Of a DNA stretch of 28,162 nucleotides, positions 1 through 28,162 are shown piece after piece. Where the stretch lies: IMG/VR virus record IMGVR_UViG_3300029182_000059, positions 1-28,162 of that record, one strand, 5' to 3'. Below the pieces are notes generated by a model. It had not been told where the DNA came from, ran no database searches, and saw only the letters and a program-made list of their open reading frames with translations. Within the stretch, counting starts at the first letter, position 1; each line of letters begins with the position of its first letter. Both the position numbers and the translations under genes were made by a program. Origin of the DNA: a virus.

Positions 1-306
1 TCACCGAATATCTATATGAACTTCTTTATCTAAGCTTTTAGCAATTTTAATAAGGAAGTCTAACGATGGATTGTAAGATCCACTTTCAAGCCTTGAAATA
101 TTAGATTTTCTGGTTCCAGCTCTTTTTGCCAATTCTTCTTGAGTCATTTTCATGCTTTTTCTTGCTTCGATAATCTGAGAAATCAATTCATATCTTGGTT
201 GTAATTTGTTATACTCTTCTTCAAATTCAGCATCTTCCATAAATTCGGTCTTAATATCTTCAAATTTTACTCCAGCAGATTTCGTTTTCACATTCACTTT
301 ACTCAT
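1..306 (-). CDS. higA: HigA-type antitoxin, XRE helix-turn-helix
   Basis: Likely antitoxin of a toxin-antitoxin pair. It should neutralise the upstream toxin and repress the shared promoter. The C-terminal half is an XRE-type helix-turn-helix: MTQEELAKRAGTRKSNISRLE is followed by a PSLDFLIKIAKSL helix. The N-terminal part is acidic and probably contacts the toxin. The reading frame is open further upstream, but the ATG at 306 (or 309) has a GAAGG box at suitable distance, so the longer form is unlikely. It overlaps the 3' end of the toxin gene by 8 nt, which fits translational coupling. Toxin-first order is typical of HigBA. The stop codon sits at the window edge, so nothing is visible downstream. 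Confidence 0.85.
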   Translation of the reverse strand: MSKVNVKTKSAGVKFEDIKTEFMEDAEFEEEYNKLQPRYELISQIIEARKSMKMTQEELAKRAGTRKSNISRLESGSYNPSLDFLIKIAKSLDKEVHIDIR

Positions 307-664
307 CATTACACCTTCTTTCATAATCTTCTTTATGTTTTCTTGCTCTATCAAGTTCCCTCGAAGGAGTCTTATTAGTTTTTTTCACAAAACCATGGAG
401 CAAGATAAATCTACTACCAGTATATGCAAAATAGAATACTCTAGCTATATCCGTAGAGAACTTAACTCGCAATTCATAAATTCCTTTATTATCTTTCCCT
501 TTAATTGATTTTGTATGCGGTTCTCTCAGGTCAAGTCCATGATCTTTTAAAAGTTCAATTTCTCGAAAAGTCTTAGCTCTTAGTTTAACAGGTAAGGATT
601 CTAGGAAGTCTTTCACTGGAACTTCGCCATTTTCTTTTTGATAAAATTCAACGTCGTGTGCCAA
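299..664 (-). CDS. higB: HigB-type toxin, phage Gp49-like (RelE superfamily)
   Basis: About 121 residues resembling the phage-derived Gp49-like/HigB family (RelE/ParE fold), whose characterised members are mostly ribosome-dependent mRNA endonucleases. Family hallmarks visible are VEFYQKENGEVPVKDFLESLP at the N-terminus, the ELRVKFSTDIARVFYF strands and the ILLHGFVKKTNKTP strand near the C-terminus. The start is a TTG at 664, supported by an AGGGGGG ribosome binding site about 7 nt upstream. No ATG lies near it. It is the first gene of a two-gene operon with the antitoxin. Its position right after the tail chaperone, in the same direction, suggests a cargo (moron) gene in the late region. Exact RNase specificity cannot be told. 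Confidence 0.85.
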   Translation of the reverse strand: MAHDVEFYQKENGEVPVKDFLESLPVKLRAKTFREIELLKDHGLDLREPHTKSIKGKDNKGIYELRVKFSTDIARVFYFAYTGSRFILLHGFVKKTNKTPSRELDRARKHKEDYERRCNDE

Positions 665-703
665 CCTAGTTCCCCCCTCTGCTAATACTTCCTTCGATTA
701 CAT

Positions 704-721
704 GTTATCATATACGATAAC
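704..721. promoter_or_regulatory. Probable HigBA operator overlapping its promoter
   Basis: An 18-bp near-perfect palindrome, GTTATC-N6-GATAAC, matches its own complement at 16 of 18 positions. It sits about 40 bp upstream of the toxin start. On the minus strand it contains TATGAT, a plausible -10 box; the -35 region is only T-rich and weak. A palindrome overlapping the -10 box is what is expected for autoregulation by a HigA dimer. Function is inferred from position and symmetry. Confidence 0.6.
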
Positions 722-768
722 TTTATGCAATAAAAACTTTGTGTGAGCAATAAGAGGGTATGAAAAGA

Positions 769-787
769 GACACCATATTTCGGTGTC
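769..787 (-). terminator. Possible terminator between tail chaperone and higBA
   Basis: A 6-bp stem, GACACC/GGTGTC with a 7-nt loop, is followed on the minus strand by TCTTTTC. It could end late transcripts before the higBA promoter. The stem is short and the U-tract is interrupted, so this is tentative. Confidence 0.35.
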
Positions 788-812
788 AGTGTAATTTAAC
801 TTTTTGATTTTT

Positions 813-858
813 AATGTAACAATCTTACAGTTACATTTTAAGTCTTTGATGTTACATT
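813..858. repeat. GTTACATT repeats in the chaperone-higBA gap
   Basis: AATGTAAC (813-820) is followed by GTTACATT at 830-837 and again at 851-858. The first two form an 8-bp inverted repeat with a 9-nt spacer. The two direct copies are 21 bp apart, about two helical turns, which would place both on the same DNA face. It could be an operator or simply a hairpin. No gene is seen anywhere in 665-978. Confidence 0.4.
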
Positions 859-930
859 ACCTATAGTCTGAAAATGACATACATGCAAATCTAAAGCTTA
901 TTATTAGCACCAATGTCAAACCTTATCCTT

Positions 931-976
931 GTCATACTTGTTCGTATATACTCATTTATTTACGAACGAATATGAC
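931..976 (-). other. Long stem-loop directly after the tail chaperone stop
   Basis: Two 16-nt arms (931-946 and 961-976) pair at 14 of 16 positions as DNA. As minus-strand RNA one further pair is G-U, leaving one mismatch, with a 14-nt loop. It begins 2 nt after the stop codon of the frameshifted chaperone. No U-tract follows on either strand, so it is not a standard intrinsic terminator. It may protect the 3' end of the late mRNA or mark the edge of the inserted higBA segment. Confidence 0.5.
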
Positions 977-978
977 AT

Positions 979-1577
979 CTACAACCACGCTGGAATCACA
1001 TCATCAATGAAATATTCCATTCTCGGTTTTGAGATACCAATAAACTGTTTGTGACATTCCCAAAGGTCCATGAGGTATCCGATAGGCATCAGCCACACCT
1101 CGTCTTCTTTTCGGTTAAGATGGGCTGTGCCATAGTAGATCAGTCGGGTAAAGAGTTCTTCGTCACTTACCCGACCACCTCGTTTTTTGAGGGTTCACTC
1201 TCCACGTTTCTCTTGGTTCCCTTCATCATACTGGCCATGATGGCATTCTTGTACTCAGCCAGATCAAAGGGAGTGGTGAGAAGCTCCACTTCCTCTTCGG
1301 TGAGGAGTTCTTTCTTCTCATCCTTATTCCTGATGTTATGGATTAGAATAGACTGGTTCGCCAGAAGTGTAATCAGCCACACGATCTCATCCAGTGCCAT
1401 CTCGAAGTTCTCGGTCTTCATCAGCTTGGCCCCTAAGTTCTCAAGCCCACCATAGCGTCCGGCAATCGCCTTTGTCGCTTTTGTTGTTAGGATCAGTTTG
1501 AAGTCAGTACCACCGATGTTTATTGTCGTGCTTCTCTCTTCTGATACCTCATCTACTTTTATTTTCTCATCTGCCAT
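979..1577 (-). CDS. Tail assembly chaperone, -1 frameshift product (gpGT-like)
   Basis: Reading the first 132 codons in frame and then slipping back one base at A-AAA-AAC gives about 199 residues. The -1 frame from 1182 to the TAG at 979 is open for 67 codons and looks coding: it carries LFTRLIYYGTAHLNRKED, a VWLMPIGYLMDLWECH helix and a C-terminal FIDDVIPAW. This pattern (short protein plus a rarer fused form) is the classic lambda G/GT arrangement, conserved in many siphophages even without sequence similarity. The fused form is normally made at a few percent and is needed to recruit the major tail protein. No gene start of its own is seen for the -1 segment. Confidence 0.75.
1143..1188 (-). 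promoter_or_regulatory. Programmed -1 frameshift signal
   Basis: On the minus strand the heptamer AAAAAAC (1188-1182) is followed by a 6-nt spacer and then a perfect 9-bp stem, GTCGGGTAA/TTACCCGAC (1175-1167 with 1151-1143), around a 15-nt loop. Heptamer phase, spacer length and stem are all textbook for -1 frameshifting. The zero-frame stop codon lies within the stem. Confidence 0.8.
1167..1577 (-). CDS. Tail assembly chaperone, short zero-frame product (gpG-like)
   Basis: 136 residues located right after the major tail protein gene, the usual place for a siphophage tail assembly chaperone, which coats the tape measure protein during tail assembly. No enzymatic motif is present. The helical segment around EMALDEIVWLITLLANQS and the acidic C-terminal half fit the family. 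The ATG at 1577 follows a GGGAGG box. Near the 3' end, codons TCA AAA AAC place the slippery heptamer A-AAA-AAC in the correct phase, so ribosomes can shift to -1 and make the longer product described separately. Zero-frame translation ends at 1167 just past the slip site. Confidence 0.8.
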   Translation of the reverse strand: MADEKIKVDEVSEERSTTINIGGTDFKLILTTKATKAIAGRYGGLENLGAKLMKTENFEMALDEIVWLITLLANQSILIHNIRNKDEKKELLTEEEVELLTTPFDLAEYKNAIMASMMKGTKRNVESEPSKNEVVG

Positions 1578-1593
1578 TACTATTTACCTCCCA

Positions 1594-2475
1594 TTAAGAT
1601 ACCGTCACTGTAGCTACGGTTGTCGTTACATCACTGGCACCAACAAGGCTGAGAACACAGTAATAGTAATAGGTATCCGCCAGAAGATCCGTTGGAATAT
1701 CAAAGCTTGCCGATGTCTCTCCGTTAATAGCAGTGCCTCCTGTTGTACTATCGATAGTGTTCTCATACCACTGGTATGTTACCGGATCGCTGGTGTTGGA
1801 CTCAGCTACCACAGAAAGGCTTCCTGTAATACTACCGGCTGTTACTTCCGTCAGTCCTGCAGGTTGAGTTGTGATGGTAATGGTCGGTGTCACTGCTGTG
1901 AAGTCCGGTTCATAAACAGATGTGAACCAGTTTGAGATTGTAGAAGCTGAAACTCCTGTATCTCCTTCAGTGACTTCTGCTTTCCAAGGATGCTTGTTTT
2001 CTCCGTCCAGTTTATTTCTCCTAAACACAGTACCTTCTATGGTGGGACTGCTAAATGTAATGGAGTCACCCTTAGTTGCAAGGGTGGTGGCAGGAACTGA
2101 GAAAATAACTCTATAAAGCCAAAAGTATCGATACTTTCCATTGGCTTTCTTGGCACGAAACCCAACTGCCACCGGACTTCCCCCATCTTCACTTCTTGAA
2201 ACAACAACATTGTTGCTGTCGATTTTACATCCAGTCAAATCCTGTGCCACCAAAGATCCGATATCATCGATTCCAAGTGTCAGTGCGCCACTTTTGAATT
2301 CCTTCACAACTTCTGATGCACCATCATCTGCATAAAGAATCGCTTCAATCAGCTCCACACTTAGCTCCGCTGTCATGGCTTTAGCCAGGACCTTTGGTGT
2401 TCCATAGGTTTCGATGCCATTTTGGTCTTCTGTTATCTTGGCATAATATAGACTATCCAATCCGATTGTTGCCAT
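1594..2475 (-). CDS. Major tail protein with C-terminal Ig-like domain
   Basis: 293 residues. The first ~200 resemble the phi13-type major tail protein family, which forms the stacked rings of the tail tube: an N-terminal GLDSLYYAKITEDQNG, then GALTLGIDDIG, SPVAVGFRAKKANGKYRYFWLYRV and a KHPWKAEVT segment. Residues ~205-293 form a separate beta-rich Ig-like domain with YQWYEN and a YYYYCVLS strand, as often appended to tail tube proteins and exposed on the outside, perhaps to bind cell-surface sugars. The ATG at 2475 has a GGAGG box. The gene lies between the tail completion gene and the chaperone, the normal order. Confidence 0.85.
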   Translation of the reverse strand: MATIGLDSLYYAKITEDQNGIETYGTPKVLAKAMTAELSVELIEAILYADDGASEVVKEFKSGALTLGIDDIGSLVAQDLTGCKIDSNNVVVSRSEDGGSPVAVGFRAKKANGKYRYFWLYRVIFSVPATTLATKGDSITFSSPTIEGTVFRRNKLDGENKHPWKAEVTEGDTGVSASTISNWFTSVYEPDFTAVTPTITITTQPAGLTEVTAGSITGSLSVVAESNTSDPVTYQWYENTIDSTTGGTAINGETSASFDIPTDLLADTYYYYCVLSLVGASDVTTTVATVTVS

Positions 2476-2512
2476 GTCTATTCCTCCTTCAAAATCGCTG
2501 AATCTGTTTCAG

Positions 2513-2860
2513 CTAAAAATTCACTTCATATTCTCTCGCCACATCAATGGCGAAGTGGTGAAAACCGGTATCTTCTTCGTATCCGAGATACCTTCTGTCC
2601 GTTATAATAAAGCCTGCTCCTAGTAGTGCTTTTACCACTTCATTTTTTCTCGCCTGATAGTTGCCCTTAGAAAATAAGGAGAGGCGAACTTCCTGTAGTT
2701 CTGCTCCTGGCAGATCGTCAGCATAATGATCGAAGATATCACTCATAGGGATAAGGACCAGATATTCATCCGGCGCCTTTTTACTGAACACACCTGTTTC
2801 AATGGGAATCCCCAAAGGCTCAAGGACCTCGCCTATATCTTTCAAAATACTGTTATACAT
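2513..2860 (-). CDS. Tail completion/neck protein (SPP1 gp17-like position)
   Basis: 115 residues, small alpha/beta protein. By position, between the HK97 gp10-like gene and the major tail gene, it should be the tail terminator or tail-to-head joining protein that caps the tail tube. Residues DEYLVLIPMSD and VRLSLFSKGNYQARKNEVVKAL resemble such proteins of Firmicutes phages. The ATG at 2860 follows AAGGAGG. Assignment rests mainly on gene order and size. Confidence 0.65.
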   Translation of the reverse strand: MYNSILKDIGEVLEPLGIPIETGVFSKKAPDEYLVLIPMSDIFDHYADDLPGAELQEVRLSLFSKGNYQARKNEVVKALLGAGFIITDRRYLGYEEDTGFHHFAIDVAREYEVNF

Positions 2861-2880
2861 TTCGCTCGCCCTCCTTATCT

Positions 2881-3312
2881 TTAGATTTTGCTAATCTCTT
2901 CATCCAGCTTTCTTTTCATTGTCTCAATACAGGCATTACGGCTGGCTGTTTTTGCCGGTTTCAAAAATGGCTTGGCCGGTTGACCGGACTTTCCATACTC
3001 TAGAATGTTTGCAAGCTTGGCGTTTGATTCACCATCACTTCTAGGTTCATCAAATCCCACCTTCACATCGTAGTCCCCATTGCGATTAATTCCAGCTGGG
3101 GAAACCCCAAGGGCATCGATCAGCTCTCCAGTTGATCTTGAAGGCAGCTTTGTACCATTTCCTATAACTGCCTGAAGGTTTGACTTCACTTTGGCTTTCA
3201 CCACTTCGCCACCTTCTTTTAGGACTTTGGGAATGATTTCATCGGTCTTCTCTGCCAAGGTAGATACCTTTAACAAAAAATCTTCAGGTAGCTTGTAGGT
3301 TGCTCGTGCCAT
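2881..3312 (-). CDS. HK97 gp10-like head-tail joining protein
   Basis: 143 residues. The C-terminal EYGKSGQPAKPFLKPA segment is a hallmark of the HK97 gp10 family, and the N-terminal helical part (EIIPKVLKEGGEVVKAKVKS) also fits. These proteins act at the head-tail joint or in tail completion. The gene follows the head-tail adaptor, the standard order. The start at 3312 (MARATYKL) has an AGGAGG box upstream. Confidence 0.85.
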   Translation of the reverse strand: MARATYKLPEDFLLKVSTLAEKTDEIIPKVLKEGGEVVKAKVKSNLQAVIGNGTKLPSRSTGELIDALGVSPAGINRNGDYDVKVGFDEPRSDGESNAKLANILEYGKSGQPAKPFLKPAKTASRNACIETMKRKLDEEISKI

Positions 3313-3323
3313 GAAATCACCTC

Positions 3324-3653
3324 CTAGTCCTTCGTGGCTTCAATTTTTTCTGCTGCTACTTCTAAATAAAATCCCATAATAACCTCAACGCTTAAGATTC
3401 GGTACTCACCGGTATCACAGCGAATCATCATGCCAGGTTCAATCACCGCATCAGGAATCCTTCTAAACTGAAAGGTAGCATTAGCCTTGGTGTAGGCGGC
3501 CATATTGGCCCACTTTCTTGAACCGTGTCTTTCATCTCTGTATGCACGAACACTGGCGATGATCTCTTCTCCCTTAGAAGAGAATCCTTCATCGTCCTTG
3601 ATGGGAATCGTATCGATGATGTCGATTCGGGTGTTCATCTTCCCAAAGCTCAT
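3324..3653 (-). CDS. Head-tail adaptor / head closure protein
   Basis: About 109 residues of the phage head-tail joining family (SPP1 gp16-like), a small beta-barrel that plugs the connector after packaging. Typical features are MNTRIDIID near the start, RAYRDERHGSRKWANMAAYTKANATFQFRR in the middle and the GEYRILSVE strand near the end. An in-frame GTG at 3662 would add three residues, but the ATG at 3653 has the better-placed AGGTG box. It overlaps the small basic reading frame 3589-3771. Confidence 0.8.
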   Translation of the reverse strand: MSFGKMNTRIDIIDTIPIKDDEGFSSKGEEIIASVRAYRDERHGSRKWANMAAYTKANATFQFRRIPDAVIEPGMMIRCDTGEYRILSVEVIMGFYLEVAAEKIEATKD

Positions 3654-3771
3654 ACCCTTCACCTGCCTTTACTGCCTTCTCCTCATAACCATGACTGCGA
3701 TCCTTTCGTCTGCCTTTTCGGTAGCATCTTTTCTGACGTTTTCTTCTTTTCTTCACCCATAGTCGTTTCAT
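3589..3771 (-). CDS. Possible small basic protein between connector and adaptor
   Basis: An open frame of 60 codons starts with an ATG that overlaps the connector stop codon (TGATG), which suggests translational coupling. A GGAGTGGCAGG stretch lies just upstream. The product would be very basic (MKRLWVKKRRKRQKRCYRKGRRKDR). It overlaps the adaptor start by about 65 nt. A second frame in the same stretch (3683-3755, 24 codons) lacks a ribosome binding site. It fills an otherwise unexplained ~115-bp gap in a tightly packed operon, but the low-complexity basic composition could arise by chance. Confidence 0.35.
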   Translation of the reverse strand: MKRLWVKKRRKRQKRCYRKGRRKDRSHGYEEKAVKAGEGYELWEDEHPNRHHRYDSHQGR

Positions 3772-4079
3772 CAGACCTGCCACTCCTTTCCCATGCGTAG
3801 AAGTAGATGTACTGTCTTCCACACCTGTTCTGAAGCACTGACATTGTCATTAAAGAAACCACCGGTGGAGCCATCACGACTCTCATAAAAATGAGAAGCC
3901 AGCATAATGACCCCTTGCTCGGTGGTCGGTGACATGGTATTTTCCGTGTAGAAGCCCGTCCCTAGATGCTGATAACCTTCGGCATAGCTGATGGCAGCAG
4001 TAATGAACCCTTCTAGCAAGGCATCATCCTCATTATGGGTTACAATGAGATTTTGTTTTACCTTCTCAAGAAGCGTCAT
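3771..4079 (-). CDS. Head-tail connector protein (gp6-like)
   Basis: 102 residues, all-helical gp6-like connector that forms a ring under the portal. Features are an N-terminal LLEKVKQNLIVTHNEDDALLEGFITAAISYAE and a second helix region QGVIMLASHFYESRDGS, followed by the VWKTVHLLLRMG C-terminal helix. These match the family layout of DD..L...I..A..Y.E and a later helix with HFYE(N/S)R. It begins only a few bases after the head fiber-like gene and is followed with overlap by the small basic frame. Confidence 0.8.
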   Translation of the reverse strand: MTLLEKVKQNLIVTHNEDDALLEGFITAAISYAEGYQHLGTGFYTENTMSPTTEQGVIMLASHFYESRDGSTGGFFNDNVSASEQVWKTVHLLLRMGKEWQV

Positions 4080-4085
4080 CTAGCA

Positions 4086-4310
4086 TCACTCGCTTTCCAT
4101 GAGGCCAGCGGTTTTAAGCTTTAAAAGTAAGGCATTGAAATCAGCCACTAGGTCCGCCACATCCACAGCAGTACTATCTGCTTGAAGCGCTGCAGGTTTC
4201 AACTCTGTACCGTTAAAGGTGACTTTTCCTTCTGCCGTTACGGCAAGTTCTCCTCCAATGACGGTCTTCTCGCCATCCTGCTCAGTATAGTTTTTCGTGT
4301 TATATCCCAT
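4086..4310 (-). CDS. Head fiber-like protein
   Basis: 74 residues. The N-terminal MGYNTKNYTEQDGEKTVIGGELAV and the following short beta segment resemble small head fiber-like proteins placed directly after the major capsid gene in Firmicutes phages. The C-terminal half is helical (VADLVADFNALLLKLKTAGLM). Such proteins decorate the capsid. Start at 4310 with a GGAGGG box. The family assignment is from recollection of the N-terminal signature and position, not a search. Confidence 0.6.
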   Translation of the reverse strand: MGYNTKNYTEQDGEKTVIGGELAVTAEGKVTFNGTELKPAALQADSTAVDVADLVADFNALLLKLKTAGLMESE

Positions 4311-4336
4311 GGTTTTCCCTCCTTATCAAAGTGAAA

Positions 4337-4363
4337 GGAAGGCAGTAACTAAGACCACCTTCC
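4337..4363 (-). terminator. Stem-loop after the major capsid gene
   Basis: GGAAGG/CCTTCC 6-bp stem with a 15-nt loop in the 64-bp gap between capsid and head fiber genes, followed on the minus strand by TTTCACTTTG. A partial terminator here would give more capsid than downstream mRNA. The U-tract is weak. Confidence 0.4.
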
Positions 4364-4374
4364 CATTAAATTAC

Positions 4375-5568
4375 TTAGGCCTTTTGCTGAAGGACCTTGA
4401 TGGCTTCAGGAAGGATCAACTTCGCATCCAGTCTCTGAGATGCAAGGAATCCGACCTGACCATTTGCTGCATAGAGTTCGTTCAGACGTTTGAAGGTTCT
4501 ACCCTGACGATCAGCAATCCAGTAGTACTTAAAGTCTCCAAAGAGAATGGTTTTCTCACCGGCTGCAGCTGTAGGCATATACTGAGAAGTAACCACCGGA
4601 CGATTCAGAATCGTATCTGGTGTTCCCGCCTGAACAGATGGCTGCCACAAGTACTGACCCTGACCATCTTTAAGCTTTCTGATGGCTTTGATGGTCGCAT
4701 CATTCACTAGGAAGGTCGCGTTCTTTCTGTAAGCCGACTTCAAGCTGTGGTAAAGGTCTAGCACCTCATCAATGGTGATAGCTGTTGCACTTGCGGCAGT
4801 TACACCAAGGCTCGCTCCACCAGTTGCATGAAGAAGTCCTGTAGGTTTGCTGCTTCCATTACCAGTGAGGAAGCTTTCCTCCTCTGCGGCACCGATTCGT
4901 CTTGCAAACTCAGTTGCAATGTAGGCTTCAAGGTCGAAGTAGCTGTCATTGAGAAGCTCATCAGAAACCTTCAGCATGGTACCAAGTTTGTATGCCGACA
5001 AGGTCACCTGCGTGAAGGCATCATCACTTTCAGTGAAGGCTGCTTCTTCGTCCATCCATGCAGCGGATCCATGACTTGCTACAACAGGAATCTTTCTGTC
5101 ACCGTAACTGGTCGTAATCACGTTACACAGATTTCTAAGAACATTCGCCTCTTCAAGTGCCTGAATCAGCTGGTTCTCATACTCATCCGGTACAAGGAAA
5201 CCACCTTCTGAATCAGTACCAATCTGAAGTGCATTGTGTACAGCAGGATTCATCTTGTTTCTCATGGCACCCCAAAAGGCACTCTTATAGGCATCAGATG
5301 CTCTGCCAGTTTTTTCTTCGGTCATCTTATCAGGTCTGGATGCAAGCGGTTTACTAAGGACAGCTGAAAGCTCTCTGTCCATCATCTCTTGACGCTCAAG
5401 GCGCTCGATTTCCTTTCCAAGGCTGACCACTTCATCTTCCATCTTTTCATAGACGGCATTGTCCTCAGGTTTGATTAGACCGTTCTCCTGACGATGTTCA
5501 TCAAGGAATGTCTTAGCCTGCTCCCAAACCTTGGCACGTTTCTCTCTTAGTTCTTGGATTTTACTCAT
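4375..5568 (-). CDS. Major capsid protein, HK97 fold
   Basis: About 397 residues. The first ~100 form a charged, helical scaffold-like delta domain (QELREKRAKVWEQAKTFLDEH, ERLERQEMMDRE) that is normally removed by the prohead protease. The rest is HK97-like: GGFLVPDEYENQLIQALEEANVLRNL, the P-domain region KLGTMLKVSDELLNDSYFDLEAYI, FLTGNGSSKPTGLL, and a C-terminal RLDAKLILPEAIKVL. The start is placed at 5568 (MSKIQELREK) because the GGAGG box is 8 nt upstream; earlier in-frame ATGs at 5583 and 5574 are too close to it or lack one. That ribosome binding site lies in the last codons of the protease gene, so the two are probably coupled. Confidence 0.93.
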   Translation of the reverse strand: MSKIQELREKRAKVWEQAKTFLDEHRQENGLIKPEDNAVYEKMEDEVVSLGKEIERLERQEMMDRELSAVLSKPLASRPDKMTEEKTGRASDAYKSAFWGAMRNKMNPAVHNALQIGTDSEGGFLVPDEYENQLIQALEEANVLRNLCNVITTSYGDRKIPVVASHGSAAWMDEEAAFTESDDAFTQVTLSAYKLGTMLKVSDELLNDSYFDLEAYIATEFARRIGAAEEESFLTGNGSSKPTGLLHATGGASLGVTAASATAITIDEVLDLYHSLKSAYRKNATFLVNDATIKAIRKLKDGQGQYLWQPSVQAGTPDTILNRPVVTSQYMPTAAAGEKTILFGDFKYYWIADRQGRTFKRLNELYAANGQVGFLASQRLDAKLILPEAIKVLQQKA

Positions 5569-5573
5569 ATTCA

Positions 5574-6395
5574 TTACCTCCAATTTTTAATCAGCTCCAG
5601 CCGTCTTTCCAGCTGGGCAATAGGGATCTGGTTTACTGAATGGGCAGGAGCCTTCAAATCGTCTTCACCTTGTGGTGCGGGTTCTACACTCTTTTCTGGC
5701 TCCTTCGTTCTAGCGTCATCATCATGTGCTTTTAGGTATTTCATCCTCGCCTGAATGCCAGGGAGTTTGTTCCTTAGAGCATTTGTCACTGTCATCTGGT
5801 CAAAGATAAAGCCACCGGAACCTTCATCTACCGGATCTGATTCATAGAGAATCTTGTCGGCAAACTTCAGCTCGATGGCCTTATGGGCACTCATCCAGGT
5901 TTCAGCGTCCATCATGTGTGAGATTTTCGCTCTGGAAAGACCCGTCTTTGTCTGATAAGCATTGATAATACTCTCTTTTACTTCACTGAGTAGGTTAATC
6001 CCCACCTGCAGATCTGCCACTTCACCAGCAATAAGCATGGCTGGGTTATGGATCATGATTACTGACAATGGAGATACACATACCTCATCTCCCGCCATGG
6101 CAATGACAGAAGCGGCACTGGCTGCAAGTCCATCTATATGGACACTGACCTTGCCGGGATATTCTTTGAGCATGTTGTAAATCTGCGCTGCTGCGAAGGT
6201 GTCTCCACCCGGTGAGTGTATCTTTACAACAATGTCATCTGCTTTAGATCCACTATCATAAAGCTCCGTCTTAAACTGTTTAGGGGTGATGTCATCGTCA
6301 AACCAAGAAGACTCTGCAATGTACCCTTCAAGGTGCAAGGTTCTCACTGTAGGCTCCTCGGCTTCATTCACCACCCATCTCCAAAATTTATCCAT
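5574..6395 (-). CDS. Prohead protease, ClpP-like serine protease
   Basis: 273 residues with a ClpP-like fold. Visible catalytic features are the GLAASAASVIAMAG loop with the nucleophilic serine, MIHNPAM with the histidine, and a downstream acidic region (MDAETWMSAHKAIELKFADKI). SPGGDTFAAAQIYNML is the oxyanion-hole region. It should trim the capsid delta domain and mature the head. The C-terminal ~70 residues are charged and linker-like. A GGAGG box precedes the ATG at 6395. The gene sits between portal and capsid as usual, but a terminator-like hairpin separates it from the portal. Confidence 0.9.
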   Translation of the reverse strand: MDKFWRWVVNEAEEPTVRTLHLEGYIAESSWFDDDITPKQFKTELYDSGSKADDIVVKIHSPGGDTFAAAQIYNMLKEYPGKVSVHIDGLAASAASVIAMAGDEVCVSPLSVIMIHNPAMLIAGEVADLQVGINLLSEVKESIINAYQTKTGLSRAKISHMMDAETWMSAHKAIELKFADKILYESDPVDEGSGGFIFDQMTVTNALRNKLPGIQARMKYLKAHDDDARTKEPEKSVEPAPQGEDDLKAPAHSVNQIPIAQLERRLELIKNWR

Positions 6396-6419
6396 CTAAT
6401 CGACCTCCTTTCGGGCATG

Positions 6420-6449
6420 AAAAAGCACTCCTCGATTTTGAGAAATGCT
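6420..6449 (-). terminator. Intrinsic terminator between portal and protease
   Basis: AGCATTTCTC pairs fully with GAGGAGTGCT (10 bp, two G-U pairs in RNA) around a 6-nt loop and is followed by TTTTT on the minus strand. It lies in a 116-bp gap that holds no gene. This is an unexpected place for a terminator, inside the head gene operon. Confidence 0.65.
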
Positions 6450-6511
6450 GTTGATACATCGTATTAAGTTTGTAGTTGTCCACAGAAATGGACCAAGTTA
6501 TACACTTATCA

Positions 6512-7747
6512 TCAAGGCTCATCACCACCAGACTCATCCATGGCTTTCTTTGCATAGGCCCCTGCCATCTTAAGGGGTAGCATGTTGCCATTCACAAGAT
6601 ACAGGTCTCCACCATCTTCTTCAGAAATCGGGTCCATGTTCTCCATCCTCCTCACATCATTAACGGAGAAGAAACCATTTTGAATTCCGATGGCGTATCC
6701 ATCCATCCTGGATTTATAATCCCCTCGCATAAGTGCCGATGCATTGAAGGACACAAAGCACTGACCTTTCTCTTTCTCAAGAAAGAGCTTCTTGTTCATG
6801 GCCTGCTCTATTCGGACCAACCATGGCCTAATGGTATGGACTACAAAGCTGATGGACTGGTTCTCGATGTTACTGAATGAACTCTTGCTGAGATCCGCCA
6901 CCATATGGGGTGGCACCTGAAAGATTCTACAGATTTCCTCAATCTGAAACTTCCTCGTCTCAAGAAACTGAGCATCGGAGTTTGGCATGCTGATGGCTTG
7001 GTACTGAAGACCGTCTTCAAGGACCGCCACCTTGTTGCTGTTTCCGCTTCCTCCATAGGCTGCCTGCCAGGCATCCCTCACCTTGGATGGATCCTTGATG
7101 GTTCCTGAAGTTGAAAGAATACCACTTGGTGTAGCGTTGTTGGCAAAGAACCTACCGCCATATTCTTCAGCGGCTATATTCAGTCCGATGGCATTTTTCG
7201 CAAGGGCCACCGGTGAATAGCCCATGACACCATCAAAACCAAGTCCCGGTACATGAAGCACATCTTCTGGTCCTAGATAATGGGTGGTGGTGTCCTTCCT
7301 GTAAGCATAGTAAAGATTCCCATTCTTATCTCGATCCACCGTCATCTTGTCAGGAAGCAGGGGATACAGATGCACCACTTCCCCTTTGCCATTTCGAATG
7401 ATCTGGCAGTAGGCATTCCCCCAAAGAAGAAGGTGAGTCATTATGGTCTCCCTCAAAGTGAAGGATGTCATCTCTGGGTTTGGTTCATCATGTAACATCC
7501 GGTATAGCGGGTGGGTGTACATCTTTTCTTTACCATCCCCTTGATACCTGTAAGTGTGAAGGGGTAATGATGCCACCGTCTCTGCAATGATTCGCACACA
7601 GGCAAAGACTGCTGTGGTCTGCATGGAACTTCGCTCATTGACTATTTTCCCAGAGATACTTTGCCCCATATAAAAGTTCGGTGCACTGCTGACACTATCT
7701 GTAGGTTCTGCCCTGGCCTTAAAGAGCCATTTAAAAAAGTTCGCCAT
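6512..7747 (-). CDS. Portal protein, HK97 family
   Basis: 411 residues. The family pattern is clear: SSMQTTAVFACVRIIAETVASLPLHTYR near the N-terminus, then LLWGNAYCQIIRNGKGEVVHLYPL, VLHVPGLGFDGVMGYSPVALAKNAIG, and FQVPPHMVADLSKSSFSNIENQSISFV. It forms the dodecameric ring through which DNA enters and leaves the head, and docks the terminase. A GGGGGTG box lies 11 nt before the ATG, slightly far. It follows the large terminase by 19 bp. Confidence 0.92.
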   Translation of the reverse strand: MANFFKWLFKARAEPTDSVSSAPNFYMGQSISGKIVNERSSMQTTAVFACVRIIAETVASLPLHTYRYQGDGKEKMYTHPLYRMLHDEPNPEMTSFTLRETIMTHLLLWGNAYCQIIRNGKGEVVHLYPLLPDKMTVDRDKNGNLYYAYRKDTTTHYLGPEDVLHVPGLGFDGVMGYSPVALAKNAIGLNIAAEEYGGRFFANNATPSGILSTSGTIKDPSKVRDAWQAAYGGSGNSNKVAVLEDGLQYQAISMPNSDAQFLETRKFQIEEICRIFQVPPHMVADLSKSSFSNIENQSISFVVHTIRPWLVRIEQAMNKKLFLEKEKGQCFVSFNASALMRGDYKSRMDGYAIGIQNGFFSVNDVRRMENMDPISEEDGGDLYLVNGNMLPLKMAGAYAKKAMDESGGDEP

Positions 7748-7766
7748 AATTGTTGTTCACCCCCTT

Positions 7767-9323
7767 CTATCCTAAAACGATCATGTCCCGTTCATCATAA
7801 ATGGATCCATCATCATCTGGTGGATTCACCGTTGCTCTGGCCAGACCCATGATCAGTGCCACGATACCATCGATCTTTTCAGATGATTTTTCCTTGTCCA
7901 CCTTGATGTTTCCAGCCGGGTCCGTTCTGACCACAATGTTATCTGCCATCCACCGAAGGACCGGATGCCCGCCATGGGCAATCTGTTTACTTAAAGTAAG
8001 GCGCATCAGATCCTTTGTAGGTGGGGACATATCCTTAAACCCCTGACCAAAAGGTACCACGGTAAAACCCATACCCTCTAGGTTCTGACTCATCTGTGTG
8101 GCACCCCACCGGTCATAGACGATTTCTCTGATGTTGTATTTCTCACCGAGGCGCTCGATGAACTTTTCGATGAATCCATAATGGACTACGTTTCCTTCTG
8201 TGAGATTGAGAAGTCCCTGTCTGTGCCAGATGTCGTACGGAACGCTGTCTCTCTTCACCCGCTGATGAAGGGTCTCCTCCGGAAGCCAGAAGTAAGGGAG
8301 CACCTGAAACTTATCTCCCTCTTCTAACGGTGGAAACACTAAAACAAAAGCAGTGATGTCACTGGTGGATGACAGGTCAAGACCTCCATAACAGACTCGC
8401 CCTTTTAGCTCTTCCGGGTCTACAGTGAAATTACAAAGGTCCCACTTATCCATGGGCATCCATTTGATTTCCTGTTTTAACCACATGTTCAGCCTTAGCT
8501 GTTTAAACAAGGCGAGATCTGCCGGATCGTCTTTGACTTGATTGTAGTGCTCCCTGACCCTCTCTATAGAAATAGTATGGCCAAGACTTGGATTGGCCTT
8601 ATGCCAGTTGTTTTCATCTTCAATATCTGCATCGTCCTCTAGCCCATAAATGATGGCAAGAAATGTCGGATCTATTCTTTTTCCTTCCAATATGTCTTTG
8701 GCCTTTTGATGCATCTCCCATCCATAGCCAGAGAGTTGATTCCCTGCGGTGGTGAGGTATAAAAAGAGCGGCTGGGTTCTCGCATCCCCTGAACCGGTGG
8801 TTAGCATCTTGGCAAGATCGGGATTCGGGTAGGTCCAAATCTCATCGAGGATAACGCAAGAAGCATTGATACCGGACTTTGATTTAACATCGGAACTAAG
8901 TACCTGATAGAAGCTTCCTGTCTTTGGATAGACGATTCGCTTGGTAGACCTTACCAGATTCGTCACTTTTGAAAGAGTAGGATTTCCTTCCACGAAGTTC
9001 ATACTGGTGTTAAAAATGATGCTGGCCTGTTGCCTGTCACAAGCGGCTACATACACTTCTGCATTAGGTTCCCCATCAGCAAGAAGCATATATAATGCAA
9101 TGGCTGCGCCCAACTCCGACTTGCCATTTTTCTTTCCAATCTCCACATAGGCTGTTCTATATTGTCTTGTACCATCTTCTCTTAATGTTCCAAAGAGACG
9201 CTTCACCAGATCCTTCTCCCAAGGGAGTAACTTAAAAGGCTGACCGGCCCATCTGCCTTTGGTCAGCTTCAGTTGTTCGATAAAGTTTATGGCGTGATTC
9301 GCATGAGCTTCACTAAATGGCAT
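7767..9323 (-). CDS. terL: Terminase large subunit
   Basis: 518 residues. N-terminal ATPase: Walker A-like EIGKKNGKSELGA (about residues 60-72) and Walker B CVILDEIW (about 155-162), followed by the TAG coupling-type motif in YLTTAGNQ. C-terminal nuclease domain begins at YGGLDLSSTSDITAFVLV with the metal-binding aspartates, and continues to the IVYDRWGA and DGIVALIMGLARA segments. It belongs to the YmfN/phi-type TerL group typical of HK97-like cos phages. The ATG at 9323 follows GGAGGAG. The length is full, so packaging may still be functional. Confidence 0.93.
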   Translation of the reverse strand: MPFSEAHANHAINFIEQLKLTKGRWAGQPFKLLPWEKDLVKRLFGTLREDGTRQYRTAYVEIGKKNGKSELGAAIALYMLLADGEPNAEVYVAACDRQQASIIFNTSMNFVEGNPTLSKVTNLVRSTKRIVYPKTGSFYQVLSSDVKSKSGINASCVILDEIWTYPNPDLAKMLTTGSGDARTQPLFLYLTTAGNQLSGYGWEMHQKAKDILEGKRIDPTFLAIIYGLEDDADIEDENNWHKANPSLGHTISIERVREHYNQVKDDPADLALFKQLRLNMWLKQEIKWMPMDKWDLCNFTVDPEELKGRVCYGGLDLSSTSDITAFVLVFPPLEEGDKFQVLPYFWLPEETLHQRVKRDSVPYDIWHRQGLLNLTEGNVVHYGFIEKFIERLGEKYNIREIVYDRWGATQMSQNLEGMGFTVVPFGQGFKDMSPPTKDLMRLTLSKQIAHGGHPVLRWMADNIVVRTDPAGNIKVDKEKSSEKIDGIVALIMGLARATVNPPDDDGSIYDERDMIVLG

Positions 9324-9343
9324 AGGCGTCTCCTCCTTTCAAA

Positions 9344-9856
9344 TTAGTCGTCCTTACTCTTTTTTAGAATGTCCTCAGCCTTCGGTACATTTGAAAGCAG
9401 CTCTTCCATGGCATCGCCCTCGATGGTGTTCCCACTGTTATTAATATTCAGTCTGCTTCGGGCCGATGGACTAAGCCCAAGTTCTGAACAGAAGTTTCTC
9501 ATCTGCTTAAGGTTTTGCTGGGCAATGGACACTTGAGGAATCTGCTGAATGTATCCTGAAGCGGTCTTTAGAATGGATCCATGCTTTGAGATGAATTCCT
9601 CTGCTTCCTTCCATCTGGCATAGGCCTGACAGTACCCGGCAAAGGCGGCCATATCCACTTGAGTCAGTAGCCCCATGGCTTCCAATTCTTTTGATAGTCT
9701 TCTCCATTCTTTCTTGGCATCCGGTTCCAGCCATGACGGGCACTTGGGTGCTATCTGTTTCGGTTTCGGTTCGTTCTTATTCAGTGGTCTCTTTCCAGGG
9801 TTGCCTTCCAGCTCTTTGACCGCTGTAGGTTTTGGTGGTCTTCCTCTACCTGCCAT
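9344..9856 (-). CDS. terS: Terminase small subunit, P27 family
   Basis: 170 residues. The N-terminal GRGRPPKPTAVKELEGNPGKRPL motif and the central APKCPSWLEPDAKKEWRRLSKELE, then the FAGYCQAYARWKEAEEFI helix and the IAQQNLKQMRNFCSELGLSPSARSRL segment, are characteristic of the P27-type small terminase, which recognises the packaging site. An upstream in-frame ATG at 9874 would add six residues, but a GGAGGTG box lies before the ATG at 9856, so that start is chosen. A strong terminator lies just upstream. Confidence 0.92.
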   Translation of the reverse strand: MAGRGRPPKPTAVKELEGNPGKRPLNKNEPKPKQIAPKCPSWLEPDAKKEWRRLSKELEAMGLLTQVDMAAFAGYCQAYARWKEAEEFISKHGSILKTASGYIQQIPQVSIAQQNLKQMRNFCSELGLSPSARSRLNINNSGNTIEGDAMEELLSNVPKAEDILKKSKDD

Positions 9857-9885
9857 AACTTTCACCTCCTTCATTTACTGCAAAG

Positions 9886-9907
9886 AAAAAGAGCCAATTT
9901 CAGGCTC
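9886..9907 (-). terminator. Intrinsic terminator just upstream of terS
   Basis: GAGCC/GGCTC stem, 7-nt loop, then TTTTTC on the minus strand. It separates the 10132 gene from the small terminase. Late transcription from further right would have to pass it, or the late genes must start from a promoter very close to terS, for which there is almost no room. Confidence 0.7.
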
Positions 9908-9916
9908 CAAATGTTA

Positions 9917-10132
9917 TTAATTCACTTTGTTTATGTCGACTTTAATCTCTTCAACTCGCCAATCCGTAAAGCTTTTGAACCATTCCTTTGAAAACTTCTC
10001 TGCCATCTCTTCGGTGTCCCAGTAGCAGGCCTTATCAAAATCAAAGGTCCATTTTGGGTGGCCATCCCACATGCTGAGGTATAGCTTGTTACCCACTTTC
10101 GTTTGCATCGTTACAGTGTAGAAAATCTCCAT
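9917..10132 (-). CDS. Unknown small phage protein
   Basis: 71 residues, not recognised. It has aromatic beta-rich stretches (FYTVTMQTKVGNKLYLSMWDG) and an amphipathic helix (EEMAEKFSKEWFKSF), with no cysteine motif beyond a single Cys and no membrane segment. The frame is open upstream to 10192 but the ATG at 10132 has an ideal AGGAGG box 8 nt away. It is preceded by a copy of the repeated promoter-like element and followed by a terminator, so it is probably a one-gene transcript. Confidence 0.7.
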   Translation of the reverse strand: MEIFYTVTMQTKVGNKLYLSMWDGHPKWTFDFDKACYWDTEEMAEKFSKEWFKSFTDWRVEEIKVDINKVN

Positions 10133-10159
10133 TCCTTTCGCCTCCTTCGTTTTGGTATA

Positions 10160-10192
10160 TACATATATCACTCTGAAGGAGGGATTAGTCAA
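10160..10192 (-). promoter_or_regulatory. Repeated phage promoter-like element, copy A
   Basis: TTGACT, 17 bp, GATATATGTA, with CAGAGT directly before GATATA. Followed by ACCAAAAC and then AAGGAGG of the gene starting at 10132. Best -35 match to sigma-A among the five copies. Confidence 0.7.
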
Positions 10193-10195
10193 GGA

Positions 10196-10405
10196 TTACT
10201 TCCCACGGATTCCTTTATAGTTGAAGTTCCCTTTTCGAATCTCTTCATGATCCGCTTTTACTGCTCTTTTGTATTCAGGGTCTTTGGTTTCTTTATTCTT
10301 GCAGCTCATGCAGATACATTGGTCATTAAACATGGACATGATTCGTCCACCTTCTAAACTACCGCCGCACCGATCACAAGTTTTTTGACTAAAAAATCGA
10401 TCCAT
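10196..10405 (-). CDS. Small zinc-ribbon protein
   Basis: 69 residues. Two cysteine pairs, CDRC near residue 10 and CICMSC near 31-36, indicate a small metal-binding ribbon. The rest is basic and charged. No further function is recognised. The ATG at 10405 has a GGAGG box 8 nt upstream; the in-frame GTG at 10414 does not. It follows the 10615 gene closely and is probably co-transcribed with the paralog gene at 11417. Confidence 0.7.
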   Translation of the reverse strand: MDRFFSQKTCDRCGGSLEGGRIMSMFNDQCICMSCKNKETKDPEYKRAVKADHEEIRKGNFNYKGIRGK

Positions 10406-10417
10406 CCCTCGCACCTC

Positions 10418-10615
10418 CTACTCCGCATCCACATACTCCATCAACATAGCCAGTGCCTCATCATAGCTCTTGGCTTCAGTAGTTATTCGCTTAACCATCT
10501 CATCTGCCTTTTCAGGCTCCCCAGCTTCCTTTAGAGTTCGTGATACAATCCCCATGAGATTGAAAATGTTCCCGTTTTCCCCAATGAGTCTGCATTTAGG
10601 TTTCATCGGTTTCAT
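10418..10615 (-). CDS. Conserved small helical protein of Firmicutes elements
   Basis: 65 residues (62 if the second ATG at 10606 is used). The sequence CRLIGENGNIFNLMGIVSRTLKEAG and the C-terminal SYDEALAMLMEYVDAE are of a type I recall often in Clostridia phages and conjugative elements, without a known function. It overlaps the 3' end of the amidoligase-like gene by about 20 nt, which indicates translational coupling with it. No catalytic or metal motif is seen. Confidence 0.7.
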   Translation of the reverse strand: MKPMKPKCRLIGENGNIFNLMGIVSRTLKEAGEPEKADEMVKRITTEAKSYDEALAMLMEYVDAE

Positions 10616-11417
10616 CCACCTTTCTAAAAGCACCGCTACCCTCTAGGTGCTTAAGTAGTGTCTTTCTGGTTTCCTTGTACTTTGGACCATTCATTCCAAT
10701 GCGGATCAGCCAGGTTCTGAGTGCATACTTCGGGTTGTCATCTTGAGCCTGTTTGTAGGATGCGCGGTTTAAGGTTCTTCCGTATCTAGCAATAAGTACA
10801 CATAAATCCTGAAATGCCTTGATTCTCTCTGGATTTAAATTTGAGCTGTAAAGTTTGAAGGTGAATGTCTTCTCATCAAAATCAATCTGAAATCCAGGAC
10901 ACCTGTTTGTCCCGAGTTCTTCAAAGGCTTCTTTAAGTCCCTCTAAATCATTAATCTCTGGCTTGTTTAGGTCTTCAGCAAACCCGTCATCTATGAAGGC
11001 TTCCTCTGTTTCAAAAGCCATCATAATAAGTCGCTGCTTACTGTAAAGCATGTTGATGATATTCTTCAGGCTATCAGCTGTGTGCTCTTCAAAGTTTAGT
11101 TTAACTTCAACTCCACCAAGTTCTTCTAGCGGATTAGTTGTTTCAGCATTTTGAGCTACCTCATGAATTTCAACTTCATTCATCTGCACTTCATCATTGT
11201 GTTCTTGATCAACCATTGGCTCTTGCTGTACTTCTGGATTCAGGATTTCTTCCATAGTGATGGACTCTCCATCTCCTCTAGTAATATCTCCATGCCTGTC
11301 AATGGTGTATACTTCATTTTCTGTTCTGATTTCATAGGCAAAGCTTGGAACACTTAGGTATTTAGGTTTGATGCCAAAGTGCTCGCCCAGTTGTTTGATC
11401 ATTTTTTTTCGGTCCAT
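10596..11417 (-). CDS. Amidoligase-like paralog lacking active-site strands
   Basis: 273 residues. By eye it aligns with the amidoligase encoded at 13078-14001 over most of its length: RKK...EHFG...ITRG near the N-terminus, HTADSLKNIINMLYSKQ against HTPRSIRNFMNIIYSRN in the middle, and RTWL.RIG then KHL.GS at the C-terminus. The catalytic features of the enzyme are gone: there is no FGIEIEL strand, HIHLD is replaced by VKLNFE, and ELRGFN by FKLYSS. An acidic, low-complexity linker (about residues 60-100) replaces another part. It is best read as a pseudoenzyme or a binding partner. The ATG at 11417 has correct spacing from GGAGG; the ATG at 11423 is too close. Promoter element copy B lies upstream. 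Confidence 0.75.
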   Translation of the reverse strand: MDRKKMIKQLGEHFGIKPKYLSVPSFAYEIRTENEVYTIDRHGDITRGDGESITMEEILNPEVQQEPMVDQEHNDEVQMNEVEIHEVAQNAETTNPLEELGGVEVKLNFEEHTADSLKNIINMLYSKQRLIMMAFETEEAFIDDGFAEDLNKPEINDLEGLKEAFEELGTNRCPGFQIDFDEKTFTFKLYSSNLNPERIKAFQDLCVLIARYGRTLNRASYKQAQDDNPKYALRTWLIRIGMNGPKYKETRKTLLKHLEGSGAFRKVDETDET

Positions 11418-11443
11418 TTTCATACCTCCTTCGTTTTGGTACT

Positions 11444-11476
11444 TACATATATCACTCTAAACACAGGATATAGCAA
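11444..11476 (-). promoter_or_regulatory. Repeated phage promoter-like element, copy B
   Basis: TTGCTA, 17 bp, GATATATGTA, with TTTAGAGT before GATATA. ACCAAAAC and AGGAGG of the amidoligase-like gene follow. Confidence 0.7.
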
Positions 11477-11502
11477 GTGATATATTTTTATTTTTGGAAT
11501 TG

Positions 11503-11530
11503 GAAATTCTACCATTGAATTGGTAATTTC
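11503..11530. promoter_or_regulatory. Imperfect inverted repeat upstream of the AbrB-like gene
   Basis: GAAATTCTACCA faces TGGTAATTTC around a short AT-rich centre. It lies 40-65 bp upstream of the AbrB-like start and between two divergent transcription units. TTGAAT (11515-11520) with TACCAT 17 bp downstream could be the plus-strand promoter. It may be an autoregulatory site, but this is an inference. Confidence 0.35.
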
Positions 11531-11568
11531 TTTCATATACCATAGTAGTAAGAACCTAGGAGGTGCAA

Positions 11569-11817
11569 ATGAAATCAACAGGCATTGTTCGGAAAGTTGA
11601 TCAGCTTGGCAGAATCGTCATCCCAAAAGAACTAAGAGACACTCTCAGCATCGACCAGAAATCACCACTTGAAATCTTCACCAGTGAGGATACCATCATC
11701 CTTGGCAAGTACGAGCCGCAGTGTGCAATCTGCGGTAATTCAAAAGGTACTCGTAAATTCAAGGAAAAGCTCATCTGCAATAATTGTATTGCCTATATCA
11801 AAGAAGCAGGCCGCTAA
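11569..11817 (+). CDS. AbrB/SpoVT-type regulator with zinc ribbon
   Basis: 82 residues. The N-terminal half is a swapped-hairpin AbrB domain: STGIVRKVDQLGRIVIPKELRDTL followed by PLEIF and IILGKY. The C-terminal half has two cysteine pairs, CAIC and CNNC, forming a probable zinc ribbon. DNA-binding transition-state-type regulator, and the only plus-strand gene between 1 and 22284. The ATG at 11569 has AGGAGG 5 nt upstream; the GTG at 11563 overlaps that box. Its divergent placement next to promoter copy B suggests that it regulates the accessory genes. Confidence 0.88.
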   Translation: MKSTGIVRKVDQLGRIVIPKELRDTLSIDQKSPLEIFTSEDTIILGKYEPQCAICGNSKGTRKFKEKLICNNCIAYIKEAGR

Positions 11818-11835
11818 GCCTGCTTTTGATTTTTT
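11804..11835 (+). terminator. Terminator of the AbrB-like gene
   Basis: AAGCAGGC/GCCTGCTT 8-bp stem; the loop holds the stop codon. TTTT, GA and TTTTTT follow on the plus strand. It lies between convergent genes. Confidence 0.75.
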
Positions 11836-11840
11836 CAGTT

Positions 11841-12152
11841 TTAAAGCTCAAGACCGGTGTAACGTGGGTAATCATACCCTTCCGTATTTACCAGAACCCT
11901 CTCTCCCGTGTCGATGTTCAGGACTCTGATGCACCTGATCTTACCATCTTGGTCCATCCCACCATCTTCATGTGAAATCCAAGGCTGATCTTTGAAGAAG
12001 TCCTGGGCAAAATTTCTGAACTCTGCATCCTTTAAAATCACTTCTCTCGTGATGGTGTATGGCTGCCCTTTCTTTCCCTCTTTGATGGCTTGGTGGGTGA
12101 GTTCTTTAAGCTCTACTAGGTCGCACACTTTTCTACCGAATAATGCTTTCAT
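11841..12152 (-). CDS. Conserved phage/ICE protein of unknown function
   Basis: 103 residues. I recall similar proteins in Firmicutes mobile elements, with GKPYT.(T/N)REVIL near the middle, then DQPWI and a C-terminal VLVNTEGYDYPRYTG, but no known biochemical role. It is alpha/beta and has a conserved-looking C-terminus. The ATG at 12152 overlaps the stop of the upstream gene (TGATG) and has a GGAGG box; the GTG at 12155 is less likely. It forms a two-gene unit with 12152-12343 under promoter copy C. Confidence 0.72.
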   Translation of the reverse strand: MKALFGRKVCDLVELKELTHQAIKEGKKGQPYTITREVILKDAEFRNFAQDFFKDQPWISHEDGGMDQDGKIRCIRVLNIDTGERVLVNTEGYDYPRYTGLEL

Positions 12153-12343
12153 CACTTTTTCCCTCCCACTCTTTTGAAATATCCTGTTTCCAGAAATTCC
12201 TCCATCTCACCGAGGGTGTAGATAAGGCATTCATCATCGTTTTCTTCAATGGGTGCCAAGATAAAATCCCGATCCCATTTCCCAGCGATTTCGTAAACCT
12301 TACCGCTCCTGCTTTCAAACCTGTCTTTCTTCTGAGTCATCAT
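12152..12343 (-). CDS. Unknown small phage protein
   Basis: 63 residues, not recognised. Beta-rich N-terminal part (SGKVYEIAGKWDRDFILAPIEE) followed by an acidic helix (TLGEMEEFLETGYF). No cysteine motif beyond one Cys. The ATG at 12343 has GGAGG 8 nt upstream. Its stop overlaps the start of the next gene. Confidence 0.65.
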   Translation of the reverse strand: MMTQKKDRFESRSGKVYEIAGKWDRDFILAPIEENDDECLIYTLGEMEEFLETGYFKRVGGKK

Positions 12344-12385
12344 TTCTTTGACCTCCTTGCTTTTAGTTTGCTTTTGGTACTACCA

Positions 12386-12414
12386 TATATCACTCTAAAG
12401 CTACATAAATGCAA
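12386..12414 (-). promoter_or_regulatory. Repeated phage promoter-like element, copy C
   Basis: TTGCAT, 17 bp, GATATATGG, with TTTAGAGT before GATATA. ACCAAAA follows in the leader. It sits in the 107-bp gap between the cyclotransferase stop and the 12343 gene. Confidence 0.7.
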
Positions 12415-12450
12415 GTCTTATCTTGAGAAATGATGTATATTTTCTAAGGC

Positions 12451-12942
12451 TTACAGAAAACTCGGCGGGTACTTTTTAATGGCTTTTTCACTGATGGCCA
12501 GAGCATCTTCAATATATGCTTCGTCAAAACCGGCAGCCCTATAACCTTCTTTCACAGTCTCTAGATAACATCTACTTGGAAGGTTGAGATGGATCCTATC
12601 CAGAATCTTATCGGTCATGATGTACACCATGGCCGTGATGGATGTTCCATCTTCCAGGGTGACTTTCACATCTTCCTTTTCATAAAACCTCGGGTAGCCT
12701 TCGTAAAAATCCAGCGCCTTCTCATCTTCAGGCTCAAGTTCCCAAACCATCACAGGTACTTTTCCACCACGTTTTTTCTCAATCGTGCAGTAGGCGTTTT
12801 CCATCTGACCCTTAAATAGCAGACGGTATCCTTTTAGCACCCCTTTGCCATAGACCTTAGCTGTTGGGCACCTCAATGCCATTTGACCGAGATTGAGATT
12901 GGACCCATAGGCCACGTTAAGTCTTTTTTCCACTTTCATCAT
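12451..12942 (-). CDS. Gamma-glutamylcyclotransferase-like protein (GGCT/AIG2 fold)
   Basis: About 163 residues. The signature AYGSNLN near residues 9-15 and the catalytic-type glutamate in FYEGYPRFYEK are those of the GGCT/AIG2 family, which releases 5-oxoproline (pyroglutamate) from gamma-glutamyl groups. C-terminal PSRCYLETVKEGYRAAGFDEAYIEDAL is a helical tail found in prophage versions. The ATG at 12942 has an AAGGAT box; the in-frame ATG at 12987 has none. It lies downstream of the amidoligase on the same strand, separated by a structured 135-bp region. The pair probably acts on the same linkage, one making and one cutting it. Confidence 0.85.
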   Translation of the reverse strand: MMKVEKRLNVAYGSNLNLGQMALRCPTAKVYGKGVLKGYRLLFKGQMENAYCTIEKKRGGKVPVMVWELEPEDEKALDFYEGYPRFYEKEDVKVTLEDGTSITAMVYIMTDKILDRIHLNLPSRCYLETVKEGYRAAGFDEAYIEDALAISEKAIKKYPPSFL

Positions 12943-12956
12943 CAATCCATCCTTTC

Positions 12957-13070
12957 TTAAAGAGCGGTTTATCCCCTTCAGCTTCACCTGTGTGGGCTTA
13001 TGTTTGACGAGGGGAACCCTTCTACCACCTTAAGAGCGGTTTCCCGCTCGGTGGGTTTGAAGGCGCCGCC
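12957..13070 (-). ncRNA. Structured leader between amidoligase and cyclotransferase
   Basis: On the minus strand GAGCGG (13049-13044) pairs with CCGCTC (13039-13034) around a GAAA tetraloop. Outer CCACC/GGTGG arms (13054-13050, 13029-13025) close the stem with a 4-nt TTAA bulge. A second copy of ACCGCTCTT occurs just before the cyclotransferase ribosome binding site (near 12970-12961), so GAGCGG could pair with either copy. A further AAGGC/GCCTT hairpin lies at 13060-13072. Such mutually exclusive pairing would suit translational control, but no known riboswitch class is recognised. Confidence 0.45.
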
Positions 13071-13077
13071 TTTTTAT

Positions 13078-14001
13078 CTATGCAGCTGTGCGAAATCTCC
13101 AGGCTGCGCTTCCATTCAGGTGCTTGCAAAGGTGCTCTCTGCAGTTCTTGAAATCCTCTCCGATAAAGCCGATTCGGTTAAGCCAGGTTCTCATGGAGAA
13201 CTTTGGGTTTTCAATCTGTGGCTTCTTGCTGCTGGCGCTCTTTTGGGTCAAGGCCTGATGGTTCATCGCAAGGCTCAAGACAACGTAGCTCCTAATCTTT
13301 CCTGCGTGAAGGGTTCCGTTGAAACCCCTTAGTTCAACCGTTCCGCATCCGTTAAAAAGGCTGTGAAGGTTTAGAAAATGGTACCTACTTTCATGGTAGT
13401 GCCTTTCTCTTCTGTCGTTGTAGTCTTGGTACCAGATGTCTTCAATCTGCTTCATGGTAGTTGGCTTTTTCTTGTTCATCCTCTCCACAAGGCTTTGGTC
13501 CATCTTTTTGCAGTAGTGCATTCTTCGTCGCTCTATCTGAAGGGCATCGTATAAAAGGTCGTTCCTTGAGTAGATGATGTTCATGAAGTTTCTAATGGAC
13601 CTTGGTGTGTGGTCTCTGCCATCCAGGTGGATGTGAATCCCGGTGCAGTTTTGCTGTTCTGAAAAAGCTCCGCCTTTCCTAAGTTTTCTTACCATCTCCT
13701 GAAGGTCTGCCATGTCCTTTTCGTAGGTTAAAATTGGGCTGACAAGCTCAACGCTGTATTCTTTTGAAGCTGAAACCTTCTGGCCGCCTACTTTCTTTTG
13801 AGTGGTTATGCTTCCGTCATACATCACTTTCCACTTTCGTCCATCCGGTGCTGTGATTCTAAAGGTTCCGCTGTAATCGTGAAGCTCCTCGAGGCTACCG
13901 CCTAAATGTTCTGCCACAATCTTCGCAGCTTTCTTTCTGGTAATTCCTGTTAATTCAATCTCGATGCCAAAGTTGCTCTTTAGAAAATCCTTGCTAGCCA
14001 T
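13078..14001 (-). CDS. Amidoligase family protein (GCS/COOH-NH2 ligase fold)
   Basis: 307 residues, a phage-type amidoligase of the glutamine synthetase/gamma-glutamylcysteine synthetase-like superfamily. Hallmarks are the FGIEIELTGITRKKA strand at the N-terminus, DGRKWKVMYDGSIT, the VELVSPIL strand, CTGIHIHLD, RYHFLNLHSLF and ELRGFNGTLHAGKI; these carry the acidic and basic residues that bind metal-ATP and the carboxylate substrate. The family joins amine and carboxylate groups using ATP. The substrate of phage members is unknown. The ATG at 14001 has AAAGGAG; an open frame extends to 14076 without one. Promoter copy D lies directly upstream and the cyclotransferase lies downstream. Confidence 0.88.
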   Translation of the reverse strand: MASKDFLKSNFGIEIELTGITRKKAAKIVAEHLGGSLEELHDYSGTFRITAPDGRKWKVMYDGSITTQKKVGGQKVSASKEYSVELVSPILTYEKDMADLQEMVRKLRKGGAFSEQQNCTGIHIHLDGRDHTPRSIRNFMNIIYSRNDLLYDALQIERRRMHYCKKMDQSLVERMNKKKPTTMKQIEDIWYQDYNDRRERHYHESRYHFLNLHSLFNGCGTVELRGFNGTLHAGKIRSYVVLSLAMNHQALTQKSASSKKPQIENPKFSMRTWLNRIGFIGEDFKNCREHLCKHLNGSAAWRFRTAA

Positions 14002-14047
14002 GGTATCTTCTCCTTTCTCGTTTAGGTGTGTTTCTTTGGTCATGTAC

Positions 14048-14076
14048 ATTAACGCTCTAAACGAGAAAGATAGCAA
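14048..14076 (-). promoter_or_regulatory. Repeated phage promoter-like element, copy D
   Basis: TTGCTA, 17 bp, GTTAATGTA, with TTTAGAGC before GTTAAT. ACCAAAG follows. This copy has the most changed -10 half but identical spacing. It lies between the methyltransferase stop and the amidoligase start. Confidence 0.65.
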
Positions 14077-14102
14077 GTTAAATGAGAGGGAAATATTGTA
14101 TT

Positions 14103-15368
14103 CTATTCTTCGCTATGGACTTCTGCAGGTTTTTCAACTTCGCTGATATGAATTTTCTCACCCTCACGAAGTACATACACATCTTCATCCGTGTCGACCT
14201 GTTCGATGAACCTCTTCACAATCACAGCGGCATACTTGGGATCAATTTCTAGGGTGTAGGCGATCCGGTCAATCTGCTCGCAGGCGATAAGAGTTGATCC
14301 ACTTCCTCCAAAGAGATCCATGACAATCCCATTAACCTGGGATGAGTTTTTAATGGGGTAGCAAAGAAGCGGCACCGGCTTCATTGTCGGATGTTCGCCA
14401 TTCTTCCTTGGTTTATCATAGTCCCATACAGTGGTTTCAGATCTGCCGGTGAACCATTTATGCTTCCCACCTCTAAGCCATCCGAAGAGAATCGGTTCAT
14501 GGATCCAGTTGTATGGACTTCTACCAAGAACCAGAGAGTTCTTCTTCCAGATACACACGCCGCTTAAGTGGAAGCCCGCTTCAATGAAAGCCTTTCTAAA
14601 ATTAAGCCCTTCTGTATCCGCATGGAAAACATATATGGATCCACCGGGTGCTGTATGCTCTGCCATGTTCTTAAAGGCCGCAAGCAGGAAGCTATAGAAA
14701 GTATCGTTGTCTTGTTTATCGTTTTGGATCTTAAGACCACTGGCACTCTCGAAGTCCACATTGTAAGGCGGGTCTGTAAGAACTAGATTAGCCTTCTTAC
14801 CGTCCATGAGCTTTTCTACATCTTCAGGCTTCGTTGCATCACCACAAAGCAGGCGATGTCTCCCAAGAAGCCATACATCTCCCGGTTTAACAAAGGCAGC
14901 TTCCTCCAATGCTTTGTTCACATCGTAATCATCATCTATTGCATCCTTATCATGGACCTGGCTAAAGAGGTCTTCAATCTCTGCAGCGTCAAATCCAGTA
15001 AGGGTAACATCGAAGTCCTGAGCCTCAAGATCCTTAATCAGATCGGCCAGAGCTTCAAATTCCCAATCACCGGTGACTTTGTTTAGAGCCACATTGAGTG
15101 CCTTTTCTCTTTCAGGGTTCATTTTAACAATGACGCATTCCACTTCTGTATGACCTTCTGCAACCAGCACCTTATATCGTTGATGTCCACCCACAATATT
15201 ACCTGTCTCTTCATTCCAGATGATTGGCTCTACATATCCAAACTCTGTCATGGACCTTTTCAGCTTTTCATAAGCTGGGTCTCCGGGCTTCAAATCTTTT
15301 CTTGGGTTATATTCAGCTGGGTTGATATCCGCTACCGGAACTTTCCTTATAATCATGTCTTGATTCAT
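14103..15368 (-). CDS. ParB-like domain fused to DNA N4/N6 methyltransferase
   Basis: 421 residues. Residues ~1-110 are a ParB/sulfiredoxin-like domain (EYNPRK, GGHQRYKVL). Residues ~165-400 are an amino-methyltransferase with the DPPYNV catalytic motif (about residue 200) before the SAM-binding FGGSGST (about 357). That order (IV before I) is the beta class. It methylates adenine N6 or cytosine N4 in DNA, probably to protect phage DNA from host restriction. No restriction enzyme gene is next to it, so it is an orphan. The ATG at 15368 has a GGAGGG box. The recognition sequence cannot be read from the protein by eye. Confidence 0.92.
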   Translation of the reverse strand: MNQDMIIRKVPVADINPAEYNPRKDLKPGDPAYEKLKRSMTEFGYVEPIIWNEETGNIVGGHQRYKVLVAEGHTEVECVIVKMNPEREKALNVALNKVTGDWEFEALADLIKDLEAQDFDVTLTGFDAAEIEDLFSQVHDKDAIDDDYDVNKALEEAAFVKPGDVWLLGRHRLLCGDATKPEDVEKLMDGKKANLVLTDPPYNVDFESASGLKIQNDKQDNDTFYSFLLAAFKNMAEHTAPGGSIYVFHADTEGLNFRKAFIEAGFHLSGVCIWKKNSLVLGRSPYNWIHEPILFGWLRGGKHKWFTGRSETTVWDYDKPRKNGEHPTMKPVPLLCYPIKNSSQVNGIVMDLFGGSGSTLIACEQIDRIAYTLEIDPKYAAVIVKRFIEQVDTDEDVYVLREGEKIHISEVEKPAEVHSEE

Positions 15369-15393
15369 CAGATTCCCTCCGTTTCTTGGCATT

Positions 15394-15424
15394 AAAAAAG
15401 CCCTAGCCCGGGGGCTATAGGCTA
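15394..15424 (-). terminator. Intrinsic terminator upstream of the methyltransferase gene
   Basis: On the minus strand TAGCCC pairs with GGGCTA, extended by outer AGCC/GGCT, and TTTTTT follows. It would stop transcripts coming from the HNH side before they enter the methyltransferase gene. Confidence 0.7.
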
Positions 15425-15667
15425 AAACTTACTAAATTTTATTGAAAAACACCTGTATTTCAAGGTTGTAATGGATTCACTTTGATTAGGCTTCTTGTTT
15501 ATTCAAAGAACGCTACAACCCACTATTTATGCGATTTTATAGGAGATTACCTCTCTTAGAATAATGCGCATAAATTCTAGGATATACCCCCCTTACGATT
15601 TTCGCGATTTTTCACAAAAGACCCTGGCGCGTTGTCGTTTGAACGCTTCTGTAGAGATTCAGACCCC
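15425..15667. other. Non-coding region next to HNH; possible packaging (cos) region
   Basis: No credible gene in these 243 bp. It holds a 9-bp inverted repeat ATTTATGCG (15525-15533) / CGCATAAAT (15567-15575), a C6 run near 15587-15592, and TTTTCGCGATTTTT with GGCGCG further right. In related cos phages the packaging site lies next to the HNH gene and short G/C runs are common there. The assignment rests on location only. Confidence 0.3.
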
Positions 15668-16036
15668 CTACCCCCTCATGGGTTTAGGATTATTTCCGAA
15701 GCCTCCATCTTCTTCAGCTGTCTTCTTGGAGTGACAACTTTTACACAGTGGCTGCCAGTTGTTTTTATTCCAGAAGAGCTTCCGGTCACCACCGTGTGGT
15801 TTGATGTGGTCCACCTCTGTTGCCGGAGTGAGTCTTCCTTCTCTCTCGCAGTGAACACACAGGGGATGCTTCTTAAGAAACTCCTTGCTGGCCTTTCTCC
15901 ACTGATAGGTGTACATCTTTGCAGTCCTGTCGTTCTGGACCCTCGCCATCTCTTTCTTGTGCTTCTCACAATATCTATCATGGGTCAGCGATTGACACCC
16001 AGGATAGTTACAGATGCTCTTTGGTTTCCAGGGCAT
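15668..16036 (-). CDS. HNH endonuclease
   Basis: 122 residues. The HNH core is VDHIKPHGGDRKLFWNKNNWQPLCKSCHSKKT near the C-terminus, with paired cysteines CVHC and CKSC binding zinc. N-terminal CNYPGC and YCEKH add a second likely zinc site. Phage-borne HNH proteins of this size next to terminase genes cooperate with the large terminase in cutting cos DNA. Here about 5.8 kb of accessory genes separates it from terS. The ATG at 16036 is preceded by GGGAGGTGAG. An in-frame upstream start at 16045 overlaps that box. Confidence 0.92.
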   Translation of the reverse strand: MPWKPKSICNYPGCQSLTHDRYCEKHKKEMARVQNDRTAKMYTYQWRKASKEFLKKHPLCVHCEREGRLTPATEVDHIKPHGGDRKLFWNKNNWQPLCKSCHSKKTAEEDGGFGNNPKPMRG

Positions 16037-16061
16037 CAATCTCACCTCCCGTTTTTCTCTT

Positions 16062-16200
16062 AAAAAAAGGTATAGAAAAAGCTCCAGTTCATTAACCAGA
16101 GCCCTTGATCCAAGAATGCTGCGTTTCCTAAGAATCGAATCGATATAGCTTAGGCGTATGCTACAGCATATGGTGTTCTTGAATTTTTTTCTATACCTTT
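16062..16200 (-). ncRNA. Candidate structured RNA between late regulator and HNH
   Basis: A perfect 15-bp inverted repeat (16066-16080 with 16186-16200, AAAGGTATAGAAAAA and its complement) encloses about 105 nt. Inside are nested and side-by-side helices: CAAGAA/TTCTTG (16111-16116, 16176-16181), CCTAAG/CTTAGG (16127-16132, 16149-16154), TATGC/GCATA with a tetraloop (16157-16170), and the 16081-16102 hairpin. On the minus strand the outer helix is followed by a run of U. No open reading frame of note is present. It could be a small RNA or a leader of the late transcript. No known RNA class is recognised. Confidence 0.5.
16076..16102 (-). terminator. Terminator-like hairpin upstream of HNH
   Basis: GCTCTGGTT pairs with AACTGGAGC (9 bp, two G-U in RNA) around AATG, followed by TTTTT on the minus strand. 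It would end transcripts from the replication genes before HNH. It is part of the larger structured segment 16062-16200. Confidence 0.65.
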
Positions 16201-16227
16201 ACACCATATACTATAGCACGGGTACCT

Positions 16228-16257
16228 ACTGACATTCACTGACATTTACTGACACAA
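16228..16257. repeat. Three tandem 10-bp ACTGACATT repeats
   Basis: ACTGACATTC, ACTGACATTT and ACTGACACAA lie head to tail with exactly one helical turn spacing. They overlap the last codons of the DUF1492-like gene and sit just upstream of the HNH/late region, a fitting place for an activator binding site. Confidence 0.55.
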
Positions 16258-16665
16258 TTTCATCCTTTCGAATTCTTTTAGTGCTTTTCCATGAATTCGA
16301 TACACGGTTCTTGGATCATACCCCATGGAAGCTGCAATCTCATCCCACCCTTTTCCACTGAGATATCGAAGTTCAAGTAAGAGCTGTTGGTTGATATCAT
16401 CCATCATGTTAATGGTATCTTGAATGTCTTTCTTGAGATCAACCAAGCGATCAATGTCAGCATTGATTTCATTTTCAAGGTCGATGACTTTCACCATGGT
16501 GCTTTCCATCTTACTCTTCTCAATATTCCCACCGCAGATTTTTTCTTTGGTAAAGCTCGATGTAACTTTCATGGCTAGGCTTTTAAGCGTTGCCAATTGC
16601 TCTAACTTACTATCAATCATCTGGTCCAGCCAGATTGCTTGAGATAAATATTCCTTTGCATTCAT
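16246..16665 (-). CDS. DUF1492-like sigma-related late regulator
   Basis: 139 residues. The N-terminal two thirds are helical and coiled-coil-like (DLENEINADIDRLVDLKKDIQDTINMMDD). The C-terminal LLELRYLSGKGWDEIAASMGYDPRTVYRIHGKALKEF is a sigma-70 region 4-like helix-turn-helix. Proteins of this type at the end of the early region are thought to activate late phage transcription, similar in role to RinA/ArpU. Start ATG overlaps the previous stop (TAATG) with GGAGG 7 nt upstream. Tandem repeats at its 3' end could be its target. Confidence 0.85.
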   Translation of the reverse strand: MNAKEYLSQAIWLDQMIDSKLEQLATLKSLAMKVTSSFTKEKICGGNIEKSKMESTMVKVIDLENEINADIDRLVDLKKDIQDTINMMDDINQQLLLELRYLSGKGWDEIAASMGYDPRTVYRIHGKALKEFERMKLCQ

Positions 16666-16895
16666 TAGCCCACCTCCACATCATCTAATAGACTCATCTT
16701 CCCTCCGTAATAAAGCTCCATGATATTTCTTCTGGTCGCAGGATCCAATGAGTTAATTGTTCTAAAAACCTTCTTCTGGTCTTCATCTGCTTGAGCCTTG
16801 GTCTTAAAGAATGGACAGCTATCCCCTTCACACTTCTTGACCTTTAAAGCCTTACACTTTCCGTTTCTATATGCAAAACAATGCTTCTCCATCAT
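16665..16895 (-). CDS. Small cysteine-rich phage protein
   Basis: 76 residues. N-terminal cysteines in the pattern CFAYRNGKCKALKVKKCEGDSC suggest a metal-binding knuckle. The C-terminal part is helical (ATRRNIMELYYGGKMS). Similar small proteins lie before the late regulator in many Clostridia phages, with no known role. Start overlaps the previous stop (ATGA) and has GGAGG 9 nt upstream, so expression is probably coupled. Confidence 0.75.
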   Translation of the reverse strand: MMEKHCFAYRNGKCKALKVKKCEGDSCPFFKTKAQADEDQKKVFRTINSLDPATRRNIMELYYGGKMSLLDDVEVG

Positions 16896-17323
16896 TTGCC
16901 CACACCTCCTGTTTCTTCACACTCATTTGTAAAATATCTGATGGGTATGTTCCATCTCTTTGCTCTGGCAATCTCCACACTCATCCCTGATGAGATTCTG
17001 TTCCCAAAGACCCAAAGCTCATGACACTTACTTAAGAGTATGAGTCCCATATCAATCCCCAGCTGTCGTTCTTCTGGATCATCCTCCTCAAGAAACTGTG
17101 GGTACATCAAATGCGGGATGATGGGTACTGCTTTCTCAGTCACAGCAAATCTTCCATACCTTCTTGCCCGTCTTGTGTTTCCTTCGATGTCACCGGCAAA
17201 GGGGCTGCAGATGAACACGATTTTCTTTTTCTTTCTTTGCTTCTCTTCTTTTTCAATATTGGTTAACGCTTCATAAACCGTCGGGTCATGATAGCCTTCA
17301 GCATTAAATTTATTTACACTCAT
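16892..17323 (-). CDS. DUF4406 / nucleoside deoxyribosyltransferase-like protein
   Basis: 143 residues. The core VFICSPFAGDIEGNTRRARRYGRFAV, then IPHLMYPQFL, DMGLILLSKCHELWVFGNRISSGMSVEIARAKRWNIPIRYF, is that of DUF4406, a Rossmann-like fold related to nucleoside 2-deoxyribosyltransferases. It probably acts on nucleotides or nucleosides, possibly in pools or signalling. The ATG at 17323 has GGAGG 8 nt upstream, and that box lies in the last codons of the helicase gene. The in-frame ATG at 17338 overlaps the helicase and lacks a good box. Confidence 0.82.
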   Translation of the reverse strand: MSVNKFNAEGYHDPTVYEALTNIEKEEKQRKKKKIVFICSPFAGDIEGNTRRARRYGRFAVTEKAVPIIPHLMYPQFLEEDDPEERQLGIDMGLILLSKCHELWVFGNRISSGMSVEIARAKRWNIPIRYFTNECEETGGVGK

Positions 17324-17327
17324 TTCT

Positions 17328-18728
17328 TTATCCTCCATTTCTCAAGTTTTCTATTCTGGCTTTCACTGCTTCAATCAAAGCGTTCTGACCAGTGTCTTTA
17401 TTATCAAGTGCCATCATTACTCTATGATCGATGGTGTCTTTGGCTAGTAAATGATGGATCACTACCGTTTGCTTCTGACCTTGCCGCCACAGTCTGGCAT
17501 TGGCTTGCTGGTACAGTTCAAGACTCCAGGTGACACTAAACCAAATGATGGTGGACCCACCCTCTTGAAGATTGAGTCCATGCCCAGCTGATGCCGGATG
17601 GCAAAGGGCAATTTTCATCTCTCCCCGATTCCATCTGGCGATATCCTCCGAGGTGTTGATATCTCCTGCATCAAATCTCTCTTTGATTCGGTCACGCTCA
17701 TGTCTGAATCCATAGTAGATCAGAACCGGTTTTCCATTGGCTGCTTCAACAAGATCCTCTAAAGCATCCAGCTTCCTGTCATGAATCTGGTGTACATCTC
17801 CATACTCGTCATAGACTGTTCCACCCGACATCTGAAGAAGCTTGTTTGATAGCACCGCAGCATTAGCAGCATCCACATCACTATCCTCGAGAGGAAGAAG
17901 CAGATCTCGTTCGAGCTTTCGGTAGAGCTTCATTTCCTTTTCTGAAAGCTCCACTTCTACTTTGTTAAAGATGATTTCTGGCATCTTCAGATACTCTAGA
18001 GCTTTCATACTGATGCAGATATCAGAAATCTTGTCGTAGATCTTATCCTCTGCATCATCGTTCAGCGCATAGTCCGTTGGTATGCCACCGTTCACATATT
18101 TCTGTGGGTGGAAGTATCTGCTGCGGTATCCACTGAAGGTTCTTCCAAGCCTCTCGCCACCATCAAGAAGGTAAATCTGACTCCAAATATCCAAGAGGCC
18201 ATTGGGAGCCGGTGTTCCAGTCAGCCCTACAATCCTTTTGATTTTGTGTCTGACTTTCTTAAGTGCTCTGAACCTTTTGGCTGATGGTGATTTGAAACTG
18301 GAAAGTTCATCAATGATCACCATGTCAAAGGGCCATTCATTTTTATAAAACTCCACAAGCCACGGAACATTCTCTCTGTTAATGGTGTAGATATCCGCTT
18401 TCTTGTAAAGAGCCATAGTCCGGTCCTTTGCACTACCGAGAACCCTTGATACCCTTAAGTTCTTCAGATGCTTCCACTTCAGAACCTCATCTAGCCATGT
18501 GGTATTTGCCACTCGAAGCGGTGCAATCACTAGGACCTTGGATACTTCAAACCGATCATGCAGTAGGTCCACAAGAGCAGTCAACGTGATTACACTCTTA
18601 CCAAGTCCCATATCCAAGAACAGACCTGCATAGGTTTTCTCCAAAATGAACTCAGTGCAGTGGGTCTGATATTCATGAGGGTGGTACGGTATCCTTGATT
18701 TAGGTAATACTACTTCCGGCAATCCCAT
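17328..18728 (-). CDS. SNF2-family helicase-like ATPase
   Basis: 466 residues. Superfamily 2 motifs: Q-like HPHEYQ, Walker A in LDMGLGKSVITL (about residues 40-50), motif II IIDELSSFKS in DEAH position, motif III GLTGTPAPNG, and C-terminal motifs ASAGHGLNLQEGGSTIIWFSVTWSLELYQQANARLWRQGQ. The last is the SNF2/RapA-type motif VI. It should be an ATP-driven DNA translocase in phage replication or recombination. Its neighbour is a VRR-NUC nuclease, a standard phage pair. The ATG at 18728 has GGAGG 8 nt upstream and lies inside the nuclease gene's end. Confidence 0.92.
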   Translation of the reverse strand: MGLPEVVLPKSRIPYHPHEYQTHCTEFILEKTYAGLFLDMGLGKSVITLTALVDLLHDRFEVSKVLVIAPLRVANTTWLDEVLKWKHLKNLRVSRVLGSAKDRTMALYKKADIYTINRENVPWLVEFYKNEWPFDMVIIDELSSFKSPSAKRFRALKKVRHKIKRIVGLTGTPAPNGLLDIWSQIYLLDGGERLGRTFSGYRSRYFHPQKYVNGGIPTDYALNDDAEDKIYDKISDICISMKALEYLKMPEIIFNKVEVELSEKEMKLYRKLERDLLLPLEDSDVDAANAAVLSNKLLQMSGGTVYDEYGDVHQIHDRKLDALEDLVEAANGKPVLIYYGFRHERDRIKERFDAGDINTSEDIARWNRGEMKIALCHPASAGHGLNLQEGGSTIIWFSVTWSLELYQQANARLWRQGQKQTVVIHHLLAKDTIDHRVMMALDNKDTGQNALIEAVKARIENLRNGG

Positions 18729-18990
18729 CCACCACACCTCCTATGTCCTGAGGACTGTCTAGGCAATAAACCAAAAACCCTAGCCCTTCCAGCTCACCTT
18801 TTCGCTTTATCTGATTGGGTCTCATCTTCTTTCCTGGTGCCTTCACCTCAACAAATCCTACTCTGCCTCCGGGCAGAAGTACCAACCGGTCAGGCACTCC
18901 ATTTATTCCAGGGGAGATAAACTTAAAAGCTCTCCCACCTCTTCTCTTCACTTCTTTTACGAGCATCAGCTCAAGTTCTTTTTCAGTCAT
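18700..18990 (-). CDS. VRR-NUC domain nuclease
   Basis: 96 residues, a stand-alone VRR-NUC (PD-(D/E)XK-type) nuclease. The motif NGVPDRLVLLPGGRVGFVEVKAPG carries the catalytic D...E-V-K, followed by a QIKRKGELEGLGFLVYCLDS helix-strand. Such nucleases resolve branched DNA and pair with the SNF2 gene. The ATG at 18990 has GAGG 8 nt upstream; a GTG at 18999 is inside that box. It overlaps the helicase start by 29 nt. Confidence 0.9.
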   Translation of the reverse strand: MTEKELELMLVKEVKRRGGRAFKFISPGINGVPDRLVLLPGGRVGFVEVKAPGKKMRPNQIKRKGELEGLGFLVYCLDSPQDIGGVVDGIAGSSIT

Positions 18991-19091
18991 GTCTTTCACC
19001 TCAATTTCTGTTGCCTTTCAAATTTCCGTCTCATGTTTCAAGCTCCACTACAAATTTCATAATTTCTGTTTGCACTTCATCTTTAAAAGCT

Positions 19092-19367
19092 GGTGGTCTA
19101 AAAAGGTGGTAGATAGTGCTTTAAAACTCTTACGCGCGTAGGTGGTCGAATTACTTATTATTCTTATAATCTTAAAACTTCAATATAGTTATCTACCACT
19201 TCTACCACTACCGTACTGAACACCTTGATTTTTCAAGGGTTTTCGTCGGTGGTAGATGTCGGTGGTATGAAGCTTTTTAGACTACCACTTACCACTTCTA
19301 CACTTTCAACTTAAACCACTTAGTGATACCATCTACCACCAAAAAACTGTCTATCGACCACCTTTTT
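19092..19367. repeat. Iteron-like field of GGTGGTAGA repeats; candidate replication origin
   Basis: About twelve copies of GGTGGT(A/C)GA or close variants lie in both directions. Plus-direction copies start near 19092, 19105, 19141, 19248 and 19261; the opposite direction (TCTACCAC) is near 19191, 19201, 19281, 19288, 19312, 19332 and 19354. The outermost copies form a 17-bp inverted repeat with one mismatch (19101-19117 with 19351-19367). The 440-bp stretch 18991-19430 has no convincing gene. Its place beside the VapE-type primase-helicase gene fits a phage origin. Some copies are near-miss, so the exact count depends on the threshold. Confidence 0.55.
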
Positions 19368-19430
19368 AATTGCCTATTTTTAATCGCCACCTTTTGAGTG
19401 ACCCCTTTTTTAGACTTTTCCTGCTGCAGT

Positions 19431-21872
19431 TTACTCATTTTCAGAATCGGTTTCTTCTCCTTCATCTCTAACAAAGGCTCTTTGAGAATCATAAATCGGA
19501 AACTTGATATTGCCTCGCTTGTTTCCATCATATCGCTTCCAGCCACCAATCCTCATGAGAATCGCTTCAATTTCATAAGAGTCTGTTCTACGAATGGTAT
19601 TTCTCTCCTTACCGAAGCACTCACACCAAATTTCAATGCAGCACACCTTATCTCTTCGATTGGATCCTTCGGGAATGGATTCACCAAACTCACTCTCACC
19701 AGCCAGGTAGCTGCGTCTTTCGTAAATGTCCATCTTTGGCCACTTATCTGGTAGCGGCTTTTCAAGGTACTGCTCCACCAAACCTTCACGGTCATCTGCT
19801 TCCATGGCATCACGCTGTTCTTCGTAGGCCATCTTTTCTTCATCACCAATAAGGATCAGCGGTTCACCTGCTTTATACTTTTCAAGGGCTTCTGCCCATA
19901 TCTGATCGATGTCCGTCATCTCCCAGACCTTTTTCTTTCCGTGGTTTACTCTTACAGGCCAGAATCTTCTGTTTCCGGTGACGTCTCTCAAGAAACCGCT
20001 GGTACTGTTGGTGCTTCCGACAATAACACTCTGTCTCGGATGACTTTCAACATTGATGCCATAGCTTTGTCTGAACTTATCATCCGTTCTGGTAATGAAT
20101 GATTTCACCGTCTCTACATCAATCTTTCGAAGGCCCGCAAGCTCACCTAGCTCAAGGATCCAATAGCCTTGAAGCTTTTCAGCTCCTGCTTTATCACGCA
20201 TGTCCGATACGGTTAAACTGTCTGAGAACCACTTCCCACCAAGCTTTGCAAAGAAGGTGGATTTTCCGATGCCCTGTGGCCCATTGAGAACCAGAATATA
20301 ATCAAACTTGATGCCTGGTTCATAGATACGAGCAACTGCTGCCACCAAGGTTTTTCTCATAATCGCCCTTGTGTACGGGTTATCCTCTGCTCCAAGATAC
20401 TCGATAAGTAGCGAATCAAGTCTCTCAGTTCCGTCCCAAACTGGTAGTCCTTCCAGATAATCTTTGATAGGGTGAAACACTCGCTCCGATGCAGCGGTTA
20501 ACAAGGCATCCTTAATCTTTGCTGGTGACCAGATGCCGTAGTGCTTATCGAAGTACATCTTGAGGTTGGCAAGGTCCGAGTCATTCCATCCTGGCTTGAC
20601 CTGCTTCCAGGGAAGCTTGCCATTGACATCTAATAGATGGGTCATCTGGTTATAAGCCACACCTTTAAGTCTTGGATCGTTCCTGATGATTGTGAGGATG
20701 TTAGTAGGTGTATCTTTTACCGTTCCGTTTTTATTCAGTTCAAGTTGTAGCTGCCAGGTGAGATCCTCGTCTTCATCAATCTCTTCTGTTTCATCTTCCT
20801 CAGGTTCAAAGTCATCTTCTTCTCTTTCAAACTCCACTTTCATTTCCTCTTCACGCTCTTTTGCCAGCTGTTTTCTTACCTTTTCATCTGTTGTGCAAAA
20901 TTCAAGCATGGCTTTTACAGATGGGAGTTGCTTCTTTTCATCTGCCCCTTCATCCAGTTCACCGAAGCGGTGAATCCTTACAAGGTCAAAGGCATTACAC
21001 AGATGGCCACAGACAGGATCCGTCGCATGATGGGAGTAAGCATACTTTCCGCTGTAAATCACAACGCCAGCTGTGGAATCAGCCGGGATATAGTCATAAC
21101 GCTCAGGCATGACACTTGGCTGGTAGACATCTGAGAGAAACGTTTCGATAGCCCCTTCAATGGTGTAGCTCCTACAAAAGGCTCCGATCAGCCCTTCCTT
21201 TCTGATGGGATCTGCTTGCTTTTTCATTAGTCTATCAATCAGTTTTGATTGTCTTGATGATACCGGCCACGTTGATGAGTCCTGCCAGTTGTCGTAAAGC
21301 TTTAGAATGCTGTCAGGATTTAGGAAGCTTCCTTTGATTTCTCTAAAGAAATATTCTCCATCACTGGATGTGCTTGGCCAGTACATGAGCCGATTGGGTT
21401 CGTATGTGGTATCATCGAAAAGCTCGATGCCGATTTCCTTTGCAATCCTTCTACTGATAGCTTGGTACTCATCGGCTGTCACTGTTCTTGATAATGGAAT
21501 GGTGAGTCTGAGTCTAGGCTTCTCCGGTGTATGTTTATGGGTGGAGTAGATTACTGCTGCATAGCCATAGAGCATCTCCATGTTCTCAGCTATGGCCACT
21601 GCATCATCTGCATGATCCATATCAAGGCTTAGCATGGACCGATTAATAACACTGGATTTCGTTCTTCTTCCATCTTTGAGCTGACCAGCTACAAAGCCGC
21701 CCACATCTTTTACATTGTCCTGCTGGTACTTCTTCATTTTTCTGTATTCTTCTTGTGTCTCGCTTGTGACGGTAGTTTGGGAGAGCCTGTGTGCAAACTC
21801 CTCCCAGGACACCGTCTGTTCCTTCCAAACTTTATCTTTACGGCTGTTGCCTGTTGAAATAATAAATTTCAT
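19431..21872 (-). CDS. VapE-type replication protein: primase-like plus P-loop ATPase
   Basis: 813 residues. The N-terminal ~210 residues resemble an archaeo-eukaryotic primase-like domain (MLSLDMDHADDAV, then YSTHKHTPEKPRLRLTIPLSR and LMYWPS). A mid segment with GHLCNAFDLVR is probably PriCT-like, followed by a very acidic linker (~345-385). The C-terminal VapE/VirE ATPase has Walker A NGPQGIGKSTFF (about 528-540), Walker B-like WILELGELAG and the STNSTSGFLRD sensor region, ending with GNRRFWPV. It should initiate phage replication. The ATG at 21872 has AAGGAGG. No DNA polymerase gene is in the window, so the phage probably uses the host's. Confidence 0.92.
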   Translation of the reverse strand: MKFIISTGNSRKDKVWKEQTVSWEEFAHRLSQTTVTSETQEEYRKMKKYQQDNVKDVGGFVAGQLKDGRRTKSSVINRSMLSLDMDHADDAVAIAENMEMLYGYAAVIYSTHKHTPEKPRLRLTIPLSRTVTADEYQAISRRIAKEIGIELFDDTTYEPNRLMYWPSTSSDGEYFFREIKGSFLNPDSILKLYDNWQDSSTWPVSSRQSKLIDRLMKKQADPIRKEGLIGAFCRSYTIEGAIETFLSDVYQPSVMPERYDYIPADSTAGVVIYSGKYAYSHHATDPVCGHLCNAFDLVRIHRFGELDEGADEKKQLPSVKAMLEFCTTDEKVRKQLAKEREEEMKVEFEREEDDFEPEEDETEEIDEDEDLTWQLQLELNKNGTVKDTPTNILTIIRNDPRLKGVAYNQMTHLLDVNGKLPWKQVKPGWNDSDLANLKMYFDKHYGIWSPAKIKDALLTAASERVFHPIKDYLEGLPVWDGTERLDSLLIEYLGAEDNPYTRAIMRKTLVAAVARIYEPGIKFDYILVLNGPQGIGKSTFFAKLGGKWFSDSLTVSDMRDKAGAEKLQGYWILELGELAGLRKIDVETVKSFITRTDDKFRQSYGINVESHPRQSVIVGSTNSTSGFLRDVTGNRRFWPVRVNHGKKKVWEMTDIDQIWAEALEKYKAGEPLILIGDEEKMAYEEQRDAMEADDREGLVEQYLEKPLPDKWPKMDIYERRSYLAGESEFGESIPEGSNRRDKVCCIEIWCECFGKERNTIRRTDSYEIEAILMRIGGWKRYDGNKRGNIKFPIYDSQRAFVRDEGEETDSENE

Positions 21873-21918
21873 GGCGTCCTCCTTCTTACTTGATTCATAA
21901 GGTTTGTGTGCTCAATCC

Positions 21919-22092
21919 TTACTCGATACAGTCAGGGCAAATATCCAGCCATTCACCTTCAACCCTCTTGCTCTTCCAACCGATGTCTTCTCTGGCGTCT
22001 AAAGCATCTTGAAAACTCTCATATTTCTCATCAGCTTGAGCTCCGCATATGTCACAACTCAAAATGCACTTACCGTACTCTTTTGAAATCAT
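21919..22092 (-). CDS. Small zinc-ribbon protein
   Basis: 57 residues, short but convincing. Two cysteine pairs, CDIC and CPDC, flank a helical stretch (ESFQDALDARED) and a GEWLDICPDC strand. This layout is typical of small phage zinc ribbons next to replication genes. A GAGGAAAG box lies 7 nt before the ATG at 22092. It is upstream of and co-directional with the VapE-type gene, about 45 bp apart. Confidence 0.75.
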   Translation of the reverse strand: MISKEYGKCILSCDICGAQADEKYESFQDALDAREDIGWKSKRVEGEWLDICPDCIE

Positions 22093-22152
22093 CTATCTTT
22101 CCTCGCTTTCTATTCATTTCTCTTAAAGTGGCAATCGTTGTTAATCCTTCTG
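22070..22152 (-). pseudogene. 3' remnant of a gene cut by the left end of the RIT element
   Basis: In the frame ending with TAA at 22070 the minus strand encodes about 27 gene-like residues outside the element (SEGLTTIATLREMNRK, RGKIDDFKRVR). The frame stays open into the element without a plausible start. The 3' end overlaps the zinc-ribbon start by 23 nt, the usual coupling between phage genes. It is best read as the tail of an upstream early gene whose 5' part has been lost. The matching 5' part is not visible on the right side of the element. Confidence 0.4.
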
Positions 22153-22183
22153 ATATTATCCTCAAGTTTTCATTATCCTCAAC
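22153..22183. repeat. Left terminal inverted repeat of the RIT element
   Basis: Two copies of ATTATCCTCAA(G/C) at 22155 and 22172, 17 bp apart; 28 of 31 positions match the right arm. An inner inverted copy, GTTGAGGATAAT, lies at 22225-22236. On the minus strand it contains TTGAGG, 16 bp, GATAAT, a good outward sigma-A-type promoter pointing at the zinc-ribbon and VapE-type genes. Confidence 0.75.
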
Positions 22184-22240
22184 TTTTTCATAAATCTTTA
22201 ATTTACACTTTTTCCTCCTAGAAAGTTGAGGATAATATTA

Positions 22241-22267
22241 TTGAGACGTGTTTCTCAAAAATATAAA
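22241..22267 (+). promoter_or_regulatory. Possible promoter of the RIT recombinase operon
   Basis: TTGAGA (22241-22246), 15 bp, TATAAA (22262-22267), followed by AGGAGG of the first recombinase. TTGAGA and TCTCAA also form a 6-bp inverted repeat around CGTGTT, so the -35 region may be an operator. The spacer is shorter than ideal. Confidence 0.4.
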
Positions 22268-22284
22268 AACAGGAGGAAAAAACT

Positions 22285-24171
22285 ATGAAACTAACTTACG
22301 ATGAAGGTATTATCTTAATTAAACAATGCTGGATTGATAACGGTCATGTCATTAACGTCGGAAAGATGGCTGCAATTAATTCCCTGCGACGACACCTTGA
22401 GCAAAACAATATTTCCTATAGTCATGATGAAGCCCTGCATTGGCTCAACTTGAATATAGAGTCCAGAGATAAGCAAACTTTCTTTAGAATGAGACGTGCT
22501 GTGTATGAATTTAATGATGTCATGACTCTTGGAAAAATCACTGGTGATTACAAGTATTATGAAACTTCTTTTGACCGTCTTCCAGAAAGCTGGCAGACAA
22601 TACTGATTAAATATAAAGAAGATCTTTTAACCCGACTGAAGCACCGAGCAACCAGAGACCAAATCATTCACTGTACAAGCTTTGCAACTTTCCTTGTAAA
22701 CAATGATATTTACGATCCTGTAGGAATTACAGTTCCAGTCATTTCCAAATACCATGAATATGCAGACTCTATAGGTGACAAATATATCTGTACCTACTCT
22801 GTCAGATACTTTCTGCAATTTTTAGCTAACCAAGGATTTATTCCTAAACATAGGCCTTTTGCACTTACTGCACCTGTACAAGCTAAAGCAGCTGGATTTG
22901 CGTTAAAAAACATCTCTATCGCAAGCATTTCTGAAACAAATGCCAAAGTGAGCGAATTCCGGTTATCACCTGAAACTTTTCTGGAGCGATGTCAAGATCT
23001 TATTAAGTCTCTTGAAGAAATCTACCATTTCGAGCCTAAAGCTCTTAGAAGCAATTACTTGGCTTATTTTCAAATGTTTTATATCGTTGCCAGTGAATTG
23101 AATCTTGACTACACCCCCGCCGTTGCTGATTACTGGCTGAAGTCAATGGATTCCTTTTCAAGTGATTTTCGTGTGGGTCCAATGCGATACCGTTGCTTTC
23201 ATGTGCTAAAGAGCTTTATTGAGTGTGGGGATACTTTTCTTCAGAGTATTCCTCCGGTTATTGCACAACCTGGAATAGTAACATCTCTAGCGGTCTGGGG
23301 CAGAAATCTTCTTCAAGAGTTTGTTTCTGAAAAAGAAAAGGACGGATTATCTGCCAATACAATCAGCCGCCATAAGTCTGCCAGTATTTCTTTCTTGCTT
23401 TATTTGCAGAGCCAGGGACTTACTTCAATTTCAGAACTTACGCCACAGCTTGTTAAGGCTTACAACATTACAACAGCCCAAAAATCGTCCAATAAAAAGA
23501 ATAATTATGCTTACTCAATTCGACAGTTCCTGCAATATTTGTTTGAGAAAAAATATACAGAACAGGATTTGGTCAGATCATTTCCATCACAACGTGGACA
23601 ATCTCGTAAAATCGTAGAAATTCTTTCAAATGATGAAATTCAAAACATCTATACGTATCGTAACAATGCACGTACACCGTTGGAATTGCGTGACAGTGCA
23701 ATGCTAATAATTGGACTTCTCATGGGACTACGAGGAATTGATGTAATTAATCTACGTTTTTCCAATATCGACTGGAAGCATCAGACAATAGCGATTACCC
23801 AGCAGAAAACATACCGTCCATTGATCCTTCCAATGCCTGTAGCAGTCGGAAACAGCATCTTTCAATACTTAAAATATGGAAGACCCAATAGTAACTCAGA
23901 CTATATTTTCTTGTCTCAGCGCGCACCATATGGAAATGCAAATCGTTCAGCCTGTAATACTGCTATAGAAAGAGTTTTCAATGGTGAAAAGCATTCCTTC
24001 CATATCTTAAGAAGAACATTTGCAACGAGGTTATTATCAGCAGGCTTCGGGAGTGACACCATTAAGGATTCTCTTGGCCACTCTACTATTGATACAGTTA
24101 ACCGATATCTCTCAGTCGATGAAGAAGGTATTCGATCATGCTGTCTTCCCCTTAAAAGGACGGTGAAATAG
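22285..24171 (+). CDS. Tyrosine recombinase, first of trio (RitA-like, long form)
   Basis: 628 residues. The N-terminal ~350 residues are a long helical extension without recognised motifs. A SAM-like core-binding domain follows (about 340-440), then the catalytic domain: Arg in LLMGLRGIDVINL, Lys in QQKTYRPL, HILRRTFATRL (His-x-x-Arg), LGHST and the nucleophile in NRYLSV. All catalytic positions are present, so it should be active in DNA breakage and joining. AGGAGG lies 8 nt before the ATG. One base separates it from the second recombinase. Its length resembles Tn554 TnpB more than the ~400 residues typical of RitA. Confidence 0.88.
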   Translation: MKLTYDEGIILIKQCWIDNGHVINVGKMAAINSLRRHLEQNNISYSHDEALHWLNLNIESRDKQTFFRMRRAVYEFNDVMTLGKITGDYKYYETSFDRLPESWQTILIKYKEDLLTRLKHRATRDQIIHCTSFATFLVNNDIYDPVGITVPVISKYHEYADSIGDKYICTYSVRYFLQFLANQGFIPKHRPFALTAPVQAKAAGFALKNISIASISETNAKVSEFRLSPETFLERCQDLIKSLEEIYHFEPKALRSNYLAYFQMFYIVASELNLDYTPAVADYWLKSMDSFSSDFRVGPMRYRCFHVLKSFIECGDTFLQSIPPVIAQPGIVTSLAVWGRNLLQEFVSEKEKDGLSANTISRHKSASISFLLYLQSQGLTSISELTPQLVKAYNITTAQKSSNKKNNYAYSIRQFLQYLFEKKYTEQDLVRSFPSQRGQSRKIVEILSNDEIQNIYTYRNNARTPLELRDSAMLIIGLLMGLRGIDVINLRFSNIDWKHQTIAITQQKTYRPLILPMPVAVGNSIFQYLKYGRPNSNSDYIFLSQRAPYGNANRSACNTAIERVFNGEKHSFHILRRTFATRLLSAGFGSDTIKDSLGHSTIDTVNRYLSVDEEGIRSCCLPLKRTVK

Positions 24172-24172
24172 G

Positions 24173-25162
24173 ATGAAAATACAACGCAACTATGACTTTT
24201 ATAGCACTTTGGCTCCGGTCATCAAGGGCCTGATCGACGAAAAACGTGCATGTGGCTACTCATATGCATCAACTGAAAATGTATTGAAGGAACTTGACAA
24301 TTTTTGCCTTAAGCATGATTTTACATCCTCCACAGTTACGAAAAAACTTGCAGATGCATGGTCCATGCAGCGTTCTACCGAAGGATTGAATGCCAGAAAC
24401 ATAAGAGTGAGCGTACTTCGCCAGCTTTCAAAATACCTGATTTCGCTTGGAACAGACGCATATATTCCAAAGTTATTTCAATCTAAAGAAATATCTGAAG
24501 CACACGTTTTTACTGGTGATGAGTTGCTGGCATTCTTTGAAAATCTTGACAATCTTGAACCTGTTAGGCAATCCTATGGAGTGAGGCTTCTCAATGAATG
24601 CAAAGTCCTTTTTAGGCTTTACTACTGCTGCGGGATGCGTCTTAATGAGCCTTTACAGCTCATATGGGAGTGCCTTGATTTACAAGCAGGAACTCTTCGC
24701 ATCCTTCAATCCAAAGGTGACAAGGATCGTATTCTGTGGCTTACTGATGACATCATCGACATGCTAAAAAAATATCGTGCTTATATCCAGAACGAACGTC
24801 CTGACACAAATTGGGTTTTTCCTGGAACAAAGGAAGATAATCATCTGAGCGATGTTTCAGTAAGAGACTACTTTTTAAGAGCATGGACTGATACACCTTA
24901 CTCCAGAAATAGCAATCCTCCAACAATCAAGTCATTTCGACATACATTTGTTGTTGACCGTCTAAATAGCTGGATGGAGGATGGTGAACATATTGAGACA
25001 AAGCTTCCATACCTTAGTAAGTTTTTAGGACATGCCAACATCCAGGAATCTCTTTATTACTATCATCAGGTAGCTGAAAGTTCCAAAATCATTCATGCCA
25101 AAGATAAAACATCAGGCTTAGTAATTCCGGAGGTGAACTTCAATGAAAAAAAAGATAACTGA
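24173..25162 (+). CDS. Tyrosine recombinase, second of trio (RitB-like)
   Basis: 329 residues. N-terminal core-binding domain (to ~110), then the catalytic domain with Arg in YYCCGMRLNEPLQL, Lys in QSKGDKDRIL, FRHTFVVDRL, LGHANI and a tyrosine in SLYYYHQV. The first histidine of the usual His-x-x-Arg motif reads KSFR, that is Lys at the His position. This may weaken catalysis or reflect a subfamily trait. It overlaps the third gene by 20 nt. A GGACGG box lies close to the ATG, and re-initiation from the first gene is likely. Confidence 0.87.
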   Translation: MKIQRNYDFYSTLAPVIKGLIDEKRACGYSYASTENVLKELDNFCLKHDFTSSTVTKKLADAWSMQRSTEGLNARNIRVSVLRQLSKYLISLGTDAYIPKLFQSKEISEAHVFTGDELLAFFENLDNLEPVRQSYGVRLLNECKVLFRLYYCCGMRLNEPLQLIWECLDLQAGTLRILQSKGDKDRILWLTDDIIDMLKKYRAYIQNERPDTNWVFPGTKEDNHLSDVSVRDYFLRAWTDTPYSRNSNPPTIKSFRHTFVVDRLNSWMEDGEHIETKLPYLSKFLGHANIQESLYYYHQVAESSKIIHAKDKTSGLVIPEVNFNEKKDN

Positions 25163-26168
25163 TACAAAAATTTTCTTCTCAATGACCCTGCAATATCTCG
25201 AGAATTATCTTCCCAAGCAGTTGGGGCGTAGTCCAGAAACTATACGTTCCTATAAAGATTCTCTGTCTGCGTTTAGAAAATATTTATTCAAAGTAAAGAA
25301 TATTTCTATTTCAAAACTAACTTTTACTGACTGTACTCGTGAGTTGCTTCTAGAATATTGTGCCTACTTGAAAGAACATGGAAATTCTCCGGCCACCTGT
25401 AATGTACGGCTGGCAGCAATAAAGAATTATGTGCAGTATGCATCTGATAACGATGTGTCATTACAATCTATTGCTTTGCAGGTATCAAAAGTTCCTAGCA
25501 TGAGGGTTCCAAAGAGGGAAAAGATTCTTCTCTCTAAAGAAGCCTTAAATGCTCTATTTTCAGAACCTAAGAATACAAAAATCGGTATTCGTGATCGCAC
25601 AATCATGATTCTTCTCTATGATTCTGCAATCAGGGTCAGTGAACTGACAGGGCTTCATATCAACGATGTAAATCTTGACACTTTATCCATACATGTACAT
25701 GGCAAAGGCAATAAGGAACGATCTGTGGCTATAACAGAAAAGACAGCAGAACATCTAAAGCTGTATAAATCAATTTACCATTCAGATACCAAAGACCCAG
25801 ACCATGTATTGTTTTACACAATTATTAAAGGTAACACTGGTAGAATTTCTACTGGTACAGTTGAACGCATTGTCCAGAAATATGCAGATGCTGCAAGAAA
25901 CTCCTGCCCAGACATGCCTGACAGGGTTTATCCTCATTTGCTTCGTGCAGAACGTGCTACACATTTGTATCAAGATGGTGTGGATTCAATTATGATTTCA
26001 AAAATTCTTGGACATTCCAGTGTTGAAACTACCAAAATTTACGCAATCCCATCCCTCGATCAAATGCGCGAGGCATTGAATAAGGTTAATATGCCAGCTG
26101 ATGCTACAGAACAACCTTTGTGGGAAAGTGATGAAGAAGAACTGGCTCGTCTCTGTGGATTGAAATAG
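25143..26168 (+). CDS. Tyrosine recombinase, third of trio (RitC-like, XerC/D-like)
   Basis: 341 residues, the most XerC/D-like of the three. Core-binding domain SPETIRSYKDSLSAFRKYL and SPATCNVRLAAIKNYVQY, then the catalytic domain with Arg in YDSAIRVSELTGL, Lys in HGKGNKERSV, PHLLRAERATHLY (His-x-x-Arg), LGHSSVETTKIYA with the final tyrosine. All are present. GGAGG lies 9 nt before the ATG, inside the end of the second gene. It ends only 5 bp before the inner right-end repeat. Confidence 0.9.
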   Translation: MKKKITDTKIFFSMTLQYLENYLPKQLGRSPETIRSYKDSLSAFRKYLFKVKNISISKLTFTDCTRELLLEYCAYLKEHGNSPATCNVRLAAIKNYVQYASDNDVSLQSIALQVSKVPSMRVPKREKILLSKEALNALFSEPKNTKIGIRDRTIMILLYDSAIRVSELTGLHINDVNLDTLSIHVHGKGNKERSVAITEKTAEHLKLYKSIYHSDTKDPDHVLFYTIIKGNTGRISTGTVERIVQKYADAARNSCPDMPDRVYPHLLRAERATHLYQDGVDSIMISKILGHSSVETTKIYAIPSLDQMREALNKVNMPADATEQPLWESDEEELARLCGLK

Positions 26169-26226
26169 ATTTTTTATCCTCAACATTTGCAGAAAAACAT
26201 TTGGAATTTCAAAGAATTTTGTATTT

Positions 26227-26257
26227 GTTGAGGATAATGTAAACCTGATGATAATAT
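26227..26257. repeat. Right terminal inverted repeat of the RIT element
   Basis: GTTGAGGATAAT (26227-26238) and a variant copy CCTGATGATAAT (26244-26255), 17 bp apart, mirror the left end. An inner inverted copy lies at 26173-26184. TTGAGG (26228-26233), 16 bp, GATAAT (26250-26255) forms an outward promoter-like sequence reading toward the SHOCT-like gene and the integrase. Confidence 0.75.
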
Positions 26258-26285
26258 AGAAAAGATTAGGTAAAACATCAGATTT

Positions 26286-26325
26286 CACCTCTTGCCGTGG
26301 CTACCAGGTAGGAGGTGTTTTTTTT
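26286..26325 (+). promoter_or_regulatory. Attenuator-like hairpin ending at a start codon
   Basis: CACCTCTTGCC pairs with GGTAGGAGGTG (11 bp, two G-U pairs) around a 10-nt loop with its own TGG/CCA. Eight T follow and run straight into the ATG at 26326. The 3' arm contains the GGAGG ribosome binding site. One structure could therefore both stop transcription and hide the ribosome binding site of the next gene. Confidence 0.65.
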
Positions 26326-26541
26326 ATGAAGATAATTGAAGTAAAAGATGGCAGCCCGATCAAGGGTGAGACAGAACCAATGACAGAAGAACAGTTGCAG
26401 AGAGAGTATGACTTTTATATAGCAGAAAGCATTATCGGAATGCTCTATAAAGAAGGCAAGATTACAGAGGATGAACGACACAAAATATCTGCATTAAACA
26501 GACTGAAATTCTCACCAAAGCTAGCCGAGATTATGTCTTAA
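26326..26541 (+). CDS. SHOCT-like small protein upstream of integrase
   Basis: 71 residues. The C-terminal EYDFYIAESIIGMLYKEGKITEDERHKI is a SHOCT-like short helical domain of the kind often found next to serine integrases in Clostridia mobile elements. The N-terminal part (MKIIEVKDGSPIKGE) is a short strand region. Its role is unknown; a regulator or integration accessory protein is possible. Its GGAGG box is buried in the hairpin described upstream, so expression is probably controlled by attenuation. Followed after 61 bp by the recombinase. Confidence 0.75.
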   Translation: MKIIEVKDGSPIKGETEPMTEEQLQREYDFYIAESIIGMLYKEGKITEDERHKISALNRLKFSPKLAEIMS

Positions 26542-26546
26542 ATCAC

Positions 26547-26579
26547 TTGCTATTAGTGGCTTTTAGAGTGATATATGTA
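26547..26579 (+). promoter_or_regulatory. Repeated phage promoter-like element, copy E
   Basis: TTGCTA, 17 bp, GATATATGTA, with TTTAGAGT before GATATA. Same arrangement as the four minus-strand copies but on the plus strand, directly upstream of the serine recombinase. Confidence 0.7.
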
Positions 26580-26602
26580 ATGAAAGAAAGCGAGGTGAGA
26601 CA

Positions 26603-28162
26603 ATGAAAAAGATAACGAAAATCGATGAACTGACAAGATCACAGTTGTCGAAAAACAAGCTTCGAGTGGCCGCATATGCCAGGGTTTCAACAGATAGCGA
26701 TGAACAGTTAGAAAGCCTTAAAGCTCAGCGGGAGCACTATGAAAACTACATCAAATCCAATCCAGAATGGGAGTTTGCAGGGCTTTATTATGACGAAGGG
26801 ATTTCAGGGACGAAAAAGGAAAAACGACCTGAGCTTCTTCGCATGATTCGCGATTGTGAAAGTAATCGTGTTGATTTTATTATCACCAAATCTATAAGCC
26901 GGTTTGCACGTAATACCATGGATTGTTTAGAACTGGTAAGACAGCTCTTAAATATTGGTGTTTTCATTTATTTTGAAAAGGAAAATCTAAACACAGGTGA
27001 TATGGAAGGTGAGTTAATGCTTTCTATTTTATCTGGGTTTGCGGCAGAAGAGTCCGCATCCATTTCACAGAATATGACATGGTCAATCAGCAAAAAATTT
27101 CAAAATGGCAGTTTCATTATTGGCAGTCCCCCTTATGGGTATGCCAATGTGAATAGTGAGATGGTCATCGTTCCAGAAGAAGCAGAAGTTGTTAAGCGCA
27201 TTTTTTCAGAGTGCCTTTCAGGTAAAGGTGGAAGTGTGATTGCAAAGGGCCTTAACAGGGACAAGATTCCTGCAAGAAGAGGTAATCATTGGAGCACAGG
27301 AACAGTGATTGATATGCTCCGAAATGAAAAATACAAAGGGGATGCGCTTTTCCAAAAGACTTACACGGATAACAACTTCAATCGACGGCCTAATAAAGGT
27401 GAGAAAGACCAATTTTACTGCAAGAATCATCATGAGCCTATCGTCAGCAAAGAAGTGTTTTCTAAGGCACAAAAGCTGATCACACAAAGAGCGAAGAGTA
27501 AGGCTGTTAACAAAAAGGCTTATCAGAATAGATATGTATTAAGCGGTAAAATCATCTGTGGAGAGTGTGGGTCCACGTTTAGGAGAAAAACAAACTACTC
27601 TGCTGGCAGAAGTTATATTGCCTGGAGCTGCATAGGGCATATTGAAGACAAGAACAGCTGCTCCATGCTGTTCCTGCGTGATGGAGAGATAAAGGCAACC
27701 TTTGCCACCATGATGAATAAGCTTGCCTACAGCAGAAAGATTATCCTTGGGCCACTTTATGATGCTATAAGTAAAAACCAAGAAGAGTGCGACCTTGAAA
27801 GAATTGATGCTATCGATAAGCGAATGGAGCAATTGACCGAAGAGCGCAATACGCTTATTGGCCTTATGACAAAAGGGTTTCTTGAACCAGCACTTTTTAA
27901 CAAGGAACGAAATGCACTGGATAGCGAAATAAAAAATCTAACCACTGAGAAGACAAACCTGGTCATGTCATTTACAAGTGGAACATCACAGGCTGATGAG
28001 GTAAAGGCGATTCTTGAGTATGTTTCAAAAGATAAGTTTGATGGCAATTATACGGACGAGGCATTTGAAAAGTATGTAGAAAACATCATTGTAAATTCAA
28101 GGGATGAACTAACATTTAAATTAAAATGTGGGCCTTCTCTTAAAGAAAGGGTGGTGAGGTAA
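26603..28162 (+). CDS. Large serine recombinase (probable phage integrase)
   Basis: 519 residues. N-terminal resolvase catalytic domain: AAYARVSTDSDEQ has the nucleophile Ser29 with Arg27, and ITKSISRFARN and SILSGFAAEES give the further catalytic arginine region. The recombinase domain spans about 165-290 (PPYGYANVN, GNHWSTGTVIDMLRNEKYKG), then a zinc beta-ribbon with CGECG and later cysteines (about 310-355), and a C-terminal coiled-coil (RIDAIDKRMEQLTEERNTL). It should carry out site-specific integration and excision. GAGG lies 7 nt before the ATG. The stop coincides with the end of the window. Clostridia often carry such genes in pairs or trios, so a second one may follow. Confidence 0.93.
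   Translation: MKKITKIDELTRSQLSKNKLRVAAYARVSTDSDEQLESLKAQREHYENYIKSNPEWEFAGLYYDEGISGTKKEKRPELLRMIRDCESNRVDFIITKSISRFARNTMDCLELVRQLLNIGVFIYFEKENLNTGDMEGELMLSILSGFAAEESASISQNMTWSISKKFQNGSFIIGSPPYGYANVNSEMVIVPEEAEVVKRIFSECLSGKGGSVIAKGLNRDKIPARRGNHWSTGTVIDMLRNEKYKGDALFQKTYTDNNFNRRPNKGEKDQFYCKNHHEPIVSKEVFSKAQKLITQRAKSKAVNKKAYQNRYVLSGKIICGECGSTFRRKTNYSAGRSYIAWSCIGHIEDKNSCSMLFLRDGEIKATFATMMNKLAYSRKIILGPLYDAISKNQEECDLERIDAIDKRMEQLTEERNTLIGLMTKGFLEPALFNKERNALDSEIKNLTTEKTNLVMSFTSGTSQADEVKAILEYVSKDKFDGNYTDEAFEKYVENIIVNSRDELTFKLKCGPSLKERVVR

Follow-up and report, generated by a model that had tools for sequence, protein, structure and literature searches.

Some catalytically dead paralogs activate or inhibit their active relatives. 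The locus described here raises the question of whether a phage gene that resembles a neighbouring amidoligase, and has lost the catalytic strands of that enzyme, acts in this way or has a role of its own. A preliminary description took its product for a pseudoenzyme, possibly a regulatory subunit, inhibitor or substrate-binding partner of the intact enzyme nearby. The window (the whole stretch of DNA analysed, 28,162 bases of an IMG/VR virus record) belongs to a Firmicutes phage or prophage. The gene order on its minus strand is VapE-like primase, VRR-NUC, SNF2 helicase, DUF7768, ArpU-like regulator, HNH, ParB-methyltransferase, amidoligase, GGCT, small ORFs, pseudo-amidoligase, small ORFs, terminase, portal, protease and capsid; part of these labels are presumptive, assigned from the sequence. 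The pseudo-amidoligase, the parts of its product and the neighbouring genes are as follows.

10596..11417 (-): pseudo-amidoligase CDS, 273 aa from ATG 11417 (275 aa if from ATG 11423)
11244..11417 (-): its N-terminal domain, residues 3-60, a helix and three strands; dN/dS 0.10; weak match to enzyme residues 20-66
11124..11243 (-): its disordered acidic linker, residues 61-100; dN/dS 0.68, low pLDDT
10749..11123 (-): its residues 101-225, which keep one half of the amidoligase fold, with the catalytic HxH and ExR positions replaced; dN/dS 0.10
10614..10748 (-): its basic helical hairpin, residues 226-270, conserved in enzyme and pseudoenzyme; dN/dS 0.02
11563..11817 (+): AbrB-like regulator with a zinc ribbon, divergent from the pseudo-amidoligase
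11841..12155 (-): DUF6329-like small protein, frequently beside the pseudo-amidoligase
12451..12942 (-): gamma-glutamylcyclotransferase-like protein (GGACT; GGCT), the constant companion of the amidoligase
13078..14001 (-): intact amidoligase, Pfam Amidoligase_2 (E 9.5e-74), all catalytic motifs present
14103..15392 (-): ParB-domain N4/N6 DNA methyltransferase

The open reading frame of the pseudo-amidoligase spans 10596-11423 (-). The preliminary coordinates imply a start at ATG 11417 (MDRKK...), and the spacing favours that codon, which lies at the usual distance from the AAGGAGG at 11425-11431. The AbrB-like neighbour was considered as a general regulator of the gene and rejected, since its 24 occurrences among 245 loci all fall in the subclade to which the window belongs. 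Elsewhere in the window, three consecutive tyrosine recombinases (22285-26168, +), abutting or overlapping, resemble a recombinase trio (RIT-type) element and are adjoined by a large serine recombinase (26603-28162). At the opposite end, positions 1-664 (-) hold what we take, from the sequence, to be a toxin-antitoxin-like pair, with a RelE/HigB-type toxin (299-664) and an XRE antitoxin (1-354).

Descent from the amidoligases and loss of catalysis

Common descent with the amidoligases is supported by BLASTP, by profile-profile and piecewise profile comparison, and by structural match. Against the window's own amidoligase, BLASTP gives E 2e-20 over residues 3-267 at 23% identity. A profile of 32 pseudoenzymes aligned with one of 14 enzymes at E 2e-38, spanning nearly the whole length, and a control profile of an unrelated methyltransferase reached E 0.25. 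The sequence blocks first cited as shared genuinely pair up: HTADSLKNIINMLYSKQ with HTPRSIRNFMNIIYSRN, RTWLIRIG with RTWLNRIG, and KHLEGS with KHLNGS. Sharing limited to the C-terminal block, which would have told against amidoligase descent, is ruled out by the piecewise profiles, in which residues 100-225 match the catalytic half of the enzyme (E 2e-21) as the C-terminal 45 aa match its C-terminus (E 9e-26). The N-terminal part appears collinear with that of the enzyme, and homology there is weakly supported (residues 1-60, E 1e-4, probability 54%). On these alignments, the pseudo-amidoligase and the enzyme encoded at 13078-14001 are full-length paralogs that have diverged very strongly. The window protein does not reach the cut-off of Pfam Amidoligase_2 (PF12224; 15.8 bits vs 22), a profile matched by just 5 of the 32 pseudoenzyme members, with a best E of 0.004.

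No solved structures related by sequence were found. The AlphaFold2 model of the pseudoenzyme, a prediction on 32 sequences (pLDDT 85), begins with a domain made of a helix and strands; residues 61-100 follow as a disordered linker, and the C-terminal part has a few strands and helices. The enzyme model (pLDDT 91) additionally has strands at 10-18 and 84-87 and a helix at 93-109. Among viral proteins, the pseudoenzyme model matches amidoligases best, that of Arthrobacter phage Salgado at E 7e-4 and probability 1.0. In the PDB, its top ranks are mostly the carboxylate-amine ligases GshF, YbdK and glutamine synthetase, none significant alone; the enzyme model matches YbdK at 1e-4.

Loss of catalysis is uniform across 237 distinct pseudoenzyme homologs. 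Enzyme residues E14, E16, R160 and C164 have no counterpart in any of them, and H123, H125, N211, H213, E223, R225 and H232 are kept in 0-2%. The losses of catalytic strands first read from the window hold: the FGIEIEL strand is wholly missing, HxH has become E106/K108 and ExR has become T188/K190. The ELVSP strand and its long helix are also missing, as is every catalytic residue checked. In the C-terminal helical hairpin, enzyme residues N265, R271, R276, G278, G281, R288, G297 and A300 are kept in 96-100% of the same homologs. Positions conserved in at least 95% of the pseudoenzymes are K6, Y22, P26, Y30, G45, L132, N230, K232, R236, L239, R241, G243, G246, K250, R253, L256, L260, G262 and A265. 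Conservation this strong in the N- and C-terminal parts could mean that the protein is still an enzyme, with an active site newly built on the old fold, but no D, E, H, C, S or T reaches 95% conservation in the 237 homologs, which makes this explanation very unlikely.

High divergence (23% identity) and the lost strands might equally suggest a functionless duplicate in decay, an explanation that the selection data contradict and that deserves almost no credence. Over the whole pseudoenzyme, dN/dS is 0.14; the N-terminal and middle parts each give 0.10, the linker 0.68 and the hairpin 0.02. Reading frames are intact in hundreds of phages, and the pseudoenzymes form one deep clade (SH-aLRT 100). 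The hairpin has a median net charge of +5, and the linker one of -7. Both marks of a pseudoenzyme are thus found, catalytic loss fixed across orthologs and purifying selection, and together with profile homology and structural matches to amidoligases they sustain the pseudoenzyme reading of the preliminary description. The gene encodes a true pseudoenzyme under purifying selection and is not decaying. Its family is old, has a single origin and branched off the phage amidoligases of Firmicutes.

Occurrence with and without the amidoligase

Loci were sampled starting from each of the genes concerned. Among 100 loci found through the pseudoenzyme, with 4.5 kb on either side, a methyltransferase was present in 97, a terminase in 91, an amidoligase in 39 and GGCT in 38; the amidoligase was missing in 61. 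It was missing from the entire record in 24 phage records, which were chosen for lack of a nearby enzyme and some of which may be fragments, and from 25 of 28 whole host genomes. When 50 loci were found through the methyltransferase, the pseudoenzyme was present in 34, and the amidoligase in 17 of these 34 and in 7 of the 16 others (Fisher p 0.77). On a tree of 112 pseudoenzymes, the amidoligase is gained or lost at least 23 times. Because the pseudoenzyme mostly occurs without the enzyme, and because the presence of the latter switches repeatedly, the amidoligase cassette, in which GGCT accompanies the amidoligase in nearly every case, is optional. The pseudoenzyme does not need the amidoligase.

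These data bear directly on the proposal that the pseudoenzyme is dedicated to the neighbouring amidoligase, forming a heterodimer with it as regulatory subunit, inhibitor or substrate adaptor. Several observations would fit such a partner. The pseudoenzyme is present in 37 of 38 loci found through the enzyme, a sample comprising only close relatives of the window's amidoligase; the two genes lie near each other wherever both occur; the distance correlation between them is moderate (0.48; partial 0.34 given terminase); and the common C-terminal hairpin could be a dimer interface. However, 11 more distant enzyme loci, from bacterial genomes, have no pseudoenzyme, and occurrence with the enzyme, as expected of a regulatory subunit, is not what was found. 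Since most carriers, phage or host genome, have no amidoligase and the two genes are statistically independent, a general role as regulatory subunit or inhibitor is not supported; the dedicated partner was rejected as a general role on co-occurrence, tree and independence data, and we regard it as an unlikely account of the family. What is left of the subunit idea is a possible co-regulation, both genes bearing one leader element. A 92-kb contig (IMGVR_UViG_3300017919_000016; L035 and L023) carries two such loci about 28 kb apart, with an amidoligase nearby at one only.

The most frequent neighbour, the ParB-DNA methyltransferase, suggests another partner, with which the pseudoenzyme might act in DNA modification or its control. 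In 97 of the 100 loci it lies upstream, frequently at a distance under 130 nt, and the pair is retained in a phage (L141, 6611-8750) whose portal and terminase were not recognised as related to those in the window. Distance correlations with the pseudoenzyme are nevertheless weak for the methyltransferase (rho 0.33), below the moderate value for terminase (0.45), so that no special coevolution was found; about a third of the loci found through the methyltransferase have no pseudoenzyme, and the association may be plain synteny. With the leader evidence given below, a methyltransferase partnership seems doubtful. In related Streptococcus and Erysipelothrix phages (L047, L048, L346-L349), SAM synthetase and/or cytosine methyltransferase genes often lie beside the ParB-methyltransferase.

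Other leads to a function or target were followed with little return. A search for standalone C-terminal-domain proteins that might name a target, covering 399 genomes, yielded ORFs of the two sizes already known, along with some short fragments. The CmoX/CmoY system (PMC12783734) suggested that the enzyme might hypermodify DNA, but this was a lead only, the ligase of that system being an asparagine-synthetase homolog; no CmoA was seen in the window. The PADLOC models of anti-phage defence gave no match to the pseudoenzyme.

A leader common to enzyme and pseudoenzyme genes

A short element precedes several genes in the window, with the following copies.

11425..11476 (-): leader before the pseudo-amidoligase, comprising a TTGCTATAT promoter-like block and, around a conserved loop (AGAGTGATATATGTAAGTACCAAA), a hairpin that overlaps the ribosome-binding site with its 3' arm; the stem of this copy is imperfect
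12372..12399 (-): second leader copy, preceding the small ORF 12152-12343
10150..10177 (-): third leader copy, preceding the ORF that ends at 9917; 8-bp stem arms CCTCCTTC / GAAGGAGG
14035..14058 (-): diverged leader, preceding the amidoligase
26561-26578 (+): leader core, preceding the serine recombinase

The 28-bp element occurs three times ahead of minus-strand genes, and its core once ahead of the serine recombinase. It is characterised by a TTGCTAT block and a hairpin loop, AGAGTGATATATGTA, and in relatives stands mostly ahead of the pseudo-amidoligase, the amidoligase and a few small genes. Across loci, the leader stands before 64% of pseudoenzyme, 67% of amidoligase and 58% of DUF6329 genes, compared with 0-1% of other phage genes tested; it precedes 0 of 233 methyltransferases, which speaks against the methyltransferase partnership, as the leader common to both genes speaks for the amidoligase one.

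Covariation of the arms rests on permutation tests and a pair count. When right halves were permuted among 161 distinct left arms, z was 12.6. In a sample collected by the loop sequence only, some contigs of which overlap the first leader sample, z was 4.0, and the following gene was the pseudoenzyme or amidoligase in 62 of 97 cases. On a MAFFT alignment, the covariation score was 0.286 vs 0.142 in shuffles, for sequences picked by loop length; RNAalifold gave no consensus structure on the MAFFT leader alignment. The window's own target-gene leader has a mismatched stem and folds no better than shuffles, so the hairpin claim rests on the relatives. The conserved loop was initially read as the -10 region of a promoter; the covarying arms around it favour RNA, and the TTGCTATAT block just upstream of the loop is the likelier extended -10. 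A simple promoter scan picked up neither. Rfam 15 gave no match to the leader and its core sequence was not found in print, so that in the literature and Rfam release searched the element is previously undescribed.

One explanation would join leader and protein: as an RNA-binding regulator, the pseudoenzyme would bind the leader loop through its hairpin and exert translational control over a small phage regulon made up of the pseudoenzyme and amidoligase genes and a few small ones. We consider this improbable.

Proposed role and relation to known proteins

The explanation we prefer, and hold to be probable as a whole, is that a dead amidoligase paralog acts alone as a non-catalytic binding protein by means of its basic hairpin. 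Its components differ in strength: that the protein is a pseudoenzyme and stands alone is very likely, that the hairpin is its functional interface is likely, and that the target is nucleic acid is no better than a tentative suggestion. The selected surface would be the hairpin with its invariant N230, K232, R236, R241, G243, G246, K250 and R253; its most likely docking site is a polyanion or a common partner (DNA, RNA, or a protein of phage or host), by which the intact amidoligase would likewise be guided to the place where it acts. In phages with both genes, these share the leader and perhaps also the target, and competition or joint recruitment could occur, although as a secondary matter.

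Several findings weigh against a lone binding protein. Neither the weak methyltransferase nor the moderate terminase correlation indicates a partner; the common leaders tie enzyme and pseudoenzyme together; the near-constant presence of the pseudoenzyme in loci found through the enzyme is compatible with a helper function in those phages; homology in the N-terminal part is weak; and conserved basic residues can also serve folding or protein-protein contact.

Public labels for the family mislead: members are entered as hypothetical, as 'virulence-related protein' or, under PHROG 2443, as 'amidoligase enzyme'. The 'virulence-related protein' of Streptococcus phages Javan630, Javan191 and Javan105 and of Erysipelothrix phage phi1605 belongs to the same family. 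All 32 diverse pseudoenzyme members match PHROG 2443, which mixes amidoligases with catalytically dead paralogs and leads to false enzyme calls by automated annotation. In Tn6164, three corresponding kinds of gene are listed adjacently as Orf21-23, compared here by description only, and Orf21 is probably a family member. A 2024 prophage paper on C. clostridioforme reports two PHROG 2443 'amidoligase' ORFs beside GGCT, the same number and setting as for the gene pair here. The suggestion that the family had not been described thus stands in part: in the literature searched, no paper presents it as a pseudoenzyme (the amidoligase study of Iyer et al. 2009 lies outside that coverage and may mention it), but the gene had already been seen under the virulence label and in PHROG 2443 listings.

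About 12-14% of sampled Bacillota genomes have a member of the combined enzyme/pseudoenzyme group. The analysis sets a large, widespread phage protein family apart from the enzymes with which it is confused, making automated 'amidoligase' claims correctable. The 45-residue hairpin, as a conserved candidate interface of both proteins, offers a handle on the target of the phage amidoligases, and the common covarying leader is a testable regulatory link between enzyme and pseudoenzyme.

Among known proteins, the nearest are those of Amidoligase_2 (PF12224), glutamine-synthetase-like carboxylate-amine ligases that include the GGCT-linked phage amidoligases. The pseudoenzyme shares with them a homologous catalytic half and C-terminal extension and a related predicted fold, but differs in lacking ExE, HxH, ExR, the first strand and the long helix. 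The legacy label 'virulence-related protein' finds no support in these results for a virulence role. Like catalytically dead paralogs in general, the pseudo-amidoligase combines a conserved fold with lost catalysis and purifying selection. In contrast to pseudoenzymes that activate or inhibit active relatives, it is usually found without an active relative.
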